Assembly (NCBI RefSeq): GCF_003003055.1
Contig: NZ_PVTV01000012.1
Span: 248,001 to 312,000, forward strand
Length of the DNA stretch: 64,000 bases
Direction: 5' to 3'
Source of the DNA: Jezberella montanilacus
GTDB lineage: Bacteria > Pseudomonadota > Gammaproteobacteria > Burkholderiales > Burkholderiaceae_B
The notes under the pieces are model-generated. The model did not search any database. It was not told the origin of the DNA and worked only from the letters and a program-made list of their open reading frames with translations. The translations under genes and the position numbers were made by a program. Below are positions 1-64,000 of the stretch, piece by piece; the first letter of the stretch is position 1, and each line of letters begins with the position of its first letter.

Positions 1-1
1 C

Positions 2-721
2 CAGTACACCAACGCACTGCTAGGCGCGGTCTGGACGATTATCAAGCCGCTCTCGATGATCGTTGTTTATACGGTCATTTTCTCGCAAATCATGCGCGCC
101 AAGTTACCCGGCGTCGATACCAAGTTTGCATATAGTATTTACCTTTGTGCAGGTGTCCTCACGTGGGGTTTGTTCACTGAAACTGTGAGTCGCTTACAAA
201 ACATTTTTCTTGAGCAAGCTAATCTGCTCAAGAAAATCAGTTTTCCCAGGCTCTGTTTGCCCGTCATCGTTGTGGTGAATGCTTTGGTCAATTTCTTGAT
301 CATCTTTGGCTTATTCACGGTGTTCTTGATTTTTACAGGGTTATTTCCAGGGATGGCATTTTTATCGCTGATTCCTTTGCTTCTTATTCAGACACTGTTT
401 ACGATCGGCTTAGGTGTGAGTCTGGGTGTCTTAAACGTTTTTTTTAGAGATGTCGGGCAATTCTTTTCAGTCGTCTTGCAGTTCTGGTTCTGGCTGACCC
501 CTGTGGTTTATCCCCTGTCAATTTTGCCCGCGACCATGCAAAGCGCCGTTCAATACAATCCCATGACGCCGCTGATTGCCTCGTATCAGCGCGTTTTAGT
601 CGAAGGCCTGTGGCCGAATTGGTTGTCGCTCTGGCCGGTGACGACGTTAGCCGTGTTGCTCTGTGCCTTCGGATTGCGGTTGTTTAGACAGCATTCCGGC
701 GAAATGGTGGATGAGCTCTGA
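2..721 (+). CDS. wzm: O-antigen ABC exporter permease Wzm, 5' truncated
   Basis: Membrane subunit of an ABC-2 type polysaccharide exporter that moves an undecaprenyl-PP-linked glycan across the inner membrane. The reading frame is open from base 2, where it encodes QYTNALLGAVWTIIKPLS, matching the conserved amphipathic stretch before the first membrane helix of this family, so the true start lies before the window. Several hydrophobic helices follow, and the family-typical FWFWLTPVVYP and YNPMTPLIASYQ segments are visible near the C-terminus. The stop overlaps the start of the ATPase gene by one base (TGATG), so the two subunits are translationally coupled. Roughly the last 239 residues are present, of about 260 to 270 usual for the family. 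Assignment is secure; the glycan exported is not known. Confidence 0.93.
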   Translation, partial: QYTNALLGAVWTIIKPLSMIVVYTVIFSQIMRAKLPGVDTKFAYSIYLCAGVLTWGLFTETVSRLQNIFLEQANLLKKISFPRLCLPVIVVVNALVNFLIIFGLFTVFLIFTGLFPGMAFLSLIPLLLIQTLFTIGLGVSLGVLNVFFRDVGQFFSVVLQFWFWLTPVVYPLSILPATMQSAVQYNPMTPLIASYQRVLVEGLWPNWLSLWPVTTLAVLLCAFGLRLFRQHSGEMVDEL

Positions 722-1941
722 TGGGTGCGATTACAGTTACCAATCTTGGCAAGGCTTACAAGCAGTACGCGAATCGGTGGGCGCGGTTGGCCGAATGGAT
801 ACTGCCCTGGGTGAAGGCTCAATCGACACTGAAATGGGTCTTGCAAGATATCAGTTTTGCCATCCAACCGGGCGAAGCAGTCGGCATTATTGGCATCAAT
901 GGCGCCGGTAAAAGCACGCTTTTAAAAATGATCACCGGCACTACCCAACCAACCTCGGGCAGTGTGCATATCACGGGCCGCGTCGCCGCCTTGCTTGAAC
1001 TGGGCATGGGTTTTCACCCTGACTTCACCGGTCGTCAGAATGCGATGATGGCGGGTCAATTGCTGGGCTTGAGCGGGCAGGAAGTCGAACAACTGATGCC
1101 AGAGATCGAGGCCTTCGCTGAAATCGGCGATTACATTGATTTACCGGTTCGAGTCTATTCAAGCGGGATGCAAATGCGCTTGGCCTTCAGCGTGGCCACT
1201 GCCAAGCGGCCAGACGTTTTGATCGTCGATGAAGCCCTGTCAGTGGGGGACTCCTATTTTCAGCATAAAAGTTTCGACCGGATCAGAGCCTTTGGTCAGC
1301 AAGGGACGACGCTATTGATTGTGTCTCACGATAAGAATTCTATCCAGAGCATTTGCGATCGGGCCATTTTGCTCGATGCAGGGCAACTATCCATGGAGGG
1401 TGAGCCTGCCGCAGTCATGGATTATTACAACGCTTTGCTGGCAAAACGTGGCAATGTGACTGTCAAACAAACGACCAATGCCGACGGTAAAGTGCAGACC
1501 ATATCCGGGACTGGCGAGGTCACCATGGAAAAAGTTTCAATCTGTGACGAGGCCGGGCAAGCAATTGAAGTGGTCGGCGTTGGCCAGCCAATTAAGCTAA
1601 TCGTTGAGATATTGGCCCATCAGGATGTCCCAGAATTAGTGCTGGGTTATGTCATTAAAGATCGTCTTGGTCAGGCGGTTTTCGGCACGAATACCCACCA
1701 CCTGGACAATAAACTCGAACGAATTAGCGCGGGTAGCCGGATGACGTATAGCTTTAGCTTCCCTGCGAATTTAGGGGTAGGCAGCTATTCGATCTCAGCA
1801 GCCTTGCATACAGCAGATACACATATTTCTCAAAATTATGAGTGGCGCGATCTGGCGGCTGTCTTTGACGTCATTAATGTAGACAAGGGTTATTTTGTCG
1901 GTGTGAACTGGTTGCCGCCCATCATGGAGTGCAAGCGATGA
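721..1941 (+). CDS. wzt: O-antigen ABC exporter ATP-binding protein Wzt with C-terminal glycan-recognition domain
   Basis: Cytoplasmic ATPase partner of Wzm. Walker A is GINGAGKST at residues 58-66, the ABC signature YSSGMQMRLAF starts near residue 146, and Walker B is VLIVDEALS near 166-174. At 406 residues it is longer than a bare Wzt nucleotide-binding domain of about 250. The extra ~150 residues (about 250-400) resemble the Wzt C-terminal beta-sandwich that in E. coli O9a reads the capped non-reducing end of the chain. A putative methyltransferase gene follows with a 4-base overlap (ATGA), which fits a cap-dependent export system. The presence of the C-terminal domain is seen; its ligand is inferred. 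Confidence 0.94.
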   Translation: MGAITVTNLGKAYKQYANRWARLAEWILPWVKAQSTLKWVLQDISFAIQPGEAVGIIGINGAGKSTLLKMITGTTQPTSGSVHITGRVAALLELGMGFHPDFTGRQNAMMAGQLLGLSGQEVEQLMPEIEAFAEIGDYIDLPVRVYSSGMQMRLAFSVATAKRPDVLIVDEALSVGDSYFQHKSFDRIRAFGQQGTTLLIVSHDKNSIQSICDRAILLDAGQLSMEGEPAAVMDYYNALLAKRGNVTVKQTTNADGKVQTISGTGEVTMEKVSICDEAGQAIEVVGVGQPIKLIVEILAHQDVPELVLGYVIKDRLGQAVFGTNTHHLDNKLERISAGSRMTYSFSFPANLGVGSYSISAALHTADTHISQNYEWRDLAAVFDVINVDKGYFVGVNWLPPIMECKR

Positions 1942-3128
1942 CAGATGGTTTTTACCGTGCGTTTGAAGACAAACACAGAGGTTCGCTTGAGGTGATCAAG
2001 CAAAGACAGCGAGTATATTTGCCGCTGATTGAACCGCTGCTCAAGCAGTACCCAGCGGCACCTGCGATTGATCTAGGTTGTGGCCGGGGCGAATGGCTAG
2101 AGTTGTTGGTTGAGACTGGGTTTCAAGCACACGGTATTGATCTCGACGAGGGCATGCTTGCTGAGTGTCGGTTGAGAGGGTTGAACGTTCGCACGCAAGA
2201 TGCGCTCGCCGCCTTAAGAGGTGTCGCGGACAATAGCCAGGCTGTCGTATCGGGATTTCATTTCGCCGAGCACATCCCGTTCGAAGTGTTACAGCATGTC
2301 GTACAAGAAGCGCTAAGGGTTTTGCTACCAGGCGGATTGTTGATTCTAGAGACCCCGAATCCAGAAAATATCCTCGTCGGCACTGCTAACTTCTATCTTG
2401 ATCCCACGCACGAACGGCCGCTACCTCCTTTGCTGATGGAATTTTTGCCCGAATATTATGGTTTTCATCGGACAAAAATTTTACGGTTGCAAGAGCCGTC
2501 TGGTCTGGATCTAGAGCGAGACCATAAGATTTACGATGTTTTTGCTGGTGTCAGCCCTGACTATGCAGTGGTGGCACAAAAAACGGCAACTCCCGAGCTG
2601 TTGACGATGGTAAGCCATGCTTTTGACAGAGACTTTGGGATAACACTCGGGTATGCGTCTGCTCGGTATGACGCTCAAGTTAATGATGAGATGGCTGATA
2701 TCAAGCTTCAGCTCACTCGGGCGTTGCATGATTTAGATCAACGCTACGATAAGCGGGTTCGGCTGGGTGAGGCTCATCAGCAAAGGATTCAAGATCATTT
2801 GACATTGATTGAGGCTCGTCGCCCGATACCTAGGGTTAAGCGACTAATTAAAAAGATCATTTTTGCTGTTTTGAGACGAGCGCAGTCTTTTATAAATAGC
2901 CAACCTAAGCTGCACAGGTTTTTAATCAAAGTGAGTGAGCGCCTTGGCGTTTTTGACTTGCTTCACAAAATATTAAATTTAGGCAATCAGTCCAACAAAG
3001 CTCAGCAAAGTCCGGGCTCAAATGATTTGAATGTGGCTGATGAAGAGATGCTGGCTGATCAGCCTCAAGCCGTCAGGCATCTGTTCAATGAACTGGATTC
3101 GGCCATTAAAGAGACAGAGAAGCACTGA
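1938..3128 (+). CDS. SAM-dependent methyltransferase with coiled-coil C-terminus, possible chain-capping enzyme
   Basis: Class I methyltransferase: motif I is AIDLGCGRGEWLELL around residues 43-57 and the later GGLLILETPNPEN strand matches motif III of these enzymes. Residues about 240-300 are strongly charged and heptad-like (KLQLTRALHDLDQRY and following), predicting a coiled coil, and a basic, partly hydrophobic tail follows. The ATG at 1938 overlaps the wzt stop (ATGA); a GTG at 1929 is in frame but lies deeper in wzt. By analogy with WbdD of E. coli O9a, where a terminal methyl-phosphate cap stops growth and a coiled coil sets chain length, this enzyme may cap the chain recognised by Wzt. 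No kinase domain is present, so a plain methyl cap is more likely. Methyltransferase identity is firm; the capping role is inferred. Confidence 0.85.
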   Translation: MTDGFYRAFEDKHRGSLEVIKQRQRVYLPLIEPLLKQYPAAPAIDLGCGRGEWLELLVETGFQAHGIDLDEGMLAECRLRGLNVRTQDALAALRGVADNSQAVVSGFHFAEHIPFEVLQHVVQEALRVLLPGGLLILETPNPENILVGTANFYLDPTHERPLPPLLMEFLPEYYGFHRTKILRLQEPSGLDLERDHKIYDVFAGVSPDYAVVAQKTATPELLTMVSHAFDRDFGITLGYASARYDAQVNDEMADIKLQLTRALHDLDQRYDKRVRLGEAHQQRIQDHLTLIEARRPIPRVKRLIKKIIFAVLRRAQSFINSQPKLHRFLIKVSERLGVFDLLHKILNLGNQSNKAQQSPGSNDLNVADEEMLADQPQAVRHLFNELDSAIKETEKH

Positions 3129-6100
3129 TGCGTATCGTCATTGACATGCAAGGGGCTCAATCTGAGAGCCGTTTTCGTGGGATAGGGCGTTATTCCTTGT
3201 CCATTGCGCAAGCGATCGTGCGCAACGCCGTGGGTCACGAAATTATTTTGGTATTGAACAGTCTGCTGGTCGATACCGTTGCGCCGATTCGTGCAGCGTT
3301 TGATGGCTTACTGCCTCAAGAGCAGATTCGGGTGTGGGATGGTATGGGTCCGACGCGCGAGGTTGATCCGTCCAATCACCAGCGGCGTGAGGTTTCAGAG
3401 CGAATCAGAGAAGCGTTTATTGAGAGTCTTCAACCCGATCTCGTTTTGATCACCAGTCTCTTTGAAGGTTTGGGTGACGACACGGTGACGAGCGTCGGGG
3501 TGTTTGATAAAAAGACCCCGACAGCCGTGATCTTGTATGACCTGATCCCGCTCATCAGCCCTGATAAACATTTTTTGAGCAGCAAACTGCATCAGGATTT
3601 CTATCAGCGCAAAATCAATTCATTGCGCAACAGTCATTTGTTGTTAGCGATTTCTGAAAGTGCACGGCAAGAGGCGCTGACTGCACTCCGGTCGGCACCA
3701 GCGGATGTCATCAACATCTCTGGTGCCTGTGACGCTTCGTTCAAAAAGTTATCTCTGTCTGCTGACGAGACTGCCGCACTGAAGAAAAAATACGACATCG
3801 ATCGACCGTTCATTATGTATACGGGTGGCGCAGATGAGCGAAAAAATCTGGTTCGCTTGATTCAAGCATATGCCCAATTGCCGCGCGATGTCAGACAGGC
3901 GCGCCAACTGGTCTTCGCCGGCAAAATGCCGATTGATTACACGTCGGTTTTTAGAAAGACCGCAAAAGAAGCAGGATTGCGTGATACAGACTTGATCATC
4001 ACTGGATATCTCGAAGATCAAGACTTGCTCAAGCTCTATAACTGTTGCGAGCTCTTTATCTTCCCCTCATTACACGAAGGTTTTGGCTTGCCGCCGCTTG
4101 AAGCCATGGCCTGTGGGGCGCCGGTTATTGCCGCAAACGCCTCCAGCTTGCCAGAAGTGATCGGGTTGCCTGAGGCCTTATTCGATCCGACCTCGGTTAA
4201 CAGTATCGCTGCCAAGCTCGAACAAGCGCTGACAGATGATGTTTTCAAAGCCAAGCTGATTGCGCATGGCGATGCGCATCACCAGACTTTCTCATGGGAT
4301 GCGAGTGCTCGCGTCGCACTGCAAAGTATGGCGCGGTTTGCCTCAGATGACACGACGGCGGCGCCCAGCATATCTCAGCTGGTGATCAATGAGGGGCATT
4401 CCCTGGCCGCAGCTGCTCAAGATATCTTGCTGATCAAGCTCGACCACCTGGGTGATTTTATTTTGGCCATCCCAGCCATCAAGAAACTCAGCGCTCGCTA
4501 TCCTGCTGCTCGAATTGACGCAGTGGTCGGAAGCTGGTGTTTGCCGCTGGCGCGCAGTCTGGGTGTCTTTAATCAAATTTACACTTTCGATTTTTTCAAG
4601 CAAAAATCTGCAGCTTCGCCCAGTGCTAATAGCGCCGCGATCAAAGGCTTTATTGAGAAACTGCCAGATCACTACGATATTGCGATTGATTTGAGACGCC
4701 AGCCAGATGGGCGCCAACTATTAGTTGCGGTAGGGGCGAGATTGAAGGTTGCTTACCAAACTTTTAATCGTGAGCTCGATCAGCAAATCAATTTATTGTT
4801 GCCTTCCGCCAAAGATGTGTCATACAAGAAAACACGCCTGAACGAGCAATCAACTGCCAAGCAAATGCTTGCGCTGATTGACGCGATTCCTGGCCGTGAC
4901 GACGACTACCTCGCCGCACCTGAATTTGCACGTAAAGCAGACGCTGGGGGTGGGTCGATTGCCGTCTTTCCCTATGCGGGCAATGAGGTCAAAGAGTGGG
5001 GGGTTGCCAATTTCAAAGACCTGGTTGGTAAGCTGGCGGAGCATACAGCAGTAGATAACATCCATGTCTACGTGATGAGCGATAAAGAAGCTCGTCCGTT
5101 TCTGGCCGAGCAATCGCCCAAGATAAAGATCCATGTTGCCTTGGCTTACGACGCCTTGGTCGAATCCCTGTCTGACAGCAGTCTTTGCATTGCGAATAAT
5201 TCTTTTGGTGCGCACATCGGTTCATACCTTGGACTCACGGTGCTCGGTATCTATGGCGGTCACGAAACAGTCGCTGAGTGGGCGCCAGTCTTCGGTCGTT
5301 CAATCGTTTTGCATACGGCAGAGGAATGCTCACCCTGCCATATCGCGGCTAAAGAACAGTGTCCTTACGGACTACGTTGCCTGACCAAGATTAAAGTGGC
5401 TGAGGTCTATCAGAAGGCAATAGAGCTGGTTCAAACGGCAATCCCTGGTTCAGAACCCTCTGCGAGTGCGACTGGTCTGCAGCTTAGTACCGCCAGAAAA
5501 ATCCGCAGCCAAGGATCAATTGGCCGTGATTTGATTGCATCGATCTCGTCGCTAAATCTTGAGGGGTGGGGCGCGCACAACCGTTTCAGGCTAGCGCAGG
5601 CGCTCGCCAGAAATCAAACTGCCCGCGAAGCCAGGCGGATTTGTGTGGATATTTCAATGCTGGTGGCGATGGATGCCAAGAGCGGAATACAGCGCGTGGT
5701 CAGAGCGTTATTGCATGCCTTTGTCACTCAACCACCGTCTGGTTTTGAGATATTGCCTGTTTACACGACGCCAGACTATGAAGGCTATCGCCATGCAGCG
5801 CAGTTCATGCAGCGTTGGTTAACTCCAACGGATGAAGCCAAAGGGGGCGGTACTCGTCACGAGTCAAGCTTGCGAGACGAAGCTGTGCTTTTTACCGATC
5901 GAGATATTTTTCTCGGTTTAGATTTGCATCCATCTTTTGTCCCCGCACGCGAGGTACTGCTGCGGCACATGCGTAACCTAGGTGTGCAGGTTAAGTTTGT
6001 TGTCTATGACCTGCTGCCTATCACTATGCCCAAAAATTTTCCGCTGGGGATTGAGGCAGTATTTACGCAGTGGTTCAGCACGGTGATGCAAGCACAAGAG

Positions 6101-6799
6101 TTGATTTGCATATCCAAGGCAGTCGCGGATGAGATTAAAGCCGATTTTCTACCCAAAGCTGAGGGCTTAAAGCCAATGCGCATCACGCATTTTCAGCTGG
6201 GTTGCGATATTGATAACTCTGTGCCAACAACTGGGATTGACGCTGACGCGGAGGTATTACTAAAACAAATCAAAACGTCGACTACCTTTTTAATGGTTGG
6301 CACGATAGAGCCCAGAAAAAATCACGAACAAGTGCTGTTGGCGTTTGAGCAATTGTGGTCTGCGGGTGAAGATATCACGCTCGTTCTTGTGGGTAAATTT
6401 GGCTGGAACATCGACGGCCTTGCTGAAAAGTTGCGCGGTCACCCCCAAGCCGGTGCAAAACTCTTCTGGCTTGAAGGCATCAGCGATCAATATCTGCAAA
6501 AGCTTTACGAGACCTGCGATGCGCTGATTATGGCGTCGGTGGGTGAAGGTTTCGGTTTGCCGTTGATCGAGGCGGCATCCTATGACTTGCCGCTCTTAGC
6601 GACTGACCTCGCTGTTTTTAGAGAAGTCGCGGGCGACTATGCCTATTATTTTGATGGGTTCACCGCTCGCGAAATCAAAGCAGGCGTGGTTGATTGGTTA
6701 GCCTTATACAAGAACCAAAAACATCCCGTATCGACTGATATGCCGTATGTGACTTGGCAAGAAAGCGCGTTTCAGTTGCTTAAACTTGTACGTCACTAG
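3128..6799 (+). CDS. Three-domain glycosyltransferase fusion GT4-GT9-GT4
   Basis: 1223-residue protein with three GT-B glycosyltransferase units. Domain 1 (about 1-410) is GT4: it opens MRIVIDMQGAQ and has the [15 protein letters not shown] donor motif near 316-330. Domain 2 (about 430-790) is GT9/heptosyltransferase-like: it starts ILLIKLDHLGDFILAIPAI and carries a four-cysteine segment with C734, C737-H738, C745 and C751. Domain 3 (about 836-1223) is a second GT4 with GEGFGLPLIEAA near 1139-1150. The gene begins on the last base of the methyltransferase stop. GT4 pairs on one chain are known in O-antigen biosynthesis; a GT9 unit between them is unusual. It probably builds a repeat or adaptor of the ABC-exported glycan. 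Linkages and sugars cannot be read from sequence. Confidence 0.88.
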   Translation: MRIVIDMQGAQSESRFRGIGRYSLSIAQAIVRNAVGHEIILVLNSLLVDTVAPIRAAFDGLLPQEQIRVWDGMGPTREVDPSNHQRREVSERIREAFIESLQPDLVLITSLFEGLGDDTVTSVGVFDKKTPTAVILYDLIPLISPDKHFLSSKLHQDFYQRKINSLRNSHLLLAISESARQEALTALRSAPADVINISGACDASFKKLSLSADETAALKKKYDIDRPFIMYTGGADERKNLVRLIQAYAQLPRDVRQARQLVFAGKMPIDYTSVFRKTAKEAGLRDTDLIITGYLEDQDLLKLYNCCELFIFPSLHEGFGLPPLEAMACGAPVIAANASSLPEVIGLPEALFDPTSVNSIAAKLEQALTDDVFKAKLIAHGDAHHQTFSWDASARVALQSMARFASDDTTAAPSISQLVINEGHSLAAAAQDILLIKLDHLGDFILAIPAIKKLSARYPAARIDAVVGSWCLPLARSLGVFNQIYTFDFFKQKSAASPSANSAAIKGFIEKLPDHYDIAIDLRRQPDGRQLLVAVGARLKVAYQTFNRELDQQINLLLPSAKDVSYKKTRLNEQSTAKQMLALIDAIPGRDDDYLAAPEFARKADAGGGSIAVFPYAGNEVKEWGVANFKDLVGKLAEHTAVDNIHVYVMSDKEARPFLAEQSPKIKIHVALAYDALVESLSDSSLCIANNSFGAHIGSYLGLTVLGIYGGHETVAEWAPVFGRSIVLHTAEECSPCHIAAKEQCPYGLRCLTKIKVAEVYQKAIELVQTAIPGSEPSASATGLQLSTARKIRSQGSIGRDLIASISSLNLEGWGAHNRFRLAQALARNQTAREARRICVDISMLVAMDAKSGIQRVVRALLHAFVTQPPSGFEILPVYTTPDYEGYRHAAQFMQRWLTPTDEAKGGGTRHESSLRDEAVLFTDRDIFLGLDLHPSFVPAREVLLRHMRNLGVQVKFVVYDLLPITMPKNFPLGIEAVFTQWFSTVMQAQELICISKAVADEIKADFLPKAEGLKPMRITHFQLGCDIDNSVPTTGIDADAEVLLKQIKTSTTFLMVGTIEPRKNHEQVLLAFEQLWSAGEDITLVLVGKFGWNIDGLAEKLRGHPQAGAKLFWLEGISDQYLQKLYETCDALIMASVGEGFGLPLIEAASYDLPLLATDLAVFREVAGDYAYYFDGFTAREIKAGVVDWLALYKNQKHPVSTDMPYVTWQESAFQLLKLVRH

Positions 6800-6816
6800 A
6801 GCTTAGGCAAGCATCA

Positions 6817-8514
6817 ATGTTACTTACGCCTTTAGCCAAGACCCAGTCGCTCAGGGCAAGCAACAAACGACTGGCTTGGTTTGAATGGCTGGGCCTTGCC
6901 GTCATCTTTTCAACAGGCTTGCTCTGCTATTTGATGCCGACGGTCGGTTGGTTTCAACAAATGCCGGGCGATCTGGTCGATGCGCGCTTTAACAGCATTG
7001 TGCTCGAGCACCTTTACCAATGGGTCACGGGTCAAGTATCCAGCCTTTGGAGCCCGCATTATTTTTTCCCTTTCAGAGGGGTGCTCGCGTTTAGCGATAA
7101 TCATTTTGGCTCAGCCGCTAGCTACATTGTCGCGCGGGTTGCCGGTTTTACGCGTGAGGACGCGTTTTTACTCTGGTTCATCACTGGCAATCTCTTGAAT
7201 TTTTGGGTGTGTTGGTGGGTATTACGCGGCCTTGGATTTTCACTGTTAGCGTCCGCGATCGGGGCTTTCGTTTTTGCGTTTGCCTTACCTGTGTTGCATA
7301 AAGAAAACCATGCCCAGTTAGTCTATCGCTTTGCTACGCCATTGGCGTTCGGTGCTTGGTATCGCGCCCTGTCTAGCTTTCGGCTAATCGATCTCGCAAA
7401 GACAGGGCTATGGTGCGCCATGCAAACGCTCTGTTCGATTTATTTAGGTTTATTTCTCGTTTGTTTGTTGTCGGCGATGTTTGTTGCTTATGTTTTTTGC
7501 AGACTGCTTTCAACACGGCCTCAAGTGCCAGTCAACCCACCACCACGATGGATCATCACTATCGCGTGGTTCGTCTTGGCTGCGCTGGCGGTCTGCGCGG
7601 CTGCGCTGGTTTTACGTGAGTACCAGAAAATTGCCTTGATGTACCATTTTTCTCGGACGCTTGAAGACATCAAACCAATGTTGCCAAGGCCGGCAAGCTA
7701 TTTGGCGGGCGATGGGTCCCAGCTCACTGGCTGGATAGGTAAACACTTTACTGATATCCCCGTGCGGCATGAACAACAGTTGTTTTTGGGCATAGGGCCT
7801 TTGCTGCTGGGCCTGGCCGGGTTGACCTATTGCTGGTTAAAAAAAATCAGACCTGATACCTGGGGCGCCATACTTTTGGTTGGACGCGTTTCAAGCATCG
7901 CCTTGGCCATGCTGTTTTTTCTTACGCTGTCCGTTGACGGCCATTCCTTGTACTTAAATGCAATTGAAAAATTGCCCGCTTTGAGATCGATTCGCGCCGT
8001 ATCCAGAGTCGTGCTGGTCATGATGATGCCCGTCGCCGTGCTTGTCGCGCTACCCATGCAGGCATTACTTGAATCGCGAGGACCTCAATTGGCCAAAATA
8101 ATCCTCGGCCTATTGGTGGGCTTTGGGGCGACCTGTGAAGCGAGCCATTACAACTTTTTGCACGTTGCCAAGCAGGATTGGCTGGACAGAAGTCGACACC
8201 TGTCAGACTTGATCACTCAACCGCTCGAGCAAGACAATATTTTGTTCTTAACGGCTGACAGCGAAGAGACGTATTTGCTGACAGAAGTTGACGCGGTCAT
8301 CTACGCCCAAGATCACCACTTGAGAACCATCAATGGTTACTCGGGGAATATCCCCCCGGGTTACCGTTACCCTGATCCATGCCTGGCGCCGAGTACAAGG
8401 ATAGATGGCTACTTCAAGTATTTTTTGCCAGATGATGAGCTCAGAAAGTCATTGAATGACCAAGTGAAGCTTGTATCCAGCAGCGTTTGTGCTCGATCTG
8501 AAGGTATTAAGTAA
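6817..8514 (+). CDS. Polytopic membrane protein, GT-C-like, possible glycosyltransferase
   Basis: 565 residues with about ten to twelve predicted membrane helices and a periplasmic-looking C-terminal part rich in polar residues from about 470. The first extramembrane loop contains GDLVDARFN with acidic residues and a later DNHFGS motif, the arrangement expected of GT-C polyprenyl-phosphate-sugar-dependent transferases (acidic residues in loop 1). No named family is recognised with certainty. It starts 17 bases after the GT fusion. Downstream lies a GtrB/GtrA pair, and Gtr cassettes need a GT-C partner, so this is one candidate for that role. Function is inferred; membrane topology is clear. 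Confidence 0.7.
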   Translation: MLLTPLAKTQSLRASNKRLAWFEWLGLAVIFSTGLLCYLMPTVGWFQQMPGDLVDARFNSIVLEHLYQWVTGQVSSLWSPHYFFPFRGVLAFSDNHFGSAASYIVARVAGFTREDAFLLWFITGNLLNFWVCWWVLRGLGFSLLASAIGAFVFAFALPVLHKENHAQLVYRFATPLAFGAWYRALSSFRLIDLAKTGLWCAMQTLCSIYLGLFLVCLLSAMFVAYVFCRLLSTRPQVPVNPPPRWIITIAWFVLAALAVCAAALVLREYQKIALMYHFSRTLEDIKPMLPRPASYLAGDGSQLTGWIGKHFTDIPVRHEQQLFLGIGPLLLGLAGLTYCWLKKIRPDTWGAILLVGRVSSIALAMLFFLTLSVDGHSLYLNAIEKLPALRSIRAVSRVVLVMMMPVAVLVALPMQALLESRGPQLAKIILGLLVGFGATCEASHYNFLHVAKQDWLDRSRHLSDLITQPLEQDNILFLTADSEETYLLTEVDAVIYAQDHHLRTINGYSGNIPPGYRYPDPCLAPSTRIDGYFKYFLPDDELRKSLNDQVKLVSSSVCARSEGIK

Positions 8515-8527
8515 ACCACGCAGTCGC

Positions 8528-8533
8528 TATAAT
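8528..8533 (+). promoter_or_regulatory. Candidate -10 box for ugd
   Basis: A perfect TATAAT lies 42 bases before the ugd ATG, in the 61-base gap after the preceding gene. No good -35 match is seen at 16-18 bases upstream (TATTAA at 8505 is the nearest), so it may be a weak or activator-dependent promoter for the nucleotide-sugar genes. Confidence 0.4.
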
Positions 8534-8575
8534 TAGCCTTAGGTATTGAATTTACACAAATCAAGTCTGGTCCTT

Positions 8576-9928
8576 ATGAATATTTTAGTTGTAGGTGCAG
8601 GTTATGTCGGCCTGGTCACCGCTGCGTGTTTAGCGAACAAAACAAATCGAGTGGTTTGTGTAGATACCGACCCCAAAAAGCTAGCCAAGCTAGCGTCGGG
8701 TCAAATACCTATTTATGAACCCGGTCTCAAAGAAATTGTCGATGCTGCGGTATCGAACAAATATCTGACTTTTGAGCTAGGTATCAAGGCTGGCTTGACC
8801 AAGGTCGAGTCTGAATCCACCGAACCTACGCTAGTGTTTATTGCTGTGGGTACACCGCAAGGCGAAGATGGCTCAGCTGATTTGCGGTATGTTTTAGCGG
8901 CCGCCCGCGAAATCGGCCAACAGCTGACCCAACCCGCCATTGTGATCAACAAATCGACCGTGCCAGTTGGTACTGCAGAATCGGTCAAAGGCGAAGTCGC
9001 GTGGCAGTTGTTTCAGCGTAAATGCTTTATTGAGTTTGATGTTGCCAGTAACCCAGAGTTTCTGAAAGAAGGCGCTGCAATTGAGGACTTCTTCAAACCT
9101 GATCGCATCGTCATTGGCACCGATAATGAAAACACCAAAGCAAACATGCTTAAGCTGTATCGCCCCTTCGTGGATGACGAAAAGCGGCTGCTGACAGTGG
9201 GGGTTAAAGAAGCTGAGCTGATTAAGTATGCATCCAATGCGATGTTGGCTACCCGCATCTCTTTCATGAACGAGATTGCCAATATTTGCGACCGTTATGG
9301 CATTGACGTCGAAGACGTTCGTCAAGGCGTGGGTATGGACAGTCGGATTGGCCCAGCCTTTCTGAAAGCAGGTTGTGGGTATGGTGGTTCTTGCTTCCCT
9401 AAAGATGTCCAAGCGCTGGTGCGGATCGCGCAGAGCGTGGGCGTTGAGCCGCTGGTTTTAAACGGTGTCGAGTCGCGCAACAAAAAACAGAAGCAATATT
9501 TGTTTGAGCATATCGTCGCCAAAATGGGCAAAGACCTCACTGGCCGCAAGATCGCCGTTTGGGGCCTCGCTTTCAAACCCGAGACCGACGATATGCGCGA
9601 AGCATCGTCTATCGATTTGATTCGTGCCCTGTGTCATGCCGGGGCACAAGTCGTCGCCCACGACCCCGTCGCCAAAGAGGTCGCTGAACAAGTATTTGCC
9701 GATCTGATTCGCAATGGTCGTTTAACGCTGGTTGATCATGCCATGGCTGCGACTCAAGACGCTGATGCGCTGGCACTCGTGACTGAATGGGCCGAATATA
9801 AAACAGCAGACTTAGATGCTTTGAAACAATCGCTCAAAGCCGCCATTGTGTTTGATGGGCGCAATCATCTGAATCCAGTCGTCATGAAGCAGCACGGCTT
9901 TCATTATGCCGGCGTCGGCCGTGTTTAA
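8576..9928 (+). CDS. ugd: UDP-glucose 6-dehydrogenase
   Basis: Oxidises UDP-glucose to UDP-glucuronate with two NAD+. The Rossmann motif GAGYVG is at residues 7-12, and the catalytic cysteine sits in GCGYGGSCFPKD (C273). Length of 450 residues is normal for bacterial Ugd, and the internal helix LIKYASNAMLATRISFMNE is typical. The ATG at 8576 places MNILVVGAGYVG at the N-terminus as in relatives; an in-frame TTG at 8546 would add ten unrelated residues. The next gene is a UDP-glucuronate decarboxylase 12 bases downstream, so the pair makes UDP-xylose. A GDP-mannose dehydrogenase alternative is unlikely given that neighbour. Confidence 0.94.
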   Translation: MNILVVGAGYVGLVTAACLANKTNRVVCVDTDPKKLAKLASGQIPIYEPGLKEIVDAAVSNKYLTFELGIKAGLTKVESESTEPTLVFIAVGTPQGEDGSADLRYVLAAAREIGQQLTQPAIVINKSTVPVGTAESVKGEVAWQLFQRKCFIEFDVASNPEFLKEGAAIEDFFKPDRIVIGTDNENTKANMLKLYRPFVDDEKRLLTVGVKEAELIKYASNAMLATRISFMNEIANICDRYGIDVEDVRQGVGMDSRIGPAFLKAGCGYGGSCFPKDVQALVRIAQSVGVEPLVLNGVESRNKKQKQYLFEHIVAKMGKDLTGRKIAVWGLAFKPETDDMREASSIDLIRALCHAGAQVVAHDPVAKEVAEQVFADLIRNGRLTLVDHAMAATQDADALALVTEWAEYKTADLDALKQSLKAAIVFDGRNHLNPVVMKQHGFHYAGVGRV

Positions 9929-9940
9929 ACCTTGTCGCAG

Positions 9941-10882
9941 ATGAGCATGAAAAAGATTCTAGTTACTGGTGGTGCAGGTTTTTTAGGCTCACACCTTTGT
10001 GACCGGCTGACCGCTCAGGGGCACCGTGTCATCGCGCTTGACAGCTTTTTCACGGGCAACCGCAGAAACGTCCAGCAGTTGCTCGGTCATCCAAACTTTG
10101 AAGTGATCGAGCACGATGTGGTTGATCCAATCCACATTGATGGCCTGGATGAGATCTACAACTTAGCCTGTCCAGCGTCACCTGTTCATTATCAGCATGA
10201 TCCCGTGCACACCATGAAGACGTCTGTCTTGGGTGCGTTAAATATGCTCGAACTCGCGCGCAAGTCCAACGCGAAGATATTTCAGGCCTCGACTTCAGAG
10301 GTCTATGGCGATCCGATTGTGCACCCCCAGCCAGAAGGTTACTGGGGTCATGTCAATCCCATTGGCATCCGCAGCTGCTACGACGAAGGCAAGCGCGCGG
10401 CTGAGACTTTGTTTTTTGATTATCACCGCCAGCATAAGCTTCGCATTCGCGTGGTCAGGATCTTTAATACCTACGGCCCACGCATGGCCGCAGACGATGG
10501 TCGTGTCGTGAGTAACTTTATCGTGCAAGCCCTGCAGGGCAAAGACCTAACCGTCTATGGTGAGGGCTCGCAAACGCGCAGTTTTTGTTATGCCGATGAT
10601 CTCGTCGAAGGCTTTATCCGTTTGATGAACGCTGATGATGCGGTCACGGGACCGGTCAATATTGGCAATCCTGGCGAATTCACGATGCTTGAGCTCGCAG
10701 AGCGTGTTTTAAGACTAACGGGATCTCAGAGCAAGCTGATTCATTTCCCCCTGCCTGAGGATGACCCCAAGCAGCGTCGCCCGGATATTTCGAAAGCAAA
10801 AGAGTTGTTGGGTTGGGTACCGACGGTGGCGCTAGAAGAAGGCCTGGCTCGCACCATCGCGTACTTTAAAACCGTGCTCTAA
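9941..10882 (+). CDS. uxs: UDP-glucuronate decarboxylase (UDP-xylose synthase), NAD-dependent SDR
   Basis: Extended SDR of 313 residues. The NAD-binding GGAGFLGS is at residues 10-17, and the catalytic YxxxK is Y147-K151 within [12 protein letters not shown], a signature of UXS-type UDP-GlcA decarboxylases. The substrate-loop sequence [15 protein letters not shown] is also typical. The product UDP-xylose would feed xylosyl or related transfer in the locus. The ATG at 9941 is preferred; ATG 9947 is equally possible and a TTG at 9932 is in frame. Spacing of 12 bases from ugd indicates one operon. Assignment is strong from the RSCYDEGKR motif plus context. Confidence 0.92.
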
Positions 10883-10900
10883 ACCAAGCGGCCAACACTC

Positions 10901-11857
10901 ATGTCTTCATACACTCCGGATCAGCCCTTCGCTGTCGTTATGCCGGTCTACGAAGATCGTGAGGCCTCAACCCGCCTTTTTCAAACCTTAAACGCTCAGT
11001 ACGGTGATCGACCTTACGTGGTGGTGGTGGATGACGGATCAGTGAGGCAGCCGGTGCAAATCGAAGCAATCGAAGCCGCCGGATTGAAAGGAGTCGTGAT
11101 TTCACTTAAACGTAACGTCGGACATCAGCGCGCGATTGCGCTGGGCTTGAGTTACGTTGCAGATAAATTGCCCGATATGAGCTTTACCGTCGTGATGGAT
11201 TCTGACGGTGAAGACACACCGGAATCGATTCGAGAGTTGGTCGCGCCCTTGCAATCACCTGATGTAGATGTCGTGGTCGCCCAACGCAAGAGCCGGATCG
11301 AGACGTGGCGATTTAAAGCCTTTTATGTCGTTTACAAAGCCCTGTTTCAGTTGCTGACAGGGCGCAAAATTAGCTTCGGCAACTATATGGCACTCAAACC
11401 TAATGCGGTGAAACGTCTCGCTGCTATGCAAGAGCTTTGGACTCACGTCGCTGGTTGCACCTTGACCTCTAAGATGCGTATTGCATCGCAATTGATTGAC
11501 CGAGGGCCACGCTATGCCGGTCAAAGCAAGATGAACTTTGTGGGGCTCGCTTTGCATGGCTTCAAGGCCCTCATGGTGTTTGCTGAAGACGTTTTGGTGC
11601 GTGTCGGCATCGCGTGCGCGTTGATCGCAGCATTATCCGTTTTGGTCAGTTTTTTGGCTATTACCCTCAAGCTCATGGGTTTTGCGACGCCGGGCTGGTT
11701 CTCGGTGGCACTGGGCATACTGATGCTGGTGTTTATGCAGACGGGTGCGCTCACCTTAATGACCTTGATGTTGACCGGTATTGTTCGCAGTGGGACAACC
11801 AACCCCGTGGACTACCTTGCCTTAATCGATACGGTTACACATGCTGAGCAGACTTAA
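10901..11857 (+). CDS. gtrB: GT2 polyprenyl-phosphate glycosyltransferase (GtrB/DPM1-like)
   Basis: Inner-membrane GT2 of 318 residues. The N-terminal GT-A domain shows PVYEDREAS, the nucleotide-sugar site VVVDDGS and the MDSDGEDTPE metal site; two membrane helices near 228-255 and 262-290 follow. This is the architecture of enzymes that load a sugar onto undecaprenyl phosphate for use on the periplasmic side. The immediate gtrA-like neighbour (17-base overlap) is the expected flippase. Given ugd and uxs just upstream, UDP-xylose or UDP-glucuronate are reasonable donors, but donor identity is inference. Confidence 0.87.
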   Translation: MSSYTPDQPFAVVMPVYEDREASTRLFQTLNAQYGDRPYVVVVDDGSVRQPVQIEAIEAAGLKGVVISLKRNVGHQRAIALGLSYVADKLPDMSFTVVMDSDGEDTPESIRELVAPLQSPDVDVVVAQRKSRIETWRFKAFYVVYKALFQLLTGRKISFGNYMALKPNAVKRLAAMQELWTHVAGCTLTSKMRIASQLIDRGPRYAGQSKMNFVGLALHGFKALMVFAEDVLVRVGIACALIAALSVLVSFLAITLKLMGFATPGWFSVALGILMLVFMQTGALTLMTLMLTGIVRSGTTNPVDYLALIDTVTHAEQT

Positions 11858-12251
11858 TCGCGAGTCGCTTCTAACGCTTGTTCAACCAGCCAAGTTTCTT
11901 ATTAACGGTGTTATTGCAACCATCGTGCACTTTTCAGTGCTCACCTTTTGTTTAAAAGTGCTGCTTTGGCAGTCAGCCGGCCTGTCGAATATGATGGCCT
12001 CTGTTTTTGGCATCATCGCATCGTTTTTGGGTAACCGTTATTTTGTATTTAACAACTCGGAAGAGCCGGTTCAAAAACAGATCGCTCGGTTCGTCACTTT
12101 ATCAGTGACGCTTGCTGGTGTGCATTTTTGTGTCATGTATGTGTCTACCGATATTTACGGCACCGATTACCGCTTAAGCTTTTTACTCGCCACGGTTATT
12201 CAAACTATTTTGAGTTTTCTTGGCAACAAAATCATGGTGTTTAAAGTATGA
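11841..12251 (+). CDS. gtrA: GtrA-like flippase
   Basis: 136-residue protein with four predicted membrane helices and the family motifs FLINGVIATIVHF, SFLGNRYFVF and the terminal SFLGNKIMVFK, the paired FLGNR/FLGNK being diagnostic of GtrA. GtrA proteins are thought to flip polyprenyl-phosphate-linked monosaccharides to the periplasm. It overlaps the GtrB-like gene by 17 bases and the next gene by four (ATGA), so the three are co-translated. Normal length for the family. Confidence 0.9.
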   Translation: MLSRLNRESLLTLVQPAKFLINGVIATIVHFSVLTFCLKVLLWQSAGLSNMMASVFGIIASFLGNRYFVFNNSEEPVQKQIARFVTLSVTLAGVHFCVMYVSTDIYGTDYRLSFLLATVIQTILSFLGNKIMVFKV

Positions 12252-12844
12252 AATACCTCAAACTGATCGTCGCCACCGCCATATACGGGGTCTTGTTACT
12301 CGCGATCTATTACGCACACATTGCGTATTTTAAAGTCAATGTTTTGTTTTATAGCTCGATCATCGATGCTGTTATTGCAGCGGCTGTGGCTATCACTTTG
12401 ATTGTCACCATCAAATGGTTTAGGGTATTCAGTTTGTTTGAAGGCCTTCAATTGCTGTGTATCTGGCTGCTGTTGGGCTATTCGTTTGCGATCTCAGTAC
12501 CAACGGTGATTGATCGTTCTCTATCCTTTTACATCCTAGAAAAAATCCAGCAACGGGGTGGCGGGATTAAGTTCGACGCTTTCGATCAAGTCTTCACCAA
12601 AGAGTATGTCAAAGAGCATCGCTTGGTCGACGTACGCCTTACCGAGCAGCAGCAGTCCGGTACGATTGCGATCAAAGACGGTTGCGTCAAGCTAACCGAA
12701 CGTGGCAATACGATTGCCACGGCTAGTCGCTACTTCAGGGCGCATTTTCTGCCTAAGCAGAGGCTGTTGCTGGGTGAGTACTCTGATGCGCTGACCGATC
12801 CCTTCAGAAACAGCAGCACTCAGATGGATTACACCTGCAACTGA
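12248..12844 (+). CDS. Small membrane protein of unknown function in a Gtr-type cassette
   Basis: 198 residues: about three membrane helices in the first 100 residues, then a soluble C-terminal part (about 105-198) that is probably periplasmic and contains two cysteines, in DGCVKL and at the second-last residue. No family is recognised. The helical part ends with SVPTVIDRSLSFYILEK and is followed by a conserved-looking RLTEQQQSGTI region. Tight coupling to gtrA (4-base overlap) and to the acyltransferase (one-base gap) argues for a role in the same glycan modification, for example as an accessory subunit of a periplasmic transferase. A role independent of the Gtr pair cannot be excluded. Confidence 0.75.
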   Translation: MKYLKLIVATAIYGVLLLAIYYAHIAYFKVNVLFYSSIIDAVIAAAVAITLIVTIKWFRVFSLFEGLQLLCIWLLLGYSFAISVPTVIDRSLSFYILEKIQQRGGGIKFDAFDQVFTKEYVKEHRLVDVRLTEQQQSGTIAIKDGCVKLTERGNTIATASRYFRAHFLPKQRLLLGEYSDALTDPFRNSSTQMDYTCN

Positions 12845-12845
12845 G

Positions 12846-13991
12846 ATGATACAGCGCCAATCAGATCAGTATTCACATCTTGCGGCGCTTGACGGGTTTC
12901 GTGCTGGTCTTGCCTTGTGGGTCTATACCGGTCATCTGGCCAAAGCAGTTGGATACTCAAATAAACTGCTCGCCTTGCATCCCCTCGCTGTTGATTTGTT
13001 CATGGTGTTGTCTGGATTTTTGATGGTGCACACCTGGAAAGGTCGGCACGGCTACGATCAACTGTTTGGTGTGACTGCCATCAAGTTTTATATCGCACGC
13101 TTATTCAGAATCGCACCTCTCTACTTTGTCTTGCTCGGGGTTTGTTTCCTGCTGGCAGATCCGCTGGCAACGATGCACGATCAGATTGAGACTATCTTCC
13201 CGCCTCCCTGGATAGCTGATAAGGCGAATTACCACCCGGTGACAGCCTGGGCGGTCACGTCCCCACACTGGTGGCTGGCGCATCTTAGTTTTGCTTATGG
13301 TGCTATCCCGGGAATGCAGTCAAGCACCCCGCTACCGGACTGGAGCCTCTCACTTGAGATGCAGTTCTACTTATTGTTTCCCTTGCTACTTTTTTCGTTT
13401 CGGACCAAGAAATTGCAAATCCTGCTTGTAGCGGCGAGTGTCGTTTTAGCTTTGTTGAGCCCGAGATTATTAGGTAACTATCTTGATGCGGGTAGCTTGG
13501 CACATTTTGGGCAACCCAGTTTTATTACCTACAGACTTAACGCTTTTGTCGCTGGTATGGCCGCAGCTAACTGGCTCAGGCACCATCGCCAGACAGGCAA
13601 CAGCATTACAAAGACCAGTGTGTTTTATATACTGCTCGGTCTCGTTTGCATTGCGCCCTTGACCAAGCCAGTTATCTTGCTTTACGGTATTTTCTTTATC
13701 GTGATCTCAGGCGCGCAACCTAAACTTAATCGCTGGCTTAGTGGGCGACCCTTGCATTTTCTTGGCGAGATTTCTTATTCTATTTATCTGGCCCATATCT
13801 TTGTCGTGACCGGATGTGTGTATCTTCTGATTCAGAGCGAGGGCTATTTAAACATCGCACCCGGACTTCGGTTTTTAATTGCGCTGACCGCCACCGCGCC
13901 CTTTGTGTTCGGGACTTCTTATATTTTATATCGATGCGTTGAATTACGCGGTATTAGCTTCGGGCGAAAGTTTGTGAAGCGCATCAGCTAA
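12846..13991 (+). CDS. Acyltransferase 3 family (OafA-like) membrane O-acetyltransferase
   Basis: 381-residue polytopic protein. It begins with LAALDGFRAGLALWV, has the conserved membrane histidine in YTGHLAK (H30), the DLFMVLSGFLM segment and the FYIARLFRIAPLY region typical of the acyltransferase-3 core. No SGNH domain is fused, so it resembles the shorter WecH/NolX-type enzymes. It probably adds O-acetyl groups to a sugar of the glycan handled by the gtr-like genes, one base after the small membrane protein. It converges with the next gene, sharing four bases at the 3' ends, so no terminator fits between them. Confidence 0.9.
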   Translation: MIQRQSDQYSHLAALDGFRAGLALWVYTGHLAKAVGYSNKLLALHPLAVDLFMVLSGFLMVHTWKGRHGYDQLFGVTAIKFYIARLFRIAPLYFVLLGVCFLLADPLATMHDQIETIFPPPWIADKANYHPVTAWAVTSPHWWLAHLSFAYGAIPGMQSSTPLPDWSLSLEMQFYLLFPLLLFSFRTKKLQILLVAASVVLALLSPRLLGNYLDAGSLAHFGQPSFITYRLNAFVAGMAAANWLRHHRQTGNSITKTSVFYILLGLVCIAPLTKPVILLYGIFFIVISGAQPKLNRWLSGRPLHFLGEISYSIYLAHIFVVTGCVYLLIQSEGYLNIAPGLRFLIALTATAPFVFGTSYILYRCVELRGISFGRKFVKRIS

Positions 13992-16075
13992 TCGGTATTG
14001 ATATCGATACCCTCAATTTGTACACCGAGGCGTCGGCTATCTTCGTTGATTCCTAAGTTTCTGGGAATAAAGCATCGTTCAAGTGTGACCGACAGAATTT
14101 TCTGTGAGCGCTTCAACAAGGAGTCTGCAGGTACTTCCATCGTGAAACTTCTCGGCCCAGCTTGCGTCAAGCTAAAAGACTGTGACGACAAGAGTGTGGA
14201 ATTCAGGTCTCGCAAAGAAAATTGCATAGCCAAAGGACGTTGATCAAGAATCAGTTGGTTGGGCTTTAAATGAATAGTTACCGACGTGACATCGTCCGTA
14301 AGCGGCAGTTCGAATAGACCCGCGGTCCATCCGTCGGGATCTACTGGTCGATTTTTATAACACTGGGTGTCAACAGTGAACGGGAATTGAGCTTGGGCGC
14401 TGTATGTCATGATCCCTATGACCACTGCCAATACGCCCAGTCCTGCACATAGGCTCGCGCTCGCTAGGCCTTTAAGTGCCCTACTCGGCTTTTCGTTAAT
14501 CGATTCGTTAGTGCTCAGAGTAAACGAGTCGTTCTCTGCCTCTGCATAGACATACATCAAAGCTAACATACTTGCAGCGATGAGCAAGGTCTCTCGGACT
14601 AATAACGAGTGCGCGAAGATGTTGCCAATCAAGATAGCACCCAAACCGATCGCTGCTGGAATCAGTGCCCGTCGATTTTGGGTAAGAACGATTGGATAAA
14701 TTAGGAGAATGCCAAAGACGATACCCCCAACGAGACCGGTTTCAACGAGTGTATGAAGGAAATAGTTGTGTCCATTTTCGCCATTTTGCTGAATGCTTAA
14801 AAAGAAAGAGTGAGTTAGATCGTGATTTGCAGACTGTCGATAATATTCACCCTGGCCCATGCCAAATATTGGGAACAGAGAAAACATTTTCAAACCCGCG
14901 GCATACACCTCGGGGCGATAAGAGAGCGCAAGGTTAAATGCAGCCAGATCCCTCACCCCAGCAAGTTGCAGACTACTCTTGATGAAAGCGAGCCACGATT
15001 CGCTAAAGAAGAGGCCGCCTAATAAAAATATGAATAGAGTTGCAACGCACCCTAGGACAATTGGCCAAAAATACTGGCGATGCCTATTTAACCAGCAGAG
15101 CAAAACCAATAATTGCGTCAGCAAAGCAAGCGCAAAGGTAGCTTTTGATTTGCTTAAAAATAAAGCGACCCAAGATAAGGGAATTACCCCTAAGACAAGA
15201 GCAACGCGCAAGGGTAGATTTTTTGACCAGTAGATCAAGCCCCAGAGCCCAATTGCCCCAATCAGCATTTGGCCAGCAAACGAATGAATATCATCTTGAA
15301 AACCGAGGGCCATAAAGCCGAAGCTTTCAGAGCGAAAAAGCATTTGAACTGCGGTAAATCCGATACCGTATAGAGACTGTCGAATCCCAACAATTGCGGC
15401 CATCACCAGTGCCACAATCAGAGGGATAAATAAGTAATACTCTCGCTTTTTAAGTGCCTTTAACAGTGGGACGAGTAGCGCAATGAATAAAAATGCACAG
15501 CCATACACTGCCCAGTCGAAAAGCGGACGAAAGTCATCGTGCCAGTCGAGCGAGCGAAGATGAAAAAGGTTGTAAACCAGAATGTCGAAGCGGAAGAAAG
15601 AAGACGTTTGTTTTAAATTTCTGGCAATCGCGACGATTGCAGAAAACGTGACCAAAAGCATAGCTAAGCCCACCGGCCAAGGCATTGCGATCGTATCGCG
15701 CCAGAATCGCCGTCGCCAGATGCCATTGATTAACGTCCCAAGTGCCAATCCAGCCACTAAGTCAAGACCCGCGTTGTGTACAGGCAGTATCCGCCCATAA
15801 CCAAAATATTGTTGAATCTGCCACGCAAGCTTAGGCTGCAAAGGCAGGGCAAACATGACACCGATCAAACCGGCACGGGGGCTGACAAGGCTCGTTGCAA
15901 ATGCGCAAATCAGGCCAAGAGCAGAAGTGGAGATCCGATATTTTGGATCGAGACTGACCAAAGCGGGATATTGATTCAGGATAATCAGCAACCCAGCGGT
16001 AAGGGCTATGATCAATCCAGCACTGCTCACGATTGGTTTCAACAGTGCCAGAGGGTGAAGCTTGAGAGAATTCAT
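13988..16075 (-). CDS. Wzy/O-antigen ligase-type membrane protein with C-terminal soluble domain
   Basis: 695 residues. Residues about 1-530 contain ten or more membrane helices and the large-loop motif ENGHNYFLHTLVETG, characteristic of the Wzy_C superfamily (O-antigen polymerases and WaaL/PglL ligases). It is clearly paralogous to 40226-41938: both carry a GFQxDIHxxAG segment, a G(M/L)GQG motif and RALIPAA. This copy has an additional soluble, beta-rich C-terminal part of about 150 residues after a final helix, lacking in the other. ATG 16075 is chosen because longer starts run into rfbC. Polymerase versus ligase cannot be decided from sequence. Opposite strand to the surrounding genes, in one unit with rfbC and rfbA. 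Confidence 0.83.
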   Translation of the reverse strand: MNSLKLHPLALLKPIVSSAGLIIALTAGLLIILNQYPALVSLDPKYRISTSALGLICAFATSLVSPRAGLIGVMFALPLQPKLAWQIQQYFGYGRILPVHNAGLDLVAGLALGTLINGIWRRRFWRDTIAMPWPVGLAMLLVTFSAIVAIARNLKQTSSFFRFDILVYNLFHLRSLDWHDDFRPLFDWAVYGCAFLFIALLVPLLKALKKREYYLFIPLIVALVMAAIVGIRQSLYGIGFTAVQMLFRSESFGFMALGFQDDIHSFAGQMLIGAIGLWGLIYWSKNLPLRVALVLGVIPLSWVALFLSKSKATFALALLTQLLVLLCWLNRHRQYFWPIVLGCVATLFIFLLGGLFFSESWLAFIKSSLQLAGVRDLAAFNLALSYRPEVYAAGLKMFSLFPIFGMGQGEYYRQSANHDLTHSFFLSIQQNGENGHNYFLHTLVETGLVGGIVFGILLIYPIVLTQNRRALIPAAIGLGAILIGNIFAHSLLVRETLLIAASMLALMYVYAEAENDSFTLSTNESINEKPSRALKGLASASLCAGLGVLAVVIGIMTYSAQAQFPFTVDTQCYKNRPVDPDGWTAGLFELPLTDDVTSVTIHLKPNQLILDQRPLAMQFSLRDLNSTLLSSQSFSLTQAGPRSFTMEVPADSLLKRSQKILSVTLERCFIPRNLGINEDSRRLGVQIEGIDINTD

Positions 16076-16103
16076 TCGTAGATAGAGGTTAGTGACGTCG
16101 TGC

Positions 16104-16661
16104 CTACATGTGCGGAAACTGATCGGCTTGCGTGAGCGATGCTCCGTTTTGGTCCTTAGTTGTGAGAATCGGCTCAATTTCGAGAGGCCAATCTATACCA
16201 ACTGTAGGATCGTTCCAGGCTAAACAGCGCTCGGCCTGAGGTGAATAGAAATCAGTCGTCTTATATAAAAAATCGGCTTGATCGCTCAATACTAGAAACC
16301 CATGCGCAAATCCGGGTGGTATCCACAACTGCCGTTTATTTCTCTCGTCCAGATAGACACCAGCCCACCTACCGAACTCTGGGTGATTACGCAGTAGGTT
16401 AACTGATACATCGAATACTGCCCCTCGAACGACACGAACCAATTTGCCCTGAGGTTGTTCTATCTGATAGTGCAACCCCCGCAATACGCCCTTGCTACTT
16501 TGGCTGTGATTGTCTTGAACAAACGTGACATCAAGACCCGTCGCAGCGGCAAAATCTTTCTGATTGAAACTTTCAAAAAAAAAGCCACGCGAGTCGGTAA
16601 AGACTTTCGGCTCTAGTACAAGCACCCCTGCTAACTCAGTTTTACTAACAGTGTAGGGCAA
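16104..16661 (-). CDS. rfbC: dTDP-4-dehydrorhamnose 3,5-epimerase
   Basis: 185 residues, the normal RmlC length, single cupin fold. Catalytic histidine is in VLRGLHYQ (H64) and the partner tyrosines are in FLYKTTDFYSP (Y133/Y139); IPPGFAHGFLVLS is the usual beta-strand signature. It converts dTDP-4-keto-6-deoxy-glucose to the L-lyxo ketosugar. The start is TTG at 16661, backed by a GGGAG ribosome site a few bases upstream. It follows rfbA by 18 bases. The other two genes of the dTDP-L-rhamnose pathway, rfbB and rfbD, are not beside it; they must lie elsewhere or the intermediate is used differently. Confidence 0.95.
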   Translation of the reverse strand: MPYTVSKTELAGVLVLEPKVFTDSRGFFFESFNQKDFAAATGLDVTFVQDNHSQSSKGVLRGLHYQIEQPQGKLVRVVRGAVFDVSVNLLRNHPEFGRWAGVYLDERNKRQLWIPPGFAHGFLVLSDQADFLYKTTDFYSPQAERCLAWNDPTVGIDWPLEIEPILTTKDQNGASLTQADQFPHM

Positions 16662-16679
16662 TGGAAGCTCCCAGTATCA

Positions 16680-17567
16680 TTACAGGCTTGGCTGATCAAT
16701 GAGTTTTAGCAGATAGCGGCCGTAGTTGGTTTTCTTTAATGGATCAGCCAGGCGTTGAAGTTGTTCGACTGATATCCATTTTTGTCGGAACGCAATCTCT
16801 TCTGGACATGCAACCTGCAAGCCTTGTCGCTTTTGAAGCGTAGCGATAAAACTTGACGCTTCGAGCAAGCTATCGTGCGTGCCTGTATCCAGCCAAGCGA
16901 AGCCACGACCAAGTATCTCAACATTGAGTTGGCTCAAATCAAGGTAGCGTTGATTGACGTCAGTAATCTCTAACTCACCTCGTGCGCTCGGATTAATGCT
17001 TTTAGCAATTTCGCAGACTTGTTCGTCATAAAAATACAAACCGGTAATTGCATAATTGCTTTTGGGCTTCAACGGCTTCTCGGCAATACTGACAGCGCGA
17101 AATGTTGAATCGAACTCAACTACACCATAGCGTTCTGGGTCAGGTACGTGATAGGCAAAAACTGTCGCCCCGTGATTGGCTTGGCTTGCATGTTTTAGAT
17201 TCTTGACCAGGTCATGACCATAGAAGATGTTGTCCCCAAGCACGAGTGTGCTCGGATGTCCGCCAATAAATCGCTCACCTAAAATAAACGCCTGGGCCAG
17301 ACCATCCGGACTGGGTTGCACCACATATTCAATATTGAGCCCCCATTGGTGCCCGTCGCCAAGCAATGCTTCGAATCGTGGCGTGTCTTCCGGTGTCGAT
17401 ATCAATAGAATGTCGCGAATGTTCGCCAGCATCAGAGTCGACAAGGGGTAATAGATCATTGGCTTGTCGTAGATCGGCATCAATTGCTTAGATACGGCCT
17501 TGGTCGCCGGATAGAGTCTCGTACCAGCCCCGCCAGCTAAAATGAGACCCTTTCGTGTTTTTGTCAT
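16680..17567 (-). CDS. rfbA: Glucose-1-phosphate thymidylyltransferase
   Basis: 295 residues, the usual RmlA length. The nucleotide-binding signature [20 protein letters not shown] is at the N-terminus, followed by [20 protein letters not shown], and the metal-binding VLGDNIFYG segment is intact. It joins glucose-1-phosphate and dTTP to dTDP-glucose, the entry to dTDP-rhamnose. First gene of a three-gene minus-strand unit with rfbC and the Wzy-like gene, reading away from a 182-base divergent region. No sign of damage. Confidence 0.96.
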
Positions 17568-17637
17568 GTTGGATCGGCTAAGACGTTATGAATACCAAAA
17601 AACCATTTCAATACATCAGAAACGATGAGACTGAATA

Positions 17638-17650
17638 GGTCACAATGACC
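17638..17650. repeat. Short inverted repeat GGTCA-CAA-TGACC, possible operator
   Basis: Perfect 5-bp inverted repeat with a 3-base centre, lying within about 10 bases of the divergent -10 sequences. The dyad shape and position fit a regulator binding site, but a 5-bp match can occur by chance. Confidence 0.3.
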
Positions 17651-17658
17651 GTTTGCGC

Positions 17659-17664
17659 ATTATA
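17659..17664 (-). promoter_or_regulatory. Candidate -10 box for rfbA
   Basis: Reads TATAAT on the minus strand, about 92 bases before the rfbA start. On the plus strand the overlapping TATAGT (17661-17666) could serve the rightward operon. Neither has a convincing -35 at 16-18 bases. Confidence 0.4.
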
Positions 17665-17684
17665 GTGCGAGGCTTCGACTGTCC

Positions 17685-17710
17685 GTTGCCAAGAAAGACG
17701 CAGTGGCAAC
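17685..17710 (+). promoter_or_regulatory. Stem-loop in the predicted 5' leader of the 25-kb operon
   Basis: GTTGCCA at 17685-17691 pairs perfectly with TGGCAAC at 17704-17710 around a 12-base loop. If transcription starts near 17673 the stem would sit in the leader, 40 bases before the TTG start of the first gene. No U-run follows, so it is not a terminator; a leader hairpin or protein site is possible. Confidence 0.35.
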
Positions 17711-17749
17711 TCGAGTGAAAGGCTCTATTTCACCGGATGCGAGACCCCA

Positions 17750-18499
17750 TTGATTTACGCCCATAAAATTCTCCCTTTATTTTTTTCACCACTGTTCGTC
17801 GTTTTTATGTTGCTGGCGTTGAGCATCTGGCTGAAACGCAGGGTATTGGTCGCGATTGCCTCGCTGACGCTTTACCTGACCAGTATCCCGATCACAGCCT
17901 TTACTCTGATCAATTCGATCGAACAATATCAGCTTAAGCTTACTGTCGATGATTCGCCCCAAGCAGATGCGATTGTCGTGCTTGGTGGGATGATTGATTG
18001 GGTCAAAACTACTCACGGCGTGGCCCCAGAGTGGGGTGATCCAGATCGATTTTGGGACGGCATTGCACTCATAAAAGCTGGAAGAGCGCCAATGCTTATT
18101 TTCACAGGAGGCAAACTTCCTTGGCAATTAGGTGATGAAACGGAAGGACAAGTCCTTAAGCGTTACGCCATCCAAGCACAGGTCCCAGAAGAAAAGATCT
18201 TGGTCAGCGATCCTGTTGAAACCACTCACGATGAAGCAAAAGCGATCGCCAAAATGCTCGATCCGATAAAAAGCCGAATTATTTTGGTGACGTCTGCCTT
18301 TCACATGCCACGGGCAAAAGCGTTATTTGACGATCTCGGCTTTGATGTATTTGCCTACCCAGTTGATTTCAGGGCAAGCGGGCGACTCGATTTGTATACT
18401 GCTTTTTTGCCTAACCCCAGCGCTTTGGCAACCACAGACTTTTGTATTAGAGAGCTACTTGGAAGAATGTATTATCGAGTTAATACCATTTTGCGTTGA
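17750..18499 (+). CDS. YdcF/ElyC-like DUF218 membrane-anchored protein
   Basis: 249 residues. Two hydrophobic helices in the first 60 residues are followed by a DUF218 domain: ADAIVVLGGMIDW, then LIFTGGK, TTHDEAKAIA and the ILVTSAFHMPRAKALF signature. DUF218 proteins such as ElyC affect envelope glycan carrier-lipid metabolism in E. coli; a direct enzymatic role is unproven. The frame is open back to 17663 but has no ATG or GTG; TTG at 17750 is the only start that keeps the first helix, with ATG 17807 as a shorter alternative. It heads the long plus-strand run, with four bases to the next gene. Confidence 0.82.
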   Translation: MIYAHKILPLFFSPLFVVFMLLALSIWLKRRVLVAIASLTLYLTSIPITAFTLINSIEQYQLKLTVDDSPQADAIVVLGGMIDWVKTTHGVAPEWGDPDRFWDGIALIKAGRAPMLIFTGGKLPWQLGDETEGQVLKRYAIQAQVPEEKILVSDPVETTHDEAKAIAKMLDPIKSRIILVTSAFHMPRAKALFDDLGFDVFAYPVDFRASGRLDLYTAFLPNPSALATTDFCIRELLGRMYYRVNTILR

Positions 18500-18503
18500 G
18501 ACG

Positions 18504-19442
18504 ATGTCAGATCTAGCCATTGCCCTGATTGTGTTCAACCGACCTCGCCACACGCGGGAGTCGTTTGCCAGCATCCGTGTACAACAACCCAAGAAGCTGT
18601 TTTTGATCGCAGACGGCCCGCGTGCAGATCGGCCTGAGGAAGCGCAAAAGTGCAAAGAAGTCAGAGCCATCATTGCTCAGATCGATTGGCCCTGTGAGGT
18701 GTTTCGCAACTATGCCGATCAAAATATGGGGCTTAAGCGAAGGGTATCGAGCGGCTTGAACTGGGTGTTTGATCAAGTTGAATCCGCCGTTATTCTTGAA
18801 GACGATTGCGTACCCCATCCGGATTTCTTTACCTATTGCGAAGATTTGCTCGAGCGGTACAAAGATGACGAGCGTGTCTGGGTCGTCACGGGTAACAACT
18901 TTCAACGCGGCAAGCGACGTGGGGATGCGTCTTACTACTTCTCTAAGTTCGGGCACTGCTGGGGTTGGGCAACTTGGCGGCGCGCCTGGCAACACTTTGA
19001 TGGCGAGCTTACGTTTTGGCCCGATTGGAAAGGCTCAGCTGATTGGGATAAAAAAATGCCCGACCCGCTTGAGCGAGTTTATTGGATCGATATTTTTGAT
19101 CGCGCTCGGGCAGGCAAAATTGACTCATGGGCATATCCTTGGCTTGCTACCCTTTGGCACCATGGCGCTTTAACAGCAATTCCACAAGTAAATCTAGTTA
19201 CGAATATTGGTGTTGGGCCAGACGGCACCCACACCGTCGCGCTTGAAGACGAGCCCGGCATCCCAGTCAAACCTTTGGGGCTGATCACTCACCCTGTTGA
19301 GATCAAGCAGAATGCCCAAGCTGATCAGTATTTTTTCGATCATGATCTTGGTGGTTTGAATCAGAAATTTCCCCGCAAATATCTGGCTTTCCCCATACGA
19401 GTTAAAAACAAGCTCGTCAGAATCCTCAAGGGCCAGCCGTGA
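18504..19442 (+). CDS. Putative GT-A-like glycosyltransferase (HlpA-like), copy 1 of 3
   Basis: 312 residues. N-terminal FNRPRHTRESFASI and an E-D-D motif (E99-D100-D101, in VILEDDCVPHPDFF) suggest a GT-A fold with a metal-binding acidic site, as in GNT-I-like and 'hemolytic protein HlpA-like' entries. The HCWGWATWRRAWQH segment is shared with 25189-26157 and 32032-32958, so three copies exist within 14.5 kb. The start at 18504 follows the previous stop by four bases; an upstream in-frame start would lie inside that gene. Donor and acceptor are unknown. Confidence 0.83.
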   Translation: MSDLAIALIVFNRPRHTRESFASIRVQQPKKLFLIADGPRADRPEEAQKCKEVRAIIAQIDWPCEVFRNYADQNMGLKRRVSSGLNWVFDQVESAVILEDDCVPHPDFFTYCEDLLERYKDDERVWVVTGNNFQRGKRRGDASYYFSKFGHCWGWATWRRAWQHFDGELTFWPDWKGSADWDKKMPDPLERVYWIDIFDRARAGKIDSWAYPWLATLWHHGALTAIPQVNLVTNIGVGPDGTHTVALEDEPGIPVKPLGLITHPVEIKQNAQADQYFFDHDLGGLNQKFPRKYLAFPIRVKNKLVRILKGQP

Positions 19443-20269
19443 CGAGCAAGCAAGCCATCGTTGTGCCGCTCTATAAAACTGAGTTGACCGAGCCAGAGCT
19501 GATGTCCCTTGAGCGCACCTTGAACGTGCTGGCTGAGCACGATCTTTTTATTGTCGGGCCAGAGCGTCTGCAATCTTATTTTGTGGCTTTATCTAAGCAA
19601 TATGGCGAACGGCTCCGATTGCAACTATTTTCGGATCATTTTTTTGAAAGTATCGCGGGCTACAACCGCTTACTTGTTTCAGAGCAGTTTTACGCTCGCT
19701 TTACGGACTACGAGTACATGTTGCTGGTGCAGACAGACGCCCTTGTGCTTAAGGATGAGCTAGCACTCTGGTGCAATAAGGGCTATTCATATATCGGTGC
19801 ACCCATGTTTAAAGGTTTCACCACACCAGTCAGGCCGTTAACCCTTTTTTGCGTGGGAAACGGCGGCTTCTCGTTGCGCAATATCGAAGATTTTTTGAAG
19901 GTATTGCGGCAACCCCGCCTATTTAAAAACAAACTCATGGAGGACTGGCCTGGTGGTTGGATATCGATAACTTACCGTTACCTTATAGACTATTGGAGCT
20001 TCTCTTACAAAAACACACAGCTGAATATCGACGTAAACGAAGACGTTTTTTGGGGCTTGTTTGTACCAGCTGCATGCAGTTTTTTTAAAGTCCCACCTGT
20101 TGACGAAGCCATTGCTTTCGCCTTTGAAGCCGAGCCTGAGCATCTCTATTGTCTCAATGAGCAACGCCTGCCGTTTGGTTGCCATGCGTGGCAAAGGTAT
20201 GACCAAGGGTTCTGGGATCGTATGCTGACCTCTGACCAACTCCATCATTTACCTATAAAAATCAAATAG
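19439..20269 (+). CDS. DUF5672 family putative glycosyltransferase
   Basis: 276 residues. Family landmarks are visible: AIVVPLYKTELTEPE at the start, MLLVQTDALVL (possible DxD-like site near residue 99), GNGGFSLRNI, NEDVFWG and LPFGCHAWQRYD. DUF5672 proteins are found in polysaccharide loci and look like GT-A transferases, but no activity is established. The start is GTG at 19439, overlapping the previous stop by four bases. A 56-base gap follows, which may hold a weak promoter. Confidence 0.82.
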   Translation: MTSKQAIVVPLYKTELTEPELMSLERTLNVLAEHDLFIVGPERLQSYFVALSKQYGERLRLQLFSDHFFESIAGYNRLLVSEQFYARFTDYEYMLLVQTDALVLKDELALWCNKGYSYIGAPMFKGFTTPVRPLTLFCVGNGGFSLRNIEDFLKVLRQPRLFKNKLMEDWPGGWISITYRYLIDYWSFSYKNTQLNIDVNEDVFWGLFVPAACSFFKVPPVDEAIAFAFEAEPEHLYCLNEQRLPFGCHAWQRYDQGFWDRMLTSDQLHHLPIKIK

Positions 20270-20325
20270 ATCAAAGGCTTATCGTCAATAAGATAAGAAA
20301 CAAGTGACATGAAGCATGCTATCAT

Positions 20326-21477
20326 GTGCGATATTTTTCTCGCCTAACGAGTCCAGCCACAGTGTTTTTTGCCATCCCTCACCTTGCACTTGCTGCAGCC
20401 GGTTTTGCCTCTCTAGCAATCTGTCTCGGCATTGTTTGGACGACGCATTTACACGGGTCTCACACCCTTGACTCAGAAGCCGGTGTACAAAAAGTGCATC
20501 AAGAGCCAACACCCCGTATCGGTGGCGTCGCCATTTTGATTGGTTGCTGGATCGGTTGGTTCTTTGCGCCGCCAGAGATCGCGGTCATGTTGGGCCCGAT
20601 CCTCATTGCTGCCTTGCCAGCTTTTATCGCCGGCGTCACTGAAGATGTGGTTAAACGGGGGCGTGTGACCGAGCGCTTGCTGGCGACCTGCGCCAGCGGT
20701 GTGCTGGCATGGTGGCTGACTGGGGATAGTCTTACCAGGGTAGGTATTGGTGGGGTGGATTGGTTGCTCGCGATCACCCCCGTGTCGGTGCTGTTTACTG
20801 CGTTTGCGGTGGGTGGTGTAGCCAACGCCATCAATATCATTGACGGTTTTAATGGTTTGGCAAGCAGCACGGTGTTGGTTTGTTTGGCTGGGCTAGGGTT
20901 GTTGGCCTTTTTAGGCGGCGATGCTGAAATGGCCAAGATTTGCTTCATTCTGGGTGGGGCAACGTTTGGGTTTCTCTTGGTTAATTACCCGTCGGGCAAG
21001 ATCTTTCTGGGTGATGGCGGGGCGTATTTGCTGGGCTTCCTGTTAGGCTGGATCGCAGTGATGGTTGCTATCCGCAATCCAGGCATGTCGCCTTGGGCAC
21101 CGCTTCTGGCTTGCGGTTATCCGATTTTAGAAGTGCTGTTTTCGATGGCGCGTCGCTCAGCGCGAACGCTTAAAATGGGGCACCCAGACAGGCTGCACCT
21201 GCACAGCCTGGTCTGGTCGCGGATCGCCCGCAAATGGATGGCGGATTCGTCGAGCCTGAAACAAAACTCTAGCGTGATGCCTATGATGTTGGCTTACGCT
21301 TTGATCCCTGTTGCCTTATCTATTGTTTACCGCAAAAGTACACTGGGCTTAATGTTTGCATTTGTTTTTTGTGCGGTTGTGTACGCATTTTTGTATGCGC
21401 GATTAATACACTTTAGCTGGGTGTTGCCTAAATTGCGTCTGACCAAACGTGCTCAGAAAGACGTCAGCAACCACTGA
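20326..21477 (+). CDS. MraY/WecA-like polyprenyl-phosphate phosphoglycosyltransferase
   Basis: Polytopic initiating transferase, 383 residues, moving a HexNAc-1-phosphate from UDP to undecaprenyl phosphate. The catalytic NAINIIDGFNGLAS motif, the GKIFLGDGGAYLLGF metal loop and the HPDRLHLHSL histidine loop are all intact. It is the WbpL/WecA/GT4-type class, unrelated to the PglC/WcaJ-type enzyme at 44868-45428, so the locus has two initiators. The start is uncertain: GTG 20326 is used, but GTG 20362 is in frame and begins closer to the first helix. QuiNAc-1-P is a plausible substrate given WbpM and WbpV-like genes downstream. Confidence 0.9.
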   Translation: MRYFSRLTSPATVFFAIPHLALAAAGFASLAICLGIVWTTHLHGSHTLDSEAGVQKVHQEPTPRIGGVAILIGCWIGWFFAPPEIAVMLGPILIAALPAFIAGVTEDVVKRGRVTERLLATCASGVLAWWLTGDSLTRVGIGGVDWLLAITPVSVLFTAFAVGGVANAINIIDGFNGLASSTVLVCLAGLGLLAFLGGDAEMAKICFILGGATFGFLLVNYPSGKIFLGDGGAYLLGFLLGWIAVMVAIRNPGMSPWAPLLACGYPILEVLFSMARRSARTLKMGHPDRLHLHSLVWSRIARKWMADSSSLKQNSSVMPMMLAYALIPVALSIVYRKSTLGLMFAFVFCAVVYAFLYARLIHFSWVLPKLRLTKRAQKDVSNH

Positions 21478-21490
21478 CGGATCAAAAAAC

Positions 21491-22318
21491 ATGTCAGTCG
21501 TTCTGTTCAACGAACTCATCAAACAAAGCATCCAAAAAAAACGGCCAATGTCCTTTGGCAAACTGGGTGCAGTTGAGACCGATTGCATCGCCAATAGTCA
21601 GGCAAATAAACAAATTATTTGGGGCGAAAATCTCGGAATTAATGCGGGGGTGTTCCCCTTAACCGAGAAAATTGTCGCCAAGTGGATGAAGGAGTATCTC
21701 GACTCAATCCGCTCGCTCGATGCAGTCGCAGAGTGGTGGTTTGGTAAAGATACCGCGCTACTTGATCAATATAACCCCACCAGACTGACGACGACGGTGA
21801 TAGACGATCTGCTGCCCTTTTATCTGGGTAAAGACGCTTGGCATTATGGGTTGGCGGATAAGACGGTTTTGGTGGTCCACCCCATGGTTGACAGCATCGA
21901 GGCGCAAGCCCTGCGGTTTGCATCTATCTGGCCAGGCGCCTCTATTAAAAAAACCATCTGTGTCAGATCGTTCTACCCACCTTGGTTAACGACATCACAT
22001 CCTTACAAGAACTTTTTTGATTGTTTAACAGCGATCAAAAAACAGATTGCTAAACATCAGTTTGATTTTGCGGTGGTCGGCGCAGGTGCTTACTCTCTTC
22101 CCTTGCTGAAGTTTATTAAGCAAATGGGGGTGCCGTGCGTGCATTTGGGAGGCCAAACCCAATTATTATTCGGTATTCGAGGCCAGCGCTGGGAGACCGA
22201 ATACGATGAAGCCTGGCGCCAAGCTAACTTTTACAATAATTCGCAGTATTGGATAAAACCGTTACCAACGGATATCCCGACCAATAAAGAGATGGTTGAA
22301 AACGGTTGCTATTGGTAG
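21491..22318 (+). CDS. Putative GT-D-like glycosyltransferase of unknown specificity
   Basis: 275 residues. SFGKLGAVETDCIANS near the N-terminus resembles the acidic 'RxGxxE' start of GT-D fold transferases (DUF1792-like), and the C-terminal FAVVGAGAYSLPLLKFIK followed by HLGGQTQLLFGIRG recurs in uncharacterised proteins of polysaccharide loci. ATG 21491 is 13 bases after the previous stop; an in-frame start at 21449 would overlap it. Function is suggested by fold resemblance and context only. Confidence 0.72.
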   Translation: MSVVLFNELIKQSIQKKRPMSFGKLGAVETDCIANSQANKQIIWGENLGINAGVFPLTEKIVAKWMKEYLDSIRSLDAVAEWWFGKDTALLDQYNPTRLTTTVIDDLLPFYLGKDAWHYGLADKTVLVVHPMVDSIEAQALRFASIWPGASIKKTICVRSFYPPWLTTSHPYKNFFDCLTAIKKQIAKHQFDFAVVGAGAYSLPLLKFIKQMGVPCVHLGGQTQLLFGIRGQRWETEYDEAWRQANFYNNSQYWIKPLPTDIPTNKEMVENGCYW

Positions 22319-22371
22319 CAACTGCTTCATACCAAAGCCTCGTGTCTTTAAACCTGCGGTGAGTTTTTGAA

Positions 22372-23355
22372 ATGACGATGAATAACAAAATGCCCAAGAT
22401 TTATGTTGCAGGCCACCGTGGTATGGTCGGCTCGGCCATTGTGCGTCAGTTAATCGCAAACGGCCATGATCCGGCTCAAATCGTTGGTCGTACCCACGCT
22501 GAACTTGATTTAACAGACCAAGCGGCCGTCAGGGCGTTTTTTGCCACTGAGAAGCCTGATCAGGTCTATTTGGCCGCTGCTAAGGTCGGTGGCATTCACG
22601 CTAACAATACTTACCCGGCTGAATTCATTTACGACAACTTGATGGTTCAGGCCAACGTCATCGATGCAGCATTTCGCAACGGAGTCAAAAAGCTTCTGTT
22701 TTTAGGCAGTAGCTGCATTTATCCGAAGCTGGCGCCGCAGCCAATGCCAGAAAATGCCCTACTCACGGGGTTTCTCGAACCTACCAATGAGCCCTACGCA
22801 GTTGCCAAAATCGCAGGCATCAAAATTTGCGAAAGCTATAACCGGCAATATCAAAAGGACCATGGGATTGACTATCGTTCGGTGATGCCAACCAATCTTT
22901 ACGGGCCTGGTGATAACTATCATCCAGAGAATTCTCACGTCATCCCGGCCTTAATCAGGCGCTTTCATGAAGCCAAAATCGCCCAGGCACCGACGGTATC
23001 GATCTGGGGCTCGGGTAAGCCCTATCGTGAATTTTTGTTTGTCGATGACATGGCCTCTGCCAGCGTTCATGTCATGAATCTGGATAAGGCAATCTATGAC
23101 GAGCATACGAGCCCGATGCAAAGTCATATCAACGTGGGTTATGGCTCAGACATCACCATCTTAGAGGTGGCGCACGCCATTGGATCCGTGGTGGGTTACA
23201 GCGGTGAAATTGTGTTCGACTCAACCAAGCCTGACGGCGCACCAAGAAAATTGATCGATAGCGGTTTGTTGAAGCGGCTTGGATGGCAGGCCAAAATCAA
23301 CATCGAGACGGGCTTGAAACTTGCCTATGCAGATTTCTTAAATCAAATTCGCTAA
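22372..23355 (+). CDS. fcl: GDP-L-fucose synthase
   Basis: Bifunctional 3,5-epimerase/4-reductase of 327 residues. The NADP-binding [10 protein letters not shown], the SSCIYPK segment, catalytic Y142-K146 in PYAVAKIAG and [21 protein letters not shown] are all typical of WcaG/Fcl. It turns GDP-4-keto-6-deoxy-mannose into GDP-L-fucose. No GDP-mannose 4,6-dehydratase (gmd) is in the window. A GDP-fucose user, the GT11 fucosyltransferase at 56974-57858, lies 34 kb away. Assignment is strong. Confidence 0.95.
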
Positions 23356-23364
23356 GGCTACCCA

Positions 23365-25188
23365 GTGAGTATTGTTTCGGGCGTCATTGAGCCGTTCAGC
23401 CGGCTTTATAAGATATTGCCTGTTCCTAGCAAGCGTGGCCTTGCCTTTGTTGTCTTGATCAGTTTGGTGGCATCAATCTTCGAGACTGCCAGCGTGGCAT
23501 CCATTTTGCCTTTCATGGCGATTGTGATGGATCCAACAATCTTGACCAAATATCAATGGCTTGAAAGTTTGTTGAAATTTTTGGGTATCGAAGGCCAACA
23601 GGCAGCCATTATTGCAGCTGGTGGCCTGACGGTTGCCGTGCTCGCAATTGGTAATGCCGTGACGGCATCGAATCTCTGGGTACAGACACGCTATCTGGCA
23701 TCTGCTCGGCGTCACTTAGCGACCGAGTTGTTCTCAGGGTATCTCTATTTACCTTATTCGTTTCATATTCAGCGCGATACGAGCTCATTAGGCCGAGTGT
23801 TGGGTGGCGACGTGGAATCTGCCGTTGGTGGTTTTCTTGCATCGCTTCTTGGCGTCGTGTCTAAAGGACTCAGCGGCCTGGTGCTTATTTCTCTGATCGT
23901 GGCGATCGACCCAGTCGTGGCACTGGGGACTGTGATGGTGCTGGGTTGTGGCTACATGATGGTTTACCGGTTGATCAGGGTCAGACAGGTCAGGCTCGGT
24001 GCAAAGATGGTTGAGGCCAGTACGATCGTGGGTCGCACCGCGCTCGAAGGTCTATCAGGCATCAAAGAATTACGCGTCTTAGGCCGCGAAAATGCCTCGA
24101 CCGTTGAATACAACCGATCCATGACCGAGCTGATGAATACTCAAGCGTCTAATTCGCTGGCCTCGGCGATGCCGCGCTATGTCATAGAGGTCTTTGCCTA
24201 TGCGGGGATTGTGGCTGTTACGTTGGCCTTCGTTCTCAAAGGGCAGGGGATGTCTGCCATCCCTTCACTGGCTTTATATGCCTTGGCGGGTAATCGCTTG
24301 GTGCCAATCTTTCAGCAGCTGTTTGCTGCCGCCATCACGATCAAATATCACACCAAAGCCGTCGAGTCTTTAGAAGCTGACTTGGCGACGGTGCGTTCTG
24401 CGCAAACAGAAGCTGACGATGAGCAAGCAGTTGCCTTGAGCTTTAAAACCGAAATCCAATTGACGGATCTGAGTTTCAAGTATCCAACCGCTGAGCGCTT
24501 AGCGCTTAACAAACTTACCCTCACCATCCCCCAAAATCAAAGTATCGGTTTGGTGGGTAGAACCGGCTCAGGCAAGACTACGCTGGCCGACGTTATTCTT
24601 GGGCTGTATCCCCCGGCAAGTGGCACGATTGCGATCGACGGGGTTGAGTTGACCGAGCAGAACGAGAGAGCTTGGCGTAAAAGAGTCGGCTATGTGCCGC
24701 AGGCAGTATTTTTGACTAATGCGTCGATCGAGAAAAATATCGCCTTAGGTATCCCCGATCACGAGATCGATCACGAGGCTGTTCATCGCGCCGCCCAGAT
24801 GGCACAAGCTGAAGAATTCATTAACCAATTGCCCGACGGCTACGGCACCGTGGTCGGTGAGCGTGGCGTTAAGCTCTCTGGCGGCCAACGTCAACGGTTG
24901 GGGATTGCCCGGGCGCTTTACCATAACCCTGATGTGCTGGTATTCGATGAAGCCACCAGTGCACTCGACGGGATGACAGAAGACGCAGTGATGCAGGCCG
25001 TGCAAGACTTGAGTCAAGAGCGTACGATGATCTTGATCGCTCATCGTTTGCGTACCGTGCAGGCGTGCGATCGGATTGTGATGCTCGATAGTGGTTGTAT
25101 CGTTGCAGATGGCACCTACCAAGATTTGATGGCAACGTCGGATTTGTTTAAACGGCTAGCAGGCAACGCATTGACTGACGTTGAATAG
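23365..25188 (+). CDS. PglK-like ABC transporter (lipid-linked oligosaccharide flippase candidate), copy 1
   Basis: 607 residues: membrane domain with about six helices (residues 1-330) fused to an ABC ATPase. Walker A GRTGSGKTT, signature LSGGQRQRLGIARAL, Walker B VLVFDEATSALD and the switch histidine in LIAHRL are present. Overall form and the ELRVLGREN coupling region fit the PglK/WlaB branch that flips lipid-linked oligosaccharides. It may replace a Wzx, since none is visible. The GTG start has a good AAGG ribosome site at 23354-23357. It resembles the truncated gene at 62448. Confidence 0.88.
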   Translation: MSIVSGVIEPFSRLYKILPVPSKRGLAFVVLISLVASIFETASVASILPFMAIVMDPTILTKYQWLESLLKFLGIEGQQAAIIAAGGLTVAVLAIGNAVTASNLWVQTRYLASARRHLATELFSGYLYLPYSFHIQRDTSSLGRVLGGDVESAVGGFLASLLGVVSKGLSGLVLISLIVAIDPVVALGTVMVLGCGYMMVYRLIRVRQVRLGAKMVEASTIVGRTALEGLSGIKELRVLGRENASTVEYNRSMTELMNTQASNSLASAMPRYVIEVFAYAGIVAVTLAFVLKGQGMSAIPSLALYALAGNRLVPIFQQLFAAAITIKYHTKAVESLEADLATVRSAQTEADDEQAVALSFKTEIQLTDLSFKYPTAERLALNKLTLTIPQNQSIGLVGRTGSGKTTLADVILGLYPPASGTIAIDGVELTEQNERAWRKRVGYVPQAVFLTNASIEKNIALGIPDHEIDHEAVHRAAQMAQAEEFINQLPDGYGTVVGERGVKLSGGQRQRLGIARALYHNPDVLVFDEATSALDGMTEDAVMQAVQDLSQERTMILIAHRLRTVQACDRIVMLDSGCIVADGTYQDLMATSDLFKRLAGNALTDVE

Positions 25189-26157
25189 ATGATGCTAGAT
25201 ACCCCTATCGCCTTCATCATCTTCAACAGGCCGCAACACACCCGGCAAAGTTTCGCGGTGATTCGCGAGCAGCGGCCAAGTAAATTATTGATCATCGCCG
25301 ACGGTGCGCGCGCAGGGCACCCCACTGATGCCGCTCGTTGTCGAGAAACGCGTGAGATCGTTGCTCACATTGATTGGCCTTGTGAGGTGTTAAGAAATTA
25401 CGCTGAAGCAAATATGGGGTGCAAACGTCGCGTCAGTTCTGGCCTTGACTGGGTCTTCGAGCAAGTAGAAAAGGCGATCGTGATTGAGGATGATTGCCTG
25501 CCTAACCAAGACTTTTTCTCTTTTTGTGACACCCTGTTGACGCGTTACGAGGCTGATTCGCGCGTTTGGGTCATCACGGGCAATAACTTTCAGAACGGTA
25601 AGAAGCGTGGCGACGCTGCGTATTATTTTTCGAAATTCAACCATTGCTGGGGCTGGGCGACGTGGCGCCGAGCGTGGCAGCACTATCGGGTTGATATCCC
25701 CTTTTGGCCTGGCTGGAAGGACACCGTTGACTGGGTGAAAAAACTGCCCGACCCCGTTGAGCGAAAAATCTGGTCAGGCTTGCTCGATCGGGTGCAGCGC
25801 GGTGAGATCGATACCTGGGATTATCAATGGACGGCGACGGTTTGGTATCACGGTGGTTTGACCGCGACACCTCAAGTGAACCTCGTGACGAATATCGGGT
25901 TTGGGCCTGAGGCGACGCACACCGTGACCGCAGACGATCAAGCAGGGTTACCGGTGTTGCCCTTAGGCCCGCTGACTCACCCAACCGTTGTTAAACAAAA
26001 TCTGGTCGCTGATCGTCACGTGTTGAATCAGAATTTCGGCGGATCCAGCCATCCAGATCGATTCAACAATCAGCTCAGAAGAAGAAAAGAACAGCTTTTT
26101 CGATCGCCACAATGGGCGCTCAAAAAGCTGAAGCAAGCTTTCGGGTCTAGGGGCTAG
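25189..26157 (+). CDS. Putative GT-A-like glycosyltransferase (HlpA-like), copy 2 of 3
   Basis: 322 residues, starting directly after the transporter stop. It matches copy 1 along its whole length: FNRPQHTRQSFA, DWPCEVLRNYAEANMGCKRR, the acidic E100-D101-D102 motif and HCWGWATWRRAWQHY. The C-terminal part also keeps PQVNLVTNIGFGPEATHT. Copies 1 and 2 look closer to each other than to copy 3 in the central region (VWVITGNNFQ against VSMVSGGNLQ). It probably transfers a sugar in a sibling linkage. Activity not established. Confidence 0.83.
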   Translation: MMLDTPIAFIIFNRPQHTRQSFAVIREQRPSKLLIIADGARAGHPTDAARCRETREIVAHIDWPCEVLRNYAEANMGCKRRVSSGLDWVFEQVEKAIVIEDDCLPNQDFFSFCDTLLTRYEADSRVWVITGNNFQNGKKRGDAAYYFSKFNHCWGWATWRRAWQHYRVDIPFWPGWKDTVDWVKKLPDPVERKIWSGLLDRVQRGEIDTWDYQWTATVWYHGGLTATPQVNLVTNIGFGPEATHTVTADDQAGLPVLPLGPLTHPTVVKQNLVADRHVLNQNFGGSSHPDRFNNQLRRRKEQLFRSPQWALKKLKQAFGSRG

Positions 26158-26158
26158 C

Positions 26159-28093
26159 ATGTGCGGCATCCTCGGTCTGATCCATCGCCAAGCTGAGTCT
26201 CGCCCGCTACTGTCTGACCGGCTTGTGGCCAAGCTCGCGCACCGCGGGCCCGATGACTCAGGCACCTATAGCGATGCTCACGTTCAGTTTGGCCATACCC
26301 GCCTCTCAATTATCGATCTGACTGCGGCGGGACACCAGCCCATGCTCAGTCATCATGAACGCTACGTGGTGACCTACAACGGTGAGATCTATAACTACCT
26401 TGAATTGAGAGGCGAGCTCGAAGCGCAGGGGGTCAGCTTTACCAGCCATTCTGATACTGAAGTGCTACTGGCCGCTTACGAGGCGTGGGGGTCGGCTTGC
26501 GTCAAGCGGTTTGTGGGCATGTTCGCCTTCGTCATTTGGGATAAGCAGGCACAGACCGCTTTTATTGCCCGTGATCGTTGCGGCGAAAAACCTTTGTTTT
26601 ATCAATTCAACGAGCACCGATTAACGTTTGCCTCTGAACTCAAAGGGCTGTTGCCTTTGCTCGCCGAGCGACCAGCGCTCAACCCGGTTGCCATCGACCA
26701 GTACCTGCACTATCAGTTCATCCCTGAGCCTGCGACCTTGTTGCACGGTGTGCATAAACTAGCTGCAGGGCACACGATGACCTTGTCGCTCGCTGACTGG
26801 CGAGTCGACCCGCAGCGCTACTGGGATGTCGAGGCGGTCGCTGAACCAATTGTCAGACCAAAAAGCAAGACAGATATTCTTGCTGAAATCAAAGCCAGTC
26901 TGACGTCTGCCGTCAACATGACGTTGCGCGCCGATGTTCCTGTAGGTGTCGCGCTGTCAGGTGGGATTGACTCAGGGGCAATTGCAGCGCTCGCTCAACA
27001 AAGTAACCCACAGCCAATGCACGCCTTCTGTGTTGGCTATCCAGGTCGCCCACATTATGATGAACGTGCGCAGGCTCGTGAATTGGCAACCTCGCTGGGG
27101 ATGATTGTCCATGAGGTCGAGTTGCCCGTCGAGAGCTTTGTTGATTTCTTCCCAGAACTCGTGAGCATCATGGATGAGCCGATTGCTGATCCGGCCGCTT
27201 TTGGGCATTACTCTGTGCCTAAAGCAGCTGCCGATCAAGGCATCAAAGTGTTGCTGTCGGGGATTGGGGGCGACGAACTGTTCTGGGGCTATCCCTATGT
27301 GACCGAGGCGGTCAGGCTTAACCAGTTGGCTGCTGATCATCCGACACTGCTTCGCTTTGCCCGCTGGGTAGGCTCGGCCGGGGCGCATCAATTCTTATTG
27401 AAAGTGTCTTATTACCCTCGGGCGCATCCAGCCCTTCGCCATTGGGCAGATATCTTGCAGAAATTGGGTGACCCTCGCCAGCCGCCTGAGCAATTGCTGT
27501 ATTACCTCTTGCATCCCGATTTCGCCGGGGCGTATCCCTTAACCAAAGCTGTTTACGGTGAGGCGATGCGTGCTGTTAATCAGCAGACTTTGTTTGAACC
27601 CACCGCACACCGACAACCCGCTCGAGATCAAATACCCGCAGCGATCATCCGCCTATTGTTTGATACCTGGTTGACGTCAAACTGCTTGTCGTTAGGTGAT
27701 CGGGTCGGCATGGCCGTCGGGGTAGAAACGCGCATGCCGTTTCTCGATGCTAACTTGATTAAAACCGTCATGTCACTCAGAGCGGTTGAACCTGACCAAG
27801 CGCTAGGCCAGAAGGCCTGGCTGCGTGAAGCACTCAAAGGCGTTTTGCCGGATGCGGTGTTATCGCGCCCCAAAGCGGGTTTTCAGCCACCGGTGCATCA
27901 ATGGCTGACGGGCGTAATCCAGGCCTATGGTGATCAATTGCGCACGGGGCAGCTCGTTGAGTGCGGTGTCCTTCTTCGCGACAAAGTGGATGACCTGCTG
28001 GCAACGACGAAGGCGCAGGGCTGGCATGGCTTGTTTTTCACTTATAAATTGGTGCTGCTTGAGATGTGGTACCAGCAGGTGGTCGCTCGATGA
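26159..28093 (+). CDS. asnB: AsnB-like glutamine-dependent amidotransferase
   Basis: 644 residues, the usual length of class II glutamine amidotransferase / asparagine synthase proteins. The nucleophile Cys2 follows the initiator (MCGILGL), the glutaminase domain shows RGPDDSG and YNGEIYNYLE, and the synthase domain has the ATP P-loop SGGIDSG (267-273) and LSGIGGDELFWGY. In polysaccharide loci such proteins often amidate uronic acids or act in amino-sugar steps; UDP-GlcA from ugd makes uronamide formation plausible. True asparagine synthesis is the alternative. One base separates it from the preceding gene, and its stop overlaps the next start. Confidence 0.88.
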   Translation: MCGILGLIHRQAESRPLLSDRLVAKLAHRGPDDSGTYSDAHVQFGHTRLSIIDLTAAGHQPMLSHHERYVVTYNGEIYNYLELRGELEAQGVSFTSHSDTEVLLAAYEAWGSACVKRFVGMFAFVIWDKQAQTAFIARDRCGEKPLFYQFNEHRLTFASELKGLLPLLAERPALNPVAIDQYLHYQFIPEPATLLHGVHKLAAGHTMTLSLADWRVDPQRYWDVEAVAEPIVRPKSKTDILAEIKASLTSAVNMTLRADVPVGVALSGGIDSGAIAALAQQSNPQPMHAFCVGYPGRPHYDERAQARELATSLGMIVHEVELPVESFVDFFPELVSIMDEPIADPAAFGHYSVPKAAADQGIKVLLSGIGGDELFWGYPYVTEAVRLNQLAADHPTLLRFARWVGSAGAHQFLLKVSYYPRAHPALRHWADILQKLGDPRQPPEQLLYYLLHPDFAGAYPLTKAVYGEAMRAVNQQTLFEPTAHRQPARDQIPAAIIRLLFDTWLTSNCLSLGDRVGMAVGVETRMPFLDANLIKTVMSLRAVEPDQALGQKAWLREALKGVLPDAVLSRPKAGFQPPVHQWLTGVIQAYGDQLRTGQLVECGVLLRDKVDDLLATTKAQGWHGLFFTYKLVLLEMWYQQVVAR

Positions 28094-29349
28094 ACCGATC
28101 TGCACCGGTCATTTTGCTCTACAACCCGATCTCTGGACACGGGCATCTCGATTCATGGAACGCTCTCTTTGTGTCGCTCTTGCTCAAGGCTGACTGGCGG
28201 GTTATCGCAGCCACCCCGGATACGGCTGATTTAATCGCCAGGCTGCAGATCAAGGGGCAAGCGGATTCACCAAACTTGCAGGTGCTGGATTGGGCTGTCT
28301 CACCGCGCACGCTGAGCGAGCGAGTTTGGGGTCGCGTGCTTCGCGCTTTGAAGCCTCTCTTGAATGCGCGGTTGAAACATTTGTTGGGTGCCGATCCAGA
28401 CACCCCCGGCCATGATCCGAGGTTTCTCAACCCAGATGATTTCGCTAAACGGCTTGCGGCGTTCAGAAGACAATGTCGCTGGTCACCCACCCTGGTGTTC
28501 AACATGTATATGGACATGTATCCGACGACACGCCAAAGCTGGCAGCGGTTTGACTCAGCTCGCATGCTGCCTTGGGCGGGGATTCGTTTCGTGCCAACCG
28601 TCGACGGCAGCGAAGCTTATTACGACTTGCCTTCCTTTGCGGGTATGTGCTTTTTGGATGAGCGCGTCCGAGATCAATACCTCTACGCCTTGCCACGCAA
28701 GTGCTTCGCGTACTTGCCAGACATCACAGAGAGCAAACTGCCAGAGGTGCCAACCGCCCTCTTGACTGAAATTAAGCAACGCGCCCGAGGTCGCAATATT
28801 GTTTTCCTGGGGGGAACCCTCGGGGGTAACAAAAATCTGGCGCGCTGGTATCAACTGATTGCGGTCATGGATGCCGGACAGTGGTTTTTTGTGCAGATCG
28901 GCGAGATGTTTGAAAAAACCCTCACCGAAGAGGATGCGCGAGAACTTGCCAAGATCAAGGTGCAATGTCCTGAGAATCTTTTCATTAAGCTTGCCTATTT
29001 GCCAGACGAAGCGCACTTTAACGAAATCATGCAAGCGAGTGACGTGATCTTTGCGGTTTATCGCGATTTCACAATCAGCAGCAACATGCCCGGCAAAGCC
29101 GCTGCGTTTGATAAACCAATATTGGTTGCGAGTGGGCATTTAATGGGTCAGCGAGTGCTGCAATATGATATCGGGATGGCGGTTGACGAGAACGACGTGC
29201 CCGCCATGCAAGCGGCCCTGGTCGCACTTGTTAACCAGTCGCCTTGTCGTCAGGCACAGTTCGACCTCTATAGAAAAGATTTCAGTAGCGACGCCTTGGG
29301 TAAGCACTTGATGAAGTTTTTAACCGACTGTATGCACAAACCAACCTGA
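28090..29349 (+). CDS. GT-B-like putative glycosyltransferase of a poorly characterised family, copy 1 of 2
   Basis: 419 residues. N-terminus VILLYNPISGHGHLDSWNAL, then a central MYMDMYPTT region, and a C-terminal half with NIVFLGGTLGGNKNLARWY, YLPDEAHFNEIMQASDVIF and the SNMPGKAAAFDKPILV donor-site-like stretch, as expected for GT-B retaining transferases. I do not recognise a named CAZy family. It is a paralogue of 30652-32007; a GT4 gene lies between them. ATG 28090 overlaps the asnB stop (ATGA). Glycosyltransferase identity is inferred from fold features and context. Confidence 0.7.
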   Translation: MNRSAPVILLYNPISGHGHLDSWNALFVSLLLKADWRVIAATPDTADLIARLQIKGQADSPNLQVLDWAVSPRTLSERVWGRVLRALKPLLNARLKHLLGADPDTPGHDPRFLNPDDFAKRLAAFRRQCRWSPTLVFNMYMDMYPTTRQSWQRFDSARMLPWAGIRFVPTVDGSEAYYDLPSFAGMCFLDERVRDQYLYALPRKCFAYLPDITESKLPEVPTALLTEIKQRARGRNIVFLGGTLGGNKNLARWYQLIAVMDAGQWFFVQIGEMFEKTLTEEDARELAKIKVQCPENLFIKLAYLPDEAHFNEIMQASDVIFAVYRDFTISSNMPGKAAAFDKPILVASGHLMGQRVLQYDIGMAVDENDVPAMQAALVALVNQSPCRQAQFDLYRKDFSSDALGKHLMKFLTDCMHKPT

Positions 29350-29368
29350 TCACCGCTTGGATAAACAG

Positions 29369-30655
29369 ATGAAAGTCTTGCAACTCTCGACCGATGATTT
29401 CAGTGGAGGCGCCTCGCGGGCCGCTTACCGCTTGCACACGGCCTTGTTGCAATGTGGTGTTGATAGTCGCATGCGGGTATTGACCCACCAGACGGCGAAT
29501 GACCGGGTGATTGCAGGCAAAGGGCCGCGCAGTTTCAGTCAGAAAGTCAAAAACAAATTACAGCAGAAGTGGCGTGACTTTGACCGCCGTCAATTCAAGA
29601 GCACTAACACCATCATGCATTCGTTTGGTGACGAAAGTGCTTACGTCGTGGCTGAGATCAATGAGAGCGATGCCGACGTCGTCAACTTGCACTGGGTGGC
29701 CAATCTGCTATCCATTGAAGATATCGGCCGCATTCGCAAACCGATTGTCTGGACGTTGCACGACATGTGGGCGTTTTGTGGTGGTGAGCATGTGGTGTTC
29801 GATGAACAGGCTGAGGCTCGTTTCAGGGTGGGTTATCGACCTGACAACCGGCCAAGGGGTGAGTCTGGCCCTGATCTGAATCGCCAGACCTGGGAGCGCA
29901 AGCGCAAGGCCTGGTCGAACCAGACGTTCAACATTGTCACACCAGGACATTGGATGGCAGGTTGCGTCGGTGATAGTGCCTTGTTAGGGCATCAACCGGT
30001 GCGTGTGATCCCTAACCCGCTCGAGCTCAAGCACCTCTGGCACCCGATTGATAAGACCTTTGCTCGGGCCGTCTTAGGGTTAGCCCAAGACAAGCAGTAC
30101 GTATTGTCAGGTTCTGCGGGCGGGATGGCGCAGCTCAAGGGCGAAGACTTGCTGCGCGATGCTTTGATGGCGTTAAAAAAGACAGGGCAAGTCGTGCCAG
30201 ATTTGTTGATCTTTGGTCAGCATCGTCCAGCACTTGCACAGGAGTGGCCGTGCAAGGTGCACTGGTTAGGCCGAGTCAATGACGATTCCGTCATGCGATT
30301 GATCTACGCCGCCGCAGACGTGATGGCGGTGCCGTCTCGGCTAGATAACTTGCCCAACACGGCGATTGAAGCGCATGCCTGTGGCATACCGGTGGTGGCT
30401 TTCAACATTGGTGGGTTACCGGATATCGTTGAACATCAGCAAAGCGGCTGGTTGGCGCCTGCCTTTGACACTGACAGTTTGGCGCATGGGATGACCTGGA
30501 TACTTCAGGACCCGGCGCGCTGGTTGCAGCTATCGTCTCATGCGCGTCAGCTGGTTGAGCAACGCTTCGCCCCCGAGGTTGTGGTGCGTCAGTATCTTGA
30601 GGTCTATCAAACTGCTGTCACCAGTTATGCAAAGCAGTCGTCCGAGCACCGATGA
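29369..30655 (+). CDS. GT4 family glycosyltransferase
   Basis: 428 residues. The start MKVLQLSTDDF followed by GGASRAAYRLHTALL is typical of WcaC-like GT4 enzymes; WTLHDMWAFCGGEHV is the usual mid-domain motif, and the donor-binding C-terminal domain has PSRLDNLPNTAIEAHACG. The ATG at 29369 is chosen over a TTG at 29357 because it begins the canonical beta-strand. It sits between two paralogous GT-B-like genes and overlaps the second by four bases. Sugar specificity unknown. Confidence 0.88.
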   Translation: MKVLQLSTDDFSGGASRAAYRLHTALLQCGVDSRMRVLTHQTANDRVIAGKGPRSFSQKVKNKLQQKWRDFDRRQFKSTNTIMHSFGDESAYVVAEINESDADVVNLHWVANLLSIEDIGRIRKPIVWTLHDMWAFCGGEHVVFDEQAEARFRVGYRPDNRPRGESGPDLNRQTWERKRKAWSNQTFNIVTPGHWMAGCVGDSALLGHQPVRVIPNPLELKHLWHPIDKTFARAVLGLAQDKQYVLSGSAGGMAQLKGEDLLRDALMALKKTGQVVPDLLIFGQHRPALAQEWPCKVHWLGRVNDDSVMRLIYAAADVMAVPSRLDNLPNTAIEAHACGIPVVAFNIGGLPDIVEHQQSGWLAPAFDTDSLAHGMTWILQDPARWLQLSSHARQLVEQRFAPEVVVRQYLEVYQTAVTSYAKQSSEHR

Positions 30656-32007
30656 ATCCCGACGGCTATATCCTTGTCTATAACCCCATCTCGAACGAAG
30701 GGCACTTGGATTCTTGGCATGTGCTGTTTGTCGACATGTTGCGACAAGCGGGATGGCGTGTAATTGCCGTATCGACAGATCCTCGTGCTTTGCGAGCAAA
30801 ATTGTTAGCAAAAGGGCTAGAGCCGTCGGATGCGTTGGTTGTTTTTGAAGCAAAGCAACACCACGCAACCCAAGCCTCGATGATGCGACAGGCCTGGCAA
30901 GCGTTGAATACTGGCTATGACAAAGTGCGGTATCAAGGCAGACCTAAGACTCTGACGCAGCATGGTCATCGCTTAGGCATACTCTTCGCGCATCGTGTGG
31001 TTGGGATCGTTCACAGCGCCTATCGACGCTTTCGCCTGGGTCGACAGGCCTTGCCATCCTCGGACGAAGCTCAGCCTAGAACTGAATCGGTCTTGCAGCC
31101 GGCGCAGTTTGCCGCTGCTGTGAACGAGGTCCTTACTCACTATCCTGGGCAGGTCAGTCACGTACTGAATATGTATATTGATGCCTACCGGATCGACGAA
31201 GAGGCTTGGCGCGACGTCGACTTCATCGAATCGACGCCGTGGTCAGCGGTTTGCATCACGCCAGGGGCCGAGCCGGTCGAGGCGTATTACCAAAAACCAA
31301 ACTACCGCGGCACCTGCTTTTTGGATGAACTGGTTTGCAACCATTATCAGCAGACACTACCTGACCGGCATTTTGAATATATGCCTGATATTGCCGATGT
31401 CGATTTGCCGGCGACGCGTACTGCGTTAACCCAACAAATTATCGCCCAAGCGGCAGGCCGCAAAATTGTGTTTCTGGGTGGCTCAATCGGCAAGCAGAAA
31501 AATCTTGCGCGCTGGTATGACGTGATTCGTCGTTTAGATCCGCAAGCTTGGTACTTTGTGCAAATCGGCCGGATTAATCGTAATAATCTCACCCCAGCGG
31601 ATCAACGTGCCTTGGATTCGCTGGTCGTTGATCATCCTGCCAATTTATTTGTTTATCCGGATTATTTGCCGGATGAACGTCATTTCAACGATGTGATGGC
31701 GGCATCAGATATTATTTTTGCTGTCTATCGCGACTTTACGCGAAGCAGCAACATGCTCTCTAAGGCCGCCTATTTTAAGAAGCCCATTCTTGTCTCAGCG
31801 GCCTACTTAATGGGTGAGCGGGTCAGCCGTTATAAAATCGGGCTGGCGGTAGAAGAAGATAGCGTAGACAGTATCTGCGATGGCTTGGCTCAACTGAGTG
31901 CGATCCCCGATCTTGTTGACCATTTTGAAGCCTACCGACAAGACTTTAATCTTGATGTGGCTAGGCAACGATTGTCGCGCTTTATCCAAGCGGGTCTTGC
32001 AAGCTAG
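30652..32007 (+). CDS. GT-B-like putative glycosyltransferase of a poorly characterised family, copy 2 of 2
   Basis: 451 residues. It repeats the landmarks of 28090-29349: YNPISNEGHLDSWHVLFV, KIVFLGGSIGKQKNLARWYD, YLPDERHFNDVMAASDIIFAVYRDFTRS and SNMLSKAAYFKKPILVS. About 30 additional residues lie in the N-terminal half (around residues 75-140). Starts on the last four bases of the GT4 gene (ATGA). The pair could make related linkages on successive residues, or the second copy may have diverged in specificity. No catalytic data can be read from sequence. Confidence 0.7.
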   Translation: MNPDGYILVYNPISNEGHLDSWHVLFVDMLRQAGWRVIAVSTDPRALRAKLLAKGLEPSDALVVFEAKQHHATQASMMRQAWQALNTGYDKVRYQGRPKTLTQHGHRLGILFAHRVVGIVHSAYRRFRLGRQALPSSDEAQPRTESVLQPAQFAAAVNEVLTHYPGQVSHVLNMYIDAYRIDEEAWRDVDFIESTPWSAVCITPGAEPVEAYYQKPNYRGTCFLDELVCNHYQQTLPDRHFEYMPDIADVDLPATRTALTQQIIAQAAGRKIVFLGGSIGKQKNLARWYDVIRRLDPQAWYFVQIGRINRNNLTPADQRALDSLVVDHPANLFVYPDYLPDERHFNDVMAASDIIFAVYRDFTRSSNMLSKAAYFKKPILVSAAYLMGERVSRYKIGLAVEEDSVDSICDGLAQLSAIPDLVDHFEAYRQDFNLDVARQRLSRFIQAGLAS

Positions 32008-32031
32008 GCACGCCGATTCAAATACAAAGGC

Positions 32032-32958
32032 ATGATGTCAGACTTTCAACTCAATACTCCCGTTGCGCTCATCATCTTTAATCGCCCCGATACGACTGCA
32101 CGGGTGTTTAAAGAGATTGCGAAGGCCAGACCACCTAAGTTGTTGGTGGTCGCTGACGGGCCGCGCAGCAATCGTTTGGGCGAAGCAGAAAGATGTCAAC
32201 AAACCCGCGCCATCATCGAGCAGGTCGATTGGCCTTGCGAGGTATTGACCAATTTTGCCGATGCCAATATGGGCTGCAAGATGCGGGTGTCGAGTGGAAT
32301 CGACTGGATTTTCGAAATGGTGGAAGAGGCCATTATCCTTGAGGATGATTGTTTACCTGAACCCACCTTCTTTCGGTTTTGCGAAGAGATGCTGAGCCGC
32401 TATCGTGAAGATGACCGTGTCAGTATGGTGTCAGGCGGCAATTTGCAGTTTGGTCGTCAGCGGGGCTCGGCAAGCTACTATTTCTCGCGTTACACCCATA
32501 TCTGGGGTTGGGCGTCATGGCGCAGAGCCTGGAAGCACTATGATCGCGACCTCACCCTCTGGCCAAAGTACAGGGATGAAGGTTGGCTTGAAACGACCTT
32601 CTCAAGCAAGGGCGAGCAGGCCTACTGGCGCAATTCTTTTGAGGCGGTTCACAATGGCAGCCTGGATACTTGGGATTGCTCGTGGACGTTTACCTGTCTG
32701 TTGAAGGGCATGCTGCAGGTTGCCCCCAATGTCAATCTGATCTCTAACATCGGTTTTGGGCCTGAGGCGACACACACCCAAGTGGTTGGCATCCATGCGA
32801 ATATGGCGACCGAACCGATGATCTTCCCGTTGATTCACCCTGATGCAGTTTTACAAGACTGCAAAGGCGATCAATTCATTGCCGATGATCAAATCGCACC
32901 GTCTTTTGCCAAGCGCCAGTGGCGTCGTATCAAAAGACATCTCTTACGGATGCGTTGA
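32032..32958 (+). CDS. Putative GT-A-like glycosyltransferase (HlpA-like), copy 3 of 3
   Basis: 308 residues with FNRPDTTARVFKEI, DWPCEVLTNFADANMGCK and the acidic E104-D105-D106 motif in IILEDDCLPEPTFF, as in copies 1 and 2. It keeps the tryptophan-rich IWGWASWRRAWKHYD segment. It is the most divergent copy (GGNLQFGRQRGS where the others have GNNFQ). Start ATG 32032 or 32035. It is followed with no gap by a GT4 gene. Confidence 0.82.
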   Translation: MMSDFQLNTPVALIIFNRPDTTARVFKEIAKARPPKLLVVADGPRSNRLGEAERCQQTRAIIEQVDWPCEVLTNFADANMGCKMRVSSGIDWIFEMVEEAIILEDDCLPEPTFFRFCEEMLSRYREDDRVSMVSGGNLQFGRQRGSASYYFSRYTHIWGWASWRRAWKHYDRDLTLWPKYRDEGWLETTFSSKGEQAYWRNSFEAVHNGSLDTWDCSWTFTCLLKGMLQVAPNVNLISNIGFGPEATHTQVVGIHANMATEPMIFPLIHPDAVLQDCKGDQFIADDQIAPSFAKRQWRRIKRHLLRMR

Positions 32959-34095
32959 ATGCGAATCGCATTTGATCATCAGGCCTTTTGCTTGCAACGT
33001 ACTGGTGGCGTGTCCCGCTATTTTTGCGAGCTGGCGAGAGCAATGCAACAGCCAGCAGATTGCTTGAAAATTTTCGCCCCTGTTTACCGAAATGTCTATT
33101 TACGTGAATTACCGCGGACGATCGTGCGCGGCATAGCGGTGACCGACTACCCCCCCTATACGGCTTCAATTTGCACGAGTTTGAACGGCCGCTTGGCCTC
33201 TGCCCTGATTGAGAGTTGGCAGCCTGACATCATTCATGAGACGTATTACAGCAACAGGCGCAGCGGTTCAAAAAAGGCGCCCACCGTCTTGTCTGTCTTT
33301 GACATGATCAGTGAGCTTGGACTAATGGGCGATACGTGCTCAAGCGCTGATTTAAAAAGTAGCCCTAAATATCAAGCAGTACATCGAGCAGATCATGTCA
33401 TTTGTATATCTCATTCGACACAAAGGGATTTGATCCGTCTGTTTGACGTACCATCTGCTAAAACCTCAGTTATCCATCTTGGTTGCGATGCGTTTCACGC
33501 TAACGAAGCGCAAAAGGTAGATCGAACCTACATAGGCACCATGGGGCAACCAAAGCCTTATTTACTCTACGTTGGCTTGAGAGGCGCCTACAAGAATTTC
33601 GCTCGCTTGCTAGAGGCGTACGCTAACTCTAAGCGACTATCGAGCGACTTCAATCTTGTTGCGTTTGGCTCAGCCCCGTTTACGACCGCAGAAACAGCCA
33701 AGATCAACGCGCTCGGTCTATCTTTGGATCAAGTGCAGCACAGCGGCGGCTCGGACGACGATCTTGTCCAGCTTTATCGCAATGCCTCGGCGTTCGTCTA
33801 TCCGTCTCTTTATGAAGGCTTTGGCTTGCCGCCACTTGAGGCAATGGCGCAGGGCTGTCCTGTTGTGAGCAGTAACACCAGTTCAATGCCAGAGGTGATT
33901 GGCGATGCGGCAGAATATTTTGATCCACACCAAGCGGATTACATCAGCGCAGCGATTGAACGAGTGGTCTACTGGTCTGAGAGGCGCGAAGATTTGATAC
34001 TTAAGGGCAGGTTACGATCGAGCATGTTTGATTGGGCTCGTTGTGCGTCAGAGACCAGGCATCTGTATCAGACTATCGTATCAGGATCAAAGTAA
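32959..34095 (+). CDS. GT4 family glycosyltransferase
   Basis: 378 residues. [20 protein letters not shown] is a typical GT4 opening (GGVSR acceptor loop), [13 protein letters not shown] marks the domain linker, and the C-terminal domain carries [19 protein letters not shown] with the donor-binding glutamates. Translation starts directly at the end of the previous stop codon, so coupling is likely. Mannosyl- or rhamnosyl-type activity is common in this group, but cannot be assigned here. Confidence 0.9.
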
Positions 34096-34101
34096 AACTC
34101 G

Positions 34102-35184
34102 ATGAACATACTTTATCTATACACCGAAATCATGGGCTATAACCTGCCCATTTTTGCCCAGTTAGTCCGTGAATATGGGGCCACCGTTCACGTGATCAGG
34201 TGGACAAACAACAAGTTGACCCCCTTTGTTCCAGCGACGATCGAGGGTGTTAACTATCACGATCGATCGTCGTTTTCGCCTAAAACGCTGCTCGAATTTG
34301 CCAGTAACCTAAAGCCGGTTGTCGCTTATATCTCAGGATGGCAGGATAAGGGCTATCTGCCCGTGGCGCGCTTGCTGAAGCAGCAAGGGACGCCAGTCGT
34401 CATGGGTCTGGATAGTCAGTGGTTTGGTAATCTGAGGCAGCAAATCGGCGCCCGACTTATTCGGCACTGGTATAAGGAACGCTATTTTTCTTTCGCTTGG
34501 GTGCCGGGCCCATTGCAGTATGAGTACGCTGCGAGGATTGGTTTTACAAAAAACGAAATCATTGGCAATCTTTTATCTGGCAACACTGAGCTGTTCTCAC
34601 AAGCGGCAACAAGCTTGACAGATGCCAAGCAGTGTTTATACCCCAAGCAATTTTTATATGTTGGGCGGTTTGCCAAAGCAAAAGGGATTGATATCTTGCT
34701 CGAAGCTTATGTCCGCTATCGATCTACCTATCATGGCACCTGGAAATTAAAGTGTGTGGGCAATGGCCCTATGGATGCAGAGCTTTTGCAAGCACAAAAA
34801 AACGACTCGGCTATTTCAATCGAACCGTTTGCAGAGCAGTCTGCCCTCGTTAGTTATGCCGAACAGTCTGGGGCATTTATTTTGCCGAGTCGTTATGAAC
34901 CCTGGGGGGTTGTTGCGCACGAATTTGCTTGTGCAGGCTTGCCATTGATCCTGTCAGATCAAGTTGGTTCAAAATTGCAGTTTTTGATTAAGCACTACAA
35001 CGGTGATGGTTTTAGCGATCACGCGGTTGACCAGCTTGCTGAAGCCATGCATCGCCTGTCCTCACAGAGCGATGAGCAGCTCATTCAAATGGGCCAACGA
35101 AGTGCGCAACTGGCATCAACACTGAGTCCTGAAATTGCTACTTCGAGTTTGATGTCTGTCGTCAAGGATTCGGTTCATGAGTGA
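34102..35184 (+). CDS. GT4 family glycosyltransferase
   Basis: 360 residues. The N-terminal domain is less typical, beginning MNILYLYTEIMGYNLPIFAQ with a short acceptor domain; the C-terminal domain is classical GT4, with FLYVGRFAKAKGIDILLEAY and PSRYEPWGVVAHEFACAGLP (donor-binding E-x7-E). It follows six bases after one GT4 gene and overlaps the next by eight. Specificity unknown. Confidence 0.86.
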   Translation: MNILYLYTEIMGYNLPIFAQLVREYGATVHVIRWTNNKLTPFVPATIEGVNYHDRSSFSPKTLLEFASNLKPVVAYISGWQDKGYLPVARLLKQQGTPVVMGLDSQWFGNLRQQIGARLIRHWYKERYFSFAWVPGPLQYEYAARIGFTKNEIIGNLLSGNTELFSQAATSLTDAKQCLYPKQFLYVGRFAKAKGIDILLEAYVRYRSTYHGTWKLKCVGNGPMDAELLQAQKNDSAISIEPFAEQSALVSYAEQSGAFILPSRYEPWGVVAHEFACAGLPLILSDQVGSKLQFLIKHYNGDGFSDHAVDQLAEAMHRLSSQSDEQLIQMGQRSAQLASTLSPEIATSSLMSVVKDSVHE

Positions 35185-36346
35185 TCTCGTTGTGGCTATC
35201 GATGCATCGCGCATACGCTCCGGAGGGGGCGTCGCCCATTTGATCGGCATCTTAGATATTGAGCGAATTGAAGGATTTGGCTTTAAAGAGATCCACGTCT
35301 GGAGCTATCGAAAATTACTGGATTTAATCCCCGATAAACCTTGGCTGGTCAAGCATCACGCTAAAGAGACTGAGCAATCCTTGCTGACCCAGCTGTTTTG
35401 GCAGGCGACCCGTTTGCCAACTGAGATTCGAGAGGCAGGTTGTCAGATTTTGTTTTCGGCGGATGCCGGTACTGTATGTCGCTTCGAACCCATGGTTGCG
35501 CTTAATCAAAATATGCTGCCTTATGACGAGGGCGTATTAAAGTTGTTCGGCTTTAGTCGGAATCGCTTACAGCAAACCGTTATCTATCTTGTTCAAAAAA
35601 GTGCTTTTCGGTTTGCAACCGCGTCTATTTTTCTTACTCACTATGCTGCAAAACGAGTCCAGCATTACACGGGTAAGCTTCTGAACACGACAGTGATTGC
35701 TCATGGCGTCGGGCAAGTTTTTAAAGAAACCTTGCCGCAAGCGAGCTGGCCAAGTGACAAAGCACAGCCCATTGAATGCCTGTACGTATCGCCAATCCTG
35801 GAGTACAAGTATCAATGGGTGGTTGTGAGGGCGATCAAGTTGTTGCGTGATCGTGGCCATCAGCTCAGACTGACTCTGGTCGGTGGTGGTGGGCGGCGCG
35901 CCTTGCGTCTGTTGAACAAGCAAATCGAAGCATCAGACCCTCGTCATGAGTTTGTCACGGTGCTAGATTTTGTGCCACACGAAGAAATACCCTTGCGTAT
36001 TGCGCAGACTAACATTTTTGTCTTCGCCTCGGGGTGTGAAACATTCGGGATTTCGCTACTTGAGGCCATGGCGGTCGGCGTACCAATTGCGAGCTCGAAT
36101 CAAAGCAGCTTGCCTGAGACCTTACAGGATGGTGGTGTCTATTTTGATCCAACTGACGATACATCTATTGCTGACGCGATCGAACAGTTGATTAACGATC
36201 CAGTCAGACGTGAGCACTTGGCACAACAAGCAAAAACCTTGTCTGAGTCCTATTCCTGGCCGCGTTGTGCAGAGCAAACTTGGGACTACATCGGGCAGGT
36301 TTACGCGCAGTACAAAAAAACTAACGCAACCAAGAAGACGCGATGA
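35177..36346 (+). CDS. GT4 family glycosyltransferase
   Basis: 389 residues. Opening VVAIDASRIRSGGGVAHL resembles GT4 enzymes with a glycine-rich acceptor loop; QNMLPYDEG and FLTHYAAKRVQ mark the middle, and SGCETFGISLLEAMAVGVPI is the donor motif (E at both ends of the helix). The start overlaps the preceding gene by eight bases and the stop overlaps the following GT2 gene by four. Third of three consecutive GT4 genes. Confidence 0.88.
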   Translation: MSDLVVAIDASRIRSGGGVAHLIGILDIERIEGFGFKEIHVWSYRKLLDLIPDKPWLVKHHAKETEQSLLTQLFWQATRLPTEIREAGCQILFSADAGTVCRFEPMVALNQNMLPYDEGVLKLFGFSRNRLQQTVIYLVQKSAFRFATASIFLTHYAAKRVQHYTGKLLNTTVIAHGVGQVFKETLPQASWPSDKAQPIECLYVSPILEYKYQWVVVRAIKLLRDRGHQLRLTLVGGGGRRALRLLNKQIEASDPRHEFVTVLDFVPHEEIPLRIAQTNIFVFASGCETFGISLLEAMAVGVPIASSNQSSLPETLQDGGVYFDPTDDTSIADAIEQLINDPVRREHLAQQAKTLSESYSWPRCAEQTWDYIGQVYAQYKKTNATKKTR

Positions 36347-37107
36347 AGATAACAATCGTGACCATCTCGTTTAATCAGAAGCAATATTTGAAAGCATGTA
36401 TTGACTCCATACTGAACCAAACGGGTTGTGAGCTTGAGTACATCATTGTTGACCCAGGAAGCACTGACGGCAGTCGTGAACTGATCAGCTCATACGGGGA
36501 TCAAATCATTAAAGTATTTCAGACAGATCAAGGCCCAGCTGATGGTTTAAATCAAGGTTTTGCTAGAGCCACGGGTGATATTTACGGGTTTATCAACTCC
36601 GATGATTACTTGTTGCCTGGCGCCTTGTCGGCAGTCCGTCAATTTTTTGAACAGCATGGCACAAACACTTTTGTTACTGGTCAAGGCTTCACCGAATATG
36701 CTGACAGCCAGCGAAAACGCGTCAAACCGAATGTGTTGACTAAACAGGCCATGCTTTATCGGTCAGCCGTGTTGTTTCAGCAAGCAACTTTTTTTTCGGC
36801 TGACAGCTATAAACAGGCGGGTGGGTTCAACGCTGAAAACAACACCTGCTGGGATTACGAGCTTTATTTGAAGCTTCTGGCACAAGGCGCTACGCATGCA
36901 GTGATCGATCAAGATCTGGCGGTTTTTAGGCTCTATGAGGGATCAATTTCTGGCTCGGGGCGTCTGAAACGTTTGTATCTTGCCGAGCTCGACCAGTTGT
37001 TTGAGCAATATATGGGACGCAAAAGAAACTTGGTTGATAAAGGTACTACGGTTTACCTGCGAGCGAGACGAGAGTTGGCACGACGTATGCAAATTTCGCG
37101 GTCTTAA
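36343..37107 (+). CDS. GT2 family glycosyltransferase
   Basis: 254-residue GT-A enzyme. ITIVTISFNQKQYLKACIDS, EYIIVDPGSTDGSRELI and the metal-binding INSDDYLLPGAL (S-D-D in place of D-x-D) are standard. A conserved CWDYELYLKLLAQG segment forms the acceptor side. No membrane helices. The stop is followed 19 bases later by a membrane protein gene. WcaA-like enzymes share this pattern; the donor cannot be named. Confidence 0.9.
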   Translation: MKITIVTISFNQKQYLKACIDSILNQTGCELEYIIVDPGSTDGSRELISSYGDQIIKVFQTDQGPADGLNQGFARATGDIYGFINSDDYLLPGALSAVRQFFEQHGTNTFVTGQGFTEYADSQRKRVKPNVLTKQAMLYRSAVLFQQATFFSADSYKQAGGFNAENNTCWDYELYLKLLAQGATHAVIDQDLAVFRLYEGSISGSGRLKRLYLAELDQLFEQYMGRKRNLVDKGTTVYLRARRELARRMQISRS

Positions 37108-37126
37108 CAATACAGGTCACTGCATT

Positions 37127-38959
37127 TTGCCAATCATTCATCCAACCCACCTCGCGATAGATTTCAGTGTGCTGTCAGTCGCACTAGCGTTGATCGCCTT
37201 CACTTTAGCAGGTTGGGGTCGGTTGACGCTCAGACTGGTTGGCATCCCCAATGCAAGGCTCATCGATTGCGGCACGCTTTGGGTGGGTTTTACGGCTGTT
37301 ACTGCTGTGGTCGAATTGGCACAGTTATTTATCCGAATCGATTGGATCGCCAGCCTGATCGCAGTGGTAGTTGGTCTGAGTGTCTGCTTGTTCGATAAGC
37401 AATTTTCAATCGTGCAGTCACTGAAACATCTCGTTGGGTTTTTCAAAACCTACCAATTTGGCTTCATTTGCCTTGTGCTCCTTCTGGTCGTTTGGTGCTT
37501 GCGTGCGATGGGGGCACCCAACAACGTCGATTCGGGCCTGTATCACTTTCAAAGTATTCGATGGCTAAACGAGTACCCGTTGTTAATGGGGCTGGCAAAC
37601 ATTCACTGGCGCTTTGCCTTTAATCAAAGCTATTTTGGCTTTCTTGCCCTGCTCAATTTTTATCCCTTTTGGGGCAAAGGCTATGCAACGGGTGGTTTGT
37701 TTCTTTTGATTTTGTCGTTGAGCACAGTGATTGAAGTGGGGATAAGGCAGGCGCTTTTATGGCGATGGATTGTTGGTGGTGTGCTGTTTATCTATTTTGG
37801 CTACGTCGCTGGCACCATCGCCAACCCAGCACCAGACATGGCGATTGGATTAGTCGAAATCGCCATGTCGCTTTTACTGATGCGTTTGGCGTTTGCGACA
37901 AAAATATCTTCACAAACTGATCGGGATTTTGCAACCATTGCGCTGTTGGCCTTTACCGCGGTCGCGATCAAGCTTAGCGGTGTTGCCTTTGCTGCAGCCT
38001 GTGTCATGTGTGCACTGGTGTTTATACGAGGTCGGCTTTCTGTAAAAAGCATCAGTTTAATAAAAGTGGCTTTGTTGCTTGCGGTGGCGACCCTGGTTCA
38101 TAGCATCAGAAGTTACGCCTTGTCTGGCACGATCATGTTCCCGAGTACAGTGTTTGGCCTTTGGCAAAAAGAGTGGACCTTACAGCTTGCTCAAATACGC
38201 TTTGAGACTGACCTGATTTTGAGTTTGGCCAGACAGCCTGATGTGATGGATCCGGCAGGTGTTTTAGGAAACTGGCACTGGTTGTCAGGTTGGATGCATC
38301 GTCTGCCAAATCACATTGCCATTCTTTTTAGCGCATCTTTACTGGCGATGCTGTTTAGTCTTGCACGTGTAATTAAATCAAAAAACTCAACTGACACTAA
38401 AACGTTACTCCTACTGTATCTGCCGTTGCTATGCAGTTTGATCTTCTGGTTTCTGACAGCTCCTGATCTGAGATTTTTAGGTGCTGTCCTGCCAATCTTT
38501 ATCGCCACCGCGCTCTGGCTTGCCGTTAAACAGACCCAGTTGAGACCATCGACGCTGGGCCACAGTAATTTTGAAAAATGGTCTATTTTGCAGGCACTGG
38601 GGGTTGTGTTGGTGCTGATGGTGTCTTTTAAACTGACTGGTGTCAGAGCGATATCTCTAGAGGGATGGCAAGCAGTCCCTCAAGTCAACGCCGAACTCAA
38701 ACGAACGGATTCTGGGTTTTATATATTTGTTCCTGGTGGGGGTGGATTCTGTTGGGATCACCCCTTGCCCTGTACCCCTGTTTTTCATCCTAATCTTCGT
38801 TTTAAAGATGCCTCCTGGACTATTTTTGATGCTGAGTTCGGTCTTTATCGAAAATACTTTACGACTAAAACCAACCCAGATCCTACAGGGAACCAAATCT
38901 ATCGTTTTCCCTTGCAAGATAATCCGTCGACTGCACCCGCGCAGTTAAGCCATCCCTGA
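37127..38959 (+). CDS. Polytopic membrane protein, LIC_10190-like / GT-C-like
   Basis: About 610 residues with at least twelve predicted helices. The sequence NNVDSGLYHFQSIRWLNEYP followed by LANIHWRFAFNQSYF resembles a group of uncharacterised membrane proteins of surface-polysaccharide loci, with an acidic residue in a large periplasmic loop as in GT-C transferases. The C-terminal 60 residues are soluble, with a cysteine pair (CWDHPLPC). The frame is open far into the GT2 gene, so I take the TTG at 37127, which follows an ACAGG ribosome site; no ATG lies near. Function is unproven: glycosyltransferase or polymerase are both possible. Confidence 0.75.
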   Translation: MPIIHPTHLAIDFSVLSVALALIAFTLAGWGRLTLRLVGIPNARLIDCGTLWVGFTAVTAVVELAQLFIRIDWIASLIAVVVGLSVCLFDKQFSIVQSLKHLVGFFKTYQFGFICLVLLLVVWCLRAMGAPNNVDSGLYHFQSIRWLNEYPLLMGLANIHWRFAFNQSYFGFLALLNFYPFWGKGYATGGLFLLILSLSTVIEVGIRQALLWRWIVGGVLFIYFGYVAGTIANPAPDMAIGLVEIAMSLLLMRLAFATKISSQTDRDFATIALLAFTAVAIKLSGVAFAAACVMCALVFIRGRLSVKSISLIKVALLLAVATLVHSIRSYALSGTIMFPSTVFGLWQKEWTLQLAQIRFETDLILSLARQPDVMDPAGVLGNWHWLSGWMHRLPNHIAILFSASLLAMLFSLARVIKSKNSTDTKTLLLLYLPLLCSLIFWFLTAPDLRFLGAVLPIFIATALWLAVKQTQLRPSTLGHSNFEKWSILQALGVVLVLMVSFKLTGVRAISLEGWQAVPQVNAELKRTDSGFYIFVPGGGGFCWDHPLPCTPVFHPNLRFKDASWTIFDAEFGLYRKYFTTKTNPDPTGNQIYRFPLQDNPSTAPAQLSHP

Positions 38960-38966
38960 GTCACCC

Positions 38967-40229
38967 ATGAGTCAGTTTATCTCTTTCGCTCGACGTTTAG
39001 CCCGGAAAGCCCGAGGCATAGTGGTTCTGCCGTTCAGGTTTGTAAAGTGGGTCGCTAGTGAAACATTGCGACTGATCTTTAACCGCTTGCTTGACGAACA
39101 ATGGCTGATTGATCATTGCCCTAGCGGTCGCGCGGATGTCAAATCAGTGTTGCTCGTTCGTCTGGATCTCATCGGCGACTACGTGCTTTGGTTAGATAGC
39201 GCGAGGGCTTATCGCGATATCTATCCTAATCAGAAAATCGTACTGTGTGCCAACAGCATCTGGTCATCTTTGGCAAAACAAGAGCCTTGGTGGGATGAAG
39301 TGTTGGACGTTGACGTCAATCGTTTGCGATTCGATAAGACCTATTGTCTTGGGTTGATGCTAAAGCTTCGGTGGCGAGGCTTTGGTGTCGCGATTCAACC
39401 AACTTTCTCTCGGGAATTCGCGGTGGATCGGTTGGTTAGGGCAACGGGAGCTGCTCATCGCATTGGGCAAGTCGGTGACGCGAATAACCTCACCGTCGCT
39501 GATAAAACAATCACGGACACTTGGTACACAGACCTAATGCGTGTAGGCGATCCGACAGCCATGGAGCTCTCGAAAAATGCTCACTTTGTCCGTAACCTGG
39601 GCGCGACGAGCTTTCGCAGTAGTGTGGGACGACTACAGTCACCGAGGTTAGCATCACCGCTAATTGATGCTAAAACACCTTATATTTTGATTTCACCGGG
39701 CGCTTCGTGGTTACCTAAGGCATGGCCTGCTGCGAACTTCGCGCAACTAGCCGATGAGCTATTTACTCAGTATGGTTTACCTGCTGTGCTGTGTGGGTCG
39801 TCGGCGGATCAGGCGCTATGCGAGCGTATTGTGCAGATTGCAAAAGCGCCCCTACAAAACTTAGCTGGTAAGACTACCTTAACTGAGCTGCTTGATTTGA
39901 TGGCTGGTGCGCGGTTGGTGGTTTCTAATGATTCGGGCAATATCCATTTGGCGGCGGCCTTGCGGATACCTTCAGTGTGTATCTTGGGGGGCGGCCATTC
40001 TGCCAGATTCATGCCCTACGTCGTTGAAAACAGCGATGCTTGTGTGCTGCCCTTGGTCGCGGTTCAGCCAATGGATTGCTTTGGCTGTCACTGGCGCTGT
40101 CAGTACAAGACTGAGCCGAACACCGCTGTGCCTTGTGTTGCGAACATTACCCTGTCGCAGGTCCGTGAAAAGTGTCAAAGTGTTTTGCAGAAGCTATCGA
40201 ATGAGTATCAGATAGAGGTTGGTCAATGA
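38967..40229 (+). CDS. GT9 family glycosyltransferase (heptosyltransferase-like)
   Basis: 420 residues. A basic N-terminal extension of about 50 residues (KGARGIV-like region) probably tethers it to the membrane; the GT9 fold then begins SVLLVRLDLIGDYVLW. The C-terminal domain shows ISPGASWLPKAWPAANFAQL and SNDSGNIHLAAAL, both typical. Near the C-terminus a cysteine cluster C371-x2-C374-H375-x2-C378-x11-C390 mirrors the one in the GT9 unit of 3128-6799. GDP-heptose made by the genes at 51869-55368 is one candidate donor, but GT9 enzymes use other sugars too. It overlaps the next gene by four bases. Confidence 0.88.
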   Translation: MSQFISFARRLARKARGIVVLPFRFVKWVASETLRLIFNRLLDEQWLIDHCPSGRADVKSVLLVRLDLIGDYVLWLDSARAYRDIYPNQKIVLCANSIWSSLAKQEPWWDEVLDVDVNRLRFDKTYCLGLMLKLRWRGFGVAIQPTFSREFAVDRLVRATGAAHRIGQVGDANNLTVADKTITDTWYTDLMRVGDPTAMELSKNAHFVRNLGATSFRSSVGRLQSPRLASPLIDAKTPYILISPGASWLPKAWPAANFAQLADELFTQYGLPAVLCGSSADQALCERIVQIAKAPLQNLAGKTTLTELLDLMAGARLVVSNDSGNIHLAAALRIPSVCILGGGHSARFMPYVVENSDACVLPLVAVQPMDCFGCHWRCQYKTEPNTAVPCVANITLSQVREKCQSVLQKLSNEYQIEVGQ

Positions 40230-41938
40230 GTGGGACCAGATCGTTGCGTGAGATGAGGCTGTTTAATTTGCAGACAAAGCTGGCCCGCTTTTTCTCATGG
40301 TCTGCATTGGGTATCGGCAGCGCTGCCGTGCTTTTAGTTCTGAGTAGTTACGTATGCGGCTACTTGCAACCCGTGCGTTGGCCGACCCTGTTCTATTTTG
40401 AATTGGCATTCATTGTTACGCTGATTTCAGAGCGGCGCGGAGTCATGCTGGTCACGTTCTTGTTACCGTTAGTCCCAACACTACATTGGCAATTACAGTT
40501 TTTTTATCACCCAGCAGTTCCGTATTTTGTAACAGCCGCGGGGATTGACCTGGTAACCGGCCTGACCTGCGCGCTTTTTATTAAGCATTTAAATCGTCCA
40601 CAATCTCTGCGCTTCAACCCAAGCACGATCCCTTGGCCGATCGGGTTGTTAGCCTGGGTAATTTCGCTTTCGACAGCCTTGGCTATTGCGCGCAATCTAT
40701 GGCGCAGTGCCTCGCGTTTTGAGCTGTCGACGTTTCTGCATGAGACGGTTCGGTTCAAACTATTTGTGAGAGGTAACGATTTTTCGCCGATAGGGGATTG
40801 GTTGGCGATTTCACTGGCCTTATTGTTTTTGGCCCTGCTCGCCGACTCTCTTCTCAGGCGAGCAGATAGAGAGCAGCTAATATTTAAACCAGCAATCGCT
40901 TCGCTATTTGTGTCGGCTTGTTACGGGATTTACCAGGCCTTTACCAAAATCGGCTTGCCGCAGGCCGCGGTCGAATACCGGCCAGAAAGTTTTGGTTACA
41001 GCGCCATCGGATTCCAGCCTGACATCCATGCTTATGCAGGGCACATGTTGTTAGGCTCTGTCGGTTTATTTGGTGTATTGAAATTATTGAAATCGAACCG
41101 ATGGCGTTATTTTGCTTACGTAACGATTGTGCTTTGTTGGATCGCGCTCTATCTAAGCAAATCTCGGGCTTCGTTGGTTTTCAGTATGGCTGTTTTTGCA
41201 GTGATCATTCTGTTGCTTGCACGGGATTTTCTTCGCAACAAGTCAAAAGTAGTAGGGTTTACATGCGCGGCGACTGGATTTGCGTTGATTGCGCTGTTGA
41301 TTTCTCTGAGCCCGTGGTTACAAGATGCTTTTATACAAATTCAGGACCCAAAGTTGCTGACGTTTGAGCATCTGAATTTGTTAACCAGTCGGCGTCTTGA
41401 GTTGTTTGCTGCAGCCTTACGAATGTTTTCAAGCTATCCCTTGATGGGATTAGGTCAAGGTAATTTCTTACTTAGCTCAGCCGTCGTTCCTTTTAGTCAT
41501 TCAGTCTGGATGTCTCAGTCGGGCGGCGAGAACGCGCACAACTATTTCTTACAAATCTTGGCTGATGTCGGGATCGTTGGTGCAGGTTGTTATTTGCTCG
41601 TTTTGCTTTGGCCACTTTGTCGGACGAAAAATCTCAGAGCATTGATACCGGCGGCAGTAGCAATTCTCGGGCTTTGTCTGGGTAATCTCTATTCCCATTC
41701 GTTCATCATTCGTGACAACCTTTTACTACTTTGTGCTTTTATGGCGCTCGGTTATTCATATGCCTACCCTCGACCAGTCGCATCTGGTAACGTTGATTTC
41801 CACGCTACACGCTGTAAGTTGTCTGGCAAGATCATTGTGCTGATCATCGCGATTGTTATGTCACTTATTCCATTCGCCTTTCTAGAGGTTGCGACTTCAT
41901 TTGATCGTTTGCCGTTTCAACAATCTAGTCATCGCTAA
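40226..41938 (+). CDS. Wzy/O-antigen ligase-type membrane protein, paralogue of 13988-16075
   Basis: 570 residues, ten or more helices. The Wzy_C loop motif ENAHNYFLQILADVG is present, and the segments IGFQPDIHAYAGHML, GLGQGNFL and RALIPAA align with the minus-strand copy. Unlike that copy there is no long soluble C-terminal domain; it ends shortly after the last helix. Start overlaps the GT9 stop (ATGA). It could polymerise the repeat flipped by the PglK-like transporter. Polymerase or ligase cannot be separated by sequence. Confidence 0.84.
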   Translation: MSGTRSLREMRLFNLQTKLARFFSWSALGIGSAAVLLVLSSYVCGYLQPVRWPTLFYFELAFIVTLISERRGVMLVTFLLPLVPTLHWQLQFFYHPAVPYFVTAAGIDLVTGLTCALFIKHLNRPQSLRFNPSTIPWPIGLLAWVISLSTALAIARNLWRSASRFELSTFLHETVRFKLFVRGNDFSPIGDWLAISLALLFLALLADSLLRRADREQLIFKPAIASLFVSACYGIYQAFTKIGLPQAAVEYRPESFGYSAIGFQPDIHAYAGHMLLGSVGLFGVLKLLKSNRWRYFAYVTIVLCWIALYLSKSRASLVFSMAVFAVIILLLARDFLRNKSKVVGFTCAATGFALIALLISLSPWLQDAFIQIQDPKLLTFEHLNLLTSRRLELFAAALRMFSSYPLMGLGQGNFLLSSAVVPFSHSVWMSQSGGENAHNYFLQILADVGIVGAGCYLLVLLWPLCRTKNLRALIPAAVAILGLCLGNLYSHSFIIRDNLLLLCAFMALGYSYAYPRPVASGNVDFHATRCKLSGKIIVLIIAIVMSLIPFAFLEVATSFDRLPFQQSSHR

Positions 41939-41957
41939 GTTAAAGACACCTCTGTAT

Positions 41958-42914
41958 ATGACAAACATCTTGATTACTGGCGCTAATGGTTTTATCGGAT
42001 CTGCTGTCGTTGCGACACTGGTTGCGACCGAAGCTGGCGTGATTCGAGCAGCGGTCAGAAAAACTACTGTCAAATTGCCAAGTCGAGTTGAGGTAGTCGA
42101 ACGCTTAGAATTATCTCCCGATACTGACTGGACGGTCGCCCTCAAAAATATTGATGTCGTGATTCACTGTGCTGCGCGAGTTCATTTACTCAAAGATAAG
42201 GCAGCCGATCCTCTCGCTGAATTCAGAAGCATTAACACTGAAGGGACATTGCATTTCGCCCGTCAAGCTGCTCAAGCAGGAGTCAAACGATTTATTTTTC
42301 TGAGTAGTTTAGGGGTAAATGGGGCTGAGACATTCGATCAGGCTTTTGCTGCAGACGACAGTCCGGAACCGCACTCACCGTATGCTCAGTCGAAGTTAGA
42401 GGCAGAATCTGGGCTTTTGAATTTAGCGCTAAGTACGGCGATGTCGATTGTTATCATTCGCCCACCCCTTGTCTATGGCCCTAATGCACCGGGTAATTTT
42501 GGCTCGTTGTTGCGGATCGTCAATAAACAGTTGCCTTTGCCACTGGGCTGGGTAGATAACAAAAGAAGTTTCGTCTTTTTGGATAACCTTGTAGACTTGA
42601 TTCGTTGTTGTGTTCGTCACCCCAACGCGACTAATCAGGTATTTTTAGTTTCGGATGACGAGGACCTGTCTACCACACAGTTGCTCAAGAAAATGGGGCA
42701 AGTTTTTAATAAACGGGCACTGCTCATACCCGTGCCAGTGATTGTGTTGAAAACTGCGGCCAAACTCATAGGCAAGGCTAAAGTGGCGCAGCAACTGCTT
42801 GGATCGTTACAAGTCGATATAGCAAAGACACAATCGTTGTTGGGTTGGGAACCGCCTTTTAGTGTTGACGAGGGGCTGCGTAAAACCGCGGTAATACCGA
42901 AGAAAATTAGTTAG
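41958..42914 (+). CDS. WbpV/WreQ-like SDR, putative UDP-4-keto-6-deoxy-HexNAc reductase
   Basis: 318-residue extended SDR. NAD motif GANGFIGSAV, then IHCAARVHLLKD, SSLGVNGAET and catalytic YAQSK match WbpV/GalE-like enzymes that act with WbpM. In P. aeruginosa O6 and Rhizobium etli CE3 such a reductase turns the WbpM product into UDP-D-QuiNAc. The WbpM-like gene lies next to it on the opposite strand, converging with an 8-base overlap. ATG 41958 is chosen because it begins the Rossmann strand; an in-frame start at 41889 would overlap the Wzy-like gene. A 4-epimerase role is the alternative. Confidence 0.8.
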   Translation: MTNILITGANGFIGSAVVATLVATEAGVIRAAVRKTTVKLPSRVEVVERLELSPDTDWTVALKNIDVVIHCAARVHLLKDKAADPLAEFRSINTEGTLHFARQAAQAGVKRFIFLSSLGVNGAETFDQAFAADDSPEPHSPYAQSKLEAESGLLNLALSTAMSIVIIRPPLVYGPNAPGNFGSLLRIVNKQLPLPLGWVDNKRSFVFLDNLVDLIRCCVRHPNATNQVFLVSDDEDLSTTQLLKKMGQVFNKRALLIPVPVIVLKTAAKLIGKAKVAQQLLGSLQVDIAKTQSLLGWEPPFSVDEGLRKTAVIPKKIS

Positions 42915-44856
42915 CTTTCTGCTCTTGAGCCAAGGTGAGCCAGTCGACGATGGCACCCTCAGGCTGATAACCTGACACAAGTTCGAGCAGCAACGATCGG
43001 ATTTCGCTGACGTTGTTCTGATCTAGCGCTATCTGCAAGGCGTTGAGTTTGATTTCGAATTCAGACCATGGCAAGCAGCTTTCATTCGCGGTCATAATGC
43101 GCGGATGAACGGTAGCCTGCGGATTGTCACCAATTAACAATTCTTCGTAAAGTTTTTCGCCTGGCCGCAAGCCAGTGATTTCAATCTCTATATCGCCATC
43201 TTCATCAGCTTGATCCTTTAACGTCAAGCCAGACAGATCAATCATACGTTTTGCGAGATCGATGATCTTGACGGGTTGACCCATATCCAGAACAAATAAA
43301 TCACCTCCCTGTGACATCGCCCCTGCTTGCAGAACCAACTGAGCGGCTTCTTGGATCGTCATGAAGTACCGAGTGATGTCAGGGTGCGTGAGGGTGATGG
43401 GCCCACCATTTTTGATTTGCTCGCGAAATTTGGGTACGACTGATCCAGACGATCCCAGCACATTTCCGAAGCGAACCATAGAATACACAGTTCGTGCGGC
43501 CGTCGAGGCTGACCCTAAACCCGTCGTTGAGTGCTCAGCAAGTCCTTGTAAAACCATTTCGGCTAGGCGTTTGCTGGCACCCATAATATTGGTCGGTCTT
43601 ACAGCTTTGTCGGTACTGATCAAAACAAACTTCGAAACATGGCCTAGGGCGGCGCGCGCAACTTGTAGCGTGCCAAAGACGTTATTTTTTATGCCTTCGA
43701 CGGGGTTGTGCTCTACCAAGGGCACGTGCTTGTAAGCAGCCGCATGATAAACAGAATAGGGTCGCCACATCAAAATGATGTCACGCATTCTGGCAAAGTC
43801 TTGTACCGAACACAGCAGCGGTATCAAGCTAGTACCTGACTTCTCGGCAAGAGGCAGTAAATCTTGATGAATTTCGTAAAGAGCGAATTCGCTTTGCTCG
43901 ATCAGCAATAGGCTTGCGGGCGAAAGTCGCAGCAATTGACGGCAAAGCTCTCCGCCAATTGAACCGCCTGCACCCGTTACCAGAATGACTTTGCCTTCTG
44001 TGTGCTGGGCGAGCAGGGAGTCATCTGAATGAACCATTTCTCGGCCGAGCAAGTCATCGATATCCAATTCTCGTAGATCAGAGGTGCTGATTTTTCCCTG
44101 AGCTAACTCAGTAACACTTGGCAAAGTCCTGACCGATACCTTTGCGTCGAGCATGGCATTGATTATCTCGTTACGGCGTTTGCGCGAGATGGAGGGTAGA
44201 GCGAGCAAAACATCAGTAACTTGCAGAGAGTCGATCAAGTTGCTCAAATCAACTGGGCTGTGAACCGGTAATCCGTTGATCACATGTCCTTGCAGTTTGA
44301 TGTCGTCGTCGAGAAAACCAACTACCTTCATTTCGTGGCTGTGAGCCATCGCAGCGGCTAACTGCTGGCCCGATGAGCCTGCACCATAAACCAAGACTTT
44401 CGGTAAGGTCGATCTTGTTAGCAGATTCTTGTAAGCACCACCCAGCCAATATCCCGCCAAGGCGCGTGATCCACCTATCGCAAGTAATAGCAGAATGGGC
44501 TGAATCAGACCGACTGTACGCGGGATGCCCTCAAAGCTGAATGCTGTGAATAAAGCAGCGTAAACCAAGCCATAAATAGCGGTTGCTTTGGTGATGGCCA
44601 TAAATGCTGGCCACCCAGAATATCTAAAAATTGCCCTGTAAAGCCCCCCGATCATAAAAATCGGTATCGCTAAGCCCATTGAGACCAACGCCGCTTTGGC
44701 CGCCGGACCAGAGAGCGAAACGAACTCTCCAAGCCGCAAGTAAAAGGCGAACCAAACCGTAAACACACAGATGCTTGCATCGACGACCAGAACGACCAAA
44801 CGCTTGGTCACCCTGGGTAGGTTAAGAATGGTCGCAGTGGTACTCGGATTGGTCAT
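42907..44856 (-). CDS. wbpM: WbpM-like UDP-GlcNAc 4,6-dehydratase (membrane-anchored)
   Basis: 649 residues: about four N-terminal helices (residues 10-120), a first Rossmann-like domain (YGAGSSGQQLAAAM near 150-165) and a second, catalytic SDR domain (VTGAGGSIGGELCRQL). The active-site region STDKAVRPTNIMGASKR has Met in the place of the usual Tyr, a known trait of WbpM-type inverting/retaining dehydratases. MVRFGNVLGSSGSVVP is also diagnostic. Makes UDP-4-keto-6-deoxy-HexNAc, which the WbpV-like neighbour would reduce to D-QuiNAc. Full length; 11 bases from the sugar transferase. Confidence 0.94.
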   Translation of the reverse strand: MTNPSTTATILNLPRVTKRLVVLVVDASICVFTVWFAFYLRLGEFVSLSGPAAKAALVSMGLAIPIFMIGGLYRAIFRYSGWPAFMAITKATAIYGLVYAALFTAFSFEGIPRTVGLIQPILLLLAIGGSRALAGYWLGGAYKNLLTRSTLPKVLVYGAGSSGQQLAAAMAHSHEMKVVGFLDDDIKLQGHVINGLPVHSPVDLSNLIDSLQVTDVLLALPSISRKRRNEIINAMLDAKVSVRTLPSVTELAQGKISTSDLRELDIDDLLGREMVHSDDSLLAQHTEGKVILVTGAGGSIGGELCRQLLRLSPASLLLIEQSEFALYEIHQDLLPLAEKSGTSLIPLLCSVQDFARMRDIILMWRPYSVYHAAAYKHVPLVEHNPVEGIKNNVFGTLQVARAALGHVSKFVLISTDKAVRPTNIMGASKRLAEMVLQGLAEHSTTGLGSASTAARTVYSMVRFGNVLGSSGSVVPKFREQIKNGGPITLTHPDITRYFMTIQEAAQLVLQAGAMSQGGDLFVLDMGQPVKIIDLAKRMIDLSGLTLKDQADEDGDIEIEITGLRPGEKLYEELLIGDNPQATVHPRIMTANESCLPWSEFEIKLNALQIALDQNNVSEIRSLLLELVSGYQPEGAIVDWLTLAQEQKAN

Positions 44857-44867
44857 AAAGAACGTTC

Positions 44868-45428
44868 TTAATGCGAAACGCCATCACGCTGGATGACTTT
44901 TAAAACGGTTAACCACAAAATTTGAAGATCAAACAGTAATGATTGCCTATCCCGGTATTCGATGTCATAAGCAACTTTTTTGTCAATTGGCAGATCATCC
45001 CGTCCGTTGACTTGCGCCCAACCAGTCAGGCCAGGTGCGAGAAGCTGTATCCCGTTTTCAGTCCGTAACGCGATTAAATCATATTGATTGAACAGTGCGG
45101 GCCTAGGGCCTACCAACGACATATCGCCTGTCAGAATACTCCACAACTGGGGAAGCTCATCCAGACTGGTTTTACGCAGAAAACCGCCGATTGGCGTGAG
45201 GTAGCTGGCCGGGTTGGCGAGTAGATGGGTGGCGACGGTCGGTGTGTCGATCAGCATGCTTCTGAACTTAGGCATGCTGAAGAGTTTATTGTGGCGCCCC
45301 ACTCGGTTGCTCCAGTAAAAAATAGGCCCTTTAGAGCTGATCTTTACCGCAATACTCACAAACAGAATCGGTAGCGCCAACAGCAGCAAGCCCAGGGCAC
45401 TTAAAGTGAAGTCAAGCGTTCTTTTCAT
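44868..45428 (-). CDS. Initiating sugar-1-phosphate transferase (PglC/WcaJ C-terminal type)
   Basis: 186 residues, the short monotopic form with one re-entrant N-terminal helix. Motifs SKGPIFYWSNRVGR, MPKFRSM, TSLDELPQLWSILTGDMSLV-like region and GLTGWAQVNGRD are complete, including the catalytic D-E pair. It transfers a sugar phosphate onto undecaprenyl phosphate to start the repeat. It sits beside WbpM and the UDP-6-deoxy-HexNAc genes, so a QuiNAc- or bacillosamine-type sugar is likely. This is a fold unrelated to the WecA-like enzyme at 20326. Confidence 0.93.
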   Translation of the reverse strand: MKRTLDFTLSALGLLLLALPILFVSIAVKISSKGPIFYWSNRVGRHNKLFSMPKFRSMLIDTPTVATHLLANPASYLTPIGGFLRKTSLDELPQLWSILTGDMSLVGPRPALFNQYDLIALRTENGIQLLAPGLTGWAQVNGRDDLPIDKKVAYDIEYRDRQSLLFDLQILWLTVLKVIQRDGVSH

Positions 45429-45474
45429 GATGATTCAGGCCAAGGGCAGTCTATCCGCCCAGTGACGTCATGGT

Positions 45475-46605
45475 TCAAGATTTGCGCCATACCTTGCGAT
45501 TGACGAAGTCTGTGTAGCTTTGAATAATACGCAAAACCTTGTCAGACACATTGTCAGGGGCATAGTCTGCCACTAAGTGCAATCCCCGCGTTTGGCCGCG
45601 CGGTTGCTCGGCAAGGATAGCCAAGCCTTGTTCAACACGGTCAATATCCATACCCACCATCATCACTGCAGCTTGCTCGAACCCTTCTGGCCGCTCGTGG
45701 GCCTCGCGCAAATTCAAGGCGGGAAAATTCAAGATTGATGATTCTTCAGTAATCGTACCGCTGTCAGACAGCACTGCACGTGCGTCAAGTTGAAGCTTGA
45801 CGTAGTCCGTAAACCCAAAGGGTTTCTCAAATCTGATCAAGGGGTCAGCGACCAAACCGGCGTCGGTGATCCGCTTTCTTGTCCTGGGGTGTGTTGAGAC
45901 GAGAACTGGCTCTCGATAGGTTTGCGCTAAGTGGTTCAACAACTGAAACAGTTTCTTTAATTGGCTGGGCGAATCGACATTCTCTTCCCGGTGCGCACTC
46001 ACCACAAAATACTGCTTTGGTTTAAGGTTAAGTGTGGATAAGACCTCAGATTTATCTATCCCTTCACGATAGTAATCAATCACTTCGCGCAACGGACTAC
46101 CCGTCTTGATAATCTGATCTGGCGGTAAGCCTTCGCGTAATAGATATTCTCGAGCAATCTCGCTGTAAGTTAAATTGATATCAGCTGTGTGATCGACGAT
46201 ACGTCGGTTGATCTCTTCAGGCACTCGAAAATCGAAGCACCGATTACCAGCCTCCATATGAAAAATGGGTACTTTACGGCGTTTGGCTGAAATGGCGGAT
46301 AGTGCACTATTCGTATCCCCAAGTAACAGCAGTGCCTCAGGCTGGTACTTTTGAATCATTTCATCGGCAGCGATGATGATTCGACCGATCGTTTCTGCGG
46401 GTGTTTCGCCAGCGGCTTCCATAAAGGCATCGGGCGCACGAATCCCTAAGTCCTTAAAAAAAATCCCGTTTAATTCATAGTCATAATTTTGACCGGTATG
46501 AACCAAAATATGATCGCAAAACTGGTCGAGTTTATGGATCGTGCGGGATAAGCGGATGATTTCTGGCCGAGTCCCGACAATGGTCATGACTTTCAGTTTA
46601 CGCAT
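45475..46605 (-). CDS. fnlC: UDP-HexNAc 2-epimerase (WbvD/FnlC/WbjD-like)
   Basis: 376 residues, non-hydrolysing UDP-HexNAc 2-epimerase fold: [45 protein letters not shown] and HREENVDSP are typical, the [11 protein letters not shown] form being that of the FnlC/WbvD branch. It inverts C2 of the UDP-6-deoxy-L-talose or -L-rhamnose HexNAc made by the two preceding enzymes. ATG 46605 overlaps the fnlA-like stop by eight bases; GTG 46617 is an alternative. Whether the product is L-FucNAc or L-QuiNAc depends on the reductase upstream. Confidence 0.88.
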
Positions 46606-47608
46606 TGACTGCCCCACGAATCAGATCGAGGCTCATGAGTACTTCTTTTACCTGTTCAACATCCAGACGACGGGTATTGTGGGATGTATAGTCATCGTAA
46701 TTAGAAATTTGTGTCTCGCCGGTGACGAAGTATTTATCGTAGTTTAAGTCGCGGGCATCCGCGGGGATGCGGTAATAGTTACCCAGATCTTCCGCTCGAG
46801 CCATCTCTTCACGCGAGACGAGAGATTCATAAAGCTTCTCGCCATGGCGGGTGCCGATCACTTGTATTTCGCTCTTAGTTGCAAAGAGAGAAGTCATCGC
46901 TTGGGCAAGATCCCCTACCGTCGAAGCTGGTGCCTTTTGTACAAAAATATCGCCTGGCTTGGCATGTTCAAAGGCATATAAAACCAGATCCACTGATTCT
47001 TCAAGCGACATCAAGAACCGTGTCATGTGAGGATCGGTCACTGTGATTGGCTTGCCCTGCTGTAATTGCTCAAGAAATAATGGGATTACCGAGCCACGTG
47101 ACGCCATGACGTTGCCATAACGCGTTGCCGAGAGCACCGTTTTGTTGGGATCACAGAGCCGGGACTTGGCGACCATGAGTTTTTCCATCAAGGCTTTAGA
47201 GATGCCCATTGCATTGATCGGATAGACCGCTTTATCTGTACTAAGCAGGACGCAGCGACTGACGCCTTGCGCAATCGCCGCGCGCATGACGTTTTCGGCC
47301 CCGTGCACGTTGGTTCGAACGGCCTCCATGGGGTAAAACTCGCAGGAGGGGACCTGTTTTAGTGCAGCCGCATGAAAAACAAAATCGACGCCATGCAAGG
47401 CATCGTGCACGCTGTCATATTCACGGACGTCACCGATGTAGAACTTAAGTTTGTCGCTTTTGTGCTTGAGACGCATATCCTCTTGCTTTTTCTCATCACG
47501 GCTAAACACCCTGATCTCTGCGAGCTCAGAGTCAAGCAGTCTGGTCAGCACGGTGTTGCCAAATGAGCCAGTACCACCGGTAATTAAGAGGACTTTATTT
47601 TTAAACAT
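46598..47608 (-). CDS. fnlA: UDP-GlcNAc C5-inverting 4,6-dehydratase/epimerase (FnlA/WbjB/WbvB-like)
   Basis: 336 residues, soluble SDR related to WbpM's catalytic domain but without membrane helices. [29 protein letters not shown] with Met in the catalytic position, and [16 protein letters not shown] mark the FnlA/CapE group. It converts UDP-GlcNAc to UDP-2-acetamido-4-keto-6-deoxy-L-hexoses. ATG 47608 begins the canonical N-terminus; a TTG at 47626 is in frame but lies inside the preceding gene. First dehydratase of a three-enzyme pathway in order FnlB-like, FnlA, FnlC on the minus strand. Confidence 0.9.
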
Positions 47609-47613
47609 ATGGT

Positions 47614-48504
47614 TTATTGCCTGCAAGAAGACTGACTAAACTTATGCATCTGCCCAATTAGTTCTGTCCAAGGCACAGTTTGATATCCAGTAGCAAGTTT
47701 AAAGCGAGTCGAATCTAAACATCGATCAATCACGAGATTATCATCTGCCACAACATTGATTTGCTTGCAGTAAGCATTGGCAACAAGTTTGAGCAGTTCA
47801 TATTTGTTAATCGGCGAGGCTGATACATGGTATGTACCGCGGAGTTCAGGATGCGGAATGACAAAATCCCTAATCACCCGAGCCAATTCAACAGTTGGCA
47901 GCCCCGAGAAAATCGCCTTTCGGAAACCCTTCACCTGACCTGTTTGAGATAAAAACCAATCAACCAGGCCATGATTACTGTTTATTTCGTGGCCTATGAT
48001 TGAGGTTCTTAGGGTGATAGCATTATCGTAATCAACCTCACCCAAGAGCTTGCTGCGCCCGTACAAATCTTGTGCATCAGGCATATCTTGCTCTGTGTAG
48101 TTGCCTTTTTTGCCACTAAAGACGCAGTCAGTGCTAACGTGAATCAGTCGGGCATTAACTTGTTTACAGTGCCTAGCAAGTTGGTGTGGCAGTAACGCGT
48201 TGATCTTGATTGCCGCCACTGCGTCATTGGCCTCTGCAAGCTGTTTGACCAGCCCCACACAATTAACAACAATATTGGGTCGTAGCTGAGTCAGCAACTG
48301 AGCCAAGCTTGATTCGTTTTCAACGTCAACATCTTGCACGATATTGTGCCGCAAAGAAACAGGCAAAGCTTGAACGAAGTTAGGTGATCGACAGGTGCCG
48401 TGAGTGATAAAGCCATCGCTTTCACTAAAAAAGCGGTACAGCGCGTTGCCCAGCATGCCAGACGCGCCAAGAATCAAAATCTTAATTTGCGACTCTGTCT
48501 TCAA
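47614..48504 (-). CDS. RmlD-like SDR reductase (WbvR/FnlB-like)
   Basis: 296 residues, RmlD-type short SDR: KILILGASGMLGNALYRFF, NCVGLVKQLAEAND, LIHVSTDCVFSGKKGNYTE and catalytic YGRSKLLGE. It lacks the C-terminal cupin of CapF/WbjC, which are about 370 residues long. By analogy to WbvR of Vibrio cholerae O37 it should reduce the C4 ketone to UDP-L-RhaNAc, which the 2-epimerase would turn into UDP-L-QuiNAc. A true dTDP-4-dehydrorhamnose reductase (rfbD) is the other reading, and would partly complete the rfbA/rfbC pathway. TTG start at 48504 overlaps the GT4 stop by four bases. Confidence 0.8.
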   Translation of the reverse strand: MKTESQIKILILGASGMLGNALYRFFSESDGFITHGTCRSPNFVQALPVSLRHNIVQDVDVENESSLAQLLTQLRPNIVVNCVGLVKQLAEANDAVAAIKINALLPHQLARHCKQVNARLIHVSTDCVFSGKKGNYTEQDMPDAQDLYGRSKLLGEVDYDNAITLRTSIIGHEINSNHGLVDWFLSQTGQVKGFRKAIFSGLPTVELARVIRDFVIPHPELRGTYHVSASPINKYELLKLVANAYCKQINVVADDNLVIDRCLDSTRFKLATGYQTVPWTELIGQMHKFSQSSCRQ

Positions 48505-49754
48505 TTGGCGGCGTCCTCAGTAGCGCTTCTCGCACGGTTGGATAGTACTGTAGCGAAATGATCACGCAGTCGGGTTGCCAGCATGTTAGGTTCAAAGTGT
48601 TCTTGGTAATAGGCAACACCCTGTTTGCCGAGTAGTTCGAGTTGCTGGGGTGACAAACCGTACAGCTTTAGTATCCCTTGTGCTAAGGCAGCAGCATCTT
48701 CGGCAGGGCAAGATACGCCTGCCCCTGACTCTTCGACGACTGCGGCTCCTTCACCATCCAATGACGCGATGATGGGTTTACCAGCGGCAAGATAGACCTG
48801 CACCTTGCTTGGAATCGTTTTGCTGATGATCGGGTCACGACACAGGCTAACCAATAGTGCTGACGCTTGGGCTAGTATCCCCGGCATGGCTTCAACTGGA
48901 AACCTCCCTGGCATCGTCACGTTTGTAAGGTTTCGGCGTTTGATCTCGGTCTCGATCCAGGTGGTCAAGCTGCCGCTACCGATGAGTACGATATTGATGG
49001 CATTGTGCTCCAACAACATCTCTGCCGCATCAAGCACTTTATCCAGCGCTTGAACGGTGCCCATATTGCCAGCAAAGACAACGTTGAAGCCTTTGCCGAG
49101 GGCCACACTGGGTGCTTGTTCATGGCTAGTGTGTTGATTAAACGCGAGTTCGCCAGGGTTCGGGTGATACTCGATTGGTGTCGCCCCAGACATCTTTTCG
49201 ACCGACGATCTAAACCCTTTGGATTGCACTAACAGAAGATCACAGCTACGGTAAATCCAACTCACCACAGCCGCAACACTACGCAGCACGGTTTTATTTT
49301 TGACAAAACCTGAAGCTTCAAGGCTTTCGGGCCAAAGATCCTGAACCCAAATGACTACTTTGGCGCTTTTTAATTTGCCTAGCCAGATGGCACTGACAGA
49401 CTGGGTAAATGGCGACATCCCACAAACGAAAATCAGATCGAACTTTTGACCGCGCAACACAAATGGGCCGACTATTGCGCTGCTCACAACAAATGATAAA
49501 TAGTTAAAAATCAGACCCAGAGTGTTGGATTTACCACGAGGGAGTAGGGGCACCCGATGTATGACGTAGCCCCTTGGATGCGTTTCGGTACTCACCTGCA
49601 GAGCCCGATAGCCTTCGAAGGTTTTACCGTGGGGATAGTTTGGTTGACCCGTCAACACAGTAACCTCGCACCCAACGTCAATTAAGGACTCGACAACCTC
49701 GTTGATACGGAACGACTCGGGCCAGAAGTACTGACTGAAAACGAGGATTTTCAT
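48501..49754 (-). CDS. GT4 family glycosyltransferase (WbuB-like, aminodeoxy-L-hexose transferase candidate)
   Basis: 417 residues. MKILVFSQYFWPESFRINEV and the VLTGQPNYPHGKTFEGY segment, with WVQDLWPESLEA, are characteristic of the WbuB group, known in E. coli O26 as L-FucNAc transferases and commonly coupled to FnlA/B/C genes. The C-terminal domain shows PSKVQVYLAAGKPI. The start overlaps the GT2 gene stop by four bases. It probably transfers the L-QuiNAc or L-FucNAc made by the three genes it precedes. Confidence 0.86.
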   Translation of the reverse strand: MKILVFSQYFWPESFRINEVVESLIDVGCEVTVLTGQPNYPHGKTFEGYRALQVSTETHPRGYVIHRVPLLPRGKSNTLGLIFNYLSFVVSSAIVGPFVLRGQKFDLIFVCGMSPFTQSVSAIWLGKLKSAKVVIWVQDLWPESLEASGFVKNKTVLRSVAAVVSWIYRSCDLLLVQSKGFRSSVEKMSGATPIEYHPNPGELAFNQHTSHEQAPSVALGKGFNVVFAGNMGTVQALDKVLDAAEMLLEHNAINIVLIGSGSLTTWIETEIKRRNLTNVTMPGRFPVEAMPGILAQASALLVSLCRDPIISKTIPSKVQVYLAAGKPIIASLDGEGAAVVEESGAGVSCPAEDAAALAQGILKLYGLSPQQLELLGKQGVAYYQEHFEPNMLATRLRDHFATVLSNRARSATEDAAN

Positions 49755-50767
49755 CTAGCCTCGCCCTGCGCCGTTTGAGCTGATAACCATTGTTGTGCAA
49801 CCTTAGGCGCTATCCGCTCACCAAACAATTGAAAGTCGACTAGCCAAAAAACAAAGCTTGGCTGAGTAAAACATAGTTTCAAAAGGGACCAGAGCAGTGT
49901 CCATTTACTCCGCTTACCGCTAAAGCGAGCCGTCAGCTGGTCGCGCGCAATGTGTCGCCGAAAATATGACTGATATTGCTGTGTCACAAACGCTCGAAAA
50001 TCCAGATACCTGGGATGATCGAATCGGCTCGCGTCTGGCGCACCGCGTTGCCTTAACCAATACCCCACGACCGCAACTCGTGCGTCTATGACCTGAGGGG
50101 TACCGGCTTCAAAATTAGATATCTGACCTGTGTGTTTGCGATAGCGAACCAGGCACTGAGGGATTGATCCTAATGCACCCAATTCGGATAAGCGCAGCCA
50201 GAGATCCAAGTCTTCGGCGCGTTTAATCTCTGTTCGATAGCCTCCGGCTTTTTTTACAACGTCAGTCAGATAAAATGCTGAAGAATGCGGCGGAAAGCGC
50301 TTAAAACGGACCAGATTATTGAGTAAACGATCAGTTTCTTGAGGATAGATAAACGATTTCCCAAGACGGCCATGTTCGTCAATTTCAGTCAAACCAGTGC
50401 CCAGAAAAACGAGTTGTGGATTTTCGAGCGTCGCCTGCAGCTGCAGCGCCAGCCGCTCTGGCTCAGCAATATCGTCTGCATCCAATCGTGCAATCCATTC
50501 GCCTCGAGCTGATTCAATGCCCAGGTTCAGAGACGCAGACAACCCTAGCCCGGGTCTATTGATGAGAACAATCCGAGCATCCCTTTTTATGTAGTCTTGG
50601 ATGATATCGACAGAACCGTCGGTGCTGCCACCGTCAACGATGATCAGCTCTAAGTCGGTGAAGGTTTGCTTTAAAACACTATCAATCGACTCTGAAACCC
50701 ATCGGGCTCCGTTAAAGCACGGCATGAGGACTGAAATGACTGGGTTGGCGGTATTCTTGGCTGTCAT
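49751..50767 (-). CDS. GT2 family glycosyltransferase
   Basis: 338 residues. ISVLMPCFNGARWVSESIDS, LIIVDGGSTDGSVDII and the metal-site ARLDADDIAEPERL make a standard GT-A core; RAEDLDLWLRLSELG is the acceptor-side helix. No membrane helices. ATG 50767 is used, since the longer frame to 50836 adds a non-family tail. It is the first gene of the minus-strand run, reading from the 127-base divergent region before 50895. Confidence 0.9.
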   Translation of the reverse strand: MTAKNTANPVISVLMPCFNGARWVSESIDSVLKQTFTDLELIIVDGGSTDGSVDIIQDYIKRDARIVLINRPGLGLSASLNLGIESARGEWIARLDADDIAEPERLALQLQATLENPQLVFLGTGLTEIDEHGRLGKSFIYPQETDRLLNNLVRFKRFPPHSSAFYLTDVVKKAGGYRTEIKRAEDLDLWLRLSELGALGSIPQCLVRYRKHTGQISNFEAGTPQVIDARVAVVGYWLRQRGAPDASRFDHPRYLDFRAFVTQQYQSYFRRHIARDQLTARFSGKRSKWTLLWSLLKLCFTQPSFVFWLVDFQLFGERIAPKVAQQWLSAQTAQGEAR

Positions 50768-50840
50768 CGCACAATTGTATTTCAGAATGAATGACTTACT
50801 TTTGGCGATCAACGCTGTGAACGCGTCTTCGACCACCTAA

Positions 50841-50846
50841 TATAAT
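50841..50846 (+). promoter_or_regulatory. Candidate -10 box for the heptose operon
   Basis: A perfect TATAAT lies 48 bases upstream of the ATG at 50895, in the 127-base divergent gap. The -35 region (GTGAAC/TGAACG around 50817-50823) matches the consensus at only about three of six positions. Confidence 0.45.
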
Positions 50847-50894
50847 GAGCCAGATTAAAGGCAGATTGATCCGTATGCCTTAACAAACGTTGGG

Positions 50895-51872
50895 ATGTCG
50901 CAGATGTCGATTTTGATTACAGGGGTTGCTGGTTTTATTGGCTGTAATTTGGCAAAGCGCTTCACAGACGAAGGACACCAGGTATTGGGTGTGGACAACC
51001 TTAGCCGCGGTACGCTCAACAATCTTGCCTATTTGCAAAACAACCCAAATTTTACCTTCGTCAAAGCCGATTGTGCCGAACGGGTTGGTTTCCTTGAGGC
51101 CATCGAAAATTTTCACAAACAATCGCCCATTATTGAAGTTTGGCATCTGGCAGCTAATTCAGATATCCCGGCTGGGGTGACCGACGCTCAGGTTGACCTC
51201 AAAGATACTTTCATGACAACCTTTAACGTGCTCGAGGTGATGAAGCAACTCGCTATCCCAGTGCTTGCTTTTGCGTCAAGTTCGGCGGTTTACGGGGATC
51301 ACGGAGAACAAAGCATTTCAGAGGATTCTGGGCCACTTTTGCCGCTATCCAACTATGGGGCGATGAAATTGGCCTCTGAGGCAGCAATCAGTGCTGCGGC
51401 AGAGAGCTTTCTGGCTCGGGCGTTTGTTTACCGGTTTCCCAACGTCATTGGCGTGCCTGCGACACACGGGGTCTTACTGGATTTTGTGAACAAGCTCAAA
51501 ACCAGCCCGGATGAACTGAAGGTGCTTGGTGATGGGACTCAGCAAAAGACTTATCTTCATGTTGATGATCTGATCGACGGTATGCTGCAAGTTCGCCATG
51601 GTGCGACCGAAAAGCTTGCTGTCTACAATTTAGGTGCTGACGATACAGGGATGTCGGTGCGTCACATTGCAGAGGCGGTCGTCGCAGCCGCTTCACCGAA
51701 CGCGCAAATAGTTTATGGCATTGAGAATCGTGGTTGGGTTGGTGATGTGCCCAAGTTTCAATATCGTCTTGATAAGCTAAAGAAACTGGGATGGACACCT
51801 AAACTTGACTCTCGACAGGCCATCGTCCGTGCCATCGCAGAAATCATTCAACAAGAGATCACCCGCGCATGA
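50895..51872 (+). CDS. NAD-dependent epimerase/dehydratase (SDR) of the heptose operon
   Basis: 325-residue extended SDR. GVAGFIGCNLAKRF gives the NAD motif, WHLAANSDIPAG the substrate loop, SSSAVYGDHGEQ and catalytic YGAMK the active site. It resembles UDP-glucose 4-epimerase-like enzymes without an exact match. It heads an operon of GDP-heptose genes and overlaps the nucleotidyltransferase fusion by four bases (ATGA), so it may modify the heptose nucleotide or act on a partner sugar. Substrate is not assigned. Confidence 0.83.
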   Translation: MSQMSILITGVAGFIGCNLAKRFTDEGHQVLGVDNLSRGTLNNLAYLQNNPNFTFVKADCAERVGFLEAIENFHKQSPIIEVWHLAANSDIPAGVTDAQVDLKDTFMTTFNVLEVMKQLAIPVLAFASSSAVYGDHGEQSISEDSGPLLPLSNYGAMKLASEAAISAAAESFLARAFVYRFPNVIGVPATHGVLLDFVNKLKTSPDELKVLGDGTQQKTYLHVDDLIDGMLQVRHGATEKLAVYNLGADDTGMSVRHIAEAVVAAASPNAQIVYGIENRGWVGDVPKFQYRLDKLKKLGWTPKLDSRQAIVRAIAEIIQQEITRA

Positions 51873-53773
51873 GGCAGGTTGTCATTCTGGCAGGTGGTAA
51901 AGGCACTCGACTTAAAGACAGACTGGGCGATTTGCCCAAGCCTCTGATCGATGTGTGCGGCACCCCACTACTTGAGCATCAAATCTTGCTAGCCAAGCGT
52001 TACGGCTTTAATAGGGTGCTTGTGTTGGTGAATCACAAAGCCCAGCAAATTGTCGATTTTTGTTTGAGCAAAGACAATTGGGGTATCGAGGTCCAGTGCA
52101 TTGATGATCAAGTGCCACTGGGTACGGCAGGGGCAGTGCTTAATGTGTTTGGGCAACTCGAAGACCAGTTTCTTGTCATGTACGGCGACACCATGATGGA
52201 TGTCGATTTGAGTCGCTTTTGCCGGGCTCATGCGAGCAGTCAAACCACAGGCGCCACGCTATTTTTGCACCCCAACGATCATCCCCAGGATTCTGATCTC
52301 GTTGAGGTGAATGGGTCGAATGTGATTACCCAATTTCACCCCTATCCCCATCAAGCTGACACGTATTACCCTAACCTAGTCAATGCAGCCCTCTATTGCA
52401 TGAGCAAGGCCGCATTGCTCCCCTATCGGCATCGGGGACAGGTTGAGCTGGATTTTGGTAAGCATTTGTTCCCTCAAATGATCAGGGACGGCATTATTTT
52501 GCGTGGTTACAACAGTCCAGAGTACATCAAGGATTGCGGTACGCCAGATCGAATCGACAAGGTCAGAATTGACTTCAGCAAGGGAAAGATTACGAACGCC
52601 TCTTTAGCTAATAAGCAAGCGGCAATATTTCTGGATAGAGATGGCACGATTATCGAGCAAGTCGATCAGTTGAATTCACTTGATCAAGTAAGTTTGCTTG
52701 ATGGTGCTGCGACAGCAATTCGTCGCTTTAACCGAGAAGGTTATAAGACCTGCGTCGTGACCAATCAGCCCGTGATCGCCAGAGGTGAGTGCAGTGTCGA
52801 ACAGCTGACGCAAATCCATTACAAAATGGAAACCTTGCTTGGTCGTGAAGCGGCCTACCTTGATCGCATCTATTATTGCCCTCACCATCCGGATAAAGGT
52901 TTTGCTGGTGAGCGAGCCGATTTGAAACTTGTCTGTCAGTGCAGAAAGCCCGCAACCGGGATGATAACGAGGGCTGTTGTCGATCTAAACGTCGATCTTG
53001 AAAAGTCTTGGATGATCGGTGACACCTCTACAGACATTGAGTTGGCCAAGCGATCCGGCTTGAAGTCCATTCTGGTAGAAACGGGGTATGCCGGTCGAGA
53101 CGGAAAGCACCCAGCCAACGCAGATTTTGTTGTTCTAAGCCTAGCAGAGGCAGCAACCTTAGTGCTCGATATTTATCCCTCAGTAGTGGACAAATATCTT
53201 GATGAATTGGCCAGTCTTCAACCCGGCGCTTTGGTCATGATTGGCGGCCAATCGCGTAGCGGCAAAAGTACTTTTGCCAATATATTGAAGCTGGCGTTGC
53301 TAGGGCTAGGACGTCAAAGCCACGTGATCTCGACAGATCGCTGGATTCTGTCTGAAGCGGATCGCGGCGACGGCGTGTTGGCCAGGCACGCCATGACTGA
53401 GCTTAATGAGGCATTGACGTCACTTCAGTCGATGACGACTCAGCTTAAGCAGATATCGCTGCCACGCTATTTGAAACACCAGCGACTACATCAAAAAAAT
53501 GCAGAACAATTTGAAATACAACCAGAAGATATTGTGATCGTTGAGGGCGTTGTCGCCCTTGCGACAGACGCTGCAAAGGATGCAAACAAGCGCTTTTATG
53601 TTGACACGGATGAGGCCGAGCGCAGAGCAAGAGTAATCAATGAGTACTGCCTGAGAGGCTATACCGCTGAGGAAGCAGAGACCGTTTATCTTGATCGTCT
53701 TCAGGACGAAGTGCCTGTCATTGCTGCGCTTGAGCACGACGCCATCAAGGTTAAACTACCCTTAACAGCATGA
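51869..53773 (+). CDS. Three-domain fusion: nucleotidyltransferase - HAD phosphatase (GmhB) - P-loop kinase-like
   Basis: 634 residues. Residues 1-230: nucleotidyltransferase (VVILAGGKGTRLKDRLGDLP, MYGDTMMDVD), HddC-like. Residues about 250-420: GmhB-type histidinol-phosphatase family HAD (FLDRDGT with D256/D258, zinc ligands C337, H339, C356, C358, and MIGDTSTDIELAKRSG). Residues about 455-630: P-loop domain with Walker A GGQSRSGKST (459-468) and a VIVEGVVAL motif, like uridine kinases. The first two activities are the GmhB and HddC steps of GDP-D-glycero-D-manno-heptose synthesis; HddA and GmhA follow at once. The third domain has no place in the known pathway. It starts on the stop of the SDR gene. 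Confidence 0.88.
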   Translation: MRQVVILAGGKGTRLKDRLGDLPKPLIDVCGTPLLEHQILLAKRYGFNRVLVLVNHKAQQIVDFCLSKDNWGIEVQCIDDQVPLGTAGAVLNVFGQLEDQFLVMYGDTMMDVDLSRFCRAHASSQTTGATLFLHPNDHPQDSDLVEVNGSNVITQFHPYPHQADTYYPNLVNAALYCMSKAALLPYRHRGQVELDFGKHLFPQMIRDGIILRGYNSPEYIKDCGTPDRIDKVRIDFSKGKITNASLANKQAAIFLDRDGTIIEQVDQLNSLDQVSLLDGAATAIRRFNREGYKTCVVTNQPVIARGECSVEQLTQIHYKMETLLGREAAYLDRIYYCPHHPDKGFAGERADLKLVCQCRKPATGMITRAVVDLNVDLEKSWMIGDTSTDIELAKRSGLKSILVETGYAGRDGKHPANADFVVLSLAEAATLVLDIYPSVVDKYLDELASLQPGALVMIGGQSRSGKSTFANILKLALLGLGRQSHVISTDRWILSEADRGDGVLARHAMTELNEALTSLQSMTTQLKQISLPRYLKHQRLHQKNAEQFEIQPEDIVIVEGVVALATDAAKDANKRFYVDTDEAERRARVINEYCLRGYTAEEAETVYLDRLQDEVPVIAALEHDAIKVKLPLTA

Positions 53774-53791
53774 TAAAAGCCCTAACCCAAT

Positions 53792-54787
53792 ATGATTATT
53801 AGTCGAACGCCGCTGAGAATGAGTTTAGTGGGTGGTGGCAGTGACCTTCCTGCTTTCTATAAGAGCGAAGAGGTTGGTGCAGTGATCAGCTCTGCTATCG
53901 ACAAATATATTTACGTGAACGTCAATAAAAAGTTCGATCAAGGCATTAGGGTCGGGTATTCGATCAATGAAGAAGTCACTGCCGTTGATCAGATCAAGCA
54001 TCCCCTCGTTAGGGAAAGCATGAGATACCTTGGTCTTAATGGTGGCGTAGAAATTACCACCATCGCTGACATCCCGTCTAAAGGCACAGGGCTAGGGTCG
54101 TCGAGTTCGTTTACTGTCGGTTTGTTGCATGCGCTTAATGCCTATATGGGCAAGTACAGTTCAGCCGAAGTCTTGGGCAAAGATGCCTGCAAAGTTGAAA
54201 TTGAGCTTTGCAAAGAGCCGATCGGCAAACAAGATCAATACGCAGCGGCATACGGGGGGTTTAATCTGATTGAGTTCAGGCCTGACGAATCGGTTGTCGT
54301 CTCACCGCTTATTTGCAAAGCAGCCACGATTAAGTCATTGCAATCAAGTCTGCTGATGTTTTACACCGGCACCACAAGAAATGCCTCAAGCATTTTGCAA
54401 GAACAGTCAGATTCTCTGGCGAACAACCCGGTCAAGCTTCAAGCACTGCGACAAATGGTTAAGCTTGCTTACAGTTTGAGAGACGAGCTACAGGCTAATA
54501 ATCTTGAAGCAATGGGCGAAATCTTGCACGAAAACTGGCTACTCAAAAAGAGCCTGGTCGCAAGCATCAGCAATCAAGAAATCGACCGTTGGTATGAATT
54601 GGCGATGAATGCCGGTGCACAAGGCGGGAAAATCCTCGGCGCTGGTGCTGGTGGCTTTCTGTTGATGACTGCGCCGCCCGAGAAGCATACTGCCATTAAA
54701 GCAGCGTTATCCATGCTCAAACACGTCCCCGTCGAGCTTGAACCGCTCGGCAGCCGTATTGTCTTCGACACCGCTAGATCAGAATAG
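53792..54787 (+). CDS. hddA: D-glycero-alpha-D-manno-heptose-7-phosphate kinase (GHMP kinase)
   Basis: 331 residues. The GHMP motif SKGTGLGSSSSFTVGLLHAL is intact, the N-terminus has ISRTPLRMSLVGGGSDLPAF as in HddA, and GAGAGGFLL near the C-terminus is the third GHMP motif. It phosphorylates C1 of heptose-7-phosphate before the GmhB and nucleotidyltransferase steps on the fusion upstream. 18 bases separate it from that gene. Assignment rests on the motif set plus heptose operon context. Confidence 0.93.
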   Translation: MIISRTPLRMSLVGGGSDLPAFYKSEEVGAVISSAIDKYIYVNVNKKFDQGIRVGYSINEEVTAVDQIKHPLVRESMRYLGLNGGVEITTIADIPSKGTGLGSSSSFTVGLLHALNAYMGKYSSAEVLGKDACKVEIELCKEPIGKQDQYAAAYGGFNLIEFRPDESVVVSPLICKAATIKSLQSSLLMFYTGTTRNASSILQEQSDSLANNPVKLQALRQMVKLAYSLRDELQANNLEAMGEILHENWLLKKSLVASISNQEIDRWYELAMNAGAQGGKILGAGAGGFLLMTAPPEKHTAIKAALSMLKHVPVELEPLGSRIVFDTARSE

Positions 54788-54801
54788 AACGAGAAAACAC
54801 A

Positions 54802-55368
54802 ATGTCATTCAGCCAAGGTATTGCCGATTTGTATTTGAACAAGTTAACACGTTTGGTTTCAGCGCTTGATCGTGAGCAGATCGATCATGGGGTTCAAGTC
54901 GTTGCTAATGCCTGGCTTGCCGGAAAGCAGATCATTACGCTGGGTAACGGTGGCAGCGCTTTGACAGCGTTGCACTTTATCAATGATTGGAATAAAACGA
55001 TTTCTATGCAGACGCAACGCAGTTTTAGGGGACGGTCTCTCGTTGATAACGTGGGGCTGCTGATGAGCTATGCCAATGATATTTCTTTTGAGGATGTGTT
55101 TGTTGAGCAACTGAAACATGTTTTGCTACCTGGCGATCTGGTGCTGGCGATCTCTGGCAGTGGTAATTCTGAGAATGTCATCCGCGCGGTTGATTATGCA
55201 AATCAAAATGGTGCAGTGACACTCGGCTTGTGCGGATATCGAGGTGGCAAGTTAAAAGAGATTGCACAACATGTGGTTTGGGCAGATATCGACGATATGC
55301 AGATATCCGAGGACATACATTTCATGTTTGGTCATATGGTGATGCAACGTTTGGCTGGGTATTACTAG
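54802..55368 (+). CDS. gmhA: Sedoheptulose-7-phosphate isomerase (SIS domain)
   Basis: 188 residues, the normal GmhA length. TLGNGGSALTALHFINDWNK and SGSGNSENVIRAVDYAN are SIS-fold sugar-phosphate sites, and EDIHFMFGHMVMQRL is the GmhA C-terminal motif. It gives D-glycero-D-manno-heptose-7-phosphate, the substrate of HddA. It lies 14 bases after hddA. Its active-site region is slightly divergent (ALTALHF for the common AADAQHF), but the family is clear. Confidence 0.92.
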   Translation: MSFSQGIADLYLNKLTRLVSALDREQIDHGVQVVANAWLAGKQIITLGNGGSALTALHFINDWNKTISMQTQRSFRGRSLVDNVGLLMSYANDISFEDVFVEQLKHVLLPGDLVLAISGSGNSENVIRAVDYANQNGAVTLGLCGYRGGKLKEIAQHVVWADIDDMQISEDIHFMFGHMVMQRLAGYY

Positions 55369-55418
55369 GCTGCGCTTTTGTTCACGAACGACTCTTAATT
55401 AGCAATGAAGGAATATTA

Positions 55419-56864
55419 ATGCTTCTAAAGTACCGAACGTGGTTGATTTCTATCGTAACGCTGCTGCTCATCATAATCGTGCGCATTCCGTTTCTAACTC
55501 AACCATTGGTTGGTGAAGAGGGTACCTTTGCAATGTTACTAACGGAGACTAAGCACCCCACCGTTTCGGTGGTTGACCTTCCTGACTCGGGCTTAAGGAG
55601 TCGTTGTCAACTGTACGTGGCTAAATTGGCAGGCGTTGATTACATGGCTACAACGGATAGAAATATTTTTCCCTATTGTTTTTTATCGATGGTAGTAAAT
55701 CCTGCCACTAAAATCTTTTACTCAGAAAAACTAACGTTTGATCAAAAAACTTTTCATGTGAGGTTGGTATTCCTTCTGATAACAGTGGTTGGATTTTTAT
55801 CTATATTAATTTTGCTTGTTCAATCCACTAAAGATGTGACAATCTCTCGCTTTACAGTTTTGAACTTGCTTGTTTTATACGCTTTTACAACTCCCCTGTT
55901 AGTTGGCGGATCTATTCAAGCAAATCTGGAAGGTTCAATTGGGGTTGCGCTGTTTGGGCTTTCGTCTTTGATTGCCTACTTGGGTGTTTATGAACTAAGG
56001 AAAAATGTAAGCGTTTATATTTTCATTGCTGGCTTTTTAATTAGTTTGGGCAAAAATGAATGGCCATTAATCGCCTTGTTCACTTCGTTCTTCTATATAT
56101 TGGTGCTTCAATTTCTCTATCGAGATGCGGCTTGTAGTTTAGTAAGAAAACGTCAATTTTCCACTGCATTAACTTATGTTTTCGGGCTACTCGCGGGTAT
56201 TTTATTTTGTTATTTGCTGTCCCCTAAAGATTACGTAGACGGCTATTTATTAATGAGGAATATGAACGGCTCACACCTACCAATATTGGGATTGGTTCGA
56301 GCTACGTGGTCTTTCCTATACCCAGTTGCCGCACTGGTTGGATTCGCTTTGTTTTTGTATATTATTCGATTCAAGAAAAATTTCGAATACGGCCCTATCA
56401 TATTCATTTGGCTAGGCTCTGGTATTGGGATGTTTACTGGATTTCTCAATAGTGGTTGGATTGGGGACGGGTTCCCAAGATACTTTATTCCTTCAGTGAT
56501 ATCCTTACTACCTTTTTTGCTAATAGTACTGAGGGAAACAAAAAGAAATAAGGACGTTTTTCTGGCCGCTATTTTGCTCATTGGCCTAATGATTAACGGA
56601 CTGTCCCTAGCGCAATCTTATTTGCATCGCGAATCTATCACATCAGTGCCAGGGCTTAGTACAATAAAACTGCGGTCGGACACAATATCGTTAGTTGGTC
56701 AAAACAGTGCCGATCGAAATTTAATTCCCTTTGATCATTTTGCCATACGCTATTACTTTCCCGATGCTGACATGGTCAGCAATGGTATGGGACTGGCAGG
56801 GGCAAAATTTATACTAGACAAGTTTGGGAATCAAACTATGAGGATTATTGTTGCTCCCGAATAG
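55419..56864 (+). CDS. GT-C-like integral membrane glycosyltransferase candidate
   Basis: 481 residues with about ten helices. After the first helix the loop reads FLTQPLVGEEGTFAMLLTE; the E33-E34 pair corresponds to the acidic site of GT-C/ArnT-like enzymes that use polyprenyl-phosphate sugars. ATG 55419 follows an AAGGA ribosome site by six bases; the frame is open upstream into gmhA. Base composition drops visibly here: from this gene on the sequence is richer in A and T than the genes before. It converges with the fucosyltransferase. Specificity unknown. Confidence 0.76.
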   Translation: MLLKYRTWLISIVTLLLIIIVRIPFLTQPLVGEEGTFAMLLTETKHPTVSVVDLPDSGLRSRCQLYVAKLAGVDYMATTDRNIFPYCFLSMVVNPATKIFYSEKLTFDQKTFHVRLVFLLITVVGFLSILILLVQSTKDVTISRFTVLNLLVLYAFTTPLLVGGSIQANLEGSIGVALFGLSSLIAYLGVYELRKNVSVYIFIAGFLISLGKNEWPLIALFTSFFYILVLQFLYRDAACSLVRKRQFSTALTYVFGLLAGILFCYLLSPKDYVDGYLLMRNMNGSHLPILGLVRATWSFLYPVAALVGFALFLYIIRFKKNFEYGPIIFIWLGSGIGMFTGFLNSGWIGDGFPRYFIPSVISLLPFLLIVLRETKRNKDVFLAAILLIGLMINGLSLAQSYLHRESITSVPGLSTIKLRSDTISLVGQNSADRNLIPFDHFAIRYYFPDADMVSNGMGLAGAKFILDKFGNQTMRIIVAPE

Positions 56865-56936
56865 TCTTTAAATAGTTCGGGTTACCAGAGAGGTTGACAG
56901 CCCTTTTCTTGATTCAAACCAACGCAGTCCCTAGAC

Positions 56937-56951
56937 ATTTTGTGCCAAAAT
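56937..56951. repeat. Short AT-rich inverted repeat in the convergent gap
   Basis: ATTTTG (56937-56942) pairs with CAAAAT (56946-56951) around a 3-base loop, in the 109-base gap between converging genes. The stem is AT-rich with no U-run after it, so I do not call a terminator. Confidence 0.3.
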
Positions 56952-56973
56952 CGTCGAACCAAACGTAATTAGT

Positions 56974-57858
56974 TTATATTTTTATCCAGCTATCAGGAAG
57001 CAAGCCGTCAAAGCCCCAAGCGGTCTGACTACTTTGTCTGGTGAATCCCGGCGCTATGACTATTTTATTTTTGTGCTGCGACAACCACGCACCCCACCAA
57101 CTAAAGGTACTGTTAGCGATTATGAAGTGCTTACATTGCGTCATCAGCCACAAATCAGCGTAGGCGTTTTCGGTCCCTTGATTGTGCGAAACGAGAGTGA
57201 CATTGATATCCGGTACTTGAATTAACGATCGCGCAGCAATTACGTCATCTGAAAACAAGAAGTAGTGGGCGTCTGGGGCGTATTGCTGCATAGCCGCTAA
57301 CGCATTCGCATAATAATCTGCGGTAGCGTTATTGTCGCCAACTGCATCAGGCTTATCGAAGAAGCGAACATGCACAGCAACCGCGGTGCAGCTTTGAATG
57401 AATTGCGAAACTTTTACATTCAGCAAATCCGCCGGCGGTTTAATTTGTAAATCCTCTCGAATTACCTCTTCGATGTCCTTAAAGTATTGCTCACTTTGCC
57501 AATAGCCTTCAATGTACAGGTAGTTGCGAGGTTTGATTTTCAATAGCCGCGGATCAAAAGCGTTACCTACTTGTTGAATATAGTTACGCTTTTCGAAGGG
57601 CACTCGGTTGTTAATCCAACGTTTTACATAGCGTCGGATTCGGGCGAAAGGCTCAAGACGATCGGATGATGACGCCAAACTGCAGTTGATATTGAAGTGT
57701 TCGAGTTGGTATTTTTGTTGATATGTAGTGTCAAATTGAAAACCACTTATGCTATCGATATGCAATTTGCCATCATTTTTTAGCGCCACTCGCTTGGCCG
57801 CAGCATAGGCAAAGAGTTGGTTGCCTAGTCCACCACGAATACGCAGTATTACCTTCAT
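56974..57858 (-). CDS. Alpha-1,2-fucosyltransferase (GT11)
   Basis: 294 residues. RIRGGLGNQLFAYAAAKRVA is the GT11 start, the donor motif is VAVHVRFFDKPD, and NSTFSWWGAWLSQHKN is the C-terminal signature. The usual H-x-R-R-G-D motif is changed here to HVRFFDK, keeping one arginine. GT11 enzymes transfer L-fucose from GDP-fucose to a galactose-type acceptor; GDP-fucose synthase is encoded at 22372-23355. This gene shares four bases with the methyltransferase that precedes it on the minus strand. Confidence 0.9.
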   Translation of the reverse strand: MKVILRIRGGLGNQLFAYAAAKRVALKNDGKLHIDSISGFQFDTTYQQKYQLEHFNINCSLASSSDRLEPFARIRRYVKRWINNRVPFEKRNYIQQVGNAFDPRLLKIKPRNYLYIEGYWQSEQYFKDIEEVIREDLQIKPPADLLNVKVSQFIQSCTAVAVHVRFFDKPDAVGDNNATADYYANALAAMQQYAPDAHYFLFSDDVIAARSLIQVPDINVTLVSHNQGTENAYADLWLMTQCKHFIIANSTFSWWGAWLSQHKNKIVIAPGFTRQSSQTAWGFDGLLPDSWIKI

Positions 57859-58607
57859 ATACGAATGAGCAGTTGATACTTGTGAGCGAGAATCGTACCG
57901 CGACCGGTTGATTCGATTAATCTTTTTACAAGCGAGCCTTTGCCCGGTTCGAAGCCAAATTTTTCTTGAAAATTCCTGAACGACTCAATTGCATGTGGCT
58001 GGACGAATCTAATCGAGTCGAGGTCCACAGGTGTATCGTCGATTAACACCAGCGACCCAGACTGTAGATTTCTCGTGGCAGTCAGATACTCATTTAGACC
58101 ATGAATTGCACTTGGTATGGGGTCATTCCAGTCAACATCCCATGAGTCCAAATAAAGTAGATCAATTTTGTTTTCGGGGACTGTAAGCGTACTCAAAAAT
58201 GATACTGAGTCATCGCAGTAAAGGCTTGTACGATTCGATACTAATCTACGTAGCTGCAGCATGGGGTCTGGCCGGATGTCTACACTGTAGCAATGACCGC
58301 CGAAGCTATTGCAGTAAGCATCAAATAGAATTGTGCTATTCGTACCCCATGCCGACGAACCTGTCTCAACAATTACCGCAGATTTGTTGTTCAAGGCATC
58401 TAGCGCCATGAATAAAGTTGGACAACACGGATGATTTGGATCTGAATATGCACGGAAATGCTCAGTAACTAACCGTTGCAAATTTTCGGTCTTTGCTCGT
58501 TTTCCCGCCCCGTCGAATCTTAAACTGCCGCGCGTTAGTCTTCCTAGCGCTGCGGTGAGTCCGAGACGTTTAAGCAGTCTCCAGCCTATCGGATTTACTA
58601 GTGTCAT
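57855..58607 (-). CDS. Class I SAM-dependent methyltransferase
   Basis: 250 residues. VETGSSAWGTNSTILFDAY corresponds to motif I of Methyltransf_24-like enzymes and DLLYLDSWDVDW to motif II. LVLIDDTPVD with an acidic pair recalls cation-dependent methyltransferases. ATG 58607 has an AAAGG ribosome site just upstream. It may methylate the fucosylated glycan made by its neighbour; acceptor not known. Confidence 0.75.
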   Translation of the reverse strand: MTLVNPIGWRLLKRLGLTAALGRLTRGSLRFDGAGKRAKTENLQRLVTEHFRAYSDPNHPCCPTLFMALDALNNKSAVIVETGSSAWGTNSTILFDAYCNSFGGHCYSVDIRPDPMLQLRRLVSNRTSLYCDDSVSFLSTLTVPENKIDLLYLDSWDVDWNDPIPSAIHGLNEYLTATRNLQSGSLVLIDDTPVDLDSIRFVQPHAIESFRNFQEKFGFEPGKGSLVKRLIESTGRGTILAHKYQLLIRI

Positions 58608-58637
58608 ACCTTTATCCCGTCTCTTATATTAGGCAAG

Positions 58638-59618
58638 TCATAAGGAGCCACGCGCGAGACGCGCTTTTATGCTCCTGCAGATCCTATTCTGCATTAGATC
58701 GATATTCATCAAAGTCGTCTTTCCATTATTGATTCTTCCTAAAATACGGTTAAATCGGTTCTGGTTTGTCAACTGACTGAAAAGCTTGCTGTGAACGTGT
58801 ATGTTGAATAGGTTAAATGTCTGACCATTGAGGCGATTTCTAATCGTAAACTTGCGATCGTTAATGTTTATGCTGTAGTTTAACTGCCAAAGATCACAGC
58901 CTTTATTCTCATTTTCGAAACCGTTAAACAGCAGAACTCCGCCATTCCTGGGATCGATGCCCAAAAGAAACTGGCCGAGTGCGGCGGCGTCAAAGATACC
59001 CTGCGAGTCATCAGGGGATACTGCGTCCCACTGGGCTAAATTTGTACTATGCACTTGGTGTTCCGTAGGAAGCGAAAAAAATTTATTAGAATTATTGAGC
59101 AAGTCACCTAGTAAATTCATGTCGTTTTTCTCAGCTAATTTGTTATTAGCCGCTAACACATTTAGCTCTGACAGCGCAGAGGTATCATTGATGTAGATTA
59201 ATGATGCCATGCCCCGATTTACTGCATCACGCGGACAAAATATCCCCCGACCAAGCTTATCCAGCTTTGTGGATAGCCCATCTAGATTAAAAATTAGGTT
59301 ATCTAGCTCCGCGTGAAACAAAGAATCTATTGCAAAAGTTTGAGTGAACTGTTCGAGGACAAAGAAGCGTTCAGTAGTTTTTACCCAGAAACCATCTCTA
59401 AACTTGACGTCAAAGGTTTGGTTCGCTTCTTGCCAAGATTTAGGTGTTTGATAGAAATCCTCGACATAGTGCTGAACATCCGCCTCGATGCAGGGCCCTG
59501 CAATCCTATTCGAGATTAAAATTATTTCTGCGCCACTCAAGCGTTTAGAGAGTTGTAGTGCTGCCCTCCCCCAAGCGGGCAAGCTAGAGCCTAGCCATAC
59601 AAATACAAGTTTTGCCAC
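58638..59618 (-). CDS. Unrecognised protein, possible GT-A-like transferase
   Basis: 326 residues that match no family I recognise with certainty. Features: FVWLGSSLPAWGRAALQL at the start, RFFVLEQF and FHAELDNLIF, in which the E-L-D could be a DxD-type metal site, and a soluble, mostly alpha/beta composition without membrane helices. Starts with GTG 59618 preceded by an AGGA ribosome site six bases upstream. Its position among transferases and methyltransferases suggests sugar transfer. The 5' neighbour is 65 bases away. Confidence 0.6.
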   Translation of the reverse strand: MAKLVFVWLGSSLPAWGRAALQLSKRLSGAEIILISNRIAGPCIEADVQHYVEDFYQTPKSWQEANQTFDVKFRDGFWVKTTERFFVLEQFTQTFAIDSLFHAELDNLIFNLDGLSTKLDKLGRGIFCPRDAVNRGMASLIYINDTSALSELNVLAANNKLAEKNDMNLLGDLLNNSNKFFSLPTEHQVHSTNLAQWDAVSPDDSQGIFDAAALGQFLLGIDPRNGGVLLFNGFENENKGCDLWQLNYSININDRKFTIRNRLNGQTFNLFNIHVHSKLFSQLTNQNRFNRILGRINNGKTTLMNIDLMQNRICRSIKARLARGSL

Positions 59619-59683
59619 GATTTATCCTGATTGTAAAAAAACGAGGCCTACAAACTGCTCCGATACTGTTGAGGTGTTTAAAA

Positions 59684-60406
59684 CTAGCACTTTTGGAACA
59701 GACCCCAGCAATCGGTAATGTATGTTTCAGATTTTTTTCTGCCATCCTGCAAAATAGAGAAAGGGATCAATAAGTCCCTCAGCCCGTGCACGCCAGGTTG
59801 TAGCTGTTTGGAAGTTAACCATTTTCCGCTTACTGCATTCATCATATATTTGTATGAGCCCCAGTTGTTTATAGAAATCGGGGTTAAATTATTCTCTGTC
59901 GCGAGGCGCTCTAAGAAGCGAGGGTGATACCCTGATGAATAAAAATAAGGATCAGAGTGTATGCAATTTATTGTTGGAATAGAGATGAAAATATAACCAC
60001 CGGAGCGAGTGTGATGAGTTATGTTTTTCAGCGCAGTATGAGGGCTAAAAATGTGTTCCAGCACTTGATTGCAAAGTGAAAATGAAAAATTTCTTGGTTC
60101 TTGATCTGCCCAAGAGCGATCTAAATCAAATGCGTCACTTTCTTCAAAATTGAGCAAAGTGATATTAGTTGTATCAATGAATTTCAGTTCGGGCTCGTTT
60201 AAAGAGCCTGAGAAAATGCCAACGCTTTCTTGTAACGACAGATTAAAATGATTAATACACTGAAAGAAGTCGTGTAGTGACACCACTCTTGGGTAGCTAA
60301 AAACACGGCTTAAAGCACCGTTAAAGCGATGATCCTCTTTAACTATAAATTCATCAATTGCCTTAACAGTGAAATTCGGCTTCCACCCAGAAAATTCGTA
60401 TGCCAT
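59684..60406 (-). CDS. SAM-dependent methyltransferase (Methyltransf_11/25-like)
   Basis: 240 residues. LCNQVLEHIFSPHTALKNI and the strand GGYIFISIPTINC are the motif III and IV regions of class I methyltransferases with a CNxVLEH substrate-loop. The N-terminal motif I is poorly preserved: the ESVGIFSGSLNEPELKFID region stands where a glycine-rich loop is expected. It may be a divergent member or have reduced SAM binding. Gap to the next gene upstream is 83 bases. Confidence 0.72.
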   Translation of the reverse strand: MAYEFSGWKPNFTVKAIDEFIVKEDHRFNGALSRVFSYPRVVSLHDFFQCINHFNLSLQESVGIFSGSLNEPELKFIDTTNITLLNFEESDAFDLDRSWADQEPRNFSFSLCNQVLEHIFSPHTALKNITHHTRSGGYIFISIPTINCIHSDPYFYSSGYHPRFLERLATENNLTPISINNWGSYKYMMNAVSGKWLTSKQLQPGVHGLRDLLIPFSILQDGRKKSETYITDCWGLFQKC

Positions 60407-60489
60407 TATTGATAAACTTTGTGAGGTTTTGTTGGCGTGCCCGTTCGGAAATCAATTTGACATCGACACGACCAACTATGGGGATTGGT

Positions 60490-61485
60490 TTATAAAATTA
60501 ACAAATCGGTAAAGTTGCCAAATTCCCCCAAGCTCGCATAAATTGCGTCTAGAGCGTCATGCGTTAAGGCAAGTTTTTCGTTTGGTTTGCTCAGATCATA
60601 AAACGATTCGTAATTTGTTTGAAGTAGAGCAGCTTTTAACGAACTGAACGAACCTGTTCTTTTCATACCATACGGCCAGAACTCAATTACCAGTGGAGGC
60701 CCCTTGGCCAGTGCTTTCGACGCACCCGTTAGAATGTGTCCTTCAAAACCCTGCGTGTCCATCCAGATGAGAGTGCCTTCAGGCTTTAAGTCTGGCACTA
60801 CCGAATCAAGCGTGTCTGATCGCACCGTCAACGTTTTCCGTCTGTCCTCGCCATACAAACCAGCATCTGAACTTGTTCTTATGCGATGATCGCCAAAATT
60901 AGAGTCAGAGAGTTCGAAAGTGAGACTGTCACCGCTAGTGGGTCCTAGCGCAAGATTATGAGTGGTGATTTGACCCGATACTTGATTTATGAACACGTTG
61001 GCTGATAGAAGTGAAAAATTATGAGGCTCGGGTTCAATAGCGATTGCGCGTTTGAACGCACCTCTTGAAACGGCTGGCACGCATATTGAACCTATGTTTG
61101 CACCGACATCCACTAGTAAGTCTCTCGAAAAATTAGGGCCCAGAAGTGAAACTACAGTCTCGAGCGACTGATAATCTAAGAGCCCATGACATGCGAGCAT
61201 TCGACCGATACCCGAGTCACGAGATGAAACAATAAAGGTTTCAGTTTGACATTGTGCAACCACTAACGTGGGGTTTGGTGTAGTGTCAAATACCAGCTGG
61301 CGGATAGCCCCGAATCGCATCAGTGAGGGGAAAAGTGGCTTTCTGACCAGGCCAAAAACAAATTTTGAAGTCAAATATGTATGCCGATAGAGTGCCCGCT
61401 TTGCCGCAACCAAAAAGGGTACTGTTTTCAACTGTAGCTTTATACGAGTTAGTAAACTTTCAGCCACGGGAGTCATAACAAGCAT
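60490..61485 (-). CDS. FkbM family methyltransferase
   Basis: 331 residues. LLVDVGANIGSICVPAVS is the FkbM motif I, AIAIEPEPHNFSLLSANV motif II, and IWMDTQGFEGHILTGASKA the diagnostic FkbM C-terminal motif. These enzymes methylate hydroxyls, typically of sugars in glycan loci. An ATG at 61485 is used; a second in frame at 61476 is possible. A candidate promoter (TATAAT at 61547-61552, minus strand) lies upstream. Confidence 0.88.
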   Translation of the reverse strand: MLVMTPVAESLLTRIKLQLKTVPFLVAAKRALYRHTYLTSKFVFGLVRKPLFPSLMRFGAIRQLVFDTTPNPTLVVAQCQTETFIVSSRDSGIGRMLACHGLLDYQSLETVVSLLGPNFSRDLLVDVGANIGSICVPAVSRGAFKRAIAIEPEPHNFSLLSANVFINQVSGQITTHNLALGPTSGDSLTFELSDSNFGDHRIRTSSDAGLYGEDRRKTLTVRSDTLDSVVPDLKPEGTLIWMDTQGFEGHILTGASKALAKGPPLVIEFWPYGMKRTGSFSSLKAALLQTNYESFYDLSKPNEKLALTHDALDAIYASLGEFGNFTDLLIL

Positions 61486-61521
61486 CTTTTAAGGTTTATA
61501 TGGTGTCGGCGTAATAAAGCT

Positions 61522-61540
61522 TGGCTCTGGTGTCCAGCCA
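61522..61540 (-). promoter_or_regulatory. Bulged stem-loop upstream of the FkbM gene
   Basis: A seven-pair stem with a two-base bulge and a TGT loop can form (outer TGGCT/AGCCA, inner GG/CC). On the minus strand it is followed by TTTATT within about ten bases, so a weak terminator for 61573-62313 or a 5' leader hairpin are both possible. Confidence 0.3.
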
Positions 61541-61546
61541 GCTTTA

Positions 61547-61576
61547 ATTATATCTTCAGGCGACTTTCGCTGTTAA
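61547..61576 (-). promoter_or_regulatory. Candidate sigma-70 promoter for the FkbM gene
   Basis: On the minus strand TTAACA (61571-61576, five of six matches to TTGACA) is followed 18 bases later by a perfect TATAAT (61547-61552). The start of transcription would be near 61540, about 55 bases before the ATG. It overlaps the stop of the gene upstream. It is the best promoter match I found in the window. Confidence 0.5.
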
Positions 61577-62313
61577 CGGTTCGTCGATTGGCTAATGCGC
61601 CAGGCATTACGTTTACTCAGGTAGCGAGCCAAGAACTTTCTGAACAGGCCAGAACCGCCAATCATCAAATTAGTATTTTTTGAATGATGAAATATTTGAT
61701 TTTGACCGAAACCATAGTAAACGGTCGACGGTCGTCCTAGTGCCAGAGCAAGAGTTGCTCCGCCTGAAGCAAGAGCGGTGAATGACAGAGAAGAGTTGAT
61801 CAATGAAGCATAATCTTCGAGCGACTTGGTGCGGATCCAGTCGTTTTTACAAAATCTCAGCAGATGCTTGCTTGGGTTTACCAGCAAATAATCCGGATGT
61901 TGGTCGAGAATCGCCATCGCATCAAAAAGGGTAAACGCGCCTACATAAGACGTGTAGTTCAAATCAATGAAGTGTTTGTTGGCGTATGCTTTGCTACATA
62001 TTTTTGGCAGGTATAACTCAGGACTGATCTCATCGGGTAGATCAATTCCGTGAGATGCCATAGCTATATTCACGGCCTTATTGACGCGAGATTTTGGTTG
62101 AGGAGAATGAACTGGTGGGTCATCGGAAATCCCATCAAGATATGGGTTCGCCTGCCACACTACTTTATATGTTTCCGGCCCTCGAAACGTGCTCTGGCTC
62201 GAAAGATAGACTCGGTCAGCCATCCCGTATTCTTTAAGTAGCCTTGGTAATGGGCTGTAGAAAAGATGATCACCCAAGCCACCATATTCGACTTGAAAAA
62301 CGTACTTCCTCAA
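61573..62313 (-). CDS. Short GT-B-like protein resembling glycosyltransferase 9
   Basis: 246 residues. VEYGGLGDHLFYSPLPRLL echoes the LGDxxxxxP start of GT9 enzymes, and FTALASGGATLALALGRPSTVYYG resembles the SGxxHLAxxxGxP donor region. It is much shorter than the usual 320-350 residues, so acceptor- or linker-side elements are reduced. The start is TTG 62313 with an AAGGAAG ribosome site, unusually strong and well placed, supporting translation. Fold assignment is tentative. Confidence 0.65.
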   Translation of the reverse strand: MRKYVFQVEYGGLGDHLFYSPLPRLLKEYGMADRVYLSSQSTFRGPETYKVVWQANPYLDGISDDPPVHSPQPKSRVNKAVNIAMASHGIDLPDEISPELYLPKICSKAYANKHFIDLNYTSYVGAFTLFDAMAILDQHPDYLLVNPSKHLLRFCKNDWIRTKSLEDYASLINSSLSFTALASGGATLALALGRPSTVYYGFGQNQIFHHSKNTNLMIGGSGLFRKFLARYLSKRNAWRISQSTNR

Positions 62314-62365
62314 AATCTTCCTTTATTGTACGCATTTCGACAATGAGTTAAAACGGATTCGTCGA

Positions 62366-62378
62366 GGCCTGTTAGGCC
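62366..62378. repeat. Palindrome GGCCT-GTT-AGGCC in the divergent gap 62314-62447
   Basis: Perfect 5-bp stem, 3-base centre, between the diverging GT9-like gene and the ABC transporter. A possible operator or RNA hairpin; chance occurrence is likely enough that confidence is low. The rest of the 134-base gap shows no convincing promoter. Confidence 0.3.
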
Positions 62379-62447
62379 ATAACCCACTTTGATTTTATTT
62401 GATAAAGGGCATTCCCGTTAACAATAGCAATTAAGGGATAAGTTTTT

Positions 62448-64000
62448 ATGTCCTATTATCACCTGAGATACACTAGATCATTTGATTGGGTTAGCGTGAT
62501 GAGCGTGTTTGCTAAGGCAAATCAGTCGTGGTTTTCGTTTTTAAAGGAGCTCTGGCCACACATTGAATTGCGTCGGAGACAGCAGCTCGGCTTCGTATTT
62601 GTTCTGATGGTTGTTGCTTCATTTTCAGAGATGCTGACCATTGGAGCACTCGTGCCTTTTCTTGGGGTATTGCTTGCACCAGAGAAACTACTAGAAAATG
62701 AAGTCGTGAGGTTCGTTTGCAATGCTTTATCTTTGTCTGCATCTGGCGAGCTGTTGTTTCCTATCACTGCCGTATTTGTTTTCTTTGTCCTGTTTGCTGG
62801 CGTTGTCAGAGTGCTACTTTTGTGGTTACAAATCAGAATTAGTTATGCCATTGGGGCAGACCTTAGTTTAAGCATCTATCGTCTTACACTTTATCAACCG
62901 TACGCTGTGCACTTAGGGCGAAATAGCAGCGAGCTGATCGCCTCGATTTCAAATAAAGCCGACGTGATTGTTAACAACGCAATTCTGCCGATGATGGTAC
63001 TTGCGAGCTCCGGGCTCATAGCATTGGTCATCATTTCAACTTTGATTGCGCTTGCGCCAGCCGTAGCTATTCTTAGTTTTTTGGGATTTGGCCTGATTTA
63101 CGGTTTAGTTGCATTCTTTACTAAGTCAATTCTGCAAGAAAATGGGAAGATCGTTAATCGCGAGTCTGTTCTTGTAATTAAGGCCTTGCAAGAAGGTTTG
63201 GGCGGGATTAGGGATGTCCTGATAGATGGTGCTCAGGAAGTTTACTGTGATGTATACAAACAAGCAGATAATCCTTTGCGTCGGGCAAAAGCCAATATTC
63301 AAGTGATCGCAAACAGTCCTCGTTTTGTAATTGAGGCATTGGGGATGGTGCTTGTTGCTATCCTCGCCTACGGGCTCTCTCGCCGTGCCGAGGGTTTGTC
63401 GAACGCAATCCCATTGTTAGGGGCCCTAGCACTCGGTGCTCAGCGGTTACTGCCAATCTTGCAACAGTCCTTTCAGACTTGGTCTGGCGTTACAGGGTCT
63501 CAAGTGACTTTGTCAGAGGCCCTTGGTTTACTGACTCAACCTAAGCCGGATCATGCGGACAAACCCAACGGTTCGTTGTTGCCGTTCAAACACGCTATAC
63601 ATTTAAATGGGATGAGCTTCTCTTACACAGGTGCCGATCGGTACGCGCTTTGTGACCTTAATTTAATCATCCCTAAAGGCGGTAGGATTGGTTTTATTGG
63701 CACTACTGGTAGCGGTAAAAGCACGCTCTTAGACATAGTTATGGGATTGCTAACTCCCACCTCTGGGAGTTTGCTGGTCGACGGCGTCAGCGTGACCGAG
63801 GCCAATCATCGCGAATGGCAAAAGCATATTGCGCACGTGCCACAGGCTATTTTTCTAGCTGATTCAACGATTGCTGAAAACATCGCTTTCGGTGTCCCGC
63901 GTGATCAAATTGATGAAAGTCGGGTCATCCATGCGGCAGAGCTTGCTCAGTTAGCTGAAACCATAGAAAAATTGCCACAAGGTTTAAAGACAGTAGTAGG
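62448..64000 (+). CDS. PglK-like ABC transporter, copy 2, cut by the window end
   Basis: The reading frame is open from 62448 to the last base (about 517 codons). A membrane domain of about six helices (residues about 40-330) precedes an ABC domain: Walker A GTTGSGKST lies near 63699-63725 and PQAIFLADSTIAENIAFGVP matches the Q-loop of the first copy at 23365-25188. Signature and Walker B lie beyond the window. ATG 62448 has an AAGGGA ribosome site nine bases upstream and is preferred; ATG 62499 is a shorter alternative. Probably a second lipid-linked oligosaccharide flippase. Confidence 0.85.
   Translation, partial: MSYYHLRYTRSFDWVSVMSVFAKANQSWFSFLKELWPHIELRRRQQLGFVFVLMVVASFSEMLTIGALVPFLGVLLAPEKLLENEVVRFVCNALSLSASGELLFPITAVFVFFVLFAGVVRVLLLWLQIRISYAIGADLSLSIYRLTLYQPYAVHLGRNSSELIASISNKADVIVNNAILPMMVLASSGLIALVIISTLIALAPAVAILSFLGFGLIYGLVAFFTKSILQENGKIVNRESVLVIKALQEGLGGIRDVLIDGAQEVYCDVYKQADNPLRRAKANIQVIANSPRFVIEALGMVLVAILAYGLSRRAEGLSNAIPLLGALALGAQRLLPILQQSFQTWSGVTGSQVTLSEALGLLTQPKPDHADKPNGSLLPFKHAIHLNGMSFSYTGADRYALCDLNLIIPKGGRIGFIGTTGSGKSTLLDIVMGLLTPTSGSLLVDGVSVTEANHREWQKHIAHVPQAIFLADSTIAENIAFGVPRDQIDESRVIHAAELAQLAETIEKLPQGLKTVV

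Follow-up and report, generated by a model that had tools for sequence, protein, structure and literature searches.

A third, kinase-like domain in an HddC-GmhB-like fusion protein of Jezberella montanilacus and its relatives

The GDP-D-glycero-D-manno-heptose route of Campylobacter jejuni comprises four enzymes, GmhA, HddA, GmhB and HddC (excerpt of PMC10680097). Catalytic residues of the isomerase are named in passages of PMC7705670: Glu66 and Gln173 are acid and base in the M. tuberculosis enzyme, which is placed there in the GDP-heptose route, Glu68 and Gln175 have these roles in B. pseudomallei GmhA, and Glu68 and His183 are the residues named for E. coli and P. aeruginosa. For uridine-cytidine kinase 2 (UCK2), Asp62 is given as the catalytic base in a section of PMC9163393. 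The putative kinase FrcK of Sinorhizobium lies in a sugar-transport operon, and its substrate is described as still unknown in extracts of PMC10433430.

The window, that is, the whole 64,000-nucleotide stretch of Jezberella montanilacus DNA analysed here (contig NZ_PVTV01000012.1, positions 248,001 to 312,000), contains an intact open reading frame of 634 codons that joins two enzymes of the GDP-heptose type to a third domain. The original prediction had given both the coordinates of this gene and its Walker motif exactly. The features are as follows:

50895..51872, + strand: SDR NAD-dependent epimerase/dehydratase gene (PF01370, 2.4e-43)
51869..53773, + strand: three-domain fusion gene, 634 aa, an open frame with relatives of full length
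51869..52558, + strand: domain 1, HddC-like nucleotidyltransferase, residues 1-230 (PF00483, 7.9e-23; structure 5xhw, 1.6e-21)
52616..53170, + strand: domain 2, GmhB-like HAD-IIIA phosphatase, residues 250-434 (NF006506, 148.2 bits, cut-off 178; structure 2gmw, 3.6e-28)
53225..53743, + strand: domain 3, kinase of PRK/uridine kinase/PanK fold by PF00485 and predicted fold, residues 453-625
53243..53272, + strand: Walker A loop GGQSRSGKST, residues 459-468 (K466 in 53/54 proteins)
53336..53344, + strand: D-x-W motif, residues 490-492 (D 53/54, W 53/54)
53543..53548, + strand: E559-G560, aligned with the UCK2 Mg ligand Glu135 (E 47/54, D 7/54; G 54/54)
53630..53659, + strand: lid segment, residues 588-597 (R588 51/54, Y593 51/54)
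53792..54787, + strand: HddA-like GHMP sugar kinase gene (NF049969, 177.9 bits, cut-off 600)
54802..55368, + strand: GmhA-like SIS isomerase gene of a variant type, with Asp62/Glu170 replacing the Glu/Gln of GmhA (TIGR00441, 88.4 bits, cut-off 209.45)

The fusion gene overlaps the end of the SDR epimerase gene by 4 bases and is followed, after an 18-base gap, by the HddA-like gene and then by the SIS isomerase gene. The nearest solved structures are 4usm ('putative sugar kinase', 2.2e-43) and 3k85 (heptose kinase, 1e-38) for the HddA-like protein, and phosphoheptose isomerases for the SIS protein. Further neighbouring genes encode an FnlA-like dehydratase, an RmlD-like reductase, a UDP-GlcNAc 2-epimerase, glycosyltransferases and a sugar transferase, which places the operon in a surface-polysaccharide cluster.

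The first two domains had been read as HddC-like (residues 1-230) and GmhB-like, with catalytic residues intact, and Pfam matches, structures and the invariance or near-invariance of the examined positions across 54 aligned proteins agree with this. The Pfam NTP_transferase match covers residues 4-227, and the nearest structure to domain 1, 5xhw, is a 6-deoxy-manno-heptose pathway protein; G9, G10, R14, K24 and D107 are each present in 54/54 proteins. The HAD-type Pfam matches fall inside residues 243-428, the HAD-IIIA part defined by NCBIfam and Pfam, nearest to GmhB, spans 250-431, and the closest structure (2gmw) is E. coli GmhB itself. D256, D258, K360 and D385 occur in all 54 proteins; in the Cys/His metal loop, C337 is invariant, and H339, C356 and C358 are each kept in at least 90% of 51. 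These HAD catalytic residues and the Cys/His loop are what we take to be GmhB motifs. Both domains score below the cut-offs of the corresponding models, with 66.6 bits against 300 for HddC (NF049965) and, for GmhB, 108.2 against 149.6 with TIGR00213 in addition to the NF006506 score listed above.

The third domain matches PF00485 (PRK/uridine kinase) at residues 457-614 with 19.0 bits in the context of the whole protein, under the cut-off of 22. Searched alone, it reaches 23.8 bits, over that cut-off, and a profile search with the domain retrieves uridine-cytidine kinase 2 at 2.4e-16. The same family is matched at 1e-3 by 38 of 53 relatives, and the predicted model (pLDDT 95.5) falls within the PRK superfamily fold. 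D490 aligns with Asp62 of UCK2, and the single protein among 54 that lacks K466 carries a decayed domain (L038). A chance P-loop was considered and is ruled out by profile, fold and conservation. The separate P-loop domain with GGQSRSGKST at residues 459-468 is thus present as predicted, with what modelling indicates to be a kinase fold. Two observations had been named as counting against the proposal, a Walker A lysine that varies among orthologues and an accessory domain of already described function: the lysine is conserved in 53/54, and no described function for the third domain was found in the open-access literature on this protein or on heptose kinases.

The domain had also been likened to uridine kinases, a resemblance that holds for the fold and for the shared Lys, Asp and Glu and fails at the level of family cut-off, tree and substrate residues. 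The best single-sequence matches of domain 3 are uridine kinases, yet it obtains only 36.6 of 220.3 bits with TIGR00235 and 40.5 of 180 with NF004018. Scores are likewise below cut-off for phosphoribulokinase (NF005655, 31.8 of 236), type I pantothenate kinase (TIGR00554, 28.4 of 235) and the PRK09270 type (NF006743, 24.3 of 227). We compared the fused domains with 25 standalone uridine-kinase-type proteins, one phosphoribulokinase-like protein, two of the PRK09270 type and three membrane-protein fusions; six of the 25 standalone kinases were scanned with NCBIfam, and the NF004018 cut-off was passed by 6/6 and that of TIGR00235 by 4/6. In the resulting unrooted tree, which leaves out L038, the 54 fused kinases lie on one side of a branch with SH-aLRT 99. 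Residue counts were made on 53 fused and 25 standalone kinases, with L038 and L096 set aside, as well as L109, L111 and L122, which are not uridine kinases. The ATP-binding and catalytic residues are common to both sets, whereas the pyrimidine-reading His (position of UCK2 His117) is found in 0/53 fused and 24/25 standalone kinases, Arg at 598 in 1/53 and 25/25, and the six-column loop after residue 507, at the ribose-binding site, in 0/53 and 25/25. Conversely, seven residues typical of the fused group, W492 (52 of 53), R499 (52), R506 (46), K/R536 (40), Y593 (51), R610 (52) and E614 (53), occur in none of the 25 standalone kinases; the helix that follows the lid contains R610 and E614. At the level of alignment positions, this arginine-rich set suggests an anionic substrate, although the arginine side chains may instead act in the lid or on ATP.

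These comparisons bear directly on the possibility that domain 3 is a nucleoside kinase (for uridine, cytidine or guanosine) that supplies nucleotides to the nucleotidyltransferase. Such a role would agree with the top matches to uridine kinases and with the fact that no Udk above the family cut-off was detected in any of 10 kinase-bearing genomes, a cut-off passed in only 7/14 control genomes. One of the ten (G360) probably has a Udk of its own, since it encodes a 213-aa match of 164.7 bits, and 18 of the 20 genomes listed from the same order had no match whatever at 1e-12, so that genomes of this group often lack Udk even when they have no fusion. Given in addition the distance of domain 3 from both uridine kinase cut-offs and the loss of the base-reading His and the ribose-site loop throughout the group, we consider a nucleoside kinase very improbable. 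The nucleoside salvage envisaged in the original prediction is unlikely for the same reasons, as the domain is set apart from uridine kinases by cut-off, tree and substrate residues.

A scan of one genome per species yielded 209 relatives, from which the best 80 by score were kept, a choice that favours longer, kinase-bearing proteins. Among these best 80 of 209, 51 continue into the kinase (including the decayed L038). The other 29 end before it: two are truncated at a contig end, and 27 encode a two-domain form with its own stop codon, mostly of 431-453 aa. L062 was a candidate for the kinase-bearing group and was rejected: its match extends to residue 481, the frame stops at 431, there is no Walker motif and the HddA-like gene begins, making it kinase-less. 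Plasmid records covering at least 80% of the protein numbered 54, and the set was enlarged by two of these, a Methylovirgula and a Rhizobium record. In the annotated plasmid records seen, the product name is only 'HAD-IIIA family hydrolase', so the kinase is invisible from the name. By record title and NCBI ranks, and with many metagenome bins among them, kinase-bearing hosts belong to Pseudomonadota, Bacteroidota, Acidobacteriota, Myxococcota, Spirochaetota, Thermodesulfobacteriota and Chlorobiota. The three-domain protein is rare in less biased samples. The full-length protein occurs in 4/32 genomes of the genus of the window; the two-domain part was found at 1e-45 in 11/398 Pseudomonadota genomes, with the kinase in 3 of the 11 (the window's own genome included); and a Bacteroidota sample gave 1/296 at 1e-20, the seed itself. 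Counting the co-occurrence of the domains, as had been recommended, thus places the kinase beside the other two in 51/80 proteins (best 80 of 209) and in 3/11 from the 398 Pseudomonadota genomes, the latter being the fairer count.

Whether or not the kinase is present, the operon has the same core of epimerase, fusion and HddA. An SDR epimerase-like gene lies in the fetched flanks of 41/47 kinase-bearing and 23/26 kinase-less loci, and HddA accompanies 48/49 and 24/24, respectively, being counted as absent only where at least 3 kb was available on both sides of the locus; it is also present in 6/6 kinase-bearing genomes searched whole. On this distribution, a replacement of HddA by domain 3 is rejected. 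It is extremely improbable that domain 3 is what really phosphorylates the heptose at C1, with another task left to HddA, as the fusion of the domain to the two enzymes that act next could suggest. A GmhA-like gene is near the fusion in 40/44 loci with the kinase vs 13/21 without (p 0.013, kinship uncorrected), and all four kinase-bearing genomes without one nearby hold a copy of the Asp/Glu type (see below) elsewhere. The per-locus counts of epimerase, HddA and GmhA-like genes leave out L038 (decayed) and L042 and L083 (cut by contig ends). No split kinase gene was detected at E 1e-3 in the stored flanks, some of them short, of the 29 kinase-less loci. The original prediction held that the GDP-heptose route needs only its four enzymes, and indeed the kinase seems dispensable to it, since the same operon exists without this domain.

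Clustering of neighbouring ORFs revealed, among the 60 largest clusters, no partner gene beyond the core genes that tracks the kinase, and no non-core cluster was present in more than 22 of 83 loci. One glycosyltransferase cluster was found in 20/54 kinase-bearing vs 2/29 kinase-less loci, a difference uncorrected for kinship and obtained with single linkage, which lumps a common family. The neighbourhood is relevant to a salvage or priming kinase, which would phosphorylate a free heptose or heptulose at C7 and pass it through HddA, the HAD domain and the nucleotidyltransferase to GDP-heptose; the 7-phosphate would then be a handle added by domain 3 and taken off by domain 2. We regard this as rather unlikely, as no transporter gene is a steady partner and the arginines specific to the fused group suggest an anionic substrate. 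Nor does FrcK lend it a precedent, its role being unsettled and the fructokinase being Frk, not FrcK, in extracts of PMC10433430.

In a tree of the first two domains, kinase-bearing proteins do not form one clade (8 changes in 78 rows; AU test p 1.6e-44); L038, L042 and L083 and the long branches L002 and L082 were left out of these 78 rows. The kinase domains themselves group together in their own tree. Since the kinases group together and the proteins bearing them do not, the simplest history is one fusion followed by several losses, although horizontal movement of the kinase domain may have occurred instead. L038 shows a loss in progress: it has neither the Walker lysine nor the catalytic aspartate, and its domain is shortened while the operon is whole; its sisters L039 and L040 have no kinase domain. 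As the operon core is unchanged without the kinase and the domain is lost while the operon is kept, the kinase adds something optional.

Mean column identity is 35% in domain 3 vs 52% in the whole protein, and dN/dS is higher in domain 3 in all 9 pairs with both ratios defined, pairs that overlap and of which several have dS >1. Domain 3 is under purifying selection; its faster evolution would also be expected of a weakly constrained or regulatory domain. A regulatory or scaffolding role, in which the domain binds ATP or a metabolite and tunes the other domains or holds a complex together with little or no turnover, is compatible with this weaker selection relative to the catalytic partners and with loss of the domain without loss of the operon. 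FrcK offers a parallel: extracts of PMC10433430 present it as an annotated kinase with a pantothenate kinase match that affects fructose transport and has no known substrate, and by analogy it counsels caution in assigning a function to domain 3. However, the Walker lysine, catalytic base, Mg ligand and lid arginine are near-universal, which exceeds the needs of a pure binding domain, and the sole protein with a broken Walker motif, L038, has also lost the catalytic aspartate and part of the domain, next to sisters that lack it altogether. We therefore judge a regulatory role unlikely.

The isomerase complicates the premise that this operon is the known GDP-heptose route. A GmhA-like match at 1e-8 is found in 54/80 loci, and the 46 SIS proteins of one sequence cluster, from loci with and without the kinase, have the catalytic Glu replaced by Asp (46/46) and the Gln by Glu (46/46); His178, the counterpart of the His named for E. 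coli and P. aeruginosa in passages of PMC7705670, is kept in 43/46. A search of 18 genomes gave 23 further SIS matches in 16 of them. The Asp/Glu type accounts for 16 of these matches and the standard Glu/Gln type for 5, and 2 align with neither; four of the searched genomes hold both types. By these residues, the SIS isomerase of these operons is not a standard GmhA. The presence of all four GDP-heptose genes, as first stated, holds insofar as each has a counterpart by likeness and the HddA-like gene is separate; all four nonetheless score below the equivalog cut-offs (for the HddA-like protein, NF049969 is still the best family), and the Glu/Gln pair is missing from the GmhA-like protein. 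Without that pair in the isomerase, it is doubtful that the operon is simply the known route.

Among the roles first put forward for domain 3, phosphorylation of another intermediate fits best. We see about an even chance that the domain is an optional kinase with real activity, and that it acts on a heptose which this operon makes in phosphorylated or nucleotide-linked form. The predicted fold, the kept ATP and catalytic residues, purifying selection, the separate grouping and the optional presence beside an unchanged operon all support this reading. Domain 3 would be a functional P-loop kinase that uses ATP and belongs to a group of its own in the PRK/uridine kinase/PanK fold; it would have been joined at some point to the nucleotidyltransferase-phosphatase pair and lost afterwards in several lineages. 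Its substrate would arise from this operon, either along the way or as the product, and would probably be anionic, such as a heptose phosphate or GDP-heptose itself. The phosphate that it adds would be dispensable to the core GDP-heptose route and might open a side branch, leading for example to a phosphorylated heptose donor or starting from a phosphorylated pathway feeder. An intact-looking third kinase suggests an extra, optional step in the surface heptose synthesis of some bacteria, and its conservation inside a pathway protein of several phyla means that the four-enzyme picture may miss at least one step or product. As the domain is small, has a confidently predicted fold and can be assayed on known heptose compounds, the question is directly testable.

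The open-access literature yielded no paper that deals with this three-domain protein; as far as seen here, its parts are of known kinds, and the combination and the kinase group are undescribed. The operon resembles the C. jejuni GDP-heptose route in having four similar enzymes together, and differs from it in the fusion of two of them, the third kinase domain, the SDR epimerase that usually lies alongside and the altered residue pair of the isomerase. The kinase-less HddC-GmhB-like fusion is alike in residues 1-434 and in its operon and lacks the kinase. Udk and UCK2 share the Walker Lys, catalytic Asp and Mg-binding Glu with domain 3 (K466, D490, E559), which in turn is without their pyrimidine-reading His and ribose-site loop, stands apart in the tree and is far under their cut-offs. 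Type I pantothenate kinase and the 'fructose transport system kinase' (3c8u) have about 18% identity to domain 3, which is under the PanK and PRK09270 cut-offs, and with phosphoribulokinase it scores 31.8 bits (cut-off 236). PAPS synthetase unites a nucleotidyltransferase and a P-loop kinase in one polypeptide, where the nucleotide made by the first domain is the substrate of the kinase. By analogy, domain 3 might be a sugar-nucleotide kinase that acts on the GDP-heptose of domain 1, or on an epimerised form, to yield a phosphorylated donor for surface polysaccharide, which we hold to be distinctly unlikely; if true, a GDP-heptose kinase and the altered isomerase would set the operon apart as a heptose pathway of its own, distinct from the known GDP-heptose route. 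The fusion and PAPS synthetase show the same joining of a nucleotidyltransferase to a P-loop kinase, in unrelated families, and the latter serves here as a model only.

The kinase domain of the three-domain heptose fusion is in decay in one lineage among the loci compared:

L038, 1389-3047, fusion gene with a decaying kinase domain

In this protein the domain is truncated and both the Walker lysine and the catalytic aspartate are gone, and it is absent altogether from two sister loci (L039 and L040). The rest of the operon is intact throughout this lineage.

Gene order was noted in further loci. On three Rhizobium plasmids (L002, L136 and L137) it reads SIS, GT, SDR, fusion and GHMP kinase, with a sugar ABC transporter upstream in 3/3 annotated regions and an NAD(P)-dependent and an FAD-dependent oxidoreductase after the operon. 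The HddA-like gene of two Azospirillum loci (L024 and L026) does not adjoin the fusion, lying about 6.9 kb upstream of it; the L024 genome carries two HddA-like genes.

The isomerase gene of the window is itself a variant:

54802-55368, GmhA-like SIS isomerase gene, with Asp62 and Glu170 replacing the Glu and Gln called catalytic in GmhA

This pair was found in all 46 SIS proteins of one cluster drawn from the compared loci, and a standard Glu/Gln copy is additionally present in four of the genomes searched.

A further case of a PRK-fold kinase paired with sugar genes was observed in three other loci:

L125, 5808-7889, minus strand, PRK-type kinase membrane fusion
L126, 5277-7364, plus strand, PRK-type kinase membrane fusion
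L127, 6202-8313, minus strand, PRK-type kinase membrane fusion

These proteins of about 700 aa carry the kinase domain C-terminally (Pfam scan of L125 and L126), and their N-terminal part is apparently membrane-spanning. Genes for a HAD hydrolase, a class II aldolase and a nucleotidyltransferase lie near the L125 fusion, and a nucleotidyltransferase gene near that of L127.

The window holds other sugar genes:

56974-57858, strand opposite to the nearby heptose operon, glycosyltransferase family 11 gene
45475-48504, consecutive genes for an FnlA-like dehydratase, an RmlD-like reductase and a WecB-type UDP-GlcNAc 2-epimerase

The dehydratase scored 542.9 bits, below the cut-off of 730, and the row of three resembles a UDP-FucNAc route.
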